64,000 nucleotides of DNA from Thioalkalivibrio sp. ALJ21 (lineage in GTDB: Bacteria > Pseudomonadota > Gammaproteobacteria > Ectothiorhodospirales > Ectothiorhodospiraceae): the NCBI RefSeq assembly GCF_000378605.1, contig NZ_KB905156.1, positions 229,209 to 293,208 of the forward strand. The letters run 5' to 3'. Shown piece after piece: positions 1 to 64,000 of this stretch. A program made the position numbers and the translations under genes. How positions within the stretch are numbered: the stretch's first letter is position 1; the number at the start of each line of letters is the position of its first letter. The notes beneath the pieces were generated by a model. It saw only the letters and a program-made list of their open reading frames with translations, did no database searches and was not told where the DNA came from.

Positions 1-1190
1 GCTACACGGCGCTTGCCAACCTGAATCACCACTGGCTCGCCCGGCTCGACAACGGTGCCAGGATCCTCGACGCGCTCGCCGCCCAATCGCACCGCACCCT
101 GGCGGATCATGCTGCGGCCTTCGGATGTCGACGCCACCAGGCCGGCGGACTTGAGCACATTTGGGAGCAGTAACCCGTCAGCGGGGACAGGAACCGTAAC
201 TTCGGGGAGTTCGTCCGGCAGGGTGTGCTTCTGGAATCGCGCCACGAACGCGGCCTGGGCCTGTTCGCCCTTGCCCGGCCCGTGGAAGCGGTCCACCAAT
301 TCTCGGCCAAGCTCGAATTTGATGTCGCGCGGGTTGCGTTCACCCGCCTCGGCATCGCGGCGCGCAGCGCGCACCTCGTCCATGGGGCGCAGGCTGAGCA
401 ATTCGTAGTAACGCCACATGAGCTCGTCGGAGATCGACATGAGCTTTCCGAACATGTCGTCCGGGGCATCCTGTACCGCGATGTAATTACCCAGCGACTT
501 GCTCATCTTCTGCACGCCATCCAGGCCCTCGAGGATGGGCATGGTCAGGATGACCTGGGGTGGCATGCCCTCCTGCTTCTGCAGCTCGCGCCCGACCAGA
601 AGGTTGAACTTCTGGTCGGTCCCGCCGAGCTCGACGTCGGCCTTGAGCGCAACCGAGTCATAGCCCTGGATCAGCGGGTACAGAAACTCGTGGATGGCGA
701 TCGGCTGATGATCGCGGTAGCGCTTGTGAAAGTCATCGCGCTCGAGCATCCGGGCCACCGTGTGGCGGGAGGCCAGCTGCACCATGCCCGCCGCGCCCAG
801 CGGCTCCATCCAGGTCGAGTTGAAGACCACCTCGGTGCGCTCCGGGTCCAGGATGCGAAAGACCTGATCCCGATAGGTCGCGGCGTTACGCTCGATATCC
901 TCGGAGGAGAGCGGCGGACGAGTAGCATTCTTGCCAGACGGATCGCCTATCCGCCCGGTGAAGTCACCGATCAGAAAAATGATGTGGTGCCCGAGGTCCT
1001 GCAGCTGTCGCAGCTTGTTGATAAGCACGGTGTGCCCGAGATGCAGATCGGGGGCCGTGGGATCAAAACCCGCCTTGATCCGCAGCGGCCGCCCCTCTTT
1101 CAGACGTTCGCGCAGATCGTCTTCCAGCAGGATCTCGTCCGCCCCGCGGCGAAACACCGCCAGCTGATCGTCCAGTTCCATCATCATCAT
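1..1190 (-). CDS. tyrS: Tyrosyl-tRNA synthetase (C-terminus cut by window edge)
   Basis: Attaches tyrosine to tRNA-Tyr in the cytosol. The minus-strand translation shows both class I signatures: HLGH near residue 47, in the context [14 protein letters not shown], and KMSKS near residue 226. The C-terminal part has the look of an S4-type RNA-binding domain ([17 protein letters not shown]). The frame is still open at base 1, so only the last residues are missing. The roughly 396 residues seen fit the shorter TyrZ-like form. Four consecutive ATG codons (1190 to 1179) follow an AAAGGCGAG ribosome-binding stretch, so the exact start among them is undecided. It diverges from anmK, a common gammaproteobacterial neighbour. 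Confidence 0.96.
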
Positions 1191-1249
1191 CTCGCCTTTG
1201 GCGAACCGGGCACCGGGAGACCACGCCTGCGACCGATACCGTTCCGCTC

Positions 1250-1321
1250 TAGAATGCTTGCGTTCGTGAATGACGAGCGCCCGGAGGGCGCGCGCAAAGG
1301 GCGCAAGGATACCTTGCGCCC
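1250..1321 (+). promoter_or_regulatory. Candidate anmK promoter and two tandem leader hairpins
   Basis: TAGAAT at 1250–1255 is a good sigma70 -10 hexamer, but no strong -35 lies 17 bases upstream, so the promoter call is weak. Two perfect hairpins follow before the anmK start. The first pairs GCGCCC (1277–1282) with GGGCGC (1286–1291) over a GGA loop. The second pairs GGGCGCAAGG (1299–1308) with CCTTGCGCCC (1312–1321) over an ATA loop. On the minus strand they lie in the tyrS leader instead, and only three T residues follow the larger stem. What they do is not evident. Confidence 0.35.
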
Positions 1322-1367
1322 TGCAACGAAGCGAGATGGCTACGCCACCGACAAGGGACGCACGCGG

Positions 1368-2498
1368 ATGACTCAGCGGTTGATTGGATTGATGTCCGGC
1401 ACCAGCCGGGACGGCGTCGACGCCGTCCTGGTCGAGATTGAAGGAGACGGCTCGCTGCATACCGCAGGGCATTGCCACCTGCCTTACCCGGATGCACTCG
1501 AGGAGGATCTCGCAGCCGCCGCGACCGCCGAGGCACTGCGCTTCGAGCATCTGGGCACACTGGACGCCCGGGTCGGGCTGTTCCTGTCGCGCGCGGTCCA
1601 GCAGCTACTGGGATCCTCCGGCCTGAAGGCCCAGGACATCCTGGCCATCGGCTCGCACGGACAAACGGTCCACCATGCGCCCGGCGCCGACCCTGCATTC
1701 ACCTGGCAGATTGGCGACCCATTTCGAATCGCCGAAGCCACCGGCATCGACGTAATCGCGCACTTTCGCCAACGCGACCTCGCGGCGGGTGGCGAGGGGG
1801 CTCCGCTGGCCTGCGCATTCCATGCCGCCTGGCTGGGCCACCCGTCCGAGACACGCGCGATCCTGAACCTCGGGGGGATCGCCAATCTGACCTGGCTGGA
1901 GCCGGGCCAGCCGGTACGCGGATGCGACAGCGGACCTGCCAACACCCTGCTGGACGGCTGGGCCCGACGGCACCTGGGCCAGCCCTATGATGCCGATGGC
2001 TCCTGGGCACGCACGGGACACGTCGACCGGTCACTGCTCGAACAACTCCTCGCGGACCCGTACTTTCAGCGCCCCGCCCCCAAGAGCACGGGGCCCGAGC
2101 ATTTCTCGCCCCACTGGCTGCGCCAGGTTGGTGGCGAACGGATCGATCGCCTGAACACAGAGGACGTTCAGGCCACCCTGGTCGAACTTACGGTGGAGGG
2201 GGTGCGGCTGACGCTTGAATCCCTGCGCACAACCGCACCCGATCGGGTCATCGTCTGCGGCGGCGGCGCCCACAACGGCTACCTGATGGAACGACTGCAA
2301 AGCCAGCTGGCCGGCAGCACGGTCGAGACCTCCGAACGCCACGGGATACCCCCTCAACAGGTGGAGGGGGCCGCCTTTGCCTGGCTGGCGTATCGCCATC
2401 TGCAACACGAGGCCGGCAACCTGCCGGAGGTCACGGGTGCCCGCGGGCCGCGCATCCTCGGCTGTCGGATCCCCGGATGCGCGCCTGAATCCACATAG
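1368..2498 (+). CDS. anmK: Anhydro-N-acetylmuramic acid kinase
   Basis: Phosphorylates and opens 1,6-anhydro-MurNAc released during cell-wall turnover, giving MurNAc-6-phosphate for recycling. The 376-residue protein matches the family length (about 370). The N-terminal [12 protein letters not shown] is the characteristic AnmK start. [18 protein letters not shown] and [11 protein letters not shown] are the conserved sugar-kinase/ATPase-fold segments, and VCGGGAHN near the C-terminus belongs to the nucleotide site. The frame is open far upstream to 225, but family similarity begins only at the ATG at 1368, so that start was chosen. It diverges from tyrS, with paired hairpins in the gap between them. 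Confidence 0.95.
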
Positions 2499-2506
2499 AA
2501 ATACGC

Positions 2507-2538
2507 ACAAAAAAGGCCCGACCGAAACGGCCGGGCCC
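2507..2538 (-). terminator. Rho-independent terminator of erpA
   Basis: GGCCCG (2515–2520) pairs with CGGGCC (2532–2537), and an inner CCG/CGG closes an AAA loop. On the minus strand the stem is followed by a run of seven T residues (complement of 2508–2514). The signal therefore ends transcription coming from erpA. The plus strand has no T run after the stem, so it serves anmK at best weakly. Confidence 0.85.
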
Positions 2539-2564
2539 TGACAATGCGATAACAGTCCTGGACG

Positions 2565-2945
2565 TCAGACCGAGAAGCTGGACCCGCAACCGCAGGTGGT
2601 CGTGGCGTTCGGATTGCGAATCACGAACTGCGCGCCTTCCAGGCCCTCGGTGTAGTCGATCTCGGCACCCACGAGATACTGGAAGCTCATCGGATCGATC
2701 AGGAGAGTCACCCCGCCGTTCTCGACCACGGTATCGCCATCGCCAACGGTCTCGTCGAAGGTGAACCCGTACTGGAAGCCGGAGCAGCCACCGCCACTGA
2801 CGAACACCCTCAGTTTGAGGTTCTCGTTGTTCTCCTCCTCGATCAGCCCCTTCACCTTGCTCGCAGCGGCATCGGTGAAGATCAGCGGGTTCGGGATCTC
2901 CATGTCCATTTCTGCCTCGGTGTTGGACGTCATGGCTTCGGACAT
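2565..2945 (-). CDS. erpA: Iron-sulfur cluster insertion protein ErpA (A-type carrier)
   Basis: A-type carrier that passes Fe-S clusters to apoproteins, for instance those of isoprenoid synthesis and respiration. The three conserved cysteines are present: one in [11 protein letters not shown] and two in the C-terminal CGCGSSFSV. The acidic, 19-residue-longer N-terminus before [15 protein letters not shown] is typical of ErpA rather than IscA. The start at 2945 is supported by AGGAGG seven bases upstream; an in-frame ATG at 2978 lacks such a site. The protein has 126 residues. It is followed by its own terminator and is probably monocistronic. Confidence 0.93.
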
Positions 2946-3052
2946 TGGGTGCCTCCTGTAAGAATCATTTTCATTCACGCTACGGAATACTGACCGTCAG
3001 CGTCAAGAATACCCCACGAATGATGCTGGGCACCCCGGGAATAACGCCGCCC

Positions 3053-3487
3053 TCAGGAGACCGCGGTCTGCGGCTCTCCCTCCTCCACGGGGAGCTCCTC
3101 GAGTTCGCCCTGCAGCGGCTCTTCCATGCGCTCGAGCTGGCCGTCGATACTCGCGCCCTCGGTGATCTGCAGGCTCTTGTAGTACAGATGACCGTGCAGC
3201 CGTGCGGTCGCGCCGAGTTCGACGTACTCACTCATATGCATATCACCGCGCACTTCGCCATTCACAACCAGGTGCGGCACCATCACCTGCCCTTCGACGA
3301 CACCCTGAGGGGCGACCATCAGCACGGCGGAGGGATCGCTTGGCGCACGGATACTGCCGACCACGCGGCCCTCGACATACAAGCCCCCGCTGAACTCCAG
3401 CTCGCCGCGCACCACGGCGTTCTCCCCAATCATGGTGTCGACCCGGCGCGTCCGCTTGCTGCCGCGCCCCTTCTTGCGTCCGATCAT
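3053..3487 (-). CDS. Bactofilin-type polymer-forming protein
   Basis: 144-residue bactofilin, a beta-helical protein that polymerises into membrane-associated filaments used for cell shape or as a scaffold. A basic N-terminus (MIGRKKGRGSKRTRR) precedes the repeated six-residue turns of the core (about residues 20–115: IGENAVVRGELEFSGGLYVE, VVEGQVMVPHLVVNGEVRG, LHGHLYYKSLQI). An acidic tail follows. The ATG overlaps the stop codon of the upstream gene as ATGA and has GGAGAAGGG before it, so the two genes are translationally coupled. The client process cannot be told from sequence alone. Confidence 0.88.
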   Translation of the reverse strand: MIGRKKGRGSKRTRRVDTMIGENAVVRGELEFSGGLYVEGRVVGSIRAPSDPSAVLMVAPQGVVEGQVMVPHLVVNGEVRGDMHMSEYVELGATARLHGHLYYKSLQITEGASIDGQLERMEEPLQGELEELPVEEGEPQTAVS

Positions 3488-4245
3488 GTCCCTTCTCCCG
3501 CCATGCGGCCCCACTCTCCGCGCTTCATGACTGCATCGGGGCCATCGTCTTCATCGGGCTCCACCCTAACGGCTACCGCTTCCGGGGTGAAACCCTCCGG
3601 CAATACGACCCGCACGCGCGCGTTGCGCAGCAACCGGAAACCCTCGATTGTACGTTCCTGCTCCACGCCCAGGTCATCGTGATCGAGGGTTGTATCCTCG
3701 TCGTCCCCCTCGAAACGCCCGGTAATCTCTACCGACCAGCGCACATCCAGCGACCGGTTCAGGCCCGGCCGGTAGATCTGAAACACGACATCCCAGACCC
3801 CGGACTGGCCTGTCGCCTGCAGCGCCAGGTCACGCAAACCCAGACTCGAGTCATCATTGTTTTCCGCCAGTCGCTTGTAGAACGCCACTTCGTCGCGCAA
3901 CCGTGCGAGTTCGGTCTCCTGGCGCTCGACATCGTCGCGATAGGCATCGACCTCGGTCTCCAACAGCGACAGGCGCCGCAGCGCACGCTGCTGCTCGGCC
4001 TCTGCCTGCTGGCGCGCCTCGACCTCGCGCTGCAGTTCGTCCGTCAGGGCATCAATGCGTACCTGGGGGTCAATCACGCCCTCGTCCGGCCAATGCATCC
4101 ACAGCCAAACACCGATACCGGCCACCAGCAGAAAAGGCGCCAGCAACAATACGCCCAGCCCCCAGCGCCGCCGACGCTGCCGCACCGGCCGGGGCGGCGG
4201 GATCCGGGGACGGCGCCGTGGCACCGGTGTCGGGAGCCTGGACAT
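3484..4245 (-). CDS. Membrane-anchored coiled-coil protein, DUF6776-like
   Basis: 253 residues. A proline/arginine-rich cytoplasmic N-terminus (1–28) is followed by one hydrophobic segment (about 29–50, GLGVLLLAPFLLVAGIGVWL). Next comes a long charged coiled coil (about 60–125, rich in E/R/Q heptads) and a beta-rich C-terminal domain (about 135–235). This architecture resembles the DUF6776 proteins often found beside bactofilin genes; the family name is from memory and not tested. It is coupled to the bactofilin by an ATGA overlap and may anchor it to the inner membrane. It starts 12 bases after the argC stop. Confidence 0.75.
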   Translation of the reverse strand: MSRLPTPVPRRRPRIPPPRPVRQRRRRWGLGVLLLAPFLLVAGIGVWLWMHWPDEGVIDPQVRIDALTDELQREVEARQQAEAEQQRALRRLSLLETEVDAYRDDVERQETELARLRDEVAFYKRLAENNDDSSLGLRDLALQATGQSGVWDVVFQIYRPGLNRSLDVRWSVEITGRFEGDDEDTTLDHDDLGVEQERTIEGFRLLRNARVRVVLPEGFTPEAVAVRVEPDEDDGPDAVMKRGEWGRMAGEGT

Positions 4246-4257
4246 GAAGCAACCGAG

Positions 4258-5313
4258 TTAGGGGAAGACCGCCAGCTCGCGCAACCCCTCGTCCTCCGGG
4301 CAGCCGAACATGAGGTTCATGTTCTGCACGGCCTGCCCGGCCGCCCCCTTGACCAGGTTGTCGATCACCGACAGCACCACCAGTCGATCGGAGTGCGGCG
4401 GCCGCGCCACCGCGATCCGGCAGCGGTTGGTGCCCCGCACGCTGGCCGTCTCGGGATGCGAGCCGGGCGGCAGGACGTCGACGAACGGCTCGTCGGCGTA
4501 GCGTTGCTCGAAGCAGGCCTGCCAGTCGGTCTCGGCCCGTCGCGGCCGAAGATAGAGAGTTGCATGGATGCCGCGCGTCATCGGCACCAGATGCGGCTGG
4601 AAGATCAGCCCGACCTCGCCGCCGGCCACGCCGCTCAGGGTCTGGTGAATCTCCGGCCAGTGCCGGTGCCCGCCGGCCGCGTAGGCACGGAAGTTCTCCT
4701 GCACCTCGGCGAAAAGGCCGCCGATCTGGGCCTTGCGCCCCGCACCGCTGACCCCACTCTTGGCATCCGCAATCACGTCGGCCGGGTCGACCAGCCCCTG
4801 CTCCAGCAGCGGCAGGACACCAAGCGTCACCGCCGTCGGATAGCAGCCGGGAACAGCGATCAGCCGCGCCGGCCGGATCCGGTCACGATGAATCTCCGGC
4901 AGGCCGTACACGGCCTCGTCCAGGTATTCCGGGGCCCCGTGCGCCTGCCCATACCAGCGCGCCCACAGCTCCGGGTCGCGTATACGGAAATCGGCCGAGA
5001 GGTCGATGACCCGCACCCCGCGCTCCAGCAACGCGCCGGCCATTGCATGCGCCACACCATGCGGGGTGGCAAAGAACACCACATCGCACTCGCCCAGCAC
5101 GTCCGGGTCCGGCTCGCGAAAGACCGCGTCCACGGCCCCGCGCAGACTGGGGAACAAATCGGCGACCGCGGTCCCCGCCTCGCCGCGCGAGGTCACCACC
5201 GCCAGTTCCGCCGAAGGGTGCCGGGCCAGCAGGCGCAGCAACTCCACGCCGGTGTACCCGGTCGCACCGACAACCCCGATGCGGATAGGTTTGCTATTGG
5301 TTGTTGCTGTCAT
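4258..5313 (-). CDS. argC: N-acetyl-gamma-glutamyl-phosphate reductase
   Basis: Reduces N-acetyl-glutamyl-5-phosphate to the semialdehyde with NADPH in arginine biosynthesis. The 351-residue protein opens with [18 protein letters not shown], the NADP-binding glycine motif. The active-site segment [12 protein letters not shown] carries the catalytic cysteine near residue 150. The histidine-containing GGHRHWPEI segment lies near residue 210. The frame stays open upstream to 5910, but homology begins at the ATG at 5313. The gene stands apart from argG (43.9 kb). It is followed closely by the coiled-coil/bactofilin pair, probably in one transcript. Confidence 0.96.
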
Positions 5314-5415
5314 GCTGCGGCATGATACCGGCTTACCACATGGCACGGAACGAAGGCCCACCCAGGCCAGTCGAATCCGGCGAACAATTCGAACCCAACG
5401 GGAACCTCTGTATCC

Positions 5416-5931
5416 ATGAGCAGCTTTCGTATCGACCGCAAGGCCATCATTGGCGGCATCTTCATCCTGGCCCTGATCGGGGTTGCCCTGGCGATCTGGC
5501 TGGCCGATGACGGCATGCGTCCGGCGCCCGACTTTACCGCCACAACCCTCGATGGCGAGGAGGTCTCGTTGTCGGATTACGAGGGGCGCCCGGTGATGAT
5601 CTCCTTCTGGGCCACCAACTGCCCGTCCTGCGTGCGCGAGATCCCGAAGCTGATTCACCTGCACGAGACCTACGCCGAGAAGGGCTTCGAGCTGCTGGCG
5701 GTCGCCGTCTCCTATGACCCGATCAACCGGGTGGAGTCGATGCGCGAAGACCGCGAGATGCCTTACAAGGTGATCCACGACGCTGAGGACGGTATGTCGC
5801 AGGCCTTCGGCGGCGTGCGCCTGACCCCGACCACCTTCGTGATCTCGCCCGGTGGCCGCATCGTCTACCAGAAGCTGGGCGACCCGGACTTCGAGCAGAT
5901 CGAACGCCACCTGCAGCGCTGGCTGTCCTGA
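5416..5931 (+). CDS. TlpA-like membrane-anchored thioredoxin
   Basis: 171-residue thiol-disulfide oxidoreductase facing the periplasm. An N-terminal signal anchor (about residues 10–30, [20 protein letters not shown]) is followed by an AhpC/TSA-type thioredoxin fold. That fold has the redox pair CPSC in [14 protein letters not shown] near residue 75 and the cis-proline segment [14 protein letters not shown]. Proteins of this type reduce cysteines, for example during cytochrome c maturation or in thiol defence; the target here is unknown. It lies 35 bases upstream of hemJ in the same direction, so co-transcription is likely. A ribosome-binding site is weak. Confidence 0.88.
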
Positions 5932-5966
5932 GCAACCACCACCGGCGCCCCTGGGAGACCTGAAGC

Positions 5967-6485
5967 ATGGAAGCCTACAACTGGCTGGTCAGCCTGCATG
6001 TGATCTTCATGGTCACCTGGTTCGCCGGGCTGTTCTATCTGCCGCGGCTGTTCGTCTATCACGCGATGACCGACGACGCCCTGGGTCACGAGCGCTTCAA
6101 GATCATGGAGCGCAAACTGTTCTACGGGATCATGACCCCCGGCGGGGTGCTGACCATCGCATTTGGCGGGGCCATGCTGGCCCTGATCCCGGGGTATCTG
6201 AACGAGCCCTGGATGCACTTCAAGCTGACGCTGGTGGCGCTCCTGGTGATTTACCACATCTGGTGCGGCTGGATCGTGCGCGACTTCCGGGATGATCTGA
6301 ACCGTCGCGAACACACCTGGTTTCGCTGGTTCAACGAGTTTCCGGTGCCGATCCTGGTCGGGGTGGTGGTGCTGGTGATCAACCGCTCCATCGAGGATGC
6401 ATTGATTGCAATCGGGGTCGTGCTGGCGATCTTTGTGCTGGCCGCACTGATCGGCTGGTGGAAACGCCGGCGCGAGGCCGCCTGA
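5967..6485 (+). CDS. hemJ: Protoporphyrinogen IX oxidase HemJ (CopD-like membrane protein)
   Basis: 172-residue inner-membrane protein that oxidises protoporphyrinogen IX to protoporphyrin IX in heme biosynthesis. The N-terminal segment [20 protein letters not shown] carries the HemJ-defining histidine and matches the family closely. [12 protein letters not shown] contributes further conserved polar residues. Four to five hydrophobic segments are visible. The tail ends in a basic WKRRRE. It follows the TlpA-like gene and converges on ptsP with only 11 bases between stops. hemA (61.4 kb) and hemL (12.3 kb) of the same pathway lie elsewhere in the window. Confidence 0.88.
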
Positions 6486-6496
6486 CGCAGGCCGAA

Positions 6497-8764
6497 TCAG
6501 TTCTTCCCCGCGCGCACCAGCCCGCCGAGCCCGGCCTGCACCAGGGCATTGTTCAGCAGCGAACGAATCTGCTCTGCGTTCTCCAGCATGCGGCACTGGG
6601 CCAGCAGCGCCTCGGCGCGATCCGTGGAGAAGCTGCGGATCACCCACTTCACCCGCGGGATCGCGGACACGCTGACACTGAGGCTGTCGATCCCCATGCC
6701 CAGCAGCAGGATCACCGCAGCCGGATCGGCCGCCATCTCGCCGCAAACACTGACCGGCTTGCCCGCCCGGTGCGCCCCGTCGGTGATGGTCTCCAGCGCC
6801 CGGATGCAGGCCGGGTGCAGAGTGTCGTAGAGGTTGGCCACGCGCGCGTTGTTGCGATCCACCGCCAGCAGATACTGCACGAGGTCATTGGTCCCCACTG
6901 ACAGGAAGTCCACGCGCCGCGCCAGCGTCTCCGAGAGATAGACGGCGGCCGGAACCTCGACCATCACCCCGACCTTGGGCATCGGGATCATGAACCCCTC
7001 GTCCAGCAGCTCCTCGCGAGCCCGGTTGAGCAGCGTCATCGCCCCCTTCAGTTCGTCCAGCGCCGAGATCATCGGGAACAGGATCTGCAGGTTGTCGTGC
7101 GCACAACTCGCCTTGAGCATCGCCCGCAGCTGGGTCAGGAAGATCTCCGGGTGATCCAGCGAGATGCGGATGCCACGCCAGCCCAGAAACGGGTTGTCCT
7201 CCTTGACCGGGAAATACGGCAGCGCCTTGTCGCCGCCGATATCCAGCGTGCGCAACGTGACCGGCATCGGGTCGAATGACGCCAGCACCTGTTCGTAGAG
7301 CTGGACCTGCTCCTCCTCCCCGGGGAAGCGGTCGCGAATCATGAACGGGACCTCGGTGCGATAAAGCCCCACGCCTTCGGCCCCGGATTCCAGCGATGGC
7401 TTGATATCGGCCAGCAACCCGGAGTTCGCCAGCACCGGGACCGCCACACCGTCACGGGTGGCCGCCGGGTCCTTGGCCAGGGCCCGCAGGTCTTCGGCCA
7501 GCTCGCGTTCCTCGCGCACCAGGCGCTCGAACTCGGTGCGCAGCTCCGCATTGGGGTTCACGAACAACCGGCCACGATAGCCATCAACCAGGATCTCGCG
7601 GTTCTCCAGGCGGCCCACCGGCAGTTCCGAGACCCCCATCACCGCCGGGATGTTGAGCGCCCGCGCCAGGATCGCGATGTGCGAGGAACCCGTACCCTTG
7701 GCCGAAACCATTGCGCCCAGGCGTTCGATCGGCACCTCGGCCAGGTGTGACGCGGTCAGGTCATCACCCACCAGGATGCCGCCATCCGGGAACTCCTCCT
7801 GGCTGCGCTCGGCCGGCAACAGGTGCGACAGCACCCGCCGACCCAGGTCCCGCACATCGGACGCGCGCTCGCGCAGGTACGGGTCCTCCATGTCGTTAAA
7901 CACGCGAACGCTCTCACGCACGGTGTCACGCAGGGCGGCGGGGGCCCACTGGCCGTTGCGAATGCGCGCCTCGGTCTTTTGCACCAGCGAGTCCGAGCCC
8001 AGCAGCATCAGATAGGCGTCGAACAGCACCTGCTCGTCCGCGCCAAGGGCCTCGCCCATGCGCTGCTTGAGATCCTCGATTTCGGTGCGCGTCTCGGCCA
8101 CCGCCTTGGCAAGGCGTTCGAGTTCCTCGTCGACCCCGCCCCCCTCGCGATCCGGGATGGAGTCGAGATCCGCCAGCCGATAGGCGACCACAGCCCGGCC
8201 GATCGCGACCCCGGGGGAACCGGCGATGCCGGTCGCCTCGACATTGACGTGCCCGATCAGCGGGGTCTCGGAGGAGATCTCGTCGTTGAATTCCGCGTAG
8301 GCGATCGCACCGGCCAGCTGCGCGGCCAGGGTAATCAGAAAAGAGACGTGTTCGTCATCGAACTTGCGCGCCTGGTGCTGCTGCACGACCAGCACCCCCA
8401 GCAGGTTGCGCTGGTGGATGATCGGCACCCCGAGAAAGGCCAGGAAGTGCTCCTCGCCGGTCTCCGGGAAATAGCGAAAGCGCGGATGATCCTGGGCACT
8501 GTCCAGGTTGACCGGCTCGGCGCGCGAGGCAACCAGACCGACCAGGCCCTCGGAGGGGTCCATCTCCACATGCCCGATGGATTCCTCGCGCAGACCCTCC
8601 GATGCCATCAACACCAGGCGGCCTGACTGCGGCGACTTCAGGTAGATCGAGCAGACATCGATATCCAGCGCGGCCTTCACGCGGGTCACGATGATGTGCA
8701 GCGCTTCGAAGAAATCGGCAGCGCCATTCACCTCCTGCACCACGCGGCGCAGGACCTCCAGCAT
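6497..8764 (-). CDS. ptsP: Phosphoenolpyruvate-protein phosphotransferase PtsP (EI-Ntr)
   Basis: First enzyme of the nitrogen-type PTS: takes phosphate from PEP and passes it to the HPr at 27 kb. Domains: an N-terminal GAF sensor (about 1–160), the PEP-utiliser domain with the phosphorylated histidine in GTGSSHIAILARALNIP (near residue 365), and the C-terminal TIM barrel with LRTLDIGGDK and VCGEMAADP. The usual length is about 750. The ATG at 8764 (755 residues) matches where relatives begin. A TTG at 8788, overlapping the rppH stop as TTGA, is an alternative giving 763. Neither has a clear ribosome-binding site. Lies directly downstream of rppH, as in E. coli. Confidence 0.95.
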   Translation of the reverse strand: MLEVLRRVVQEVNGAADFFEALHIIVTRVKAALDIDVCSIYLKSPQSGRLVLMASEGLREESIGHVEMDPSEGLVGLVASRAEPVNLDSAQDHPRFRYFPETGEEHFLAFLGVPIIHQRNLLGVLVVQQHQARKFDDEHVSFLITLAAQLAGAIAYAEFNDEISSETPLIGHVNVEATGIAGSPGVAIGRAVVAYRLADLDSIPDREGGGVDEELERLAKAVAETRTEIEDLKQRMGEALGADEQVLFDAYLMLLGSDSLVQKTEARIRNGQWAPAALRDTVRESVRVFNDMEDPYLRERASDVRDLGRRVLSHLLPAERSQEEFPDGGILVGDDLTASHLAEVPIERLGAMVSAKGTGSSHIAILARALNIPAVMGVSELPVGRLENREILVDGYRGRLFVNPNAELRTEFERLVREERELAEDLRALAKDPAATRDGVAVPVLANSGLLADIKPSLESGAEGVGLYRTEVPFMIRDRFPGEEEQVQLYEQVLASFDPMPVTLRTLDIGGDKALPYFPVKEDNPFLGWRGIRISLDHPEIFLTQLRAMLKASCAHDNLQILFPMISALDELKGAMTLLNRAREELLDEGFMIPMPKVGVMVEVPAAVYLSETLARRVDFLSVGTNDLVQYLLAVDRNNARVANLYDTLHPACIRALETITDGAHRAGKPVSVCGEMAADPAAVILLLGMGIDSLSVSVSAIPRVKWVIRSFSTDRAEALLAQCRMLENAEQIRSLLNNALVQAGLGGLVRAGKN

Positions 8765-8784
8765 CGAGGGGGGATTCGGGTTCG

Positions 8785-9351
8785 TCAACGTGGAGACACC
8801 GGGGAGACCTGTGACGGGGCCTGATCGCTGGTGTCACGTCCGTGGGCATTGCGCGGGCGCCGGGCTTCCAGTTCTGGGAACATCAGCGGCACCAGCTCGC
8901 ACAGCGCACGGCGATAGACCTGGCGCTTGAAATGCACGACCTCGCGCGCCGGGCGCCAGTAGTCAATCCAGCGCCAGTCGTCGAATTCGGGGGTGCCCAT
9001 CGCATCCAGGATCACGTCGGTCTCGTTGCCCATCATCCGTAACAGAAACCAGCGCTGTTTCTGGCCGATGCAGACCGGGCGGCGATGACGCCGCACCATG
9101 CGCTCCGGCAGGCGGTAGCGCAGCCAGTGCTGGGTATTGCCGAGCACCTCGACATGCTCGGGCAGCAGGCCCGTCTCCTCGCGCAGCTCGCGGTACATCG
9201 CCTGCTCCGGCGTCTCTTCCGCGCGGATACCGCCCTGGGGAAACTGCCAGGCATCCTGGCCCACGCGTTTGCCCCAGAACAGCTGGCGCTCCCGATTGCA
9301 CAGGATGATGCCTACGTTGGCTCTATACCCCTCACAATCAATCACTTGCAT
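8785..9351 (-). CDS. rppH: RNA pyrophosphohydrolase (Nudix)
   Basis: Removes pyrophosphate from the 5' end of mRNA and so triggers RNase E-dependent decay. The Nudix box is visible as [20 protein letters not shown], beginning near residue 38. The flanking [12 protein letters not shown] and [12 protein letters not shown] are RppH-specific. The 188-residue form starting at ATG 9351 matches the family. An in-frame ATG at 9489 would add 46 residues, but those are encoded by the repeat at 9416–9466 and are not family sequence. The stop overlaps the possible TTG start of ptsP. The C-terminus beyond residue 165 is low-complexity and charged. Confidence 0.95.
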
Positions 9352-9415
9352 CAACCAGACGCTTTCTTCACTGATTGCATTGTTCCACAGCCCGAGGCCC
9401 CGCGGCAAAGACCTT

Positions 9416-9492
9416 GGGAAACGCTGATGAATGTACACACTCGCGTTGGTACCCCAGGTTTTCCGAGGCATGGCTGCGTGCGGAGTCATGCC
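9416..9492 (+). repeat. Solo arm of the hairpin repeat family seen at 60.9–61.2 kb
   Basis: Bases 9416–9466 match the reverse complement of 61135–61185 at about 45 of 51 positions, sharing GGGAAAC.CTGAT, CTCGCGTTGG and ACCCCAGGTTTTCCGA. Here the arm has no partner. Immediately after it, GGCATG (9467–9472) can pair with CATGCC (9487–9492). The copy lies in the gap between the divergent rppH and HAD-hydrolase genes, so it may carry or disturb their promoters. Confidence 0.8.
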
Positions 9493-9545
9493 CCGGTAAA
9501 CTCCCGCCGTCTTCCCAGCGCGACCCCTAATACGCGGAGCGATCC

Positions 9546-10232
9546 ATGAACCTGGCCCTGTTCGACCTCGACAATACCCTGCTCGCCGGCGACAGCGATC
9601 ACGCCTGGAATCAGTTCCTGGCCGAGGTGGGCGCCGTGCACCCCACCTGTCACGCCGAGACCAATGACCGCTTCTATCAGGAGTATGTCGCAGGGACCCT
9701 CGACATCCACGAGTTCTGCCGCTTCGCGTTCAGCCCGCTGGCCGAGCACCCGCGCGCGCAACTGGAACAATGGCGGGAGCAGTTCATCGAGACGCTGATC
9801 CGGCCGATGATCGCTCCGGGCGCCCAGCGTCTGCTGGCCCGGCATCGCGAGGCTGGTGACAAGCTGGTGATCATCACCGCGACCAACCAGTTCGTGACCC
9901 AGCCGATTGCCGACATCCTCGGCGTGGATCACCTGATCGCCACCCTGGCGGAAGAACGCGAGGACGGGGAGTTCACCGGTGAACTGACGGGCGTGCCCTG
10001 CTTTCAGGAAGGCAAGATCGAGCGCCTGCGTCAGCACCTCGCAGATCACCCGGACCCCGAGGGCACCATCACGCAGGCCAGCTTCTACAGCGACTCACGC
10101 AACGACATCCCGCTGCTGGAGCAGGTCGGCCGCCCGGTGGCCGTGGATCCCGACCCGACCCTGGCCGCGCACGCCCGGGAGCGTGGCTGGCCGGTGATCT
10201 CGCTGCGCGAGCCCGAAGGCTCGGTCAGCTGA
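9546..10232 (+). CDS. HAD-IB family phosphatase (SerB-like)
   Basis: 228-residue haloacid-dehalogenase hydrolase. Motif I is [13 protein letters not shown] at residues 5–17, with both catalytic aspartates. Motif II is the threonine in VIITATNQF near residue 110. Motif III/IV is a lysine in QEGKIERL plus [12 protein letters not shown] near residue 180. A helical cap lies between residues 20 and 100. It belongs to the IB group that includes phosphoserine phosphatase and related small-molecule phosphatases; the substrate cannot be read from sequence. A GGAG site precedes the ATG. It converges on the next gene with an 8-base overlap of coding ends. Confidence 0.85.
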
Positions 10233-10671
10233 ACAGACCGGCCATCTGCTCCAGCCGCTGACCGGCCGGGGTATCCCCCTTGCCGGCGGCCACGACCGCA
10301 TCGCGGTAGCCCGTCACCAGCTCCGGCACCACGGCCGTCACCTGCTTGCGGCGCAGACGCCCGGCGCCGGTGACCGGCCAGGTCGCGCGGAAGTCGCAGT
10401 TATCCAGCGCATCGCAGACCCACAGGCTCCACTCGTGCCGCGTCACGTCGATCTCGTGCTGGCGGATCACCAGGCGATAGACATGCTGGGCATTCATATC
10501 CGCCATGCCCACCCCGGGGCCCACGTGCTCCACCTGCAGCTCGGCGGCGATCCGGTTGATCTCCTGCTCCAGCGCGGCCAGGGCCTGATCGACCTCCGCA
10601 TTCAGCGTACCGCCGGCCTTGGCGGCGGCGACCAGGGGACGGATGGACTCGACTTCGAACTCGTGGCTCAT
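10225..10671 (-). CDS. Hypothetical protein of unknown function
   Basis: 148 residues, family not recognised. The N-terminal half is predicted helical, with an LAALEQEINRIAAELQ amphipathic stretch at about 31–46. The middle has a tryptophan/cysteine-containing segment (HEWSLWVCDALDNCDFRATW, about 79–98), and the C-terminus is helical again. There is no signal peptide or membrane segment. GGGAG upstream of the ATG and codon use like its neighbours indicate a real gene. Its coding end overlaps that of the HAD phosphatase on the other strand, and it diverges from thiD. Confidence 0.75.
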   Translation of the reverse strand: MSHEFEVESIRPLVAAAKAGGTLNAEVDQALAALEQEINRIAAELQVEHVGPGVGMADMNAQHVYRLVIRQHEIDVTRHEWSLWVCDALDNCDFRATWPVTGAGRLRRKQVTAVVPELVTGYRDAVVAAGKGDTPAGQRLEQMAGLFS

Positions 10672-10703
10672 GCTGCGTACACTCCCGGGATTCGGAACAG
10701 GAA

Positions 10704-10725
10704 CGCCCCGGGGGGTGCCGGGGCG
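10704..10725. other. GC-rich hairpin in the thiD leader
   Basis: CGCCCCGG (10704–10711) pairs perfectly with CCGGGGCG (10718–10725) over a six-base loop. It lies between the orphan gene and thiD, 31 bases before the thiD start. No T tract follows on either strand. The sequence lacks the conserved CTGAGA core of a TPP riboswitch, so thiamine control by that route is not supported. Confidence 0.4.
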
Positions 10726-10755
10726 CGCGCAACCTTAGCACGGGAGCCCCCATTC

Positions 10756-11544
10756 ATGAATCATCCCCCGATCGCGCTGACCATTGCCGGCTCCGACCCC
10801 GGCGGCGGTGCGGGTCTGCAGGCCGACCTGACCACCTTCACCCGCCTCGGCGTACACGGGGCCACGGCGGTGACCGCGATCACCGTGCAGGACACCCGCA
10901 ACGTGGTGGATTTCACCGTGCTGCCGCCGGAGCAGCTGCGCGCCCAAATCGAGGTCACCCTGGCCGATCTCGAGGTCGCGGCGATCAAGATCGGCATGCT
11001 CGGCTCGGTGGAGAACGTCACCGTCGTCTCCGCACTGCTCGGCGCACACCCGCACATCCCGGTGGTACTGGACCCGGTAATGGTCGCCGGCGGCGGCGGC
11101 GCGCTGGCGACCGAGGCGGTCGTCGACGCCACGCGCGAGGCCCTGCTGCCGCGGGCCACGCTGATCACCCCGAACGGACCCGAGGCCGCCCGCCTGGCCC
11201 GCCGCGAGGACCCCGCGCAGTGGGGCCACCAGCTGCGCCAACTGGGCGCGCGCAACGTGCTGGTCACCGGCGGGCACGAGGGCACCGAACAAGACCCGAT
11301 CATCAATCGCCTCTACCGCGAGGACGACCACGTGCGCCCGTTCGAGCTGCCACGCCACCCGGCCGGCTTCCACGGCTCCGGCTGCACCCTGGCCGCGGCG
11401 ATCGCCGCCTTCCTCGCCCGTGGCCGCGATATCGAGCCAGCCGTAATCGAGGCCCAGGCCCTCATGAACGATGCCATCGCCCGTGGCTACGCCCCCGGTC
11501 ACGGCCAGCACATCCCCAACCGCCTGTGCCCGCATGACGACTGA
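10756..11544 (+). CDS. thiD: Hydroxymethylpyrimidine/phosphomethylpyrimidine kinase
   Basis: Phosphorylates HMP and HMP-phosphate to make the pyrimidine half of thiamine. The 262-residue ribokinase-fold protein starts with LTIAGSDPGGGAGLQADL, which binds the substrate pyrimidine. It ends with the catalytic anion-hole segment GFHGSGCTLAAAI near residue 213. KIGMLGS and LDPVMVAGGGG are further family landmarks. The ATG at 10756 has GGGAG ten bases upstream; the open frame before it is unrelated. The downstream thiE starts inside the last codons (11-base overlap), giving a two-gene thiamine unit. Confidence 0.95.
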   Translation: MNHPPIALTIAGSDPGGGAGLQADLTTFTRLGVHGATAVTAITVQDTRNVVDFTVLPPEQLRAQIEVTLADLEVAAIKIGMLGSVENVTVVSALLGAHPHIPVVLDPVMVAGGGGALATEAVVDATREALLPRATLITPNGPEAARLARREDPAQWGHQLRQLGARNVLVTGGHEGTEQDPIINRLYREDDHVRPFELPRHPAGFHGSGCTLAAAIAAFLARGRDIEPAVIEAQALMNDAIARGYAPGHGQHIPNRLCPHDD

Positions 11545-12178
11545 CAGCCGAGCGCCCCTGCGCGGGCTTTACTTCATCACCCCTGCGGTACCGGAGGGCG
11601 CGGACCCGCGCGCGACCAACCTCGCCCATGCCGAGGCCGCGCTGCGCGGCGGCGCCAGCCTGATCCAGTTCCGCGACAAGCAACTCGCAGGCGACGCGCG
11701 CGAGGCGATCGCCCGCGAGCTGGTCGCCCTTGCCCACACGCACGGTGCGCGCTGCATCATCAACGACGATACCGAGCTGGCCGCGCGCACCCAGGCCGAT
11801 GGCGTGCATCTGGGTCGCGACGACCCGGACCCGGCCGCAGCCCGCGCGCTCCTGGGGCCGGACGCGGTCATCGGGGTCTCCTGTTACAACGAACTGGCGC
11901 GCGCCGAAGCCGCCGCCCGGGCCGGCGCCAGCTATGTCGCCTTCGGCACCATGTTCGCCTCCCCGACCAAGCCGCTGGCCGCCTATGCCGGGCCGGAGCT
12001 GATCCGCCAGGCACGCGCGGCCCTGGACCTGCCGATCTGCGGCATCGGCGGCATCACCCCGGACAACGCGGCGGAGGTGGTCGCGGCCGGGGCGGATCTG
12101 GTCGCCGTGATCCAGGGCATCAGCGCCGCGCCCGACCCGGAGGCCGCCGCACGGCGCATCAGCACACTGTTCGACTGA
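11534..12178 (+). CDS. thiE: Thiamine-phosphate synthase
   Basis: Joins HMP-pyrophosphate (from ThiD) with the thiazole phosphate to give thiamine phosphate. The 214-residue TIM barrel carries the family motifs GASLIQFRDKQL (diphosphate and Mg binding), CIINDDTELA, GVHLGRDD, GASYVAFGTMFASPTKP and ICGIGGITPDNA. The ATG at 11534 overlaps the end of thiD by 11 bases, so the two are translationally coupled. No other thiamine gene is visible in the window. Confidence 0.95.
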   Translation: MTTDSRAPLRGLYFITPAVPEGADPRATNLAHAEAALRGGASLIQFRDKQLAGDAREAIARELVALAHTHGARCIINDDTELAARTQADGVHLGRDDPDPAAARALLGPDAVIGVSCYNELARAEAAARAGASYVAFGTMFASPTKPLAAYAGPELIRQARAALDLPICGIGGITPDNAAEVVAAGADLVAVIQGISAAPDPEAAARRISTLFD

Positions 12179-12253
12179 CCACTTTGCACCGCCCGGCGGC
12201 CGCCGCTATGGTTGCCAGGCCTACCGATTCCATTGAACTACAGGGACACCGTC

Positions 12254-13531
12254 ATGCAGGAAACCGAGCGTCTGTTCGAGGCCGCCAAGCAGCACATCCC
12301 CGGGGGCGTGAACTCCCCGGTCCGCGCATTCAAGGGCGTGGGCGGCACCCCGATCTTCATGGACCGCGCCAACGGCGCCTACATGTGGGACGCCGACGGC
12401 CAGCGCTACATCGACTACATCGGCTCCTGGGGCCCGATGGTCGCCGGCCACGCCCACCCCGAGGTGATCGAGGCGGTGCGCGAGGCCTGCAACAACGGCC
12501 TGTCCTTCGGCTGCCCGACGCGGCTGGAAAACGACATGGCCGCGAAGGTCTGCGAACTGGTGCCGTCGATGGACCTGGTGCGCATGACCAACTCGGGCTC
12601 CGAGGCGACCATGAGCGCGATCCGGCTGGCACGCGGCTACACCGGGCGCGACCGCATCGTGAAGTTCGAGGGCAACTACCACGGCCATGGCGACTCGCTG
12701 CTGGTGAAGGCCGGCTCCGGTGCCCTGACCCTCGGCCAGCCGAGCTCCCCCGGCGTGCCGAAGGAACTGGCCGCCCTGACCAGCACCCTCACCTACAACG
12801 ACCCGGACGGCGTGCGTGCCTTCTTTGCGGAGAAGGGCGACGAGGTCGCCTGCATCATCGTCGAGCCGATCGCCGGCAACATGAACTGCATCCCGCCGGA
12901 ACCGGGCTTCCTGGAGACCCTGCGCGAGGTCTGCGACCAGCACGGCGCGGTGCTGATCTTCGACGAGGTGATGACCGGCTTCCGCGTCTCGAAGAACTGT
13001 GCACAGGGCTATCTTGGCGTCACCCCGGACCTGACCACGCTGGGCAAGATCATCGGCGGCGGCATGCCGGTGGGGGCCTTCGGCGGCAAGCGCGCGATCA
13101 TGGAACACCTCTCGCCGCTGGGCCCGGTCTACCAGGCCGGCACCCTGTCCGGGAACCCGATCGCGATGACCGCCGGGCTCAAGACCCTGGAGATCCTGTC
13201 CCGTCCGGGCTTCCACGACGAACTGGAGCAGCGCACCAAGAAGGTCGTCGCGGGCTTCGAGGACGCCGCGCGCGAGGCCGGGGTCGCCCTGACCACCAAC
13301 CAGGTGCCGGGCATGTTCGGGCTATTTTTCTCGGACCGGAAGATCACCGACTTCGCCGGGGCCACCGCCTGCGACACCGCCGCCTTCGGCCGCTTCTTCC
13401 ACGCGATGCTGGGCGAGGGCATCTACCTGGCCCCTAGCGCCTTCGAGGCCGGCTTCATGTCCAACGCCCACTCGGACGCGGACCTCGATGCCACCATAGA
13501 GGCCGCCCGCAAGTGCTTCAAGGCGCTCTGA
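12254..13531 (+). CDS. hemL: Glutamate-1-semialdehyde 2,1-aminomutase
   Basis: PLP enzyme that converts glutamate-1-semialdehyde to 5-aminolevulinate, the step after HemA in tetrapyrrole synthesis. The 425-residue protein has the class III aminotransferase features: [15 protein letters not shown] for phosphate binding, FDEVMTGFR, and the PLP lysine Lys265 in [26 protein letters not shown] at the N-terminus is HemL-specific. The start at 12254 is supported by AGGGA ten bases upstream. It follows thiE by 75 bases on the same strand. Confidence 0.97.
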
Positions 13532-13607
13532 GCGCCTGCCCCGTCTCGCCGGGCCGGCCGGCTCCATGCCCGCCGGCCCGATCCCTGCCTGACGCATCCA
13601 CCCTCTC

Positions 13608-14426
13608 ATGCTCGAGACCCTGACCCAGTCGCCGCTTGGTCTGGGCCTGCTGTTCGTGGCCCTGGGGCTGGTCGCCGGTATCCCGGCCGGGATGTTCGGC
13701 ATCGGCGGCGGGCTGATCCTGGTGCCGGTATTTGTCGCCATCTTCAGCCTGTTGGCCTTCGACTCGGCCAGCCTGGTGCAGCTCGCGGTCGGCTCCTCGC
13801 TGGGCGCGATCATCCCCACCGCGATCCTCTCCGCCCGCGCCCACCACCGCCGCGGCGGAGTAGACGGCACGGCCGTGCGGCGCCTGCTGCCGGGGATCAT
13901 CGTCGGGGCCCTGCTCGGGGCCTGGCTGGCCACGCGCATCGACTCAGACCACCTGGGGCGCATCTTCGGCGCCTTCGAGGTCGCGATCGGAATCTGGATG
14001 CTGCTCAACGTTCAGCCGCCGAAAGCGCCCGTGCCGAGGCGCAGCGTCTGGCTGGGCGGCGGCACCGTAATCGGGGCCGTCTCCTCGCTAATCGGCATCG
14101 GCGGCGGCACGCTGACCACGCCGTTCCTGGTCAGCCAGGGACTGGAACTGCGCCGGGCGATCGGCTCGGCCGCGGCCCTCGGCGTGCCGATCTCCATCGG
14201 CGCGAGCCTGGTGTTCGCCCTGCCGCAGTGGACCGATCCGGCCTACCAGGCGCCAGAATGGGCGCTGGGGTATCTCTACCTGCCGGCCATCCTCGGCGTG
14301 GTCATCGGCACAGCCATCAGCGTGCGCGCGGGCGTCTGGCTCACGCATCACCTGCCCATCGCCATCCTCCGCCGCGGCTTCGCCGGCGTCCTGATCCTCG
14401 CCGGTATCCTGATGCTCCTGCGCTAG
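13608..14426 (+). CDS. TauE/SafE-type membrane permease
   Basis: 272-residue inner-membrane protein with about eight hydrophobic segments arranged as two similar halves. Each half opens with the glycine-rich family motif: GIPAGMFGIGGGLILVP near residue 24 and SSLIGIGGGTLTTPF near residue 160. Members of the family export sulfite, sulfoacetate or other organosulfur anions; in a sulfur oxidiser an anion exporter would make sense, but the substrate here is inference. It stands alone after hemL, with no sulfur gene next to it. The gene-free repeat region begins 63 bases downstream. Confidence 0.88.
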   Translation: MLETLTQSPLGLGLLFVALGLVAGIPAGMFGIGGGLILVPVFVAIFSLLAFDSASLVQLAVGSSLGAIIPTAILSARAHHRRGGVDGTAVRRLLPGIIVGALLGAWLATRIDSDHLGRIFGAFEVAIGIWMLLNVQPPKAPVPRRSVWLGGGTVIGAVSSLIGIGGGTLTTPFLVSQGLELRRAIGSAAALGVPISIGASLVFALPQWTDPAYQAPEWALGYLYLPAILGVVIGTAISVRAGVWLTHHLPIAILRRGFAGVLILAGILMLLR

Positions 14427-14489
14427 TCCAGCTCATCGCAGCGCCCCCATGCGCGACCACGCGGCCCTGTGCCTCCGCCTGCCTTGTTG

Positions 14490-15265
14490 AGGCTGGCCTT
14501 AGCTCGGCATCCGGTGTTTACGTGCCCTCGTCCGGCCGCCTGCCAAGCGCTCACTCGCGAGCGCGCCGCGAGTTACTTCTTTGCTCGTGCAAAGAAGTAA
14601 CCAAGAAACACGCCCGGGATTCGCCCAGGAACCTTGCTCCGGGCGCGCCAGGCCGGCGGCGCTGAAACTCGCTTCGCTCAGACAGTCAGCGCCTTTTCTC
14701 CGTCCTGCCACGCCCTCCACAAGGGGCTCATATCGGGAGGGAAAGTCAAAACCGGTGGTATTCCAGCACTTCTGGCTACTCCGTACGCCGTAGGGTGCGT
14801 TGAACGCCGCGAAACGCACCGTTCCAACGCCGTGGTAACCCTGATGCGATTCGCTTCGCTCATCCGCATCCTACGATGGGATCTGGCGCCCGCTGGCGGG
14901 CGCGGCACGCCAGGGCCGAAGGCCGCGCGTGCCCAGGATGTCGGAACACCTAGCCTTCAACCATTGCCACGAACGTCTGGATCGCCGTTGTCTTGACCTT
15001 CATCCCCCCGTATGAAGCCCCTTGCGGAAGGGTCCTCGGGACGGAAGAGAGGCGCTGACTGTCTGAGCGGAGCGTAGCGCAGCGAGTTTCAGCGCCGCCG
15101 GCCCGAGGGCCCTGGAGCAAGGTTCCCGGGCGGAATCCGGGTGCCCTTCTTTGGGTACTTTCTTGGGCAAGCAAGAAAGTGCCTCGCGGCGCGCTCGCGA
15201 GTGAGCGCTTGGCAGGCGGCCGGACGAAGGCACGTAAACACCAGAGGACGAACCGGGGCCAGCCT
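14490..15265. repeat. 776-bp inverted-repeat element without coding capacity
   Basis: Two imperfect arms of roughly 290–300 bases (14490–14780 and 14963–15265) are reverse complements. The tips read AGGCTGG and the arms share GTGTTTACGTGCC, GGCCGCCTGCCAAGCGCTC, GAAACTCGC, GACAGTCAGCGCC and CAAGGGGCT. The arms themselves hold smaller palindromes, for instance TTACTTCTTTGC/GCAAAGAAGTAA at 14573–14600. The loop (14781–14962) holds another repeat and a hairpin. No transposase and no convincing gene are present; open frames inside are by-products. This fills the 14427–15277 gap, and the terminal sequences recur in the palindrome at 26748–26885. The element ends 13 bases from the stop of the following gene. 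Confidence 0.9.
14789..14875. repeat. Nested small repeat bounded by CGTAGG/CCTACG
   Basis: Lies in the loop of the 776-bp element. CGTAGG (14789–14794) can pair with CCTACG (14870–14875). Inside are two hairpins, GGTGCGTT with AACGCACC and GATGCG with CGCATC, the second enclosing CGCTTCGCT. Small GTAGGGTGCGTT-type repeats of this style are widespread in Gammaproteobacteria; that comparison is from memory. Just after it, GCGCCCGC (14886–14893) pairs with GCGGGCGC (14896–14903). Confidence 0.65.
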
Positions 15266-15277
15266 GAAAAGACGGAG

Positions 15278-16195
15278 CTACCGACGAAGACGCTCCAGGC
15301 ACTCGGGGGTGGAGACACGGGGTGTCCAGCCGAGCTGCTCGCGGGCGCGTGAGCAGTCCATCTGGAGGGCGCCGTCAAGGCCCTGGACCCATCCGGGATC
15401 GCCGGCGTGACGGGTGAGTCGCCAGGCCAGCGGGTGCAGCGCCCGGATCAGGCCCGGGGGCACCGGGATACCCCAGCGGCGTCCGTGAAGCGCCATCCGG
15501 CGCATGGACCAGACGGGCTCGGCACCGAGGTTGAAGATACCCCCCGCCTGACGTGCGACCGCTCGCACCACCGCGTCCGCGGCGTCGTCCTCCCACAGGA
15601 TCTGCACCGGCACCTCGGCGCCACCCGGATACACGCGGCTGCGCGCAACCCGGCGCAGCAGCGGGTGGGCATGCGGCCCCACGAGCGCCGGGGGCCGGAG
15701 GATGCAGGTAGTCAGATCGGGATACTGCGCGGCGACCGCCAGCAGGACCTGCTCGGTGGCGACCTTGTCCTCGGCGTACGGAAATCGTGGCCGCGCCGGG
15801 CTGCGCTCGGTCAACGGGCGCGGCGAATCCGGCCACGGACCATAGACCGCGGCGCTGGAGAGAAAGACGATCTGGCGCACACCGGCCGCGGCGGCTGCCT
15901 GAAAGACGTGGCGGCTCAGCTCGACATTCTGCGCACGCACCCAGTCGCGGTCGCAGCGCCGGCGCCCGCCCTGCCCGCCCATCAACTGGAAGGCGAGGTG
16001 TATCAGGCTGTCATGCCCGGCCAGGTGTTCCGCGCCGAGATCCGCGAGATCGGCTTGTAGAGGGGGCGTATGCGCGTTCGCCACAACCGGGCGGCGGTCG
16101 ATCGCGGTAACAGACCGGATACCCTCGGTGGCGGCCAGGGCCGGAACAAGCACCTGGCCCAGGCGCCCGGCGGCGCCGGTCACGGCGACCCGCAT
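15278..16195 (-). CDS. NAD-dependent epimerase/dehydratase family protein (extended SDR)
   Basis: 305-residue extended short-chain dehydrogenase. VTGAAGRLGQVL at residues 5–16 is the NAD(P)-binding glycine motif. LIHLAFQ and the serine of FLSSAAVYGP (near residue 113) follow. The catalytic YxxxK is PYAEDKVATEQ near residue 140. Such enzymes act on nucleotide-sugars or related substrates; the short C-terminal domain gives no clear specificity. It lies six bases after the oxidoreductase gene upstream and is probably co-transcribed with it. Its stop codon is 13 bases from the edge of the inverted-repeat element, which may act as its transcription end. Confidence 0.82.
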   Translation of the reverse strand: MRVAVTGAAGRLGQVLVPALAATEGIRSVTAIDRRPVVANAHTPPLQADLADLGAEHLAGHDSLIHLAFQLMGGQGGRRRCDRDWVRAQNVELSRHVFQAAAAAGVRQIVFLSSAAVYGPWPDSPRPLTERSPARPRFPYAEDKVATEQVLLAVAAQYPDLTTCILRPPALVGPHAHPLLRRVARSRVYPGGAEVPVQILWEDDAADAVVRAVARQAGGIFNLGAEPVWSMRRMALHGRRWGIPVPPGLIRALHPLAWRLTRHAGDPGWVQGLDGALQMDCSRAREQLGWTPRVSTPECLERLRR

Positions 16196-16201
16196 GGACG
16201 G

Positions 16202-17299
16202 CTATCCAGCCGTGCCGGTGGCGCCCGGGGCGCGTTCGGCAAAGGCCGGCATGACCTCCTCGGCAAAGCAGTCCATGGACTCCAGCGCGAGTTCGTGGGG
16301 CACGGCCCCGGCCCCGAAGGCCAGCAGGACCTGGTCGACCCCGGCCTCGCGCAGCCCCTCGATGCGCTCGCGACACTCGGCGGGCGTGCCAACCAGCGTC
16401 ATGCCCAGCATGTCGAGGATCTTCAGGTTGATCCCGGCCTTGACCAGGTGGCGGAAGCGGCCGAGCGAACGATAGTAGTCGTAGCCCTCGATCAGCCGCT
16501 CCAGCACCGGCAGGGTCTGCTGGAACATGTGACGGTAGAACCACTCGAACGCCGGCTTGGCCTCGCGGCGGGCGCGCTTGCCATCCGGCAGGCACAGCAC
16601 CCCGAGGGTCATCCCGACGCGCGGCGGGTGGGCGATATCGGTACGCGATGCGTCCCAGGCTTCGTGGTACAGACGGATGTCCTCGCGGATCATCTGCCAG
16701 GGCTTGAACGGGCCCGCTAGCGCGCCAATGCCCTGCTCGGCCGCCCAGGTGAAGGACTCCGGGCTGACTGCGGCGGTCCAGATCGGCGGGTGCGGGGCCT
16801 GCACCGGGCGCGGCATCACGGGCACGTCGTCCAGGTGATGGAACGGGCCGTCCTGGGAGATCCGGCCAGTGGCGAAGGCCTGGCGCAGCGCATCCAGTCC
16901 GGCATCGACCCGCGCGCGGGACTCGCTCATCTCGGCGCCGAATGTGGCATATTCGCGCGGCGAGAAGCCGCGCCCGATGCCCAGGTCCAGACGCCCGCCC
17001 GAGAGCTGGTCGAGCATGCCGACCCGCTGTGCGACCCGCAGCGGGTGGTGGTAGGGCAGCGGGACCACGCCGAGGCCCAGACGCAGGCGTTCGGTGCGCT
17101 GGCTGGCCGCGGCCAGGACCAGATCTGGGGCGGTGCTGTGGGAGAATTCCGGCATCAGGTGGTGTTCCACCAGCCAGGCGGTGCCGTAGCCGAGACGATC
17201 GGCCCGCTCCCACAGGGCCAGGGTCCGGTCGATCACCTCGGTCTCGGAGGTCTGCAGAAACTCCGGCACCGAGAGTTCATGAAAGAGGTCGAAGCGCAT
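16202..17299 (-). CDS. LLM class flavin-dependent oxidoreductase (luciferase-like)
   Basis: 365-residue TIM-barrel flavin monooxygenase of the bacterial-luciferase group. The N-terminal MRFDLFHELSVP, then AWLVEHHLMPEFSHSTAPDL, LRLGLGVVPLPYHHPLRVA and LSGGRLDLGIGRGFSPREY, are family landmarks. FMN or F420 use cannot be decided. The ATG at 17299 was preferred over an in-frame codon at 17335 because family similarity starts there. It precedes the SDR gene by six bases, so the two likely form an operon; together they suggest oxidation and reduction of a shared small molecule, which is inference. Confidence 0.88.
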   Translation of the reverse strand: MRFDLFHELSVPEFLQTSETEVIDRTLALWERADRLGYGTAWLVEHHLMPEFSHSTAPDLVLAAASQRTERLRLGLGVVPLPYHHPLRVAQRVGMLDQLSGGRLDLGIGRGFSPREYATFGAEMSESRARVDAGLDALRQAFATGRISQDGPFHHLDDVPVMPRPVQAPHPPIWTAAVSPESFTWAAEQGIGALAGPFKPWQMIREDIRLYHEAWDASRTDIAHPPRVGMTLGVLCLPDGKRARREAKPAFEWFYRHMFQQTLPVLERLIEGYDYYRSLGRFRHLVKAGINLKILDMLGMTLVGTPAECRERIEGLREAGVDQVLLAFGAGAVPHELALESMDCFAEEVMPAFAERAPGATGTAG

Positions 17300-17374
17300 G
17301 GCGCCAACTGTGCCGCGCGCGCGTTGGGGATACAAGCAAACCCGTCAGGCTGCGGTTGAACGAGGGAGACGCGG

Positions 17375-18016
17375 ATGCCGAAGGATCAACAAGCGCTGGA
17401 GCTTCTGGCTGCCGGGGTCGCGGCCCCCGGAGAGCCCTGGTGGGAGGCCTTCTTCCCGGACGACCTCCCAACCGACTGGCAGCTGGAGTACTACACCCAC
17501 TACCACAGCCGTCTGTTGCTGCCCGCCACTGCCTGGGCGGCACCGGGTGAAGGCCCGTTCGGGCCATGGGCCGAGGCAGTCCCCGCCAAGCTGCAGCTGA
17601 CACTGGAGTGGCCCGGGGACTTGGCGCCGGAAGCAGGCGTGGCCGCCCTGGCCCGAATCGAGAACGAGCTGGGCGGCACGCTGCAGGGTGTCGCCCTCGG
17701 CGTCATGGGTGCCGAGAATGCCGCCGCCGTGGAGGCGGCGCTCAAGGGCAGCCACGTGAAAACCGCCTTGCTGGCCGGACCCGCCGAGGCTCACAAACTG
17801 CCGGGCACCCGCGAGGCCCTGTGGTATCCGGGCCGAGACGGCGCCGGCCTGTGGCAGATCGAACCGGAGACGGACCTGGACCCGATGGGATGGCGCGCCC
17901 TGGTGGAGGCCCTGACCGCGGCCGGCGGCCAGGGCCCGACGCCCGTGTTCCTGAGAGCGAGACCGGATCGACTTTCCGAGTTTCGCACCATCTCCCAGTT
18001 GCTGGGGGTGGGATGA
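17375..18016 (+). CDS. Hypothetical protein with a DUF72-like segment
   Basis: 213 residues. The N-terminal segment PWWEAFFPDDLPTDWQLEYY followed by THYHSRLLLPATAW (about residues 22–55) recalls the FYP.DLP..W.L.YYA..F signature of DUF72 (YecE-like) TIM barrels, but the protein is shorter than those and the rest is not clearly recognisable. The N-terminal glycine/tryptophan start of true DUF72 proteins is missing, so this may be a divergent or cut-down relative. GGGAG ten bases before the ATG and normal codon use support expression. It lies 81 bases upstream of mlaF on the same strand but separated by a palindrome. Confidence 0.7.
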   Translation: MPKDQQALELLAAGVAAPGEPWWEAFFPDDLPTDWQLEYYTHYHSRLLLPATAWAAPGEGPFGPWAEAVPAKLQLTLEWPGDLAPEAGVAALARIENELGGTLQGVALGVMGAENAAAVEAALKGSHVKTALLAGPAEAHKLPGTREALWYPGRDGAGLWQIEPETDLDPMGWRALVEALTAAGGQGPTPVFLRARPDRLSEFRTISQLLGVG

Positions 18017-18024
18017 ACTACCCC

Positions 18025-18036
18025 CAAACCGGTTTG
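18025..18036. promoter_or_regulatory. Perfect 12-bp palindrome upstream of the mla operon
   Basis: CAAACCGGTTTG is a perfect dyad just after the hypothetical gene's stop and 62 bases before the mlaF start. It could be an operator or part of a promoter; no good sigma70 hexamers were found around it. Confidence 0.3.
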
Positions 18037-18097
18037 ACCGGGCATCGGTCCCGCGCCAGACTCCCGAGTCCCATAGGCCGTACGGCAAGAGGTGCCC

Positions 18098-18931
18098 GTG
18101 GCTGAGCCGGTCGCCGAAGAAAGTCCGCATATCGTCATCGAGAACCTGCGCTTCCGGCGCGGGCGCAAGGTGATCTTCGAGGACCTGTCCATGCGCATCC
18201 CGCGCGGGCAGGTGACCACGGTCATGGGCCCCAGCGGCAGCGGCAAGACCACTCTGCTGCGCCTGATCGGTGGTCAGTTGCGCCCGGACGGCGGCCGCAT
18301 CTGGGTCGACGGCCAGGAGGTCGCACGGCTCTCGACCCGGCGCCTGTACGCGCTGCGCAAACGCATGGGCATGCTGTTCCAGAGCGGGGCCCTGCTGACC
18401 GATCTCTCGGTGTTCGAGAATGTCGCCTTCCCGCTGCGCGAGCACACCGACCTCCCCGAGGACGTGCTGCGCACCCTGGTGCTGCTCAAGCTCGAGGCGG
18501 TGGGTCTGCGCTCCGCGCGCGACCTGGACCCGGCCTCGCTGTCCGGAGGCATGGCGCGGCGCGTGGCGCTGGCGCGCGCGATCGCGCTGGATCCGGACCT
18601 GATCATGTACGACGAACCCTTTACCGGCCTGGACCCGATCACCATGGGCCAGATCGTGACCCTGATCCGGCGCACCAACCAGAGCCTGGGGCTGACCAGC
18701 GTACTGGTCTCGCACGACGTTACCGAGGCCATGACCATCTCCGATCACGTGGTGCTTATCGCCGATGGCCGGGCGGTGGATGCCGGGGCACCGGACGACC
18801 TGCGTGCCCGCGCCTCCGACTGGAGCGCCCAGTTCCTCGAGGGCCGCCCCGATGGCCCGGTTCCGTTTCATTATCCCGGCGACAGCTACCGCGAGGATCT
18901 GCTCGGGGTACGGGAGCGGCGCGATGATTGA
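18098..18931 (+). CDS. mlaF: Phospholipid-transport ABC ATPase MlaF
   Basis: ATPase of the MlaFEDB inner-membrane complex that moves phospholipids between inner and outer membrane to keep the outer leaflet asymmetric. 277 residues with Walker A GPSGSGKTTLLRLIGG (near residue 45), Q-loop FQSGALLTDLSVFENVAFP, signature LSGGMARRVALARA, Walker B LIMYDEPFTGLDP and switch histidine VSHDV. The GTG at 18098 is preferred because AAGAGG ends six bases before it; a GTG at 18092 would add two residues. It overlaps mlaE by eight bases and heads the five-gene mla operon. Confidence 0.95.
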   Translation: MAEPVAEESPHIVIENLRFRRGRKVIFEDLSMRIPRGQVTTVMGPSGSGKTTLLRLIGGQLRPDGGRIWVDGQEVARLSTRRLYALRKRMGMLFQSGALLTDLSVFENVAFPLREHTDLPEDVLRTLVLLKLEAVGLRSARDLDPASLSGGMARRVALARAIALDPDLIMYDEPFTGLDPITMGQIVTLIRRTNQSLGLTSVLVSHDVTEAMTISDHVVLIADGRAVDAGAPDDLRARASDWSAQFLEGRPDGPVPFHYPGDSYREDLLGVRERRDD

Positions 18932-19706
18932 CGCGATTGCTTCGCTCGGCCGCAGCTCGCTGAATGCCCTGGTGGTCTTCGGCCGCGCGTTCCTCTTTCT
19001 GCTCCAGGTGCTCGCCAGCCTCGATATCGTGATCCGGCGGTTCGGGCTGACGGTGGTGCAGATCTATTCGGTGGGCGTGCGTTCGCTGCTGATCATCATC
19101 GTCTCCGGGCTGTTCGTCGGCATGGTGCTGGGCTATCAGGGGTACATCACCCTGGTGAACTTCGGTGCCGCAGAGGCCCTGGGCGGCGTGGTCGCCCTGT
19201 CGCTGGTACGCGAGCTGGGTCCGGTGGTGACCGCACTGCTGTTCGCCGGCCGCGCAGGCTCGGCGCTGACGGCCGAGCTGGGCCTGATGAAGACGACCGA
19301 GCAACTCTCGGCGATGGAGATGATGGCGGTGAACCCCTATCGTCGCATCTTCGCTCCGCGCTTCGTGGCCGGGTTCGTATCCATGCCGCTGCTGGCCGCG
19401 ATCTTCAGTGCGGTGGGCGTGATCGGCGGCTATATCGTCGGCGTGGGCATGCTGGGCGTGGACAGCGGCGCGTACTTCTCGCAGATGCAGTCGGTGACCG
19501 ACTGGAACGAGGACGTACTCTCCGGCGTGATCAAGAGCATTGTGTTCGGCTTCGTGGTGACCTGGATTGCGGTATTCCAGGGCTTCAACGCGATGCCGAC
19601 CTCCGAGGGCATCTCGCGCGCGACGACCCAGACGGTGGTGGTCTCCTCGCTGGCGGTGCTGGGCCTCGATTTCATCCTGACCGGGCTGATGTTCGGCACG
19701 GGCTGA
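18924..19706 (+). CDS. mlaE: Phospholipid-transport permease MlaE
   Basis: Permease subunit of the Mla ABC transporter. 260 residues with five to six hydrophobic segments. The MlaE/TTG1 family core SLVRELGPVVTALLFAGRAG leads into SALTAELGLMKTTEQLSAMEMM near residues 95–135. The ATG at 18924 lies inside the end of mlaF and has GGGAG seven bases upstream. The open frame continues upstream in the mlaF region but that part is not MlaE sequence. The gap to mlaD is 32 bases. Confidence 0.95.
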   Translation: MIDAIASLGRSSLNALVVFGRAFLFLLQVLASLDIVIRRFGLTVVQIYSVGVRSLLIIIVSGLFVGMVLGYQGYITLVNFGAAEALGGVVALSLVRELGPVVTALLFAGRAGSALTAELGLMKTTEQLSAMEMMAVNPYRRIFAPRFVAGFVSMPLLAAIFSAVGVIGGYIVGVGMLGVDSGAYFSQMQSVTDWNEDVLSGVIKSIVFGFVVTWIAVFQGFNAMPTSEGISRATTQTVVVSSLAVLGLDFILTGLMFGTG

Positions 19707-19738
19707 CCAACCAGTGTTTTCCTAGGCAGGTGGCAACA

Positions 19739-20197
19739 ATGAAGGTACGTTTCTTCGAACTGGCGGTCGGCGTGTTTGTGCTGCTGGGTGTGGCGGCCCT
19801 GTTCTACCTGGCGATCCAGGTAAGCAACGTGACCGACTACCACGACCGCGACACCTACACGGTGACGGCCTATTTCGACAACATTGGCGGGCTCAAGACA
19901 CGCGCCCCGGTCACGGTCTCGGGCGTGCGCATCGGGCGCGTCGCGGAGATTCGCTATGATCCGGAGCAGTTCCGCGCCGAGGTCACGCTGGCCATCCGCG
20001 CCGAGCATGACTACCTGCCCATGGACACGCAGGCCGCGATCCATACGGCAGGGCTGCTGGGCGAGCAGTACATCGCCCTGGAGCCTGGCGGCGACTACGA
20101 CACCCTGCAGGACGGCGACGAGGTGATGTTCACGCAATCGGCGCTGGTCCTGGAGAACCTGATTGGCCGTTTCATGACCAATATGGGTAGCGACTAA
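19739..20197 (+). CDS. mlaD: Phospholipid-binding MCE protein MlaD
   Basis: 152-residue MCE-domain protein. One N-terminal membrane anchor (about residues 6–28, LAVGVFVLLGVAALFYLAI) is followed by a single periplasmic MCE beta-barrel (about 38–120: VTAYFDNIGGLKTRAPVTVSG, AIHTAGLLGEQYIALEPGG). Hexamers of MlaD form the lipid tunnel on top of MlaE. The ATG at 19739 is preferred because AGG lies eight bases upstream; the GTG at 19730 overlaps that site. It sits between mlaE and mlaC with short gaps. Confidence 0.94.
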   Translation: MKVRFFELAVGVFVLLGVAALFYLAIQVSNVTDYHDRDTYTVTAYFDNIGGLKTRAPVTVSGVRIGRVAEIRYDPEQFRAEVTLAIRAEHDYLPMDTQAAIHTAGLLGEQYIALEPGGDYDTLQDGDEVMFTQSALVLENLIGRFMTNMGSD

Positions 20198-20218
20198 ACC
20201 CGAACCGGGGACGACACG

Positions 20219-20879
20219 ATGAAGACATTGCGATTCTGGGCGCTGCCGGCGCCGCTCTGGCTGCTCCTGCTGCTGGCCCTCCCGGGTGCCGCGCAGGCGG
20301 ACAACCCCACCGAGATCATCAAGCAGTCCATCGACGAGGTGTACGAAAAACTGCGGTCGAACGAGGACCGTGCCCAGGAAGACCCGGATTTCGTGATCGG
20401 CGTGATCGAAGACAAGATCCTGCCCGGCGTGGATGTCGAGGGCATGTCCCGGCTGGTGCTGGCGCGGCACTGGCGCGACGCCTCCAGCGAGCAGCGCGAA
20501 CGCTTCACCGAGGCCTTCAAGAACACGCTGCTGCAGGCCTACGGTGTGCAATTGGCGGACCATCTGGACAAGGACATCCGCGTGATCGAGCGCCGTTCGC
20601 GCCAGGATGACCGCATGGCCGTCGTTGCGACCGAGATCGTCATGGGCTCGGGACAATCGAACCTGCAGGTGAACTACCGCCTGCGGCCGGTGAACGGGGA
20701 GTGGAAGGTCTTCGACGTCGAGGCCGAAGGCCTCAGCTTTGTCGGCAACTTCCGCAACCGCTTCAACGAGGAGATCAACCGCAACGGCCTCGACGCGCTG
20801 ATCGAACGCCTCGAGGACGGCGACCGCGAACTCGTCGATGACGCGATGGAAGGCATCGCCGACGAGGTCGACAACGGCG

Positions 20880-20887
<8 letters not shown>
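20219..20887 (+). CDS. mlaC: Periplasmic phospholipid shuttle MlaC
   Basis: 222-residue soluble periplasmic carrier that ferries phospholipid between MlaA in the outer membrane and MlaD in the inner membrane. A signal peptide is clear (residues 1–27, ending PGAAQA). The Tgt2/MlaC domain follows (residues 30–195: IIKQSIDEVYEKL, LARHWRDASSEQRERFTEAF, VNYRLRPVNGEWKVFDVEAEG). The C-terminal tail is acidic. Its last codons overlap the start of mlaB. Confidence 0.95.
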
Positions 20888-22567
<1,680 letters not shown>

Positions 22568-22594
22568 CTCGAAACAGACGGACTGACACTCGAC

Positions 22595-23245
22595 ATGATG
22601 GATCCCAACGCCCTGACCATCGCCCTGTCCAAGGGACGCATCCTCAAGGACACCCTGCCGCTGCTGGCCAGCGCCGGGATCGAACTCCTGGAGGACCCGG
22701 ACAAGACGCGCAAGCTGATCCTCGACACCAACCGCGAGGACGTGAAGATCGTGGTGGTGCGGGCGACCGACGTCCCCACCTATGTGCAGCATGGCGCGGC
22801 ATCCATTGGTGTGGCCGGCAAGGACGTGCTGATGGAGCACGGCGCGGCGGGACTCTACGAACCGCTGGATCTGCGTATCGCCGCATGCCGGCTGATGCTG
22901 GCCGGACGCCCGGGCCAGCAGCCGGACCCGCAGCAGCGCCTGCGCATCGCCACGAAGTTCGTGAACATCACCCAGAACTACTTCGCCCAGCAGGGCCGCC
23001 AGGTGGAGATCATCAAGCTCTACGGTTCGATGGAACTGGCGCCGCTGGTCGATCTGGCCGACTACATCGTGGACCTGGTCGACACCGGCAACACGCTCAA
23101 GGCCAACGGCCTGGAGCCGCTGGAACTGATTACCCCCATCAGTTCCCGGTTGATCGTGAACCAGGCAGCCATGAAGATGCGACATAGAACCATTCAAAAT
23201 TTGATCGAGGGCCTGCGCGAGGCCGTCACGCCCGCGACGACGTAA
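22595..23245 (+). CDS. hisG: ATP phosphoribosyltransferase, short form
   Basis: First step of histidine biosynthesis, joining ATP and PRPP. At 216 residues it is the short HisG form, lacking the C-terminal regulatory domain; family knowledge says this form needs HisZ as partner, and no hisZ is in the window. Motifs: [30 protein letters not shown] and the PRPP loop [18 protein letters not shown]. Start at 22595; the second ATG at 22598 is equally possible. Followed after ten bases by a DAHP synthase gene rather than directly by hisD. Confidence 0.95.
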
Positions 23246-23255
23246 CGAGAGCATC

Positions 23256-24323
23256 ATGACCGCCGATACCGACGACCTGAGAATCCGCGATATCCAGGAG
23301 GTGTCCGCCCCGGACACCCTGCGCGAAGAACTGCCCATCACCGACGCGGCCTCCGAGACCGTGTTCGCGGCACGCCAGGCCTGCCACCGCATCCTGCACG
23401 GCGAGGACGACCGCATGCAGGTGATCGTCGGGCCCTGCTCGATTCACGACGTGGACGCCGCGCTGGAGTACGCCGAGCGCCTGAAGGACCTGCGCGAGGA
23501 GCTATCCGACGCCCTGCATATCGTGATGCGGGTGTACTTCGAAAAGCCGCGCACCACGGTCGGCTGGAAGGGCCTGATCAACGACCCGGACCTGGACGGC
23601 AGCTTCCATATCAACAAGGGCCTGCGCGTCGCGCGCGGGCTGCTGCGTGATCTGGCGATCAAGGGCATGCCGGCCGCCACCGAATACCTCGACCTGATCA
23701 GCCCGCAGTACATCGCGGACCTGGTCGCCTGGGGGGCCATCGGCGCGCGCACCACCGAGAGCCAGGTGCACCGCGAACTGGCCTCCGGCCTGTCGTGCCC
23801 AGTGGGCTTCAAGAACTCCACCGATGGCAGCCTGCGGGTGGCGATCGACGCAATCCGCTCCGCCTCGCGACCGCACCACTTCCTCTCGGTGACCAAGGCT
23901 GGGCGCTCGGCGATCTTCTCGACCACCGGCAACGACGACTGCCACATCATCCTGCGCGGCGGCAAGCAGCCGAACTACGATGCCGAGAGCATCGAACAGG
24001 CCTGCAAGGAGCTGCGCATGGCCGAGCTGCCGGAACTGGTGATGGTCGACTGCAGCCATGCCAACAGTCGCAAGGATCCGAAGCGTCAGGTGGACGTGGC
24101 CCGCTCGCTGGCCGAACAGATCGCTGGCGGGGATCGCCGCATCATGGGCGCGATGCTCGAGAGCCACCTGGTCGGCGGTCGCCAGGACATCCTGCCCGGC
24201 AAGCCGCTGACCTACGGCCAGAGCATCACCGATGCCTGCATGGGCTGGGACGAGACCGAGACCAGCCTGAAACTGCTGGCGGACGCCGTGCGTGCGCGCC
24301 GTAAAGCTGCCGTGCCTGCCTAG
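23256..24323 (+). CDS. 3-deoxy-7-phosphoheptulonate (DAHP) synthase, class I
   Basis: Condenses PEP with erythrose-4-phosphate, the entry step of aromatic amino-acid synthesis. 355 residues, matching the AroF/G/H type. Motifs: [10 protein letters not shown] (PEP site), [56 protein letters not shown] and VDCSHANS. Which feedback isoform it is cannot be told with confidence. It is placed between hisG and hisD, 14 bases before hisD, so it should be co-transcribed with histidine genes. Confidence 0.93.
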
Positions 24324-24337
24324 AGAGGACCCCGACC

Positions 24338-25642
24338 ATGCCCTCCATTGCCCGACTCGATACCCAGCAGCCCGACTTCGATCAGGCCCTGGAGCACCTG
24401 CTGTCCTGGGAGTCCGTCGCCGACACCGGCGTACGTGATGCGGTGGACGAGATCCTCGCCGCGGTGCGTACGGAGGGGGACGCGGCCGTGCTGCGCTACA
24501 CCGCCAAGTTCGATCGCCTCGATCGCAGCGCGGTCGCCGACCTGGAGATCGCGCGGGAGCGCCTGCAGGCCGCACTGGAATCCATCCCGGCGGAGCAGCG
24601 CCAGGCGCTGGAGACCGCCGCCACGCGCATCCGCCAGTACGCCGAACACCAGAAGATGCAGGACTGGGACTTCACCGACGAAGACGGAACGGTGCTCGGC
24701 CAGCGCGTTACCGCGCTGGATTCCGTTGGCCTGTATGTGCCCGGAGGCAAAGCGGCCTACCCCTCCTCCGTGCTGATGAACGCGGTACCGGCAAAGGTCG
24801 CCGGCGTGGAACTGCTGGTAATGGTCGTGCCCGCCCCGGGCGGCGAACTAAACGATCTGGTGCTGGCCGCCGCCGCGGTGGCGGGGGTCGATCGCGTCTA
24901 TACCATCGGCGGCGCCCAGGCGGTGGCCGCGCTGGCCTACGGCACCCAGACCATCCCGGCGGTGGACAAGATTGTCGGTCCCGGCAACATCTTTGTGGCC
25001 GCAGCCAAGCGCGAGGTGTTCGGCACGGTCGGCATTGACATGATCGCCGGCCCGTCGGAGATCCTAGTGGTCTGCGACGGCGAAACGGACCCGGACTGGA
25101 TCGCGGCCGATTTGTTCTCGCAGGCCGAACATGACGAACAGGCCCAGTCCATCCTGCTGTCCTGGGACGAGGCCTTTCTCGACCGCGTGGCCGAGGCCAT
25201 GGACCGCCTGCTGGCCGAAATGCCGCGTGCCGAGATCATCCGCACCAGCCTCGACAAGCGCGGGGCGCTGGTGAAGGTACGCGACTCCGCCGAGGCCGTT
25301 GCGGTCGCCAACCGCATCGCCCCGGAACACCTGGAGCTGTCGGTGGCCGACCCGCAAGCGATGCTGGACGCCGGGCTGCGCCACGCCGGCGCGATCTTCA
25401 TGGGGCGCTACACCTCCGAGGCCCTGGGCGACTACTGCGCCGGGCCCAACCACGTGCTGCCCACCTCGCGCACCGCGCGCTTCTCCTCGCCGCTGGGCGT
25501 ATACGACTTCCAGAAGCGCTCGAGCATCATCCACTGCTCGGCCGCGGGCGCCGCGAAGCTCGGCAAGACCGCCGCCGCCCTCGCGCACGGCGAGGGCCTG
25601 ACCGCCCACGCCCGCTCCGCCGAACTGCGCGGCGGGCAATGA
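24338..25642 (+). CDS. hisD: Histidinol dehydrogenase
   Basis: Oxidises histidinol to histidine in two NAD-dependent steps. 434 residues, standard length. Family segments: [59 protein letters not shown], and [14 protein letters not shown] with the catalytic glutamate/histidine region. [21 protein letters not shown] lies near the C-terminus. The stop overlaps the hisC start as ATGA. Confidence 0.97.
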
Positions 25643-26736
25643 GCCTGCCGCACGAAAGCCGCAGCCCGGATGCCCTGATGCGTCCGGAGGTGCTGGCGCA
25701 GCCGGCCTATCAGGTGGCGGACGCGACCGGCCTGATCAAGCTGGACGCGATGGAGAACCCGCACCCCTGGCCCGGCGCACTGGAAGACGCCTGGCTGGAG
25801 GCCCTGCGTAACCCGCGACTGAATCGCTATCCTGATGCCGGGGCACGTGCGCTGGAGAAAAAGGTGCGCGCCGCCCACGGCGTGCCCGAAGCGGCCGGAT
25901 TGCTGTTCGGCAACGGCTCCGACGAACTGATCCAGATCCTGATCATGGCGGTCGCCGCCTCCGGCCGCCCGATCCTGGCGCCGGAACCGACCTTCGTGAT
26001 GTACGGTGTCCTGGCCCGGGCGATGGGCGTGCCGTTCGTCGGCGTCCCGCTGAACCGAGATTTCAGCCTCGACCTCGACGCGATGCACGCCGCTCTGGCC
26101 GAGCACAACCCCGCGGTCGTGTTCCTGGCCTACCCGAACAACCCGACCGGGACCCTGGACGACCCGGCCGCCGTGCAGGCGATCATCGAGGCCAACCCCG
26201 GCGTCACGGTGGTCGACGAGGCCTATGCCCCGTTCGCCTCCCACAGCTTCCTGCCGGAGGTCGGCCAGTACGACGGGCTGATGGTGATGCGTACGGTCTC
26301 GAAGCTGGGGCTGGCCGGTGCGCGGCTGGGCTATCTGGCCGCCTCCGCGGGCTGGATCGATGCCCTGGACCGGCTGCGCCTGCCGTACAACATCAATACC
26401 CTGACCCAGCGCTCGGTCGCCTTCGCCCTGGATCACCGCGAGGCCCTGGATGAGCAGGCGCACGGCATCATCGAGGAACGCGGCCGGCTGTCCGATGCAC
26501 TCGCGGCGATCGACGGCGTCGAACACGTGTTCCCGAGTCAGGCGAACTTCATCCTCTTTCGGGTGCGCGAAGGACAGGGGCATGCGAGCTTCGCGGCCCT
26601 GCGCGACGCCGGCATCCTGATCAAGGATGTTGGCCGCGCGCATCCGCTACTGGCGGACTGCCTGCGCGTCACCGTCGGCCGCCCCGACGAGAACGACGCG
26701 TTCCTCGTGGCCCTGCGCGACGCCCTCGCCGGCTGA
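25639..26736 (+). CDS. hisC: Histidinol-phosphate aminotransferase
   Basis: PLP-dependent transamination of imidazole-acetol phosphate to histidinol phosphate. 365 residues. [35 protein letters not shown] and the PLP lysine Lys222 in [16 protein letters not shown] are the class I/II aminotransferase landmarks. Translationally coupled to hisD (ATGA). It ends the plus-strand operon; a long palindrome begins 12 bases after the stop and separates it from the convergent HPr operon. Confidence 0.95.
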
Positions 26737-26747
26737 ACCCTGACTCC

Positions 26748-26885
26748 CGAGGCTGGGCCTAGTTCGTCCTCTTGAGTTTACGGTGGTTTCGGCCAGCCGC
26801 CTGCCATGCGCTGGCGAGACAGCGCTTGGCAGGCGGCTGGCCGAAACCACCGTAAACACCCGAGGTCAAACTAGACACAGCCTCG
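26748..26885. repeat. 138-bp near-perfect palindrome between convergent operons
   Basis: The arms fold into one long hairpin. The core from GTTTACGGTGGTTTCGGCC (from 26776) to its exact complement (to about 26858) is nearly perfect, and the outer parts (CGAGGCTG, CTAGTT, CCTC) pair with a few mismatches. The tip is about CGCTGGCGAGACAGCG. The terminal GAGGCTGG…TTTACG and CCGCCTGCCA.GCGCT sequences are shared with the ends of the 776-bp element, so this looks like the short form of the same family. Between hisC and HPr it may act as a bidirectional transcription stop, although no T runs flank it. Confidence 0.92.
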
Positions 26886-26909
26886 TAAAGGCATGGCGGC
26901 TGGAGGGGG

Positions 26910-27179
26910 CTAGGCGTCCTCGCCGAAGCGGTTGGCGACGAGTTCGGTGAGGGCGTCGAGGGCCTCTTCGGCGTCCTCGCCGTCGGTGGTGATGGTGACC
27001 TCGGAGCCCTGCGCCGCCGCCAGCATCATCACCCCCATGATGCTCTTGCCGTTCACCTCCTGGGCGTTCCGGGAGACGGTCACATCGGACGCGTACTGGC
27101 TGGCCAGGCTCACGAACTTGGCCGCCGCACGCGCATGCATCCCCAGACGATTAACGATGGGGACTTCGCGCTGCGGCAT
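26910..27179 (-). CDS. HPr-family phosphocarrier protein (NPr-like)
   Basis: 89-residue HPr that carries phosphate from PtsP to the EIIA proteins. The phospho-histidine is in VNRLGMHARAAAKF (His near residue 14). The regulatory serine is in GKSIMGVMML (near residue 45), so both the PEP-dependent and the HprK-dependent sites are present. The ATG at 27179 has AGGAG upstream; an earlier in-frame ATG at 27212 is less likely. Its 5' end overlaps the end of the EIIA gene by 29 bases. Last gene of the rpoN–PTS cluster. Confidence 0.93.
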   Translation of the reverse strand: MPQREVPIVNRLGMHARAAAKFVSLASQYASDVTVSRNAQEVNGKSIMGVMMLAAAQGSEVTITTDGEDAEEALDALTELVANRFGEDA

Positions 27180-27576
27180 CCGAACACTCCTGGTCACAAA
27201 GAAGGATGCCATCGTGGCCGCCCGACAGGGCCTTGTTGACCAGCTCCGTCAGCGGCAGATGGCGGTAGTTCAGCACACGGATGAGCATCGGCAGGTTGAT
27301 CCCGGCAATGACGCGGGCGTTCGCACCCCGGGCCACGCGGCTGGCCACATTGGAGGGGGTGGAGCCGAACATGTCGGTCAGGATCAGCACACCGGAGCCG
27401 GAATCCAGCTCGCCCAGACGTGCCCTCGCGCGCGCCAGCACCTCGTCGGGGTCGTCATTCTGCGACATCGCCATGGACTCGCAATCCTCGGGCAGGTCGC
27501 CCAGCATGCTGCTGGCCGTCTGCAGCAGGGTGTCGCCGAGGTTTTGATGCGTGATCAGGATCAGACCAACGCCCAT
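27151..27576 (-). CDS. PTS EIIA component, mannose family
   Basis: 141-residue EIIA-Man type domain. The active histidine is in LILITHQNLGDTL (near residue 9), followed by ILTDMFGSTPSNVASR and GINLPMLIRVLNYR, all typical of the ManX/PtsA-like fold. No EIIB, EIIC or EIID gene is nearby, so it is likely a regulatory acceptor or drain of phosphate rather than a sugar importer. GGAG precedes the ATG at 27576, which lies six bases inside the end of rapZ. Confidence 0.9.
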   Translation of the reverse strand: MGVGLILITHQNLGDTLLQTASSMLGDLPEDCESMAMSQNDDPDEVLARARARLGELDSGSGVLILTDMFGSTPSNVASRVARGANARVIAGINLPMLIRVLNYRHLPLTELVNKALSGGHDGILLCDQECSDAAARSPHR

Positions 27577-27580
27577 GGAC

Positions 27581-28465
27581 TCACTCCGATTCGAGGGGCA
27601 GGGATAGCTCGCGGTGACGGGTGCTAACAGTAACATGTTCGCGCCCCCGCCAGGCAGCCGCCAGCCGCTCCACGAGATAAACCGAGCGGTGACGGCCGCC
27701 GGTGCATCCGATCGAAACGGTCACATAGCTGCGGTGATCCTGCCGGATGCGCGGGACCCACTGTTCGAGAAAGCCCTGGATCCCGTCATACATCTCCTCG
27801 ACCTCGCCATGACGTGCAAGAAACTCGCAAACGGGCGCGTCGCGCCCAGTCAGCGGCGCCAGATCACGCTCGTAGTGCGGGTTGGGCAGGCAGCGCACAT
27901 CGAACACGAAGTCGGAGTCCAGCGGCGCCCCGTGCTTGAACCCGAACGACTGAAAAAGGAGGGACAGGCGCTCTTCGCCCAGCAGCCCGACACGGTCGCG
28001 CAGGGTGCGCGCGAGGTCATGCATCGACAACCGGGAGGTGTCCACGGTCAGATCCGCCTCGGCCGCAACATGGCCGAGCCAGTCACGTTCGCGCTCGATC
28101 GCGTCCACCAGTGGCACGCCGTCGCGCGCCAGTGGGTGTCGGCGCCGCGTCAGGTGATAGCGGCGCAGCAGGACCTCGCTGGAGGCCTGCAGGAACATCA
28201 CCTCGACCTGCATCCCCTTGCCCCTGAGCTCGCGCAGCAGGTCGGCGAAGCCCTCGAGCGCCGTCAGCCCGCTGCGGACATCCACCCCGACCGCCAGGTG
28301 GCGGTCTTCGTCCGCGTCGTAATCGCCGCTTCGGACCTGTTCGATCAGCCCGGGCAGCAACGGCAGCGGCAGGTTATCGACACAGAAATAGCCGGCGTCC
28401 TCCAGCGTATGCAGGGCGACCGTCTTGCCGGAACCCGACAGACCACTGACCAGCAGGAGTCGCAT
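27581..28465 (-). CDS. rapZ: RNase adapter protein RapZ
   Basis: 294-residue P-loop protein. The Walker A is VSGLSGSGKTVALHTLED at residues 6–23, with VDNLPLPLLP and DVRSGL following. The C-terminal RNA-binding/sensing part has FKHGAPLDSDFVFDVRCLPNP and SIGCTGGRHRSVYL. In E. coli RapZ senses glucosamine-6-phosphate and directs RNase E to the sRNA GlmZ; whether that circuit exists here is unknown. Its ATG directly abuts the hprK stop codon (TGAATG). Located in the conserved rpoN–ptsN neighbourhood. Confidence 0.94.
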   Translation of the reverse strand: MRLLLVSGLSGSGKTVALHTLEDAGYFCVDNLPLPLLPGLIEQVRSGDYDADEDRHLAVGVDVRSGLTALEGFADLLRELRGKGMQVEVMFLQASSEVLLRRYHLTRRRHPLARDGVPLVDAIERERDWLGHVAAEADLTVDTSRLSMHDLARTLRDRVGLLGEERLSLLFQSFGFKHGAPLDSDFVFDVRCLPNPHYERDLAPLTGRDAPVCEFLARHGEVEEMYDGIQGFLEQWVPRIRQDHRSYVTVSIGCTGGRHRSVYLVERLAAAWRGREHVTVSTRHRELSLPLESE

Positions 28466-29497
28466 TCAGCCCTCCGGGTCCGGGTTGGGGACGGTGGTTG
28501 CGGGGATCGCACGGTGGTACGGCGGCTCCTCGGGCTCGCCGCTCATCTGTCGGCGCTGGCGCGCGCGCAGGTCGTCACCGGCGACATAGCCCTGCATATG
28601 CAGCATGTGGTTACGCACCGCCGCCTCGATCATCACCGCGATGTTGCGCCCCGGCGCGACCGGCAGGCTGATCAGCGGGATGCGCAGCCCGAGGATGTCG
28701 ATTTCCCCGCGGCGGCCGGTCAGACGATCGTCCGGCACCGGCGAGGGCTCGTTGTGATCGCGCAGGTCAATGATCAGCCGCAGATACTTGCCACCCTTGA
28801 TCGCGGAGTCCCCGTACATGGCGCGGACGTTCAGCACCCCCAGCCCGCGAACCTCGAGCAGATCCTGCAACAGGGCCGGGCAGTGTCCGCGCACGATATC
28901 CGGGGCGATGCGGGCAAACTCCGGTGCGTCGTCGGCGATCAGCCGGTGACCGCGCGAGATCAGCTCCAGCGCCACCTCGCTCTTGCCCACGCTGGACGCC
29001 CCGCTGATCAGCACGCCAATGCCGAGGATCTCCATGAACACGCCATGGCGCACCTCGAAATGGGCCAGCCGCTGCTGCAGGAAGTAGCGCAGCAGGGAGA
29101 TGATCTCGTGGCTGCTGGTCGAGGAGCACAGGATCAGCGGCAGCTGCTCCTCGGGGACATCCGGCATCTCCGAGAAGGGACAGGTGTCCTCGGCGAAGAT
29201 CACCGCGGTGGTCCCGGTGCGGGCCATCTCCAGGATCAGCTGCTCGCGCTGGTCATCGCTCAGCCGCGCGATATAGCGCGCCTCGAAATCGCCGATGACC
29301 TGGATGCGGTTCGGCCGGATCAGGTTGAGGTGCCCGGCCAGGGGCAGGTCGTCGCCGTCACCGCCGACCAGGTTGCGATCCGGTGCGACCTGCTCGCCGT
29401 GGACGTAGCGCAGATCCAGGCGGTTGCCCATCGCCTGGATCAGGGCCTCGACAGTGATGTCGCGAGCGATGCCGCCCTCCCCCAGTGCCTCGTTCAT
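28466..29497 (-). CDS. hprK: HPr kinase/phosphorylase
   Basis: 343-residue bifunctional enzyme that phosphorylates or dephosphorylates HPr on its regulatory serine. The N-terminal domain (1–130) precedes the catalytic domain with the P-loop ISGASSVGKSEVALEL (near residue 160), then GHRLIADDAPEF and the signature EVRGLGVLNVRAMYG. The P-loop reads GASSVGKS, where most relatives have GxSGxGKS; it still satisfies GxxxxGK[ST]. Lies between ptsN and rapZ. A C-terminal proline/glutamate-rich tail (about 310–343) is extra. Confidence 0.94.
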   Translation of the reverse strand: MNEALGEGGIARDITVEALIQAMGNRLDLRYVHGEQVAPDRNLVGGDGDDLPLAGHLNLIRPNRIQVIGDFEARYIARLSDDQREQLILEMARTGTTAVIFAEDTCPFSEMPDVPEEQLPLILCSSTSSHEIISLLRYFLQQRLAHFEVRHGVFMEILGIGVLISGASSVGKSEVALELISRGHRLIADDAPEFARIAPDIVRGHCPALLQDLLEVRGLGVLNVRAMYGDSAIKGGKYLRLIIDLRDHNEPSPVPDDRLTGRRGEIDILGLRIPLISLPVAPGRNIAVMIEAAVRNHMLHMQGYVAGDDLRARQRRQMSGEPEEPPYHRAIPATTVPNPDPEG

Positions 29498-29564
29498 GCA
29501 CGAATCTCCGCCAGCGCTGGCGCGGGGTGTCGGATTAGAGAAAGCACTGCCGGAAGAGCCATGT

Positions 29565-30035
29565 TCAGGCGTCGCCGAAAGCCCGGGTCAGTTCGCGTTC
29601 CAGGGCATCCGCGTCGTCGGCACGGCGCAGCGAGGCAATGTTGTCGGGCTGCGAGAGACCGCGAGCCAGCTGCGCCAGCAGGTCCAGGTGCGCACTGGTG
29701 GCCGCTTCGGGCACCAGCAGTGCGATCAGGATATCCACGGGTTCGTGGTCCATGGCATCGAAGTCGACGCCCTGGTCCAGCCGCAGGACCGCGACCCGGG
29801 GGAAATCGAGCTCGGCCAGACGCCCATGCGGGATGGCCACGCCATGCCCCAGACCGGTGGAGCCAAGCTTCTCGCGGGCAGACAGGGCCTCGAAGATGGC
29901 CCCGCTGGCCGGGCCGGCGGACTCCTCGCCGCCGACGGCCAGCAACTCGGCCAGGGTCTCGAGCGCCCGTTTCTGGCTGGAACACTCGGGCTCCAGCCGG
30001 ATACGGTCGCGGGTGATCAGCTCGGCAATGGTCAT
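29565..30035 (-). CDS. ptsN: PTS IIA-like nitrogen regulatory protein PtsN (EIIA-Ntr)
   Basis: 156-residue terminal acceptor of the PtsP–HPr phosphorelay; in relatives its phosphorylation state controls K+ transport and stress responses. The phospho-histidine is in GLGHGVAIPHGRL (near residue 67), and EPVDILIALLVPE is typical of the family. The ATG at 30035 lies four bases after the hpf stop. The N-terminal extension possible from 30071 would overlap hpf and is not family sequence. Confidence 0.95.
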   Translation of the reverse strand: MTIAELITRDRIRLEPECSSQKRALETLAELLAVGGEESAGPASGAIFEALSAREKLGSTGLGHGVAIPHGRLAELDFPRVAVLRLDQGVDFDAMDHEPVDILIALLVPEAATSAHLDLLAQLARGLSQPDNIASLRRADDADALERELTRAFGDA

Positions 30036-30039
30036 TGCG

Positions 30040-30378
30040 TTACAGGGCCTGTTCGCGGTTGCGCTGGGCACCCTCGGCGCGGTGATGGTCCTTGACCTTT
30101 TCCTTGTGCTTGATCAGCTGGCGATCCACCTTGTCGATCAGCCCATCGATCGCCGCATACATATCCTCATGACTGGCTTCAGCGTGGATGTGATTGCCGC
30201 TGACCTGGAGATTGGCCTCCGCCTTGTTGTTCAGGTTCTGGTTTTTCTCGTGGGTCAGCACCACATGCACGTCGATCACTTTGTCAAAGTGGCGCTCCAG
30301 CTTGGCGAACTTTTCGTTCACGTAGTCGCGCAGGGCATCGGTGATATCGACGTGATGGCCGGTCAGGTTGATCTGCAT
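30040..30378 (-). CDS. hpf: Ribosome hibernation promoting factor, short form
   Basis: 112-residue HPF/YfiA-type protein that binds the 30S decoding site and helps form inactive ribosome dimers in stationary phase. MQINLTGHHVDITDALRDYV begins the beta-alpha-beta fold; NHIHAEASHEDMYAAIDGLI is the family core, and the C-terminus is basic. It lacks the long-HPF dimerisation domain. The gene lies two bases after rpoN and four before ptsN, the usual gammaproteobacterial order. Confidence 0.94.
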   Translation of the reverse strand: MQINLTGHHVDITDALRDYVNEKFAKLERHFDKVIDVHVVLTHEKNQNLNNKAEANLQVSGNHIHAEASHEDMYAAIDGLIDKVDRQLIKHKEKVKDHHRAEGAQRNREQAL

Positions 30379-30380
30379 GG

Positions 30381-31874
30381 TCAGGCTCCTTTCTGCTTGG
30401 TTCCGCTGGGCATGCTCGCCATCTGCCGGCGTTCGCTGGAAGACGGTATGTGCATGGCCTCGCGGTACTTGGCCACGGTGCGTCGGGCCACATTAATGCC
30501 CCGATCCGACAGGATCTGGGCCAGTTTTGCATCACTCAGTGGCTTGTTCGGGGTCTCGCCACCAATCAATTCCCGAATCATGGCACGGATCGCGGTCGCC
30601 GAGCATTCGCCGCCGTCGGCCGTCCCTACATGACTGGAAAAGAAGTACTTGAACTCGAATACCCCACGCGGGGTGTGCATGTATTTCTGAGTAGTCACCC
30701 GCGAGATGGTCGATTCGTGCATCTCCAGGGCCTCGGCGATATCGCGCAGGATCAACGGCTGCATCGCGACCTCGCCATGTTCCAGAAACCCCTGCTGGCG
30801 TTCGACGATGGCCTGGGCCACCCGCAGGAGGGTGTCGTTCCGGCTGTGCAGGCTCTTCAGAAACCAGCGCGCCTCCTGCAGCTGATCGCGCATGAACGCG
30901 CTGTCGCGCGCATCGGAGACCTGCCGCACCATGCCCGCATAGAGATCGTTGATGCGAATGCGCGGGGCAATCTCCGGATTCAGGTCCACGCGCCAGCCAT
31001 CGCGGTCATGGCGGACATAGACATCCGGCACGACGTATTCCGAAGTGGACTCGCTGATCTGGGCACCGGGCCGCGGGTTCAGGGTGCGGATCAGGTCCAG
31101 CGCCCGCGCCAGCTCGTCCGGGTCGCGCACCCCGGTCTGGCGCTGCAGGGCCCGGTAGTCCCGCTTGGCCAGGCTCTCCATGCCGTTCTCCAGGATGGCT
31201 CGGGCCGCATCGCGCGCCGGGGCATCCGGCGCCAGATGGCGCAGCTGGATCTCCAGGCACTCGCGCAGGTCCCGCGCACCGACGCCCAGCGGGTCGCACT
31301 GCTGAATCCAGTGCAGCACCGCCTCGACCTCGTCGACCCCCACAGGCTCGTCCTCGCCCTGGCTGATCATCTCTGCCAGCGCCTCGAGGTCGCCGTCCAG
31401 GTAGCCGTCCGGGCTGATCGCGTCGATCAGCGCCGCGCCGATGCGCTGGTCGCGTGGAGTCAGGTGGCTCAGATGCAGCTGCCAGAGCAGGTGGTCCTGC
31501 AGGCCCTCGTCCTCGCCGTCGGAGGTATTCTCGAGCGGATCGCGATCATCCAGGCCGCGCGGGCTCGGGGCGGGCTCGTAGATGTCGTCCCAGCGGCTAT
31601 CGGTACTCAACTCCTCGGGGATCACGTCATCGCCAGCCGTGTCGGATTGCATGCGATCCCCGTCGACCCGTTCACCCCCTTCCTCCGGACGCTCGAGCGG
31701 GGCCTCCTCGCCCTCGTCCTCCACCTGCTCGAGCATGGGGTTGCTTTCCAGCGCCTGCTGGATCTCCGCCTGCAACTCCAGCGTGGAAAGCTGCAGCAGA
31801 CGGATCGCCTGCTGCAGCTGCGGGGTCATCGTCAGCGTCTGCCCCAGCTGCAGATTGAGCCCGGGCTTCAGCAT
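30381..31874 (-). CDS. rpoN: RNA polymerase sigma-54 factor
   Basis: 497-residue sigma-54, which directs RNA polymerase to -24/-12 promoters with activator ATPases. Region I at the N-terminus is glutamine/leucine rich (LGQTLTMTPQLQQAIRLLQ). Region II (about 50–120) is acidic. The core-binding and helix-turn-helix parts follow, and the RpoN box ARRTVAKYRE lies near residue 470. It heads the rpoN-hpf-ptsN cluster; 73 bases separate it from lptB, holding a palindrome. Confidence 0.97.
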   Translation of the reverse strand: MLKPGLNLQLGQTLTMTPQLQQAIRLLQLSTLELQAEIQQALESNPMLEQVEDEGEEAPLERPEEGGERVDGDRMQSDTAGDDVIPEELSTDSRWDDIYEPAPSPRGLDDRDPLENTSDGEDEGLQDHLLWQLHLSHLTPRDQRIGAALIDAISPDGYLDGDLEALAEMISQGEDEPVGVDEVEAVLHWIQQCDPLGVGARDLRECLEIQLRHLAPDAPARDAARAILENGMESLAKRDYRALQRQTGVRDPDELARALDLIRTLNPRPGAQISESTSEYVVPDVYVRHDRDGWRVDLNPEIAPRIRINDLYAGMVRQVSDARDSAFMRDQLQEARWFLKSLHSRNDTLLRVAQAIVERQQGFLEHGEVAMQPLILRDIAEALEMHESTISRVTTQKYMHTPRGVFEFKYFFSSHVGTADGGECSATAIRAMIRELIGGETPNKPLSDAKLAQILSDRGINVARRTVAKYREAMHIPSSSERRQMASMPSGTKQKGA

Positions 31875-31899
31875 CGCGGTTTGAGGTCCATCGTGACCA

Positions 31900-31914
31900 T
31901 TAAGATCATCTTAA
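31900..31914. promoter_or_regulatory. AT-rich palindrome upstream of rpoN
   Basis: TTAAGATCATCTTAA is a near-perfect dyad (TTAAGAT/ATCTTAA around a central C) in the 73-base gap between lptB and rpoN, 26 bases before the rpoN start. It stands out against the GC-rich surroundings and may be a promoter element or operator. No partner regulator can be named. Confidence 0.4.
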
Positions 31915-31947
31915 AAGGACTCGTCGAGACATGCCCAAAGGAAGTAC

Positions 31948-32730
31948 TCACAGCCGAAAGTTTTCGCCGAGATACACGCGGCGTACCTGGGGGTCGTCCA
32001 GCAGCTCCTGGGGAGTACCCGCGCTCAGGATGCGGCCCTCACTAAGAATATAGGCCCTGTCGCAGATTCCGAGAGTCTCGCGCACGTTGTGGTCGGAAAT
32101 CAGCACACCGATCCCGCGCTGGGCCAGATGCCCAATCACCGCCTGGATATCGCCCACGGAAATCGGGTCCACGCCGGCGAACGGCTCGTCCAGGCAGATA
32201 AAGCGCGGGTCACCGGCCAGCGCCCGCGCGATCTCGGCACGGCGGCGCTCGCCCCCGGACAGGGCAATCCCCGGGCTGTGGCGCACGGTCTCCAGCTGGA
32301 ACTCTTCAATCAGGGCATCGCCGATGCGGCGACGCTCGTGGCGATCGAGCTCCCGCCGCAACTCCAGCACCGCCTGCAGGTTGTCCCACACACTCAGCCG
32401 CCGGAAGATCGAGGCCTCCTGTGGCAGGTAGCCCAGCCCGGCCCGGGCGCGTGAATGAATCGGGGCCCGGGTGATGTCCCGGTCACCCAGCGTGATGCGG
32501 CCGCGGTTGGGCCGGATCAGGCCGACCAGGCTGTAGAAGCAGGTGGTCTTGCCCGCCCCGTTCGGGCCCAGCAGGCCCACGACCTCGCCCGGTGCCAGAT
32601 CGACGTCGACACGATCCAGCACCGTACGCTTGCCATAGCGCTTGGTCAGCTCGCGTCCGGTCAGATATCCGGCCATCAGCGCAGATTCGCCACCGGCCGC
32701 TGCGGGCGCGCTGGTGTCAAGCTCGGTCAT
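31948..32730 (-). CDS. lptB: LPS export ABC ATPase LptB
   Basis: Cytoplasmic ATPase of the LptB2FGC extractor that pulls LPS from the inner membrane. 260 residues with Walker [19 protein letters not shown] (near residue 53), Q-loop [17 protein letters not shown], signature [15 protein letters not shown], Walker [14 protein letters not shown] and switch histidine ISDHNV. The ATG overlaps the lptA stop as ATGA. The first 18 residues are extra relative to E. coli; an internal ATG at 32676 is an alternative start. lptF/lptG are not in the window. Confidence 0.96.
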
Positions 32731-33251
32731 TCGTCGTCTTCGCGGGGCTGTATCGTGATACGTACACGCTCGTCATCCGTCTCGCCACGCTCGGCCTCGA
32801 TCACATCCGTCTCCAGGTCGTAGACGATGCGCTTGCCGCGCGCCTCCTCGGCTGCCGTGACCACATGCGCCTGGTCGGTCAGGATCACCCGGTCCTCGTT
32901 CAGCAGGTAGTCGATGCGCAGCGCGGTGGCGATGCGCATCTCGCCCGTCTCCGGGTCCGGGGACTCCAGCCGCGCGGGCTCGCCGTGGGCCTCCATCTCG
33001 TAAGGGCGTCGATCGCGGCTGCGCACATAGACCTTGTCGGCCTCCAGTGTCATGTCCCCGCGAATCACCACCACATCACCGGTATAAGTGCTTACGCCCC
33101 GCCGGTCGTCCATCTCCGCACGATCGGCGGTAATCTCCACCGGCAGGGGCTGCTGCTGGGCAATGACCGGCGCGGCCAGCAGCAACAAGGCACTGCCCAG
33201 CAGCACGGGCCATCCGGCCCGGGCGAGCGACGACCCACCACGTTCAGTCAT
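32727..33251 (-). CDS. lptA: Periplasmic LPS-transport protein LptA
   Basis: 174-residue periplasmic bridge protein; its beta-jellyroll units line up LptC with LptD so LPS can cross the periplasm. A signal peptide is visible (about residues 1–32, [20 protein letters not shown]). The OstA-like core follows, starting [20 protein letters not shown], then [19 protein letters not shown]. The start at 33251 has a strong AGGAGGAAG site and lies inside the last codons of lptC. The C-terminus is strongly acidic. Confidence 0.94.
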
Positions 33252-33807
33252 TTGCGGCTTCCTCCTCGCCCGACTCGCTGTAGAGCGTGTACACGTCATG
33301 GAACAGCTCTATGGTATCCCCTCGCGAGTCGACGCGCAGACCCGTACCCCGCTGGAAAAGGCCGGGCTGCTCCAGCGTCGACAGGGCATCGGAGGTGGCG
33401 ATCATGGTGTCGGTCGCCACCGTCACATCGGCGGATTCAATCACCGTGCGTACGCGCTCGTCACGCTCGGGCTGCACCCCCCGCGTGGGGCCGATCAGGT
33501 CCAGGATCTCGTCCATCGGCCGGTGCAGCGCCTCGGGCGCGGTCCAGTGCCATTCGATACCGCCGGCGTCAAAGATATCCAGGTCGGGGTCGTCGATCAG
33601 CTGCGGCCCGTCGCGACCAAACTCGCGCAGCCGTGTCCCGCGCAGGCGGTGGCTCAGTTCGCCGTCCTCGCCGGTCGCGTGCAGCGTGAAGCCCTCGATC
33701 TCCAGCGTCACCTCGCCCTCCGGCTCGTGCTCGCTGGCCACAGCGCCGGCCACCAGCGCCGCCATTGGCACCAGGAGCAGCGCCGTCAGTCCGGCCACCC
33801 ACTTCAT
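33244..33807 (-). CDS. lptC: LPS export protein LptC
   Basis: 187-residue bitopic inner-membrane protein that takes LPS from LptB2FG and hands it to LptA. One N-terminal membrane segment (about 3–25) precedes the periplasmic jellyroll (TLEIEGFTLHATGEDGELSHRLRG, FDAGGIEWHWTAPEA, VIESADVTVATDTMIATSDA). Similarity to E. coli LptC is weak in the middle, as usual. The ATG overlaps the kdsC stop (ATGA), and the C-terminus overlaps lptA. Confidence 0.9.
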   Translation of the reverse strand: MKWVAGLTALLLVPMAALVAGAVASEHEPEGEVTLEIEGFTLHATGEDGELSHRLRGTRLREFGRDGPQLIDDPDLDIFDAGGIEWHWTAPEALHRPMDEILDLIGPTRGVQPERDERVRTVIESADVTVATDTMIATSDALSTLEQPGLFQRGTGLRVDSRGDTIELFHDVYTLYSESGEEEAAND

Positions 33808-34343
33808 CCGTCGACATACTCCGCGAACAGGGCCTCCAGGCGCCCCTGGGCCGCCAGCAGGCCCTCGCAGACCTCGCGCACCGCGCCGCGCCCGCCAGGG
33901 GCCTGCGTGACCCAGTGGGCATGCTGCAATACCAGCGGGTGGGAATCCGCCACGGCGATGCCCAGCCCCACACGGCGCATCGCCGGCAGATCGACGATGT
34001 CGTCGCCCATAAAAGCGGCGTCCTCGGGCGCATGCCCGGTCTGCTCCAGCAACTCGCCCAGCGCGGCCCCCTTGTCGCGCCGCCCCTGCACCAGATGCTG
34101 CACACCCAGATCCCGCATGCGGTGCTCGACGACTCCGGAGGTGCGCCCGGTCAGGATCGCGACCTCCAGCCCCCCGTCCAGCGCCAGGCGGATGCCGTGC
34201 CCGTCGCGCGAATGAAAGGCCTTGTACTGCTCGCCGGCATCTCCCATGAACAGGCTGCCATCGGTCAGCACGCCGTCGACATCCAGGATCAGCAGACGCA
34301 CCGCCGCCTGGCGGCTGTGCAGGGCCTCGTCGTGACGGTCCAT
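33804..34343 (-). CDS. kdsC: 3-deoxy-D-manno-octulosonate 8-phosphate phosphatase
   Basis: Removes phosphate from Kdo-8-phosphate, giving Kdo for the LPS inner core. 179-residue cap-less HAD phosphatase (C0 class, tetramer). Motif I is LILDVDGVLTDGSLF near residue 19; motif II is ILTGRTSG; the lysine is in GRRDKGAAL; motif III is FMGDDIVDLPAMRRVG. It overlaps kdsD by one base upstream and lptC downstream, keeping Kdo synthesis and LPS export genes in one transcript. Confidence 0.95.
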   Translation of the reverse strand: MDRHDEALHSRQAAVRLLILDVDGVLTDGSLFMGDAGEQYKAFHSRDGHGIRLALDGGLEVAILTGRTSGVVEHRMRDLGVQHLVQGRRDKGAALGELLEQTGHAPEDAAFMGDDIVDLPAMRRVGLGIAVADSHPLVLQHAHWVTQAPGGRGAVREVCEGLLAAQGRLEALFAEYVDG

Positions 34344-35320
34344 CAGGCCACCCCCGCGCGCAGCAGGTCGTGCATGTTCAGCACCCCGACCAGCCGCTGG
34401 TCGTCATCCACCACCGGCAGGGCATTGATGCGCTTGCTCTCCATGGTCTCCAGCGCCTCTACGGCCAGCCACTGCGGACGGGCGGCATGCCCGCCCCGCG
34501 TCATCACCTGGCCGATGGTCAGCGCCTCCAGGCTTTCGCCACGATCCAGCGTGCGCCGGAGGTCGCCATCGGTAAACACACCGAGGATATGCGCCTCGGG
34601 ATCGGCGACGATCACCAGCCCCAGCCCCTTGCGCGTAATCTCGAACAGGGCGTCCTTCAGCGGGGCCTCGGGACCCACGCGCGGGATCGCGTCACCGGTA
34701 TGCATGATGTCCGCGACATGGACCAGCAACCGCCGCCCCAGTCGGCCGCCGGGATGCGAGCGGGCAAAATCGTCCGCGGTAAAGCCGCGCGCATCCAGCA
34801 CCGCGACCGCCAGGGCATCGCTCATCGCCAGCGCGGCCGTGGTGCTGGAGGTCGGGGCCAGGCCCAGCGGGCAGGCCTCGCGCTCGACCGAGACATCCAG
34901 GTGCACAGTGGCATCCTGCCCCAGCCGCGACCCGGGGTTGCCGGTCAGCGCGATCAGCGGTACGTCCAGCCGCCGGATCAGCGGCAGGATGGTCAGCAGC
35001 TCGTCGGTCTCGCCGGAATTGGACAGGGCGATCACCACGTCGTCACGGGTGATCATGCCAAGGTCGCCGTGGCTGGCCTCGCCGGGGTGGACGAAAAACG
35101 CCGGGGTCCCGGTGGAGGCCAGGGTGGCCGCCAGCTTGGAGCCGATATGGCCGGACTTGCCCATACCGGTCACCACGACCCGGCCGCGGCACTCGAGGAT
35201 GTGGCGACAGGCCTCCAGGAACGCATCGTCCACGCGGTCGGCCAGCCGGCGCACGGCCTCGGCCTCGTTGTTGAGGACCGCCAGGGCCAGCTTGCGGGTG
35301 GTATCAGGATTGAAATTCAT
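34343..35320 (-). CDS. kdsD: Arabinose-5-phosphate isomerase (SIS plus CBS domains)
   Basis: Converts ribulose-5-phosphate to arabinose-5-phosphate, the Kdo precursor. 325 residues: an SIS sugar-isomerase domain (about 30–175) with VVVTGMGKSGHIGSKLAATL, HPGEASHGDLGMI and ALSNSGETDELL, followed by two CBS modules (about 200–325) of regulatory type. The ATG overlaps the last codon of the exchanger gene. The order exchanger–kdsD–kdsC–lptC–lptA–lptB equals the E. coli yrbG–kdsD cluster. Confidence 0.96.
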   Translation of the reverse strand: MNFNPDTTRKLALAVLNNEAEAVRRLADRVDDAFLEACRHILECRGRVVVTGMGKSGHIGSKLAATLASTGTPAFFVHPGEASHGDLGMITRDDVVIALSNSGETDELLTILPLIRRLDVPLIALTGNPGSRLGQDATVHLDVSVEREACPLGLAPTSSTTAALAMSDALAVAVLDARGFTADDFARSHPGGRLGRRLLVHVADIMHTGDAIPRVGPEAPLKDALFEITRKGLGLVIVADPEAHILGVFTDGDLRRTLDRGESLEALTIGQVMTRGGHAARPQWLAVEALETMESKRINALPVVDDDQRLVGVLNMHDLLRAGVA

Positions 35321-36294
35321 GCGGTTGCCGTCATTGCGAGATGGACAAGGTAGCCCGCGAACACCGCGAGCAGAAGCCCCCCCTGCCAGCGCCGCAGCCG
35401 GCTGCCACGCGCCAGGGCAAAGATGAACAGCGCGGCGGTCATGCCGAGCATGATCGGGTAGTCGCGTACCAGCACCTCGGGCTCGATCGCCAGCGGTGCA
35501 ATCAGCGCGGGGACTGCCAGCACGGCCAGCAGGTTGAACAGATTGGAACCGATCACGTTGCCGATCGCCAATCCCGCCTCGCGGCGAAAGGCCGCCACCA
35601 GGGAGGTCGCCAGTTCCGGCAGGCTGGTCCCGATCGCCACGATGGTCAGGCCGATCACCAGGTCACTGATGCCCAGCTGCTCCGCAATCCCCACCGCGCC
35701 CCAGACCACCAGCTGGCTGCTGGCAATCAGCAGCGCCAGACCAAGGCCCAGCCAGGCCAGGGCGCGACCGGTAGAGGTGGTCGCCGGGATAGCCTCGACC
35801 ATGCCGCGCACCTCTTCAGGCGCCTCGGCCGGGTCCAGCGCCTGCGCACGCCGCGCGATATGGATCACCCAGGCGGTCACCAGCAGCAACCCCGCAATCA
35901 GAAGCCCGCCTTCTAGGCGGCCCAGCTCGCCGTCCAGCAGCAGAAACAGGACCGCCAGGCTGACCACCATCAGGATTGGCAGCTCGCGGCGCACCAGGCC
36001 GTGCCCGATCACGAGCGGCGCTACCAGCGCCGCCATCGCCAGCACCAGTCCGATGTTCGCGATATTCGAGCCGATCGCGTTGCCCACCGCGAGCCCCGGG
36101 TTGCCCTGCAGCGTCGCCAGAACGGACACGACGATCTCCGGTGCCGAGGTCCCGAAGGCGACAATGGTCAGCCCGACCAGAAGCGCACTCACGCCCACGC
36201 TGCGCGCGAACGCCGAGGCACCGAACACGAAGCGGTCGGCACTCCAGGTCAGCAGTACCAGACCGGCGATGACCGCAATAACGGGAAGGACCAT
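35317..36294 (-). CDS. CaCA-family sodium/calcium exchanger-like protein (YrbG type)
   Basis: 325-residue inner-membrane antiporter with about ten hydrophobic segments. Both alpha repeats are visible: IVAFGTSAPEIVVSVLAT with GNAIGSNIANIGLVL near residue 50, and IVAIGTSLPELATSLVAAF with GNVIGSNLFNLLAVL near residue 225. Acidic residues in these repeats bind the cation. The ATG at 36294 matches the family start; a TTG at 36348 would add 18 polar residues. It leads the kdsD/kdsC/lpt operon as yrbG does in E. coli. Transported ion is inferred from family only. Confidence 0.9.
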   Translation of the reverse strand: MVLPVIAVIAGLVLLTWSADRFVFGASAFARSVGVSALLVGLTIVAFGTSAPEIVVSVLATLQGNPGLAVGNAIGSNIANIGLVLAMAALVAPLVIGHGLVRRELPILMVVSLAVLFLLLDGELGRLEGGLLIAGLLLVTAWVIHIARRAQALDPAEAPEEVRGMVEAIPATTSTGRALAWLGLGLALLIASSQLVVWGAVGIAEQLGISDLVIGLTIVAIGTSLPELATSLVAAFRREAGLAIGNVIGSNLFNLLAVLAVPALIAPLAIEPEVLVRDYPIMLGMTAALFIFALARGSRLRRWQGGLLLAVFAGYLVHLAMTATA

Positions 36295-36397
36295 CAGCGA
36301 GTGCCAGGACCGGAGGTGGGTAGAGCGGGGTGTCTCTTCACCCGCCAATTGTAGCCGATCGCTGTAACCGATCGCCGAGCCCGACCCGCGCGCACCG

Positions 36398-37345
36398 TCA
36401 CCCCCCAGGGATCAGATACCCGGCGATGGCGAACCACAGCGGGAGTGTCACCAGCGACAGCGCCGTCGTCAGCGTGACCGCGGCCGCATACAGGCCGGTA
36501 TCGAGCCGGAAGCGATCACAGAACACGAGCCCCAGGACCATCGCCGGCATCGCCGCCTCGAGCACCGAACCAACCCCGGGCACACCCTCCAGCCCGACCC
36601 ACCAGACCAGACCCAGCGCGAACAACGGTGCGATCAGCAACTGGATGACGGACACCATCACCAGGGGGCGCAGATCGCGGCCGCGGAAACGGTCGAACAC
36701 CAGCGCCAGCCCCAGCGAGAACAGCATCAGTGGGGCGACCGAGTCGGCCAGGAAGCCGAGCCAGGTATCCAGCCAGGTCACCAGCGGCAGGCCAGCCAGG
36801 TTCAGCGCCACGCCCAGGACCGCCGCCCAGATTGAGGGGACGGCGACCAGCCCGCGAATGGCCCCGCCGCCGCCATGCAGCCGGACCGCCTCCGGGTCCC
36901 CGTAACGCCTGGCCAGCAGGATACCCAGCGTCAGCACCAGGGGCAGGCAGGCGAACAGGTCGTACTGGATCGCCACCGCCCGGCCGGCATCACCGAACAG
37001 GCTATCGAGGACAGGGAGCCCCAGGTAGGTGGCATTCGGCCAGGCCGCCGCCAGCAGCATCGCGCCGACCGCCGCGCGTTCCGCCAGGCAGAGCCGGCAG
37101 GCGAGCAGGGTCACGGCCACCATCGCCAGCACGGTCGTGCCGGCCACCAGGGCGATGCGCAGCGAATCGAGCCCCAGGGGGGCGGTCCACAGCACCTGCA
37201 ACACCAGCGCGGGCAGCAGCAGGTAGTAGACCAGGGTGGTGAGCACCCGGCGGGCGGTGTCGGCGTCCAGCCCGCCGGGGCGCAGCAGGCGCCAGACGAC
37301 GCCCGCAACGATGAGCGCCCCCATCTGGGTCATGACCGTCAGCAT
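36398..37345 (-). CDS. AEC (auxin efflux carrier) family transporter
   Basis: 315-residue inner-membrane protein with ten hydrophobic segments in two halves. The family feature AAAWPNATYLGLPVLDSLFG lies near residue 98. PAMVLGLVFCDRFRLD near residue 272 and LPLWFAIAGYLI at the end are also typical. AEC permeases in bacteria export or take up carboxylic acids; the substrate here is unknown. It stands between the kds/lpt cluster and the thioredoxin gene on the same strand, with short gaps. Confidence 0.88.
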   Translation of the reverse strand: MLTVMTQMGALIVAGVVWRLLRPGGLDADTARRVLTTLVYYLLLPALVLQVLWTAPLGLDSLRIALVAGTTVLAMVAVTLLACRLCLAERAAVGAMLLAAAWPNATYLGLPVLDSLFGDAGRAVAIQYDLFACLPLVLTLGILLARRYGDPEAVRLHGGGGAIRGLVAVPSIWAAVLGVALNLAGLPLVTWLDTWLGFLADSVAPLMLFSLGLALVFDRFRGRDLRPLVMVSVIQLLIAPLFALGLVWWVGLEGVPGVGSVLEAAMPAMVLGLVFCDRFRLDTGLYAAAVTLTTALSLVTLPLWFAIAGYLIPGG

Positions 37346-37388
37346 GGGGGCGCTCGTTTAGGACTATAGGTTTCGCGTCAGAAAGTAA

Positions 37389-37772
37389 TCAGGCCTGGCC
37401 AGCCTGCTGCTCCTGCTGCTGGCGTTCGATGTCGGCACGCACCTGGTCCATGTCCAGCTCGCGCACCTTGCCCAGCACCTCGTCCAGTTGCCCGGCGGAC
37501 AGCACGCCCGGCTGGGAGAAGACGATGATTTGCTCGCGGAAGATCATCAGCGTCGGGATGGAACGGATCTGGAACGCCCCGGCGATCCCCTGCTCCTCGT
37601 CGGTGTTCACCTTGGCGAAGACGACGTCGGCATGCTGCTCGGAGGCCGCCTCGAAGGTCGGGGCGAACTGCTGGCACGGGCCGCACCAGGGGGCCCAGAA
37701 GTCCAGAATGACGATGTTGTTGCCGGTGATCGTGGATTCGAACGTATCCTGCGTGAGTTCCTGAACGGCCAT
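37389..37772 (-). CDS. Thioredoxin-family protein
   Basis: 127-residue cytosolic thioredoxin. The redox centre is FWAPWCGPCQQFAP near residue 28–41; the cis-proline is in IRSIPTLMIFREQIIVFSQPG near residue 75. After the normal fold (about residue 108) there is a glutamine-rich tail (RQQQEQQAGQA). No signal sequence. The tail and the missing final helix residues make it look like an accessory thioredoxin rather than the main TrxA. It lies between the AEC permease and a LON-domain gene on the same strand. Confidence 0.9.
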   Translation of the reverse strand: MAVQELTQDTFESTITGNNIVILDFWAPWCGPCQQFAPTFEAASEQHADVVFAKVNTDEEQGIAGAFQIRSIPTLMIFREQIIVFSQPGVLSAGQLDEVLGKVRELDMDQVRADIERQQQEQQAGQA

Positions 37773-37829
37773 GATGGCGAGCTCCAGTCAAAGTGTGTGG
37801 CGAAACCTTAACAGCCCCGCCGCAGGGTT

Positions 37830-38438
37830 TCAGGATTTCGATGCCGCGAGCATGGCCGCTCGCAGGCGCTCCAGGCGCTCGATCGGGTCGTCCGCCTCCA
37901 GCAACTGCTGCTTGACCTCGAGATCGATCGGTAGCAGCTCCGTCAGCCGCCCGACCACCCAGGAGGAATCGTCGAACCGCCGCTCCAGGTGTGACCAGGG
38001 CGTGCCGAGCTGGTCCAGCAGCCGCTCGAGCAGATCCGCCAGCGATGCATAATCCACCGGCAGGCTGACATCGGGGCGCTCCTGCAACGGCTCGACCTCC
38101 GCCAGCCAGAGCCCGTCCTCGGCCCGGCGCGGATTGTGGAGCTGGTGGCGGCGCTCGCCCTTGACCAGGATCCCGAGCAGGCCGTCCGGCCGCTGGTCCC
38201 AGTCGACGATCGCGACCTCGGTCCCGATCGGGTGGAAGCCGACCGAAGGGTCCGTCTCGGCGTCCGGGCGGGGCGCCCCGGACTCGGTATCGGGTTCGAT
38301 GGCGACGATCACGAAGCGACCATCCTCGCGCAGGCAGCGGCGCACCATGTCGAGATAGCGCGTCTCGAAGATCCGCAGCGGCAGCAGCCCCTCCGGGAAC
38401 AGCACCGTATTCAGCGGGAACAGTGGCAGGGTCGTCAT
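37830..38438 (-). CDS. LON peptidase substrate-binding domain protein
   Basis: 202-residue stand-alone Lon N-terminal domain. [22 protein letters not shown] at the start and [18 protein letters not shown] follow the family, then [20 protein letters not shown]. There is no ATPase or protease domain, so it cannot degrade proteins itself; its role is unknown, possibly substrate binding. The ATG overlaps the ubiX stop (ATGA). Confidence 0.9.
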
Positions 38439-39073
38439 GCCGGGTCCTCCGGCGGCAACGACGCCTCGCCCCAGCGAGGGCCCAGGGCATGCTCGATGTC
38501 CAGATGGTCCAGCACTCGCGCTACCATGAAATCAACCAGATCGTCGATGGATTGCGGCCGATGATAAAAGGCCGGGTTGGCCGGCATGACCACCGCACCC
38601 ATGCGCGCCAGGCGCAGCATGTTCTCCAGGTGGATCTCGGAGAACGGCGTCTCGCGCACCACCAGTACCAGCCTGCGCCGCTCCTTGAGCACCACATCCG
38701 CCGCGCGTTCGATCAGCCCGCGCGAGGCCCCGGTCGCGATCGCCGAGACGGTCGCCGTGGTGCAGGGGCAGACCACCATCGCCTCCGGGACGGCCGAGCC
38801 GCTGGCCACCGGTGCGGTCCACTGCTCCGGGCCGTAACAGCGGATCTGTCCATCGGCGGCCCCGTGACGCTCGGCGAAAAAGCGCGCGATCTCGGCCGGA
38901 CGCCCGGGCACCTCGAGATCGGTCTCCAGCCCCAGCACCACCTGCGCGGGCTTCGACAGCATCAGATGCACCTGCACCCCCGCCTGCACCATGCACTCCA
39001 GCAGGCGCAGCCCATAGGGCGCGCCGGAGGCACCGGTCAGGGCCAGGGCGATCGAACGCGGCTTTCCACTCAT
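38435..39073 (-). CDS. ubiX: Flavin prenyltransferase UbiX
   Basis: Makes the prenylated FMN cofactor used by UbiD-type decarboxylases in ubiquinone synthesis. 212 residues; [18 protein letters not shown] binds the FMN phosphate. [28 protein letters not shown] and [20 protein letters not shown] are typical of the family. It overlaps mpl upstream and the LON-domain gene downstream, so all three are in one transcript. ubiD is not in the window. Confidence 0.95.
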
Positions 39074-40473
39074 GCGGGGGTCCCCGAGGATTCACGGCGC
39101 TGCAGCCCGGCGATCAGGCGCTGATGCAAGCCATCGAAACCACCATTGCTCATGATGACCAGCGTATCGCCGGGGCGTGCCGTGGCAAGAATCCCCTGCA
39201 ACAGGGATTCGATCTCGCGCGCCACCGAGAGCCGCCCGCCGAGCTGACGTTGCAGGACCTCGGTGGACCAGTCGATCTCCGGGGCATGATAAAGATGCAC
39301 TGCGTCCGCGCGCTCCAGGGCGGCCCCCAGTGCGTCGGCATGCACCCCCATGCGCATGGTGTTGGAACGCGGTTCCAGCACCGCGATCAGGCGTCCGCCA
39401 GGGGTGACGCGGCCCCGCAGGCCTTCCAGGGTCAGGCGAATCGCGGTCGGGTGATGGGCGAAGTCGTCGATCACGCGGATCCCGTCGATCTCGGCGCGCA
39501 ACTCCTGGCGCCGGCGCACACCGCGGAAGGCCGGCAGGGCCGCGATCCCCGCGGCCAGCGGTACCCCGGCATGGCGGGCCGCCCCGAGCGCGGCCAGTGC
39601 ATTGGAAAGATTGTGCTGCCCCGTCATCTCCCAGGCCACGCGGCCCTGGACCACCCCGTTGACCAACACCTCGAACTCCGAGGCATCTTCATTCAAAGGC
39701 CGTGCCGCCAGGGCCACCGTATCTCCGGTGTCCGGGTCGGTCGTGATGCGCTCCACCGGCGTCCAGCAGCCCATTTCCAGCACGCGCTCCAGCGCGGCAT
39801 CGCCCGCGGGCGCAAGGATCAGACCCTGCCCGGGAACAGTACGGACCAAGTGATGGAACTGACGCTCGATCGCGGCCAGGTCCGGATAGATGTCCGCGTG
39901 GTCGAACTCGAGGTTATTCAGCACCAGGGTACGCGGCCGGTAGTGGACGAACTTGGCACGCTTGTCGAAGAAGGCGGAGTCGTATTCGTCCGCCTCGATC
40001 ACGAAGAACGGGGCCTCGCCCATCCGCGCGCTGACGCCGAAGTTGCCGGGCACGCCCCCAATCAGGAATCCCGGGTTCAGCCCAGCATGTTCCAGAATCC
40101 AGGCGAGCAGGCTGGCGGTCGTCGTCTTGCCATGGGTACCGGCCACCGCCAGCACCCAGCGGTCATGCAGCACATGCTCGGCCAGCCACTGCGGGCCGGA
40201 GGTGTAGGACAGGCCGCGATCCAGCAGGGCCTCGATGACCGGCATGCCACGGGTCATCACGTTGCCGACCACGACCGGCCCCGTATCCGGCAACGTCGCC
40301 GGGTCATACCCCTCGTGATAGGGGATGCCGGCCTGCTCCAGCTGCTCGCTCATCGGCGGATACAGCTTCTGATCGGAACCGGTGACCTGGTAGCCGCGCG
40401 CCCGGGCGAGCTGGGCCAGCCCGCCCATAAAGGTCCCGCCAATACCAAGGATGTGCAGATGGCCCGTGTTCAC
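39070..40473 (-). CDS. mpl: UDP-N-acetylmuramate:L-Ala-gamma-D-Glu-meso-DAP ligase
   Basis: Reattaches recycled murein tripeptide to UDP-MurNAc, linking with the AnmK branch of cell-wall recycling. 467-residue Mur ligase: N-terminal [23 protein letters not shown] loop [19 protein letters not shown] (near residue 112), then [15 protein letters not shown] and [10 protein letters not shown]. The start codon is GTG at 40473, overlapping the upstream stop as TAGTG. Length and motifs distinguish it from MurC. Confidence 0.95.
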
Positions 40474-40982
40474 TACATAGCCCCCAGGGCCACCTGAGTA
40501 ATCACGCTGGAGACCACCACGTACCCCAGCGCGATGAGCATGCCGATGAAGCGGCTGCCCAGCTCCAGGGCCTGCTGCAGGATGTGTCCGAAGACCAGCA
40601 GCAGCCAGCCGACCAGCGTCAGCAGGGCCAGCAGGGCCCCGGTGGAGACCTCCTCCGGGTCGGTGGGGGCATCGATCAGCATCAACAGGGCCATCAGCAG
40701 GCCCAGCAGGGCCCCAGTGCCGGCCATTGCGGTAAAGGTCTGCAACCAGCGGTCCGGCACCCCCCCCATACGCAGCACCACGACGATAAACATGTACAGC
40801 ACGACCAGATCGAGCACATTCAGGACCAGGGCCTGACCCGTGCCGTACATCGGGATCCCGACCGCCATACCCGTGACCAGGGCAATCCCGAGCCAGAAGA
40901 TCAGCGTAGCGTTATCGGGGGGCAGGTCCTGCGGGCCACTGCGCAGACGCAGGATGTCCAGCATCGTCCAGAGGCTGTTCAA
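40473..40982 (-). CDS. Small membrane protein, Yip1-like, function unknown
   Basis: 169 residues with five hydrophobic segments (about 27–45, 50–72, 85–103, 113–132, 140–162) separated by short loops. The topology and the LRLRSGPQDLPPDN opening recall bacterial Yip1-domain proteins, but the match is loose and no catalytic residues are visible. It is coupled on both sides: its ATG overlaps the mlaA stop (ATGA) and its stop overlaps the mpl start (TAGTG). It is therefore expressed with an outer-membrane lipid-transport gene and a wall-recycling gene. Confidence 0.75.
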   Translation of the reverse strand: MNSLWTMLDILRLRSGPQDLPPDNATLIFWLGIALVTGMAVGIPMYGTGQALVLNVLDLVVLYMFIVVVLRMGGVPDRWLQTFTAMAGTGALLGLLMALLMLIDAPTDPEEVSTGALLALLTLVGWLLLVFGHILQQALELGSRFIGMLIALGYVVVSSVITQVALGAM

Positions 40983-41764
40983 TCCATGCCCTCCTCGGCT
41001 TCCATCGCCTCCAGGGCCTCGAGCTCGTCGAGTTCGTCCAGCATCTCGGTTGCGCGCTCGTCCGTTGCCCCGCGCACCATGAAATCACGTCGCTGCAGAT
41101 AGGCCTCGCGCATGGCGATGTAACGATCATCGGAGATCTGCGCCAGCATGCGCTCGGTCGGGATCAGCCCGGCGCGCATATCGACCACGTCCAGCGCGAT
41201 CAGGCCCACCCACCAGCCGGTGTGATCGGTGCGCAGGTTCGTGTGATAGAGGGGACTGGTGTAGCCATCCACCAGACGCGCCGGGGCATCCCGGGCGGTA
41301 CTGGGTCCGAGCAGCGGCAGCTGCAGGTACGGGCCGCGCGCCACGCCCCAGGTCCCCAGCGTCTGGCCGAAGTCCTCGTTATTCTTCTCAAGACCCATGG
41401 GCGTCGCGACATCGATCAGGCCGAGCAGGCCGAAGGTCGTGTTGAACATGATGCGCCCGGTATCCGAGGCGGCGTTATCCAGGTTGCCCTGCAACAGGTT
41501 GTTGAACAGGACCGTGAAATCATTGAGGTTGGAGAAGAAATTGCCCACCCCGGTCTGAACGGGCTGCGGTAGCCGCCGGTACTGGACCGCGGCCGGGCGC
41601 AAGAGCGCCTGGTCGAAGTCGTCGTTGATCTCGAACACCACCCGATTGTAAGACTCCCAGGGGTCGTCCGGATGACGATCTTCGCTGGGCACGGTCGCAC
41701 AGCCGGTCAGGCCAAGAAACATCAGGGCCAGCAGGCCCGGTCGCAAGCGGGAGACAATGGACAT
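40979..41764 (-). CDS. mlaA: Outer-membrane lipoprotein MlaA (VacJ)
   Basis: Removes misplaced phospholipids from the outer leaflet and hands them to MlaC. 261 residues. The lipobox is LGLTGC, with the lipidated cysteine near residue 22. The VacJ domain covers PWESYNRVVFEINDDFDQAL, GNFFSNLNDFTVLFNNLLQG, NTTFGLLGLIDVATPMGLEK and FGQTLGTWGVARGPYLQLPL. A long glutamate-rich C-terminal tail is unusual. It is encoded about 20 kb away from mlaFEDCB, the split arrangement also known in E. coli. Confidence 0.95.
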   Translation of the reverse strand: MSIVSRLRPGLLALMFLGLTGCATVPSEDRHPDDPWESYNRVVFEINDDFDQALLRPAAVQYRRLPQPVQTGVGNFFSNLNDFTVLFNNLLQGNLDNAASDTGRIMFNTTFGLLGLIDVATPMGLEKNNEDFGQTLGTWGVARGPYLQLPLLGPSTARDAPARLVDGYTSPLYHTNLRTDHTGWWVGLIALDVVDMRAGLIPTERMLAQISDDRYIAMREAYLQRRDFMVRGATDERATEMLDELDELEALEAMEAEEGMD

Positions 41765-41856
41765 GTAATTCCTTTCTTTCGAACCGGCGCCGCACCGGCG
41801 TCGCAGGGACCGCGCCGGAACGAAGCCGTTACGCGAAGCCCGGGACCGGATCGCCC

Positions 41857-43860
41857 TCAGGATCCGGCAATCGGGTGAATATCCGCCTTGCGGGCCACAC
41901 CAACCTGGCCCCGCCCCTCGCTCTTGGCGGTGTAACAGGCGCGATCAGCAGCCACAAAGGCCGCATCCACGCTCGGCAGCGTCTCGCCCAGTTGCACCAC
42001 ACCCACCGAGGCCCCAATGGTGACGTCCCGCGCCTCGACCTGCAACGGCCGGTCGCCCAGGGCACTGCAGATCCGCTGGCCCAGGACCCGGGCCTGCTCG
42101 GCATCGGTCTCGTACGCGATCACCGCGAACTCGTCGCCCCCGATCCGGGAAACGGCGTCGCGCGATCGCGTCAGCTGCCGCAGGATCGTCGCCACCCGGC
42201 GCAGAAGCTCGTCGCCCACCCGGTGGCCATGGCGATCGTTCACGGCCTTGAAGTAGTCCAGATCCACCAGCAGCAGGCTCGCCACCGACGAGTATTCCCG
42301 CGCGTTGTCCATCGCGCGCTGCATCTCGCGCTCGAATGCGCGCCGGTTCAACAAACCGGTGAGCGGATCGTGACTCGCTTCATGCACCAGCCGGTCCACC
42401 AGCTCGCGCTCCTCGGAGATATCGGCCAGCACCAGCAGGGTGCGCACCGAACTGCCCGCCACCGGGTCCAACGCTGTGCGGTCGATACGCACGATCCGCT
42501 CCTGGCCGCTCGGGGTTACCAGACGGGCCTCGGTATGCTCCCCCAGATTTGTGGCGAGTGGCTCGGATCGGTCTGCACCCAGCGGCCGATCCGTCCCCAT
42601 CTCGCGCAGGTCCAGGACCTGCTCCAGGGTACAACCCAGTGCCTGCAGGCGGACCAGCCCCGCCATCTGCTCGGCCGCGGGGTTCATGTAGACGATCCCG
42701 CCACGGGCGTCCAGCGTGATCACCGCGTTCGGGATCGCGCACATCGCCCGGCGCAGGTTGTGCCCGGCGATGCGCATGCGGGCGTGCACCCGCAGCACAT
42801 ACAGGAGGATCGCCGCGATGCCTGCCGCCAGGACAGCGAGCAGCACCGCCAGGTTGTCGCGCGCCCATCGCAGCACGGCGAACGGCTCGGGGGCGTAAAG
42901 CCCCACGCCCAGGTCGTACATCAGGCCCTGCACGTCCTCGTAGGAACGCGGCGCAGACCAGCCCGCAATCCCGGCCGCCTGGCTCACCGGGTGCTCGGCA
43001 TCCAGCGCCAGAATGGCGCGCAGCACCGCCTGCGCGATCTCGGCATCGAGATCGCCGCGCATTGCCAGCGGCCACTCCGGGTACAGGCGGGTGGAGGTTC
43101 GGTAAGGGAAGCGGGGCACGGCCCGCTCGCCGATCAGGCGCACTTGCTCGACCCGTGGGTCGCCCTGCTCACGCAGGTCTTCGAGGATCCCGGTGCGAAA
43201 GGTCGCGGCATCCACCTCGCCCGCCAGCAGCAGATCCAGTCCCCGTGAGACCGGGAAGCCCGTGAATACCACGCGATCCAGATCGTCCTCGACATCCAGC
43301 CCGGCCGCCTGCAGTTCGCGCCAGGCCATCCACCAACCGCCGAAGGCGTCGGGGTGGACCGCGGAGATCCGCTGCCCGGCCAGGTCGCCGAGCTCGACCA
43401 GGTCCGTGCGGCCCTCGCGCGCGACGATCACGGCGCCAAAGCGGTCTTCCTCGCGTCCAACTTCGGCCGGGAGCATGGTCGCGATACGGGAGATGCCATG
43501 ACGCTGCTCCAGCATCACGTAGGAACCGGGGTTGGTCAGCACCAGATCGAAGCGGTCCTCGGCCGCCCCCGCCTGCAGGGCATCGTTGTCGACCGGCAAC
43601 AGGCGGACGTGAATGCCCTCCAGCGTCTGTTCCAGGTACTCGGCGAAAGGCGTCCACTGCTCGCGCGCGGCATCCTCGCCCCGGTGCGCGAGCACCGCGA
43701 GGATCAACTCGCGCTCGGCCGCCTCGGCCTTCGCACCCGCAGGCGTTGCCAGCAGCGCGCCAAGGACCAGCCCCCACAGCAGAACGACACCCCCGAGACC
43801 GCCCCTGCCGAACCAGGACAGGCAACCAGGCGATCGCCGGAAGTACGTACGCGGGCTCAT
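41857..43860 (-). CDS. Diguanylate cyclase with PhnD-like periplasmic sensor and PAS domain
   Basis: 667 residues. A signal/anchor (about 20–43) is followed by a phosphate/phosphonate-binding-protein-like periplasmic domain (about 48–300; DRFDLVLTNPGSYVMLEQRHG, GQRISAVHPDAFGGWWMAWREL). Then come a membrane helix (about 338–358), a PAS domain (about 375–480), and a GGDEF domain with the intact active site RIGGDEFAV near 574. An inhibitory RxxD site (RSRD) lies exactly five residues before GGDEF. It should make cyclic di-GMP in response to a periplasmic ligand; the ligand is unknown. The gene begins one base after the argG stop. Confidence 0.93.
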   Translation of the reverse strand: MSPRTYFRRSPGCLSWFGRGGLGGVVLLWGLVLGALLATPAGAKAEAAERELILAVLAHRGEDAAREQWTPFAEYLEQTLEGIHVRLLPVDNDALQAGAAEDRFDLVLTNPGSYVMLEQRHGISRIATMLPAEVGREEDRFGAVIVAREGRTDLVELGDLAGQRISAVHPDAFGGWWMAWRELQAAGLDVEDDLDRVVFTGFPVSRGLDLLLAGEVDAATFRTGILEDLREQGDPRVEQVRLIGERAVPRFPYRTSTRLYPEWPLAMRGDLDAEIAQAVLRAILALDAEHPVSQAAGIAGWSAPRSYEDVQGLMYDLGVGLYAPEPFAVLRWARDNLAVLLAVLAAGIAAILLYVLRVHARMRIAGHNLRRAMCAIPNAVITLDARGGIVYMNPAAEQMAGLVRLQALGCTLEQVLDLREMGTDRPLGADRSEPLATNLGEHTEARLVTPSGQERIVRIDRTALDPVAGSSVRTLLVLADISEERELVDRLVHEASHDPLTGLLNRRAFEREMQRAMDNAREYSSVASLLLVDLDYFKAVNDRHGHRVGDELLRRVATILRQLTRSRDAVSRIGGDEFAVIAYETDAEQARVLGQRICSALGDRPLQVEARDVTIGASVGVVQLGETLPSVDAAFVAADRACYTAKSEGRGQVGVARKADIHPIAGS

Positions 43861-43861
43861 C

Positions 43862-45085
<1,224 letters not shown>

Positions 45086-45143
45086 GGGAATACCAATCCT
45101 TCTTTCTTCTTGAGAGTTATAGTCGGTTTTGTGACGGGCTTCA

Positions 45144-46112
45144 CTACCAGCCCGCGGAGCCTGGCACGCCAGGGGCCGACTCCGGCACCGCCAGCGGCTC
45201 GGCCGGAGGCAACTCGTGGCCCGTCTCGGCAGCGGCTTTAGAACCGGAGGACGGCTCGGCGGCGGCATCCGCCCCACCCAGCCACCAGATATCCACCCGG
45301 CGCGAGCCCTCGCGCTCGCCATCTGCCTCCGAGTCGACGCCACCGGCCTCGACTGTCAATCCATCGTCCGGCACACCCGCCTCCACCAGCGCCGCGCGCA
45401 CGGCCTCTGCGCGCTGGCGGCTCAGACGCTCGTTCAGCTCGCGCGGGCCCTCGGCGTCGGTCAGCCCGACCAGGCGCACCCGCGGGCGTTCTACGGTGCG
45501 CAGGGTCTCGGCCGCACGGGCGACCGTCTCGCGCCCCCTGGAATCCAGTTCGCGGCTCCCGGTTGCGAAGTACACCGACCAGCGATCCAGTGCCCCGACA
45601 TCCGGGCCCTCGGCCCCTGTGTAGCAGGCCTCGAAGGCCTCGGCGCGCTGGGCAAAACGGATGCCGCGAAAATGCACCGCGTCCTCGGCACCGGGGAAAT
45701 CGATCCGCACGTCGTGGCCCACCAGAAGGCGGGCCTGGAACGCCTGAACATGCGTGTCCGGCACCCGGAAGCGATCCGGCCGTTCGGCCCGCAGCTCGAG
45801 ATCCAGGGGCGACTTCGGACTCGCCCCAAGCCACTCCGGGGCCCCGGTGCGCAATCGCGCCGTGGCGCCCTCGGGCATTGCGTAGGGTGCATGCCAGAAG
45901 GCGCGAAGGGCCAGGCCTGGCTGAGTCTCGAAGCGCAGCGTACCGCCGTGGCGAACGCCCTGCTCGATGCGGCAGGCATCGTCCAGCTCGATTACCTGCC
46001 AGTCGCTGCGCTCCAGCGATTCCCGGTGGGGGACCACCCCCGCCTGGGCCACTCCGTGCGTCAGCCACAGCCCCCCGACGAACAGGGGAAGAACATGGCG
46101 CAGCACGGACAT
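45144..46112 (-). CDS. OmpA-domain protein with MotY-like N-terminus
   Basis: 322 residues. A signal peptide (1–24, ending VAQA) is followed by an N-terminal beta domain (about 26–185). In that domain [20 protein letters not shown] and the second cysteine in [10 protein letters not shown] resemble the MotY type. An OmpA peptidoglycan-binding domain (about 190–285) follows, with [34 protein letters not shown] and VDIWW. The last 35 residues are proline/alanine rich. MotY supports sodium-driven flagellar stators, but no motor genes are near, so the role is inferred. It lies six bases downstream of lpdA. Confidence 0.78.
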
Positions 46113-46118
46113 GCGGTA

Positions 46119-47900
46119 CTAGCGCTTCTTTGGAGGCAGGATATCGGTGATCGAGCCGTGCGCGACCTCGGCGGCGAAGGCGACCGTCTCGCTGAGGGTC
46201 GGGTGCGGATGCACGGTCAGGCCGATGTCTTCCATCTCCGCCCCCATCTCCAGCGCCAGCATCGCCTCGCCGATCAGGTCGCCGGCGGAGGGCCCGACCA
46301 AGCCCGCACCGATCACCCGGCCGTCGGCGTCGAACAGCAGCTTGGTCATGCCGTCCTCGGCGCCCAGCGCGATCGCGCGGCCGGAGGCGGCCCAGGGGAA
46401 CACGCCCTTGGTGTACTCGATGCCGTCGGCCTTGGCCTGTTCCTCGGTCACGCCCATCCAGGCGACCTCGGGGTGGGTATAGGCCACCGACGGGATCGCG
46501 CGGGCGTCGAAGTGCACCTTGTGCCCGGCGATCACCTCGGCCGCCACCTTGCCCTCGTGGGTGGCCTTGTGCGCCAGCATCGGCTGGCCGACCACGTCAC
46601 CGATGGCGAAGATGTGCTCGACGTTGGTGCGCTGCTGGCTGTCGACCTCGATGAAGCCGCGGTCGGTTACCTGCACGCCCGCCGCCTCGGCGTTGATCTT
46701 CGCGCCGTTCGGGCTGCGCCCCACGGCGACCAGCACGCGGTCGAAGGTGTCCTCTTCCGGCAGGCCCTTGGCCTCGCCCTCGAACTGGCAGACGATGCCG
46801 CCCTTGGTGGCCTTGGCCCCGTTCACCTTGCTCTTGAGGAAGATGTTCTCGAAGCGCTTCTTCGCGCGCTTCTCGAACGGGCGCACGATGTCGCGGTCTG
46901 CGCCCGGCATCAGGGTGTCGGACAGCTCGACCACCGTGACCTTCGCACCCAGCGACTCGTACACACAGGCCATCTCCAGGCCGATGATGCCGCCGCCGAC
47001 CACCAGCATGCGCTCGGGGATGTCGGCCAGGTCGAGGGCGCCGGTGGAATCCATCACCCGTTCGTCGTCCCAGGGGAAGCCGGGCAGCTTGATCGCCTGC
47101 GAGCCGACCGCGATGATCGCGTGCTCGAAGCCGATCACCTCGCGGCCGTCATCGCCCGCGACCGCGATGCTGTTGGCGCCGACAAACTCGCCCACGCCCT
47201 GCACCACACGCACCTTGCGCTGCTTGCACAGCTGCTTGAGCCCGCCGGTCAGCTTCTTGACCGTCTTGTCCTTGTAGCCACGCAGGCCGTCGAGATCGAT
47301 CTCCGGTTCGCCGAACTTGATGCCCAGCGCGGCAAAGCGCTCGGCCTCGTGCAGGACCTCGCCGGCATGCAGCAGGGCCTTGGACGGGATGCAGCCAACG
47401 TTCAGGCAGACCCCGCCGATCTGCGGGTAGCGTTCGACCATCACCACGTCCAGCCCCAGATCCGCAGCACGGAAGGCGGCGGTGTAGCCACCCGGGCCGG
47501 AGCCCAGCACCAGCACCTGGCACTGGCTGTCGGTGTTCGGATCAGCGGCCGCCTGGGGCGCGGCCTTTTTCGACTCGCTCGCGGCGCTGGATTCCGCCTT
47601 GGCGGACTCGGCCTTGTCGCCGCCGGCTGCAGAGGCGTCATCGCTACCCGCGGCCGCACTGCTGGCTTCAAGATCCAGGAGCTTGCTGCCCTGGGAGACC
47701 TTGTCGCCGACCTTCACATGCAGCTTCTTCACCGTGCCGGCCTCGGGGGCGGGCACATCGATGGTCGCCTTGTCGGACTCCAGCGTGATCAGCGGGTCCT
47801 CCGGTGCGATCTCGCTGCCCGGCTGCACCAGGACCTCGATGATCTCGACGTCCTTGAAATCCCCGATATCCGGGACCTCGATGGTCTTCGTCTGGCTCAT
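46119..47900 (-). CDS. lpdA: Dihydrolipoyl dehydrogenase with N-terminal lipoyl domain (E3)
   Basis: Reoxidises dihydrolipoamide in the pyruvate dehydrogenase complex. 593 residues because a lipoyl domain precedes the enzyme: biotinyl/lipoyl domain at 1–80 with the modified lysine in LESDKATIDVP (Lys44), and an alanine/serine-rich linker (about 81–125). The flavoprotein then has VLGSGPGGYTAAFRAADLG, redox disulfide GGVCLNVGCIPSK near 165, a second Rossmann fold VVGGGIIGLE, and the catalytic VHPHPTLSE near 570. It is the third gene after aceE and aceF on the same strand. Confidence 0.96.
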   Translation of the reverse strand: MSQTKTIEVPDIGDFKDVEIIEVLVQPGSEIAPEDPLITLESDKATIDVPAPEAGTVKKLHVKVGDKVSQGSKLLDLEASSAAAGSDDASAAGGDKAESAKAESSAASESKKAAPQAAADPNTDSQCQVLVLGSGPGGYTAAFRAADLGLDVVMVERYPQIGGVCLNVGCIPSKALLHAGEVLHEAERFAALGIKFGEPEIDLDGLRGYKDKTVKKLTGGLKQLCKQRKVRVVQGVGEFVGANSIAVAGDDGREVIGFEHAIIAVGSQAIKLPGFPWDDERVMDSTGALDLADIPERMLVVGGGIIGLEMACVYESLGAKVTVVELSDTLMPGADRDIVRPFEKRAKKRFENIFLKSKVNGAKATKGGIVCQFEGEAKGLPEEDTFDRVLVAVGRSPNGAKINAEAAGVQVTDRGFIEVDSQQRTNVEHIFAIGDVVGQPMLAHKATHEGKVAAEVIAGHKVHFDARAIPSVAYTHPEVAWMGVTEEQAKADGIEYTKGVFPWAASGRAIALGAEDGMTKLLFDADGRVIGAGLVGPSAGDLIGEAMLALEMGAEMEDIGLTVHPHPTLSETVAFAAEVAHGSITDILPPKKR

Positions 47901-47919
47901 CCAGTCACTCCGGTTGCGA

Positions 47920-49245
47920 TTACAGAAGCATGCGGCGCATGTCGGACAGCAATGCGCTCAGCGTGGTGGCGAAACGGGCGCCCAGGGCACCGTCGATCAC
48001 CCGGTGATCGTACGACAGCGCCAGCGGCAGGATCAGGCGCGGCTCGAACTCCTTGCCATTCCAGACCGGCTTCATACTGGAGCGCGACACGCCGAGGATC
48101 GCGACCTCGGGCGCATTCACGATCGGGGTGAACTGGGTGCCACCGATCCCGCCGAGGCTGGAGATGGTCAGGCAGCCGCCCTGCATGTCCGCGGGCTTGA
48201 GCTTCTTGTCGCGGGCGCGCTGGGACAGGTCCATCAGCTCGGCGGCGATGTCGACCAGGCTCTTGCGATCCACATCGCGCACCACCGGGACGACCAGGCC
48301 GTCCGGCGTGTCCACCGCGATGCCGAGGTTGTAGTACTGCTTCAGGATCAGGTTCTCGCCGGTCGCATCCAGCGAGGCATTGAAGCGCGGGTACTGCTTG
48401 AGCGCGGAGACCACCGCCTTCATCAGGAACGGCAGGAAGGTTACCTTCACGCCCTTCTTCTCGTACTCGGCCTTCAGCGACTTGCGGAAGTCCTCGAGCT
48501 CGGTGATGTCGGCCTCGTCGAACTGGGTCACGTGCGGGACGGTGACCCAGTTGCGGTGCAGGTTCTTGCCGGTGAGCTTGTTGATCTTCGACAGCGCCTG
48601 GGTCTCGATCGGGCCGAACTCGGAGAAGTCGATCTCCGGCATCGGCTCGACCCCCAGGCCGCCGCCGGCGCCCTGGCTCAGCGCGCGCTTGACGAAGCCC
48701 TGCACGTCCTCGCGCAGGATGCGCCCCTTGCGCCCGGAACCCTCGACCTTGCTCAGGTCCACGCCCAGCTCGCGCGCGAACTTGCGCACCACCGGCGAGG
48801 CATGGGCCTTGCGGAAGGCCGATTCGTCACGGATGTGCTCGGTCGGCGACGGGCGCGGATCGGCCCGGTCAGCGGCTTTCGGTGCTGTGGTCTGCTTCGG
48901 CTTCTCGGCGTCGGAAGCCGGCTCGGCCGGGGCATCCGCGGAAGACGGCGCTTCCTGCTTCGGCGCCTCGTCCTTGGTAGAGGCGTCCTCGACCGCGCCC
49001 TCGTCGGAGGGCTCCAGCTCCAGGATTGGGTCGCCCTCGTTGACGCGGTCGCCGGCCTTCACCTTCAGGGCCTTCACGGTGCCGCCCTGCGGGGCCGGGA
49101 TCTCGATGGAGGCCTTGTCCGATTCCAGCGTGATCAGTGGGTCCTCGGGGGAGACGGTATCCCCCGGGCTGACGATCACTTCGATGATCTCGACGTCCTT
49201 GAAGTCGCCGATATCCGGGACGTGCACAGTAGTCGTGTTGCTCAT
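47920..49245 (-). CDS. aceF: Dihydrolipoyllysine acetyltransferase (PDH E2)
   Basis: Core of the pyruvate dehydrogenase complex, transferring acetyl from E1 to CoA. 441 residues: one lipoyl domain (1–78, lysine in LESDKASIEIP), a charged linker (about 80–135), the peripheral-subunit-binding domain (VRKFARELGVDLSKVEGSG, about 143–175), and the catalytic domain (about 205–441) ending with SYDHRVIDGALGARF. E. coli has three lipoyl domains; here there is one in E2 and one in E3. AGGAG precedes the ATG at 49245, 29 bases before the aceE stop side. Confidence 0.96.
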   Translation of the reverse strand: MSNTTTVHVPDIGDFKDVEIIEVIVSPGDTVSPEDPLITLESDKASIEIPAPQGGTVKALKVKAGDRVNEGDPILELEPSDEGAVEDASTKDEAPKQEAPSSADAPAEPASDAEKPKQTTAPKAADRADPRPSPTEHIRDESAFRKAHASPVVRKFARELGVDLSKVEGSGRKGRILREDVQGFVKRALSQGAGGGLGVEPMPEIDFSEFGPIETQALSKINKLTGKNLHRNWVTVPHVTQFDEADITELEDFRKSLKAEYEKKGVKVTFLPFLMKAVVSALKQYPRFNASLDATGENLILKQYYNLGIAVDTPDGLVVPVVRDVDRKSLVDIAAELMDLSQRARDKKLKPADMQGGCLTISSLGGIGGTQFTPIVNAPEVAILGVSRSSMKPVWNGKEFEPRLILPLALSYDHRVIDGALGARFATTLSALLSDMRRMLL

Positions 49246-49273
49246 GTCTGCTCCTGCCTCGGGTCCGGCGGCC

Positions 49274-51937
49274 TCAGGCCTGCAAGGGGTTGGGCCGTTC
49301 AACGTCGATCTTGTACTTCTTGATCGCGTCGGAGACGGTCTTGACCTCGACGGTCCCGTTATCAGCCAGGGCCTTCAGCGCCGTGACCGCGATGTGGTAG
49401 CGATCCACCTCGAAGTGCCGGCGCAGCGCGGCGCGGGTATCCGAGCGACCGAAGCCGTCAGTCCCCAGCACGCGGTACTCGGCCGGCACAAAGGCTCGGA
49501 TCTGATCGGCATAGGCCTGCACGTAGTCGGTCGCGGCGATCACCGGATCCTCCGAGCCACCCAGGCACTCCTCCACCCAGGATTTGCGCGGTTTGGCGTC
49601 CGGGTGCAGGCGCGCATGGCGCTCGGCATCGCGGCCGTCGCGGGCCAGCTCGTTGAAGCTGGTCGCGCTCCAGACCTCGGCGGCCACGCCGAAGTCCTTG
49701 TCCAGCAGTTCGGCGGCGGCAATGGCCTCGCGCAGGATGGTGCCGGAACCCAGCAGGCGCACCTTCTTTTTCTTGCGCCCGCCCGCCTGCAGCCGGTACA
49801 GGCCGCGGCGGATGCCTTCCTCGGCACCCTTCGGCATGGCCGGCTGCGGGTAGTTCTCGTTCATCACGGTGATGTAGTAGAAGACGCTCTGCTGCTCCGC
49901 GTACATGCGGCGCATGCCGTCCTGCACGATCACCGCCAGCTCATAGGCGAAGGTCGGGTCGTAGGCGATGCAGTTGGGCACGTTGGCGGCCATCATCAGG
50001 CTGTGGCCGTCGTCGTGCTGCAGGCCCTCGCCGGCCAGCGTGGTGCGCCCGGCAGTCGCCCCCATCAGGAAGCCGCGGGCACGCATGTCGCCGGCGGCCC
50101 AGATCAGGTCGCCGATACGCTGGAAGCCGAACATCGAATAGAAGATGTAGAACGGCACCATCGCCACGCCATGCGTGGAATAGGACGTGGCCGCAGCGAT
50201 CCAGGAGGACATGGAGCCGGCCTCGTTGATCCCCTCTTCCAGGATCTGGCCCTTCTTGTCCTCCTTGTAATACATCACCTGGTCCTTGTCCTGCGGCTCG
50301 TAGAGCTGGCCGACCGAGGAGTAGATCCCCAGCTGGCGGAACAGCCCTTCCATGCCGAAGGTACGCGCCTCGTCGGGCACGATCGGGACGATGTTCTTGC
50401 CGATCTTCTTGTCGCGCGCGAGCAGGGTCAGCAGACGCACGAAGGCCATGGTGGTGGACATCTCGCGCTCGCCGGAGGACTCCAGCAGACCGTTGAAGGC
50501 ATCCAGCCCCGGGATCTCCAGCGGGGTGGCCAGCGGGCGGCGCACCGGCAGGTAGCCGCCGAGGTCCTTGCGCCGCTCGTGCATGTACTTCATCTCTTCG
50601 GAGTCGGGGTCCGGCTTGATGTACTCGGCCTTCTCCACCTGCTCGTCCGACAGCGGGATGTTGAAGCGGTCGCGGAACTGCTTCATGTCGTCCGCGTCCA
50701 TCTTCTTCTGGCTGTGGGTGCGGTTCTGCGCCTCGCCCGCCGACCCCATGCCGTAGCCCTTCACCGTGTGCGCGAGGATCACGGTCGGCTGGCCCTTGTG
50801 CTCGGCCGCCGCCTTGTAGGCCGCATAGACCTTGACAGGGTCATGGCCGCCGCGATTCAGACGCCAGATGTCCTCGTCGGACATGTTGGCCACCATGCGC
50901 TTGAGCTCGGGGTACTTGCCGAAGAAGTGCTCGCGCACGTAGGCACCGTCGCGCGACTTGTAGTTCTGGTAGTCGCCGTCGACCGCCTCCATCATGCGTT
51001 TCTGCAGCAACCCGTCGGTATCCTTGGCCAGCAGCGGGTCCCAGTAGCGCCCCCACAGCACCTTGACCACATTCCAGCCGGCGCCGCGGAAGATCGCCTC
51101 CAGCTCCTGCACGATCTTGCCATTGCCGCGCACCGGGCCGTCCAGGCGCTGCAGGTTGCAGTTCACCACCCAGGTCAGGTTGTCCAGCTTCTCGCGCGAG
51201 GCCAGCGTGATCGCGCCCAGGGTCTCCGGCTCGTCCACCTCGCCGTCACCGACAAAGCTCCAGACGCGACGGTTCTCGGTCTGGGCCAGGCCGCGATCCT
51301 GCAGATAACGCATGAAGCGCGCCTGGTAGATGCTCATGATCGGGCCCAGGCCCATGGACACGGTCGGGAACTGCCAGAAGTCCGGCATCAGCCACGGATG
51401 CGGGTAGGAGGACAGGCCCTTGCCGTCGACCTCGCGGCGGAAGTGGTCCAGCTGCTCCTCGGTCAGGCGGCCTTCCATGAACGCGCGGGCGTAAATGCCC
51501 GGCGAGGAATGCCCCTGAGCAAACAGCAGGTCGCCGCCATGATCGTGCGACGGGGCATGCCAGAAGTGGTTGAAGCCGACGTCGTAGAGCGTCGCGGCGG
51601 ATGCAAAGGTGGCGATATGCCCGCCCAGCTCGGCGGAGACGCGGTTGGCCTTCACCACCATCGCCATCGCGTTCCAGCGGATATAGGAACGGATGCGATG
51701 CTCCACCGCGCCGTCGCCCGGATACTCCGGCTCCAGGTGCGTGGGGATGGTGTTCACGTAGGCGGTGTTGGCCGAATACGGGAGATAGGCCCCGCTGCGG
51801 CGTGCCTTGTCGACCAGACGTTCCAGCAGGGCGTGCGCCCGTTCGGGGCCGTCGGTCTCCAGCACGGAGGCCAGGGCGTCAATCCACTCCTGGGTCTCCT
51901 GCGGGTCGATATCGTGTTCGGTCGCGTTCGGGTCCAT
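49274..51937 (-). CDS. aceE: Pyruvate dehydrogenase E1 component, homodimeric
   Basis: Thiamine-diphosphate enzyme that decarboxylates pyruvate and acetylates the E2 lipoyl group. 887 residues, the same length as the E. coli enzyme. The ThDP/Mg motif is [18 protein letters not shown] leading to [18 protein letters not shown] (near residues 230–275). [34 protein letters not shown] and [20 protein letters not shown] are further landmarks. It heads aceE-aceF-lpdA and diverges from rnt. Confidence 0.98.
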
Positions 51938-52211
51938 GCGTCTACCCCTGAAAACGGGTTGGGAATCAGGATGCCATCACGGCTCCAGGCCACCGGGCGG
52001 GCGGGCATTTGCTACCATGCGCCGGTGTTGGGCGGGCATAAAAGGCGCAAGTATCCCGACTGTGCCGCCAACAGGTCAAGCGAAAGCCGCCTATGGCGCC
52101 GATCTTCGGGGAAATCTGCGGGAAAAGCCGCAAACATCACGAAAGCCCGCCCTCGTGCCGCCAACACCCGCAAATACCGCCCGCCGCCCCCATTCAGGAC
52201 CGAGTACACCG

Positions 52212-52898
52212 ATGGCCGAACCCGTCCAGCTGGACCCGCAGCACCGCCCCATGGCAAACCGATTTCGCGGCTTTCTGCCGGTCGTCGTGGATGTCGAGAC
52301 CGGGGGCTTTGATTGCCGCCGCCATGCCCTGTTGCAGGTGGCGGCCGTATTCCTGCGCCGCGACGAAAACGACCACCTGGTGCGCGACCGCACCGTCAGC
52401 CTGCACGTGCGCCCCTATGAAGGATCGGAGATGGACCCGAAGTCGCTGGAGGTGAATGGAATCGACCCCTACCACCCGCTGCGCGCGGCCTATCCCGAAG
52501 ATCAGGCCATGGGCCGGCTGTTCAGCGAGGTCAGACGGGAGGTGAAGATCAACCACTGCAAGCGGGCGATCCTGGTGGGGCACAACGCCCACTTCGATCT
52601 CGGCTTCGTGCATACCGCCGCCGAGCGCTGCGGGATCAAGCGCAACCCGTTCCACCCGTTTTCCAGCCTGGATACTGTGTCCCTGGCCGCACTGGCGTTC
52701 GGCCAGACGGTGCTGGCACGGGCCGCCGATGCCGCGGGGCTGGGATGGGATACGGAGGCCGCTCACAGCGCGGCCTTCGATGCGGAAAAGACGGCGGATA
52801 TCTTCTGCCAGATCGCGAACCGCTGGCAGGACGGGGTCGGGGTCCCGCAGAACGCCCTGCGCCTGCCCGACCCGGAAGAGCTGCCGCCAGGGAGCTGA
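52212..52898 (+). CDS. rnt: Ribonuclease T
   Basis: 3' to 5' exoribonuclease that trims tRNA ends and 5S/23S rRNA. 228-residue DEDDh exonuclease: Exo [20 protein letters not shown] (near residue 25), Exo [22 protein letters not shown], and Exo III with the catalytic histidine in [39 protein letters not shown] is RNase T-specific. The frame is open far upstream, but family sequence begins at ATG 52212. It diverges from aceE over 274 bases with no other feature recognised. Confidence 0.95.
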
Positions 52899-52921
52899 CC
52901 CCGACCCGGGGTAACACCCGC

Positions 52922-53078
52922 AGATCGCCACGCCCCTGCGGGGCTCGCGATGACACAATCGCAACCCCGTCATTGCGAACCCCGCAGGCGTGAAGCAATC
53001 TCCCAGCCCAGGCGCGAAGGGCGATCAGGTGGTCACCTCAGGAGATCGCCACGGCCCCGGGCGGGACCTCGCGATGAC
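52922..53078. repeat. Cluster of three GTCATYGCGA-type interspersed repeats
   Basis: Three related units of 33–37 bases: 52922–52954 and 53042–53078 in minus orientation, and 52969–53001 in plus orientation. Each runs from GTCAT[CT]GCGA through a GC-rich middle to GAAGCAATCT or GTGGCGATCT. Facing units can form long hairpins. This style of repeat is common in proteobacterial genomes (general knowledge). They occupy the gap between the convergent rnt and grxD genes. Confidence 0.8.
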
Positions 53079-53123
53079 GGAGTTGGGGTATGCCACCGCC
53101 CGCAGGGCCGCGGCACGGTATCT

Positions 53124-53453
53124 CTAACTCGCGGCGCGCTTGGCGTGGGCCTCGTCGACCGCCTTTTTCAGTTCGCCGCTTTCGAACATCTCGAGGGTGA
53201 TATCACAGCCCCCGATCAGCTCGCCATCCACATAGACCTGCGGGAAGGTCGGCCAGTCGGCGAAGCGCGGCAGGTTCTGCATGACCTCCTGATCGGCGAT
53301 CACGTTCACGTAGGCGAACTCCTGCTCGCAGCGCTTGAGCGCCTCGACCGCGCGGCTGGAAAACCCGCACATCGGGAACTGGGGGGTGCCCTTCATGAAG
53401 ATCACCACCGGATTGTCTTCCACCTGCTGGCGGATACGGTCCATTACGTCCAT
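53124..53453 (-). CDS. grxD: Monothiol glutaredoxin
   Basis: 109-residue CGFS-type glutaredoxin that carries or delivers [2Fe-2S] clusters. The active site is MKGTPQFPMCGFSSRAVEAL (near residue 30). WPTFPQVYVDGELIGGCDI follows with the glutathione-binding residues. GGGAG precedes the ATG at 53453; an upstream in-frame ATG at 53480 is less likely. Belongs with ErpA (2.6 kb) to Fe-S handling. It is separated from ychF by a terminator. Confidence 0.95.
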   Translation of the reverse strand: MDVMDRIRQQVEDNPVVIFMKGTPQFPMCGFSSRAVEALKRCEQEFAYVNVIADQEVMQNLPRFADWPTFPQVYVDGELIGGCDITLEMFESGELKKAVDEAHAKRAAS

Positions 53454-53476
53454 CGAAGTACTCCCAAAGATTCGGT

Positions 53477-53511
53477 GCAAAACAGGGCGAGGCGATACCG
53501 GCGCCTCGCCC
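53477..53511 (-). terminator. Terminator of the pth–ychF transcript
   Basis: GGGCGAGGCG (53485–53494) and CGCCTCGCCC (53502–53511) form a perfect 10-bp stem with a seven-base loop. On the minus strand the stem is followed by TGTTTTGC, a short T run. It lies 25 bases after the ychF stop and just before the grxD start. Confidence 0.75.
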
Positions 53512-53535
53512 GATCGTCAATTCGCAGTGTAACGC

Positions 53536-54630
53536 TCAGACATTGAAGCGGAAATGTACCACGTCACCTTCGTGCATTAGGTATTCCTTGCCCTCCAGGC
53601 GCCATTTCCCGGCGTCCTTCGCACCCTGCTCGCCATTGTTCGCGACAAAGTCGTCATAGCCCACCACTTCGGCTCGGATGAAGCCGCGCTCGAAATCGGT
53701 GTGGATGACGCCCGCGGCCTGTGGCGCGGTGGAACCCCGACGCACGGTCCAGGCGCGGACCTCTTTCTCGCCGGCGGTGAAGAAGGTCTGCAGATCCAGC
53801 AGCCGGTAGGCGGTACGGATCACGCGATCCAGCCCTGGCTCCTCGAGCCCGAGATCCGCCAGGAATTCGGCCCGTTCCTCCGGGTCCAGCACGGCGATCT
53901 CCGCCTCGATGGCCGCACAGACGCTAACCACCTCGGCGCCCTCCTCGGCCACCCTGGCCTGTACAGCCTCGACCATCGCGTTGCCACCGGCCAGCGAGGC
54001 CTCGTCGACATTGGCGATATACATCAGGGGCTTGATCGTCAGCAGGTGCAGATCATAGAGCAGACGCCGCTCGTCCTCGTCCAGATCCTGGGCCCGCGCG
54101 GGGATCCCCTGATCCAGGCCAGCCGCAACTTTCTCGGCTGCCTTCAACTGCGCAATGGCCGTCTTGTCCTGCGACTTCGCCGCACGCGCCAGGCGGGTCA
54201 GCGCCTTGTTGGTAGTCTCGAGATCCGCCAGCATCAATTCGGTACTGATGGTCTCGATATCGGCCAGCGGATCAACCTTGCCTGCCACATGCACGATGTC
54301 GTCGTCCTCGAAACAGCGCACCACCTGGGCGATCGCATCCGTCTCGCGGATATGGGCCAGGAACTGGTTACCCAGCCCCTCCCCCTGCGCGGCACCGGCC
54401 ACCAGACCGGCGATGTCGACGAACTCCACCGTCGTGGCCAGCGTACGCTCGGGCTTCACGATCTCGGTGAGCCGCGCCAGGCGCGGATCCGGCACCTCCA
54501 CCACTCCCACGTTCGGGTCGATGGTGCAGAACGGGTAGTTCTCCGCGGCGATCTCGGCGCGGGTCAGGGCGTTGAACAGGGTCGACTTGCCGACGTTCGG
54601 CAGGCCGACGATCCCGCACTTCAGACTCAT
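53536..54630 (-). CDS. ychF: Redox-regulated ATPase YchF (OLA1 family)
   Basis: 364-residue TRAFAC P-loop ATPase that binds ribosomes. G1 is [19 protein letters not shown] at residues 7–25. [27 protein letters not shown] is G3 and its surroundings. [10 protein letters not shown] replaces the G-specific NKxD with the ATP-preferring N-x-x-E type. The C-terminal TGS domain (about 278–364) has [22 protein letters not shown]. The ATG overlaps the pth stop as ATGA. Confidence 0.96.
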
Positions 54631-55238
54631 CGGGTTTCCTCGGATGTTGCGCGGGTCGCCTTCGACCCGCCGCCATGCAGATTGCGTACAGCCTCGTCCC
54701 AGCGCCCGGCAACCAGCGCCGGCACCTGGTCCAGCGCGGCATCGATGGCATCCTCGATCGCACGCGCATCGTCCCGACCGGGACGGTCCAGCACGAACGG
54801 GACGACTTCGTCGCGGTGCCCGGGGTGACCGATACCCAGACGCAGACGCGCATAGTTTGGTCCGCCCATATGGCGATGCAGGTCGCGCAGACCGTTGTGA
54901 CCGCCGTGCCCGCCGCCCATCTTCAAGCGCGCGACACCGGGGTCCAGGTCGAGCTCGTCATGCACCACGAGAATCTCTTCGGGCGCCATACGATAGAAAT
55001 CCGCGCACTTGCGCACCGGGAGACCACTCTTGTTCATGAAGCTCATGGGCTTGAGCAGCCAGCAATCGCCCTCGGGCAGGGTCAGCCGCGCCGCTTCGCC
55101 ATCGAAGCGGCTCTCGCTGCGGAACTCGGTGGAATGGCGTCGAGCCAGGGCATCCACAAACCAGAAGCCCGCGTTATGCCGGGTCTCGGCATAACGCGGG
55201 CCCGGATTGCCCAGCCCGACGATCAGGCGAATAGCCAT
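54627..55238 (-). CDS. pth: Peptidyl-tRNA hydrolase
   Basis: Cleaves peptidyl-tRNA dropped by ribosomes so that tRNA is recycled. 203 residues; [27 protein letters not shown] holds the catalytic histidine (near residue 20) and conserved asparagines. [40 protein letters not shown] and the catalytic aspartate follow. Located between rplY and ychF, the conserved order. Confidence 0.96.
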
Positions 55239-55270
55239 GGGTCAGAAGGGCTCAGGAATGGCCGTGAGGC

Positions 55271-55972
55271 TTATTCCTTGTCCTCGGACTCGCCTTCGTC
55301 GCCGGAGGCTGCCTCTTCGCCACCCTCGGCCTCGGCACCCTCGGCCTCGGCGGCTTCGACTTCCTCGCCCTCTTCCTCTTCGGCCTTCGCGGCACGCGGG
55401 AGCAGGACACTGACCACGGCGTAGTCGTAGTCCTCCCCATGCATCAGGGCCACGCTCTCTACACCCTTCGGCAGCTTAATCTCGGAGATGTGGATGGTGT
55501 CACCGACGTCCATCTCGGCCACATCGATGTCGATGGACTCGGGCAGGTCGCCCGGCAGGCACTCGACTTCGAGGTCGTTCAGCATGCGGCTGACCATGCC
55601 ACCACCCAGCTTCACGCCCTTGCACTCTTCCTCATTATGGAAGTGCAGCGGCACGTGCACGCGGATCGGCTGGTTCGCGGACACACGCAGCAGGTCGACG
55701 TGGTAGATGGTCGGCTTGAACGGGTGACGCTGCACGTCGCGCAGGATCGCCTTCTCGGTCTTGCCATCCAGCTTGACCGTCAGGATGTGCGAGTAGAACG
55801 CATCATGCTTCAGGTTGTGCACCATCGCGTTGTGGTCGAGGGTGATCGGCTGTGCGTCATTCTCGCCACCGTACAGGATGGCGGGCAGCTTGCCGGCGCG
55901 ACGCAGGCGGCGGCTCGCACTCGATCCCTGCTCGTCCCGCTTCTCGGCTTCAATGGTAAAACTCATGCTCAT
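55271..55972 (-). CDS. rplY: 50S ribosomal protein L25, long (Ctc/TL5) form
   Basis: Binds 5S rRNA loop E in the large subunit. 233 residues: N-terminal L25 domain (1–95; [29 protein letters not shown]), then the Ctc beta domain (about 100–190), then an extremely acidic Glu/Ala/Gly tail (about 195–233). GGAG stands before the ATG at 55972. An in-frame ATG at 56002 lies inside an upstream hairpin and was not used. It is between prs and pth. Confidence 0.95.
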
Positions 55973-55992
55973 CGTTGCTTTCTCCAAATGAA

Positions 55993-56022
55993 CACGCCTC
56001 ATCCGCGACCAGATGAGGCGTG
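55993..56022 (-). promoter_or_regulatory. Strong hairpin in the prs–rplY gap
   Basis: CACGCCTCATC (55993–56003) pairs perfectly with GATGAGGCGTG (56012–56022), an 11-bp stem with an eight-base loop. On the minus strand it stands about 20 bases before the rplY start and is followed by TTCATTTGG rather than a solid T run. It may be a weak prs terminator, an attenuator, or an RNA-processing or L25 feedback site. A second stem, GGGGG/CCCCC, lies at 56028–56042. Confidence 0.5.
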
Positions 56023-56096
56023 AAGTTGGGGGACAATCCCCCGAAATCGTGACGCCGGAACGCCCTGCGCCCGGGCCGTCAGTCCACTACTACGCG

Positions 56097-57035
56097 TCAA
56101 TCTACAAATAGCGAACTGACCGACTCCTCGCGGTTGATCCGGCGAATGGTCTCGGCCAGCATCTCCGCCACCGACAGCTGCCGAATCTTCGCACAGGCCT
56201 GGGCATTCGGCTGCAGGGCCAGGGTGTCGGTCACCACCAGCTCGTCCAGCGCCGAACCGTTAATATTATCAATTGCCGCACCAGAAAGCACGGGGTGCGT
56301 GGCATATGCGCTGACCGACGCCGCACCGTGCGCCTTCAGGGCCTTGGCCGCCTGACACAGCGTGCCGGCGGTATCCACCAGGTCATCGATGATGATGCAG
56401 GACTTGTCGCGCACATCGCCGATGATATGCATCACCTCAGACTCGTTCGCACGCGGACGGCGCTTGTCGATGATCGCCAGATCGGCGTCATCCAGGCGCT
56501 TGGCAATCGCGCGGGCACGCACCACACCGCCAACGTCTGGCGAGACCACGGTCAGATTGCCGGAGACATGCCGCCAGACGTCGCCCAGCAGCACCGGCGA
56601 GGCGTAGATGTTGTCCACCGGGACGTTGAAAAAGCCCTGCACCTGATCCGCGTGCACATCGATAGTCAGCACGCGGTCCGCACCGACCGCCTCGATCATG
56701 TTCGCGACCACCTTGGCCGAGATCGGCACCCGCGCCGAGCGCACCCGGCGGTCCTGGCGGGCATAGCCGAAATACGGGATCACGGTGGTAATGCGGCCGG
56801 CCGAGGCGCGTCGCAGCGCGTCCACCATGATGACCAGCTCCATGATGTTCTCGTTGGTCGGTTGCCCGGTCGGCTGGATCAGGAACACGTCGCGACCGCG
56901 CACGTTCTCCAGGATCTCGACCTGCACCTCGCCGTCACTGAAGCGGCCCACAATCGCCTTGCCCATCGGCAGGCCCAGGTGCTCGGCAACGCTCTGTGCC
57001 AGGCGGGGGTTCGCGTTCCCCGCGAAGACCATCAT
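56097..57035 (-). CDS. prs: Ribose-phosphate pyrophosphokinase (PRPP synthetase)
   Basis: Makes PRPP from ribose-5-phosphate and ATP for nucleotide, histidine and tryptophan synthesis. 312 residues from ATG 57035. [74 protein letters not shown] and the PRPP loop [12 protein letters not shown] are all present. The start could also be the next ATG (57032) or a GTG at 57053; in E. coli about five residues precede FAGN, which makes the GTG plausible. Conserved position downstream of tRNA-Gln. Confidence 0.96.
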
Positions 57036-57102
57036 TCGGCTCTTGTCGACCACGGTTTTTTCCGGTCTGGGTGGTGCGGAGCGGGTGAACGGGTCACCTG
57101 GC

Positions 57103-57131
57103 TCCAAAATAGACCCCGGCGTGGTGCCGGG
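57103..57131 (-). terminator. Probable terminator downstream of the tRNA-Gln locus
   Basis: CCCGGC (57115–57120) pairs with GCCGGG (57126–57131) over a five-base loop. On the minus strand the stem is followed by GGTCTATTTTGG, a moderate T run. It lies between the tRNA locus and the prs start and would end tRNA transcripts. Confidence 0.55.
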
Positions 57132-57143
57132 ACCTGTGGTGTA

Positions 57144-57258
57144 TGGCTGGGCCGGCAGGATTACGGCGCTGCGCGCCGCCCTTCGGGCCGCCGCCGGTGG
57201 CGGCGTTCTCTCGCGGCTACACCGCTCGAGTCGAACCCGGTTCTCATCCTGCCGGCCC
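57144..57258 (-). repeat. tRNA-derived hairpin unit (copy A) bounded by inverted repeats
   Basis: On the minus strand this unit begins GGGCCGGCAGGAT (complement of 57246–57258) and ends ATCCTGCCGGCCC followed by AGCCA (complement of 57144–57161), so it has 13-bp perfect terminal inverted repeats. The right end is identical to the 3' end of the tRNA-Gln gene including CCA. Between a T-loop-like GGTTCGA and ATCCTGCC lies a 69-bp insert (57162–57230) of short hairpins: GCGGT/GCCGC, CGCCGCC/GGCGGCG, GCCC/GGGC and GGCGC/GCGCC. The anticodon half of the tRNA is absent. Confidence 0.8.
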
Positions 57259-57301
57259 TTTGGCCGGTGCCGCGGCGGCAAGCGCCGCGGGTCTCGTTGT
57301 A

Positions 57302-57376
57302 TGGCTGGGCCGGCAGGATTCGAACCTGCGCATGACGGGATCAAAACCCGTTGCCTTACCGCTTGGCTACGGCCCA
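57302..57376 (-). tRNA. tRNA-Gln (anticodon TTG)
   Basis: 75-nt gene with encoded CCA. The acceptor strands TGGGCCG and CGGCCCA pair fully, and the discriminator base is G. D-arm AGCCAAGCGGTAAGGC; anticodon stem ACGGG/CCCGT with loop TTTTGAT giving TTG; T-arm GCAGG TTCGAAT CCTGC. This is the only intact copy in the window. It lies between ispE and prs, the conserved gammaproteobacterial position, with an upstream flank (AACAACGAGTAATT) also found before the interrupted copy. Confidence 0.96.
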
Positions 57377-57433
57377 ATTACTCGTTGTTGCCTTCCCCGA
57401 CCCTGCCCGGGTTCCACTTCCGGAACCGATGGC

Positions 57434-57453
57434 GGATCGGCTGCCGCCGATCC
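57434..57453. other. Hairpin replacing the 3' flank of tRNA copy C
   Basis: GGATCGGC (57434–57441) pairs perfectly with GCCGATCC (57446–57453) over a four-base loop. It directly follows the acceptor end of the interrupted tRNA copy, where the CCA would be expected. Confidence 0.6.
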
Positions 57454-57592
57454 GGGCCGGCAGGATGATGGCGCTGCGCGCCACCCTTCGGGCGCCACCT
57501 GCGGTGGCGTGCTCTCGCGGCTGCGCCGCTCGGGTCGAACCTGGCGCATGACGGGATCAAAACCCGTTGCCTTACCGCTTGGCTACGGCCCA
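57453..57592 (-). pseudogene. tRNA-Gln copy C interrupted in the T-loop by a 68-bp insert
   Basis: From 57592 the minus strand repeats the intact gene through acceptor, D-arm, anticodon arm (TTG) and into the T-loop, with one extra C before the T-stem. After GGTTCGA a 68-bp insert (57534–57467) intervenes. The sequence then resumes at ATCCTGCCGGCCC, so removing the insert restores a nearly complete tRNA; the last acceptor base is G instead of A and CCA is missing. The insert folds into hairpins GCGGC/GCCGC, CGCCACC/GGTGGCG, CCC/GGG and GGCGC/GCGCC, homologous to copy A. Probably non-functional unless processed. Confidence 0.85.
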
Positions 57593-58476
57593 ATTACTCG
57601 TTGTTCGGCACCTTCGTCTGCGGCGGCACTGCGCGGGAGCCACTGCCGCAGGGGCGAGACATTCGCCAGCGGCGTCACCCAGCTCCGCCAGGGACGGGGC
57701 TGTGCGGCCTGCGCCTGGCGGGCGGCGGCCTCATTCGGGAACATCCCGAAGATGCAGCCCCCGGTGCCGCTCAGCCGCACGCGCTCCGTTTGCCCGCCCA
57801 TCCAGTCCAGTGCCTCGCCAATGGCGGGGTACTGCCGGCGAACCAGCGGCTCGAAGACATTACGAAAGCGCGCGGCATCGATTTCGGGCGAAATTGTCTC
57901 GGCGGGACAGTCGCGTGTCAATTCCGCCGCGCCAAACATGGGGCCAGTGGCGACCGAAACCCCCGGGTCCAGCAACAGCAACCAGGCCAGATCGGGCTCC
58001 ACCGGCACCAGGCGATCCCCGACGCCTTCGGCCCAGGCCGCCCGGCCGCGCACAAACACCGGCACATCGGCCCCCAGTCCCAATCCGATCGCGGCCAGCT
58101 TATCCTCCGACAGCCCGAGGTCGAACAGATGGTTCAGTGCCACCAGCGTGGTCGCGGCATCGGAGCTGCCCCCACCCAGGCCGCCCCCGATCGGGATGCA
58201 TTTGTCGAGGTGCACCCGTACGCCAAACGGTGAACCGGCGGCATCCGCCAGCGCCCGCGCGGCACGCAGGCACAGGTTGTTGTCCCCGTCGACTCCCTCG
58301 GTCGACATTTCGAATCGCCCCTGCTCCAGCGATTCGAAACGCAGCGAATCCGCCAACCCGACGAACTGAAACACGCTCTGCAGCTCATGGTAGCCATCGG
58401 GACGGCGCCCCGTGATATGCAGAAATCGGTTGATCTTGGCCGGCGCGGGGAAGGCCACATCGAAATCGCCGCTCAT
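57583..58476 (-). CDS. ispE: 4-diphosphocytidyl-2-C-methyl-D-erythritol kinase
   Basis: GHMP kinase of the MEP isoprenoid pathway. 297 residues; FPAPAKINRFLHITGRRPDGYH binds substrate, the ATP loop is PIGGGLGGGSSDAATTL (near residue 95), and VRLSGTGGCIFGMF is the third motif. The start overlaps the lolB stop (ATGA). The final codons read RVIGP and the stop TAG lies inside the acceptor end of the interrupted tRNA copy (57583–57592 shared), so the gene's end is supplied by tRNA sequence. Confidence 0.95.
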   Translation of the reverse strand: MSGDFDVAFPAPAKINRFLHITGRRPDGYHELQSVFQFVGLADSLRFESLEQGRFEMSTEGVDGDNNLCLRAARALADAAGSPFGVRVHLDKCIPIGGGLGGGSSDAATTLVALNHLFDLGLSEDKLAAIGLGLGADVPVFVRGRAAWAEGVGDRLVPVEPDLAWLLLLDPGVSVATGPMFGAAELTRDCPAETISPEIDAARFRNVFEPLVRRQYPAIGEALDWMGGQTERVRLSGTGGCIFGMFPNEAAARQAQAAQPRPWRSWVTPLANVSPLRQWLPRSAAADEGAEQRVIGP

Positions 58477-59126
58477 CGCGTCGCCATATGCCAGTTGGCG
58501 ATACGCACGCGCAGTTCCACGCCCTCGCGCTCGAGGTCCATGCGCACCGGGAGCGCCATACCGTCAACCTCATCGAACTCGCCGAACTCGATCACCCAAC
58601 CGGACTGCTCGATACGGCGGGGCAAGCCGTCCTCGTCCGTCGCCAGCTCGTATTCGGCGTCCGGGGCAAGCAATCCCCGCACCCAGTAGCGCATGCCGGA
58701 AACCGGTATCGACTCGTTCGTCAGGTAGGCGACCAGGGCATCCGGGTCCTCGGCCTGGTATTGCTCGCCGGCCCGCGTGACCAGCACCGCGGGTTGATCC
58801 GGGGCCAGCGTCAGACGGCCACCCCCGCGCCCCATGGGGCCAGACAAGTCGAGGACATGGCGCTCCTGCTGCACGCGCCAGTTCAGCTGCGCGGACCAGT
58901 ATTCCGTCTCGGTGGAGAGCCCCAGACGGGCCGCCAGGCGCCACTCGTCAAAGGCCTTCACCACCTCGGCGCGCTCGTCGAAGGCCTGTCGTGCAGCGGG
59001 GTCTTCGGTACGAGGCATCGGGGCCGTACAACCGATCAGCACCAGCGCCACGACGACACCCGATACCCAGCGGGTCACTCCCGCCCACGAGGGCGCACGG
59101 GACTCTGGGGATCCAGACAACATCAC
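58473..59126 (-). CDS. lolB: Outer-membrane lipoprotein receptor LolB
   Basis: Receives lipoproteins from LolA and inserts them into the outer membrane. 217 residues with lipobox VLIGC (cysteine near residue 33). The LolB fold follows: FDEWRLAARLGLSTETEYWSAQLNWRVQ, DLSGPMGRGGGRLTLA, MRYWVRGLLAPDAEYE and ESGWVIEFGEFDEVDG-like strands. It is coupled to the TPR lipoprotein gene upstream and to ispE downstream, the usual lolB–ispE order. Confidence 0.93.
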   Translation of the reverse strand: MMLSGSPESRAPSWAGVTRWVSGVVVALVLIGCTAPMPRTEDPAARQAFDERAEVVKAFDEWRLAARLGLSTETEYWSAQLNWRVQQERHVLDLSGPMGRGGGRLTLAPDQPAVLVTRAGEQYQAEDPDALVAYLTNESIPVSGMRYWVRGLLAPDAEYELATDEDGLPRRIEQSGWVIEFGEFDEVDGMALPVRMDLEREGVELRVRIANWHMATR

Positions 59127-60841
59127 TCGAGGAGTTCGTCACGCACCCGCAGCAGGCGCTCGTGATCCGGCTCGCGCTCCAGCGCCGCCTCCAGAATGGA
59201 GCGCGCCTCGTCGCGTTCGCCCCGCTCCCAGAGCACCACGGCAAGGTTGCTCGCGATCTCGCCGTCGTCGGAGAGATCGTAGGCGCGGCGCAGGAAGTCC
59301 TCGGCCTCGTCCAGCCGTCCGAGGCGATAGAGGACCCAGCCATAGCTGTCGATGATCGCCGCGTCGTCGGGCTCCTGTGCGTAGGCCCGTTCGATCAGGT
59401 CCAGCGCCTCGTCATAGCGGTCGGTGCGGTCCGCCAGCGTATAGCCCAGCGCATTCAGTGCGGCGACGTTCTCCGGATCGTTGTCCAGGATCGCGCGAAA
59501 ATCCGCCTCGGCGGCCTCAATGTCATCCTGGCGCTCGTGCACCAGGCCGCGCATGTACAGCAACCGGGTGTCGCCGGGGAACTGCACCAGTCCCCGATTC
59601 AGGCGTTCGCGCGCAGCCGTGTACTCGCCCCTTTCGCGCAGCACGTTCGCCTCGCCAACATAGGCACGTCGGGCAAGCTCTGCATCCGGGCCCTGCTGCA
59701 TCTGTTCGAAGCGTTCGCGCGCCGCCGACTCGCCCTCGATCTCCAGCGTCATGCGCGCCGCGCGCAGGCGGGCATCATCGGCGTGGCCGCCACCCCCGAC
59801 CCGCTCGTAGGCCTGGCGCGCGCCTTCCGGGTCGTCTTCCATCTCGTGCAGCCGCCCCAGGTAGTAGGCGATGTCGTCCGCGCGCTCGCCCAGGGCGTCC
59901 AGACGCTCCAGATAGGTCCGGGCCGGCCCCAGCTGTTCGGCCTCGAGGTTCATCAGCGCCAGGGCCAGCAGCAGCTGCACATCCTCCGGGTCCTGCTCGA
60001 CCAGGCGGTCCATCTCTTCGCGCGCCATCTCGCGATCATCGTGCTCCGCCAGCATACGGGCATAGCCAAAACGGGCCTCGCGGCTCTCCGGGTGGTTGGC
60101 CACCGTCGCGCGCAGCTCCTCCAGCGCCTCGTCGGACTGCCCCGCCTCGTCCAGGGCGCGGGCGCGCAGCAGGCGCAGGGACACGGATTCCGGGAAGCGC
60201 TCCACACCCCGCGCGGTCGCCTCCAGTGCCGGCTCGCCGGGCGCGAAGCGCAGTGCCGCCTCGGCAAATACGCGATGCACACCGACGTCGTCCTGACGCT
60301 GATCCGTCAGCTTTTCCAGGGCCTCCAGCGCGGCCTCGCGGTTGTGTGTCTGCCCGACAACCGCGCCAAGCGCCGCGTAGGGGTCTCCACCCTGCACGGC
60401 CTGCAGGTCGATCACCGCTCCCATTTGCTCGGCAGCCGGATCCGGCTGCCCGAGGTCCAGACGCAGCACCGTGGACAACTGCAAGGCATCCAGGCTCTCC
60501 GGTGCCAGCTGGCGCCAGCGCTCGGAAGACTGCAGGGCCTGGTTGCGATCCCGGGCGAACAGCGCAATGCGGGTGGCCCGTTCGGCAATGGCCGGGTCGT
60601 CGCTGAGCAGGGCCGCGGCGCCATAGTAGCGCGCGGCCTCTTCGTACTGCCCGGAGCGCACGGCGATCTCGCCGACCAGCACCCCCAGCATCAGGGCCGC
60701 TTCCGGGTCCTGAGCCGGCATGATCGGGAGGATCACGGGGCGATCCGTCTCCAGGGCCTCGCCCTCCGAGGCGCCCAGAGGCATGTGGGCGCAGCCCACC
60801 AGCACGAGCGCGGCCAGCGCCGCAAATAGGGGTCGAATCAT
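59123..60841 (-). CDS. Tetratricopeptide-repeat lipoprotein
   Basis: 572 residues. The signal peptide ends with the lipobox LVLVGC (cysteine near residue 17), so it is membrane-anchored, probably in the outer membrane. The rest consists of many TPR-like helix pairs (about 50–570), for example AALNALGYTLADRTDRYDEALDLIERAYAQ and AIIDSYGWVLYRLGRLDEAEDFLRRAYDL. Such proteins are scaffolds in envelope assembly. Family members commonly precede lolB in gammaproteobacteria. The ATG at 60841 was chosen because the signal peptide starts there. Confidence 0.9.
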   Translation of the reverse strand: MIRPLFAALAALVLVGCAHMPLGASEGEALETDRPVILPIMPAQDPEAALMLGVLVGEIAVRSGQYEEAARYYGAAALLSDDPAIAERATRIALFARDRNQALQSSERWRQLAPESLDALQLSTVLRLDLGQPDPAAEQMGAVIDLQAVQGGDPYAALGAVVGQTHNREAALEALEKLTDQRQDDVGVHRVFAEAALRFAPGEPALEATARGVERFPESVSLRLLRARALDEAGQSDEALEELRATVANHPESREARFGYARMLAEHDDREMAREEMDRLVEQDPEDVQLLLALALMNLEAEQLGPARTYLERLDALGERADDIAYYLGRLHEMEDDPEGARQAYERVGGGGHADDARLRAARMTLEIEGESAARERFEQMQQGPDAELARRAYVGEANVLRERGEYTAARERLNRGLVQFPGDTRLLYMRGLVHERQDDIEAAEADFRAILDNDPENVAALNALGYTLADRTDRYDEALDLIERAYAQEPDDAAIIDSYGWVLYRLGRLDEAEDFLRRAYDLSDDGEIASNLAVVLWERGERDEARSILEAALEREPDHERLLRVRDELLE

Positions 60842-60901
60842 TTCGGGTCCGATCGGATTACTCCGTTGCATTCAGGGGAGACTCGGATAAGTGCATCACT
60901 T

Positions 60902-61186
60902 AGGGAAACACTGATCACTGTACACGCTCGCGCTCGAGTCGCTTTTGCGTGCGAACAAGGCGCGGTGACTGCCGTGCAGTCATTCTGCACAAGGGAACCG
61001 CAACGCCGTTCCCACGCAAAAGCGGCCGAGCCCCTTCTTCTCAATGGTTTGTGGGGTTGGCACCCCAAGTTCCCCGATCCTGCGTTGCGGCCCTTGCCGG
61101 TAGAACCACTACCGGCTGCGCATCGCGCCTTGTCTCGGAAAACCTGGGGTGCCAACGCGAGCGTTTACAGTGATCAGTGTTTCCCT
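60902..61186. repeat. 285-bp element: two nested hairpins enclosed by 31-bp inverted ends
   Basis: The ends 60902–60932 and 61156–61186 are inverted repeats with 30 of 31 matches, starting AGGGAAACACTGATCACTGT. Inside are two hairpins. The first pairs GCTTTTGCGTGCGAAC (60941–60956) with 61008–61023 and has a perfect tip, GTGCAG/CTGCAC (60974–60990). The second pairs 61057–61077 with 61135–61155 and has a perfect tip, GCCGGTAG/CTACCGGC (61096–61116). No target-site duplication or gene was seen. It fills most of the 528-base gap between the divergent TPR lipoprotein and hemA genes. Confidence 0.9.
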
Positions 61187-61287
61187 GTTGGACGCCCATC
61201 CCGTGCCACGGTTCCAAACTGGCAACCGAGCGGCACACCGGCTGGACACTGTAACGGACGGCACGGGCCAGTACACTACGCACCCAC

Positions 61288-61327
61288 CACCGAGGGAATG
61301 CACTTCTCCCTCGGTGACTTGTATGTT
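61288..61327 (+). promoter_or_regulatory. Hairpin plus T-rich stretch in the hemA leader
   Basis: CACCGAGGGA (61288–61297) pairs perfectly with TCCCTCGGTG (61307–61316), with a nine-base loop. ACTTGTATGTTTTGG follows. The arrangement looks like a rho-independent terminator or attenuator in the plus direction, 54 bases before the hemA start. Alternatively TATGTT could be part of a promoter; no convincing -35 was found. Confidence 0.4.
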
Positions 61328-61369
61328 TTGGGGGCCTTTTCCGGGCATTTGCGGCACAATAGCGTCAGC

Positions 61370-62668
61370 ATGCTGTTCACTCTTGGTATCAATCACAAGA
61401 CCGCTCCGGTCGCGATCCGCGAACGGCTGTCGGTGAATGAAAGCCAGCTCGGCGAGGCCCTGCACTCGCTGCGCTCGGGTGTCCTGTTGCCGGAAACCGC
61501 GATCCTGTCGACCTGCAACCGCACCGAAGTGTACTTCCGCGAGGGCGGCAAGCAGTCCGAACACCGCGTGCTGGACTGGCTGGGCGGTTACCACGGCATC
61601 GACCGCGACGAACTCAGGCCCTATCTCTATCTGCACCACGACGGCTCCGCGGTGCGCCACACCCTGCGCGTGGCAAGCGGCCTGGACTCGCTGGTCCTCG
61701 GCGAGCCCCAGATTCTCGGGCAGATGAAGACGGCCTACCAGCATGCCCATGACGCCGGCACGCTGGGCCGCTCGCTGGAGCGCCTGTTCCAGCATGCCTT
61801 TGCCACCGCGAAGGACGTGCGCACCCAGACTGCGATCGGCCAGAGCGCCGTCTCGGTGGCCTTTGCCGCGGTCTCACTGGCGCGCCAGATTTTTGGCGAC
61901 CTGAAGCCGCTGACCGCGCTGGTGATCGGCGCCGGGGAGACGATCGAACTGGCGCTGCAGCACCTGTCCGGCCACGGAATCGGGCAGGTGATCGTCGCCA
62001 ACCGCACCGAGGAACGCGCCCAGGCCGTGGCCGAGCGCTTCGACGGCCAGGCGATCAGCCTGAACCAGTTGCCGGATCGCCTGGCCGAGGCCGACATCGT
62101 GATCTCCTCCACCGCCGCCCCGCTGCCGATCCTCGGCAAGGGGGCGGTGGAACGTGCCCTGCGCAAGCGCCGGCACAAGCCGATCTTCATGGTCGACATC
62201 GCCGTCCCGCGCGACATCGAGCCCGAGGTCGGCCAGCTCGAGGACGTCTACCTCTACACGGTGGACGACCTCCAGGAAGTGATCGACGAGAACATGGCCT
62301 CGCGCCAGGCCGCCGCCGCGCAGGCCGAGGAGATCATTACCCAGCGCGCCAGCGAATTCATGCGCTGGTTGCGCGCCCGCGACTCCGTGGACAGCATCCG
62401 CCAGCTGCGTCAGCGCGCCGAGGCCGTCAAGGCCGAATCCCTGGCCAGGGCCGAGGCGATGCTGCGCGCCGGCAAGTCGCCGGAGGAGGCCATGCAGTTG
62501 CTGGCCCACAGCCTGACCAACAAGCTGATGCACGCCCCCTGCAAGTCGCTGAACACCGCCGCCCACGAGGGTGACGCGCGCCTGCTCGACGCCGCCCACC
62601 GGCTGTTCCAGCTGCCCAGCCCGGAAGACGACCCCGGCCACGACCCCGAGTCCGGCACCCGTTCGTGA
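61370..62668 (+). CDS. hemA: Glutamyl-tRNA reductase
   Basis: Reduces glutamyl-tRNA to glutamate-1-semialdehyde, the substrate of HemL, as the first step of tetrapyrrole synthesis. 432 residues. [20 protein letters not shown], then the catalytic cysteine in [12 protein letters not shown] (near residue 50), [17 protein letters not shown], and the NADPH-binding [15 protein letters not shown] (near 190). The C-terminal dimerisation helices follow. The stop overlaps the prfA GTG. The frame is open upstream into the 285-bp element, but family sequence starts at 61370. Confidence 0.96.
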
Positions 62669-63750
62669 AGGCCTCGTTCCGTACCAAGCTCGAGGGCCTG
62701 GCCGAGCGTCATGCCGAGATCGCGCAGCTGCTGGCCACCCCGGACGCCGCCGAGGACGCCGACCAGCTGCGCCGCCTGTCGCAGGAATACAGCCAGCTCG
62801 AGCCGGTCGCCGACGCCTGGAAGGCCTGGCACGACAACCAGGCCGCACTGGAAGAGGCCCGTGCGATGCTCGCGGAAGACGACCCCGAGCTGCGCGCAAT
62901 GGCCGAGGCCGAGATCGAGACCCTGACGGAGCAGGCCGAGGCGCTGGAGGCCGAGCTCCATCGCCATCTGATCCCGAAGGACCCGCACGACAATGCCAAC
63001 GTGTTCCTCGAGATCCGTGCCGGCACCGGTGGCGACGAGGCCGCGATCTTCGCCGGCGACCTGCTGCGCATGTACACCCGCTACGCCGAACAGCAGGGCT
63101 GGAAGCTGGAGATCCTCAGCGCCAGCGAGGGCGAACACGGCGGCTACCGCGAGGTGATCGGGCGCCTGGCCGGCCAGGGCGCCTTCTCGCGGCTCAAGTT
63201 CGAATCCGGCGCCCACCGCGTACAACGCGTCCCGGAGACCGAATCGCAGGGCCGCATCCACACCTCCGCGGCCACGGTTGCCATCCTGCCGGAGCTGGAC
63301 GAGGTCGAGATGCCGGAGATCAACCCGGCCGACCTGCGCGTGGACACCTTCCGCGCCTCCGGGGCCGGCGGCCAGCACGTCAACAAGACCGACTCCGCGA
63401 TCCGCCTGACCCACCTGCCCACCGGCATCGTGGTCGAGTGCCAGGAAGAACGCTCGCAGCACAAGAACCGCGCCAAGGCCATGACCTACCTCGCCGCCCG
63501 CCTGTTCGAGGCCGAGCGCGAGGCGCAGGCCGCCGCGCAGAGCGCCGAGCGAAAGAGCCTGGTCGGCAGCGGCGACCGCTCCGAGCGCATCCGCACCTAC
63601 AACTTCCCGCAAGGCCGTGTGACCGACCACCGCATCAACCTGACCCTGTACAAGCTGGAACAGGTGATGGCCGGTGACCTCGACCCGGTAATCGAACCGC
63701 TGATCCACGAATACCAGGCCGAGCAGCTCGCCACTCTCGCGGACGCGTAA
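62665..63750 (+). CDS. prfA: Peptide chain release factor 1
   Basis: Terminates translation at UAA and UAG. 361 residues; the GGQ motif is in [20 protein letters not shown] (near residue 233) and its glutamine is the substrate of the next gene's product. [18 protein letters not shown] and [18 protein letters not shown] surround the anticodon-like region. The start is GTG at 62665, inside the hemA stop (GTGA). Conserved hemA-prfA-prmC order. Confidence 0.97.
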
Positions 63751-64000
63751 TGGAAACGCCCGCGACGCTGGATGCCCTGCTGCGCGAGCTGCGCGGCCGT
63801 CTGCAGGCGGCCGGATCGGACGAGCCGGGGCTCGAGGCCCGCCTGCTGCTCGGCGCGGCGACCGGCCTCGACACCAGCGCCCTGATCGCCCGCGGGCTCG
63901 ATACCCCCACCGCATCGCAGCGCGAACGCGCCGACACCCTGTGCCGGCGCCGCGAGGCGGGCGAACCGATCGCCCACATCCTCGGCCGCCGCGCCTTCTG
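63750..64000 (+). CDS. prmC: Release factor glutamine methyltransferase (N-terminal part, cut by window edge)
   Basis: Methylates the GGQ glutamine of release factors. Only the first 83 residues are inside the window: [31 protein letters not shown] and GEPIAHILGRRAFW match the N-terminal helical domain and the end of its linker. The SAM-binding and NPPY parts are beyond the edge. The ATG overlaps the prfA stop codon as TAATG. Confidence 0.93.
   Translation, partial: METPATLDALLRELRGRLQAAGSDEPGLEARLLLGAATGLDTSALIARGLDTPTASQRERADTLCRRREAGEPIAHILGRRAF

Follow-up and report, generated by a model that had tools for sequence, protein, structure and literature searches.

RtT, represented by rtT of the Escherichia coli tyrT operon, is known as a by-product RNA of tRNA operons, and the palindromic elements of Rickettsia are short palindromes that also enter genes, tRNA genes included. 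In Rfam, the RtT family (RF00391) has the consensus AGGUuCGA...gUaAUCC, followed by a tRNA 3′ end and CCA. A canonical RtT contains the 3′ part of a tRNA only, lies downstream of a tRNA and keeps the CCA. Passages of three papers report RtT RNAs near tRNA genes in Actinobacillus, with Northern blot signals (PMC4986893), assign rtT-like attenuator candidates to BIMEs (PMC2965389) and mention a tandem GA motif in RtT (PMC7657543). Within those passages the assignment to BIMEs already hints at relatives away from tRNAs, and RtT as a T-loop insert or in a split tRNA is absent from the passages of all three papers.

We studied such a split tRNA in a window of Thioalkalivibrio sp. ALJ21, that is, the whole stretch of 64,000 nucleotides analysed, where a tRNA-Gln(UUG) copy is interrupted at one exact point of the T-loop. 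The joint reads GGTTCGA, insert, ATCCTGCC on the minus strand, and the core and the T-loop split are common to this copy and to RtT. The features of the locus are the following.

57535..57592, minus strand: 5′ body of the split copy, tRNA-Gln(UUG) from the mature 5′ end to the T-loop GGTTCGA, 58 nt
57467..57534, minus strand: RtT-type core insert, exactly 68 nt with several hairpins, between TTCGA and ATCC
57454..57466, minus strand: 3′ remnant of the split copy, ATCCTGCCGGCCC, no CCA
57434..57453, minus strand: inverted repeat GGATCGGC..GCCGATCC, which abuts the remnant and occupies the place of the CCA end
57302..57376, minus strand: intact tRNA-Gln(UUG), 76 bases from the split copy
57144..57268, minus strand: canonical RtT element, downstream of the intact tRNA, 60.0 bits against RF00391

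This layout agrees with an earlier note on the window, which had described a T-loop split exactly by a 68-bp hairpin-rich insert after GGTTCGA and an intact gene 76 bases away. The one additional C ahead of the T-stem, also recorded there, is real. The remnant ATCCTGCCGGCCC corresponds to the 3′ strand of the T-stem and the greater part of that of the acceptor stem, and the canonical RtT terminates in ATCCTGCCGGCCCAGCCA, the 3′ end of the intact tRNA-Gln(UUG). ARAGORN calls a 74-nt 'tRNA-Gln' at 57519-57592, taking insert bases as the 3′ end, and labels 11 of the 14 Gln split copies of Thioalkalivibrio as tRNA-Gln genes, which is a warning to annotators; the tRNA counts of genomes with split copies are probably inflated by these calls. 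The ispE reading frame (57583-58476, minus strand) terminates within the split tRNA, its stop TAG being tRNA bases 8-10.

Against RF00391 the split copy scores 37.0 bits at 57449-57583 (E 5e-5 in a scan of 2 kb), under the gathering cut-off of 45 bits, compared with the 60.0 bits of the adjoining canonical RtT and 48.7 bits for the related split copy of genome G298. By a score of at least 45 bits the window copy falls outside the family; by the flanks GGTTCGA and ATCC around the core it falls inside; and it lacks the third mark of the family, a position downstream of a tRNA whose 3′ end and CCA are repeated in the element. A core-only model (R1), flank-free and made from 46 of 95 non-redundant cores picked by eye, the underlying regular-expression list holding a few false entries, gives the window copy, which is absent from the model, 30.1 bits (E 0.0057 genome-wide). 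RtT is present in 26 of the 30 Thioalkalivibrio genomes at E ≤0.01, above the cut-off in 23, and in 45 of 369 sampled genomes of the class at E ≤1e-5; among 14 control genomes the one match is in E. coli. The earlier remark that no described element of this size at this site was known stands for the split-tRNA form, of which we found no report in the open-licence literature searched, and falls for the insert itself, whose relatives are the RtT family.

The split tRNA-Gln(UUG) is found in 10 of the 30 Thioalkalivibrio genomes as 14 copies, three of them in tandem in G029, a recurrence that makes an assembly artefact unlikely; no Gln split copy was found in the other 20, some of which are incomplete. 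tRNA-Ser(UGA) is likewise split in 8 of the 30 genomes, with a shortened core in G026. Split copies of the genus sit upstream of the intact gene, with more split copies in between in the tandem cases. All 14 Gln copies match the tail pattern and lack CCA, so that the missing CCA remarked upon in the window is common to the whole set, and those with enough sequence shown are followed by a GGATCGGC..-like stretch (imperfect in G026). The extra C is missing from the six copies in G020, G025, G029 and G004, the four species whose copies are most similar, and an extra base is also seen in G003 (in one copy out of two), G021, G022, G001 and G026.

Among the ten genomes with Gln split copies, the body has 0-1 differences in five and an ndiff count of 4-11 in the rest. 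For Ser(UGA), where five genomes were matched by script (G010, G025 and G029 being unmatched), the split body equals the intact gene of its own genome over 72 nt in four, and the fifth, G026, has 4 differences. The intact Ser(UGA) genes vary between species, although in those four genomes the split body matches the gene of its own genome. We read this similarity between split and intact copies as probable concerted evolution with drift.

The same arrangement recurs in other lineages, where whole or nearly whole tRNA bodies are split in the T-loop: Ser(UGA) in G157 (L232), Ser(GCU) in G298 and G408 (L198/L250), Ser(CGA) in G161 (L390), Val(GAC) in G284 (L398) and, with a somewhat altered T-loop, Arg(CCG) in G226 (L400). 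In each of these cases the intact copy starts 46-101 bases after the core (or after a few remnant bases counted with the core). Genus included, the split copy lies upstream of the intact gene at 7 of 7 tRNA loci, counting G298 and G408 as one, which were met while reading loci and not by exhaustive search. In the five lineages outside Thioalkalivibrio (L390, L398, L400, L232, L198, L250), split and intact copies match exactly from a point 0-3 nt upstream of the mature 5′ end, and the ungapped identity over 20 upstream bases is 0 to 11/20; in the two Thioalkalivibrio cases the exact match begins 13 and 20 nt ahead of that end. G412 and G298 also hold Arg(ACG) 3′ parts whose T-loop contains the core. 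Four loci with no ARAGORN tRNA (L067, L068, L101, L124) were considered as new split forms and rejected, since they hold tRNA 3′ parts; these, from tRNA-Arg(ACG) or tRNA-Ser, begin near the anticodon loop, are followed by RtTs and are probably attachment-site remnants of integrated islands.

Outside the T-loop, the core can be followed with the flank-free model. In the source genome it gives 15 matches at E ≤0.5, with 11 in a T-loop or tRNA 3′ context, three elsewhere and one weak, a distribution opposed to that of a common intergenic repeat lying mostly away from tRNA genes; the three non-tRNA matches are in other repeats, with the core after GNGGCA-like or GAAGCA stretches. A match at E ≤0.001 is present in 96 of 274 genomes of the class sample. 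Two sets of larger dispersed repeats, L369-L375 in G157 and L377-L387 in G281, exist both in filled and in core-free form. In G157, 35 places have the larger repeat running uninterrupted across the joint and 6 have it interrupted by the core, with the junction CCTGA^NATCG (7 of 10 loci). In G281 it is uninterrupted in at least 40 places, and the junction is CTGGGA^GAGGG (7 of 10 loci), the base following the joint being unlike between filled and unfilled copies; 14 equal-scoring core copies are among the matches listed for this genome, of which 11 were read inside the larger repeat. The filled copies share their flanks within G157 and within G281, so each set may go back to a single insertion, the larger repeat having spread afterwards.

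A tRNA-Ser(GCU) copy of G298 (L198/L306, G298:C141) has an RtT-type core in its T-loop and a second one in its D-loop; the latter scores 64.3 bits, the best hit there, and the sister copy of G408 has the T-loop core only. Filled and unfilled sites with constant core ends were thus observed in G157, in G281 and in the D-loop of G298 against G408; no unfilled duplicate was seen at tRNA-Gln itself. Nine standalone or D-loop core loci gave no RtT match against RF00391 except for the T-loop copy in L306, and their other matches (E ≤0.1) are two full tRNAs plus hits to other families, under the cut-off, in L306 and L389. Since flank-free hits lie outside T-loops, repeats exist with and without the core and a core is found in a D-loop, the core thus appears to be a discrete insert that favours T-loops, and a small non-autonomous insert is supported by the constancy of its ends, the existence of unfilled sites and the variety of its contexts. 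An outgrowth of the T-arm, another origin proposed earlier, is not needed, as cores are also found at a distance from tRNAs.

A preference for hairpin loops as targets was also considered and rejected: the complementarity of the flanks amounted to 65 pairs in 19 non-T-loop contexts, compared with a mean of 90.7 for re-paired flanks (914 of 1000 at or above the observed value). Y1 (RAYT) transposases, the tyrosine enzymes that move REP elements, co-occur weakly with cores. Y1_Tnp is present in 74 of 96 genomes with the core vs 100 of 178 without it (odds ratio 2.6, Fisher p 6e-4, descent uncorrected, both 274-genome samples being taken as identical genomes), and 22 of the 96 core genomes are without any Y1_Tnp.

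Our preferred reading, which we consider probable, is that the split gene is a tRNA-Gln(UUG) pseudogene carrying an RtT-type core in its T-loop, that this core is a small non-autonomous insert, and that the copy is kept similar to its neighbour by recombination. The element behaves like a tiny inserting element rather than like random decay, because the same T-loop point is hit in other tRNAs and other bacteria and a clean insert is found elsewhere. The proposal of a small element targeting the T-loop is accordingly the part of the earlier note that is now well supported, since the site recurs across several tRNA species and lineages and unfilled sites of the core exist elsewhere. The core would be a hairpin-rich, non-autonomous unit of ~60-80 bp with the ends C...GAGTA, mobile in the strict sense, which would enter after an A (usually GA or CA) and often ahead of another A. 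The T-loop, TTCGA^ATCC, fits such an insertion site and is a frequent harbour; canonical RtTs and split copies would hold one and the same core, the former in the T-loop of a partial (3′) tRNA, the latter in that of a complete tRNA. In the window, the donor of the core was probably the adjoining RtT, and recombination (concerted evolution) would keep body and tail near the functional gene. The split copy most likely makes no tRNA: none of the 14 Gln copies retains CCA, whose loss would keep the copy from yielding a tRNA, and a working gene lies after it.

The strongest alternative, possible although we doubt it, needs no new insertion: a tandem tRNA-RtT-tRNA-RtT array would have lost the stretch from one GGTTCGA to the other, joining a tRNA body to an RtT core. 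GGTTCGA is present in both partners, tandem arrays exist, and the core nearest to the window insert in the genome is that of the adjoining Gln(UUG) RtT (80.6%, any other core hit being at 68.2% or less). The Ser(UGA) split core, however, is not nearest to its own RtT (68.4% to the adjoining RtT, at best 74.7% to Gln(CUG)), and no RtT follows the intact tRNA in G161, G284 and G226 within the ~400 bases read. The split copies also lack the CCA end, which downstream cores keep: a complete 18-nt tRNA 3′ end including CCA is present in 55 of 67 downstream cores vs 0 of 15 upstream cores, the 67 including one misassigned Ser(UGA) split copy (L096), which is one of the 12 misses. The downstream cores, assigned by script, follow intact Gln(UUG), Gln(CUG), Ser(GCU, GGA, CGA, UGA) and Arg(ACG) in the genus loci read, and 15 further regular-expression hits without an intact tRNA in reach include the false cores L102 and L118 and the Gln split copy L141. 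In the window itself, direct insertion and fusion with the adjoining RtT by recombination would look much the same.

It is unlikely that the split RNA is functional, for example as a structured leader or an RtT-like RNA from an ispE-tRNA-prs transcript. The copy is kept in 10 of the 30 genomes, and in the predicted fold its acceptor strands remain able to pair, but this fold surpasses shuffled sequences by a modest margin only (z -2.25, 5/200), the tRNA body drifts in the five genomes with 4-11 differences, and the copy was not found in the remaining 20, incomplete ones among them. Two-sided changes at 10 of 12 predicted pairs among 46 cores indicate covariation, which belongs to the RtT family as a whole.

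An intron or self-excising RNA that restores tRNA-Gln is highly improbable: deleting the core in silico does restore a tRNA-Gln(ttg) from the window copy, but the scan of 56500-58500 found no Rfam intron family at E up to 1 (only tRNA, RtT and one chance-level miRNA hit), in line with the earlier remark that the insert is too short for a known group I or group II intron, the 14 Gln copies of the genus lack CCA, and an intact copy follows in each full-body case read. Of 78 core copies treated in this way, five yield a tRNA (two of these copies are from the source genome), and deletion at four shifted control positions never does; the set includes the two Ser(GCU) split copies L314 and L318, which gave no tRNA, and L232 lies outside it.

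Beyond the pseudogene with its inserted core, which remains our preferred reading, we suggest tentatively, and with rather little confidence, that RtT could be a family of tiny mobile elements using the T-loop as a safe harbour, whose insertion would accompany copying of the tRNA 5′ body and so place the split copy directly upstream of the working gene. An RNA-templated route, or one by fork switching, would fit the start of the exact match 0-3 nt before the mature 5′ end in the five lineages other than Thioalkalivibrio. The preferred reading would explain where RtT RNAs and the odd tRNA ends copied in them come from: the core would be an insert with a definite site and the T-loop one frequent address. 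What moves the core, why split copies stand upstream of a working gene and whether tRNA processing is disturbed have become testable questions.

In comparison with the described systems, the split copy differs from RtT in the whole tRNA body ahead of the core, in its upstream position, in the loss of CCA and in its score of 37 against a cut-off of 45. The BIME/REP palindromic repeats are likewise short dispersed palindromes, from which the core is distinguished by its ends, here C...GAGTA after an A, and the palindromic elements of Rickettsia resemble the core in being short palindromes that enter tRNA genes too. The RtT family itself is known; what is new is an RtT-type core in a whole tRNA, together with evidence that RtT cores are discrete inserts.
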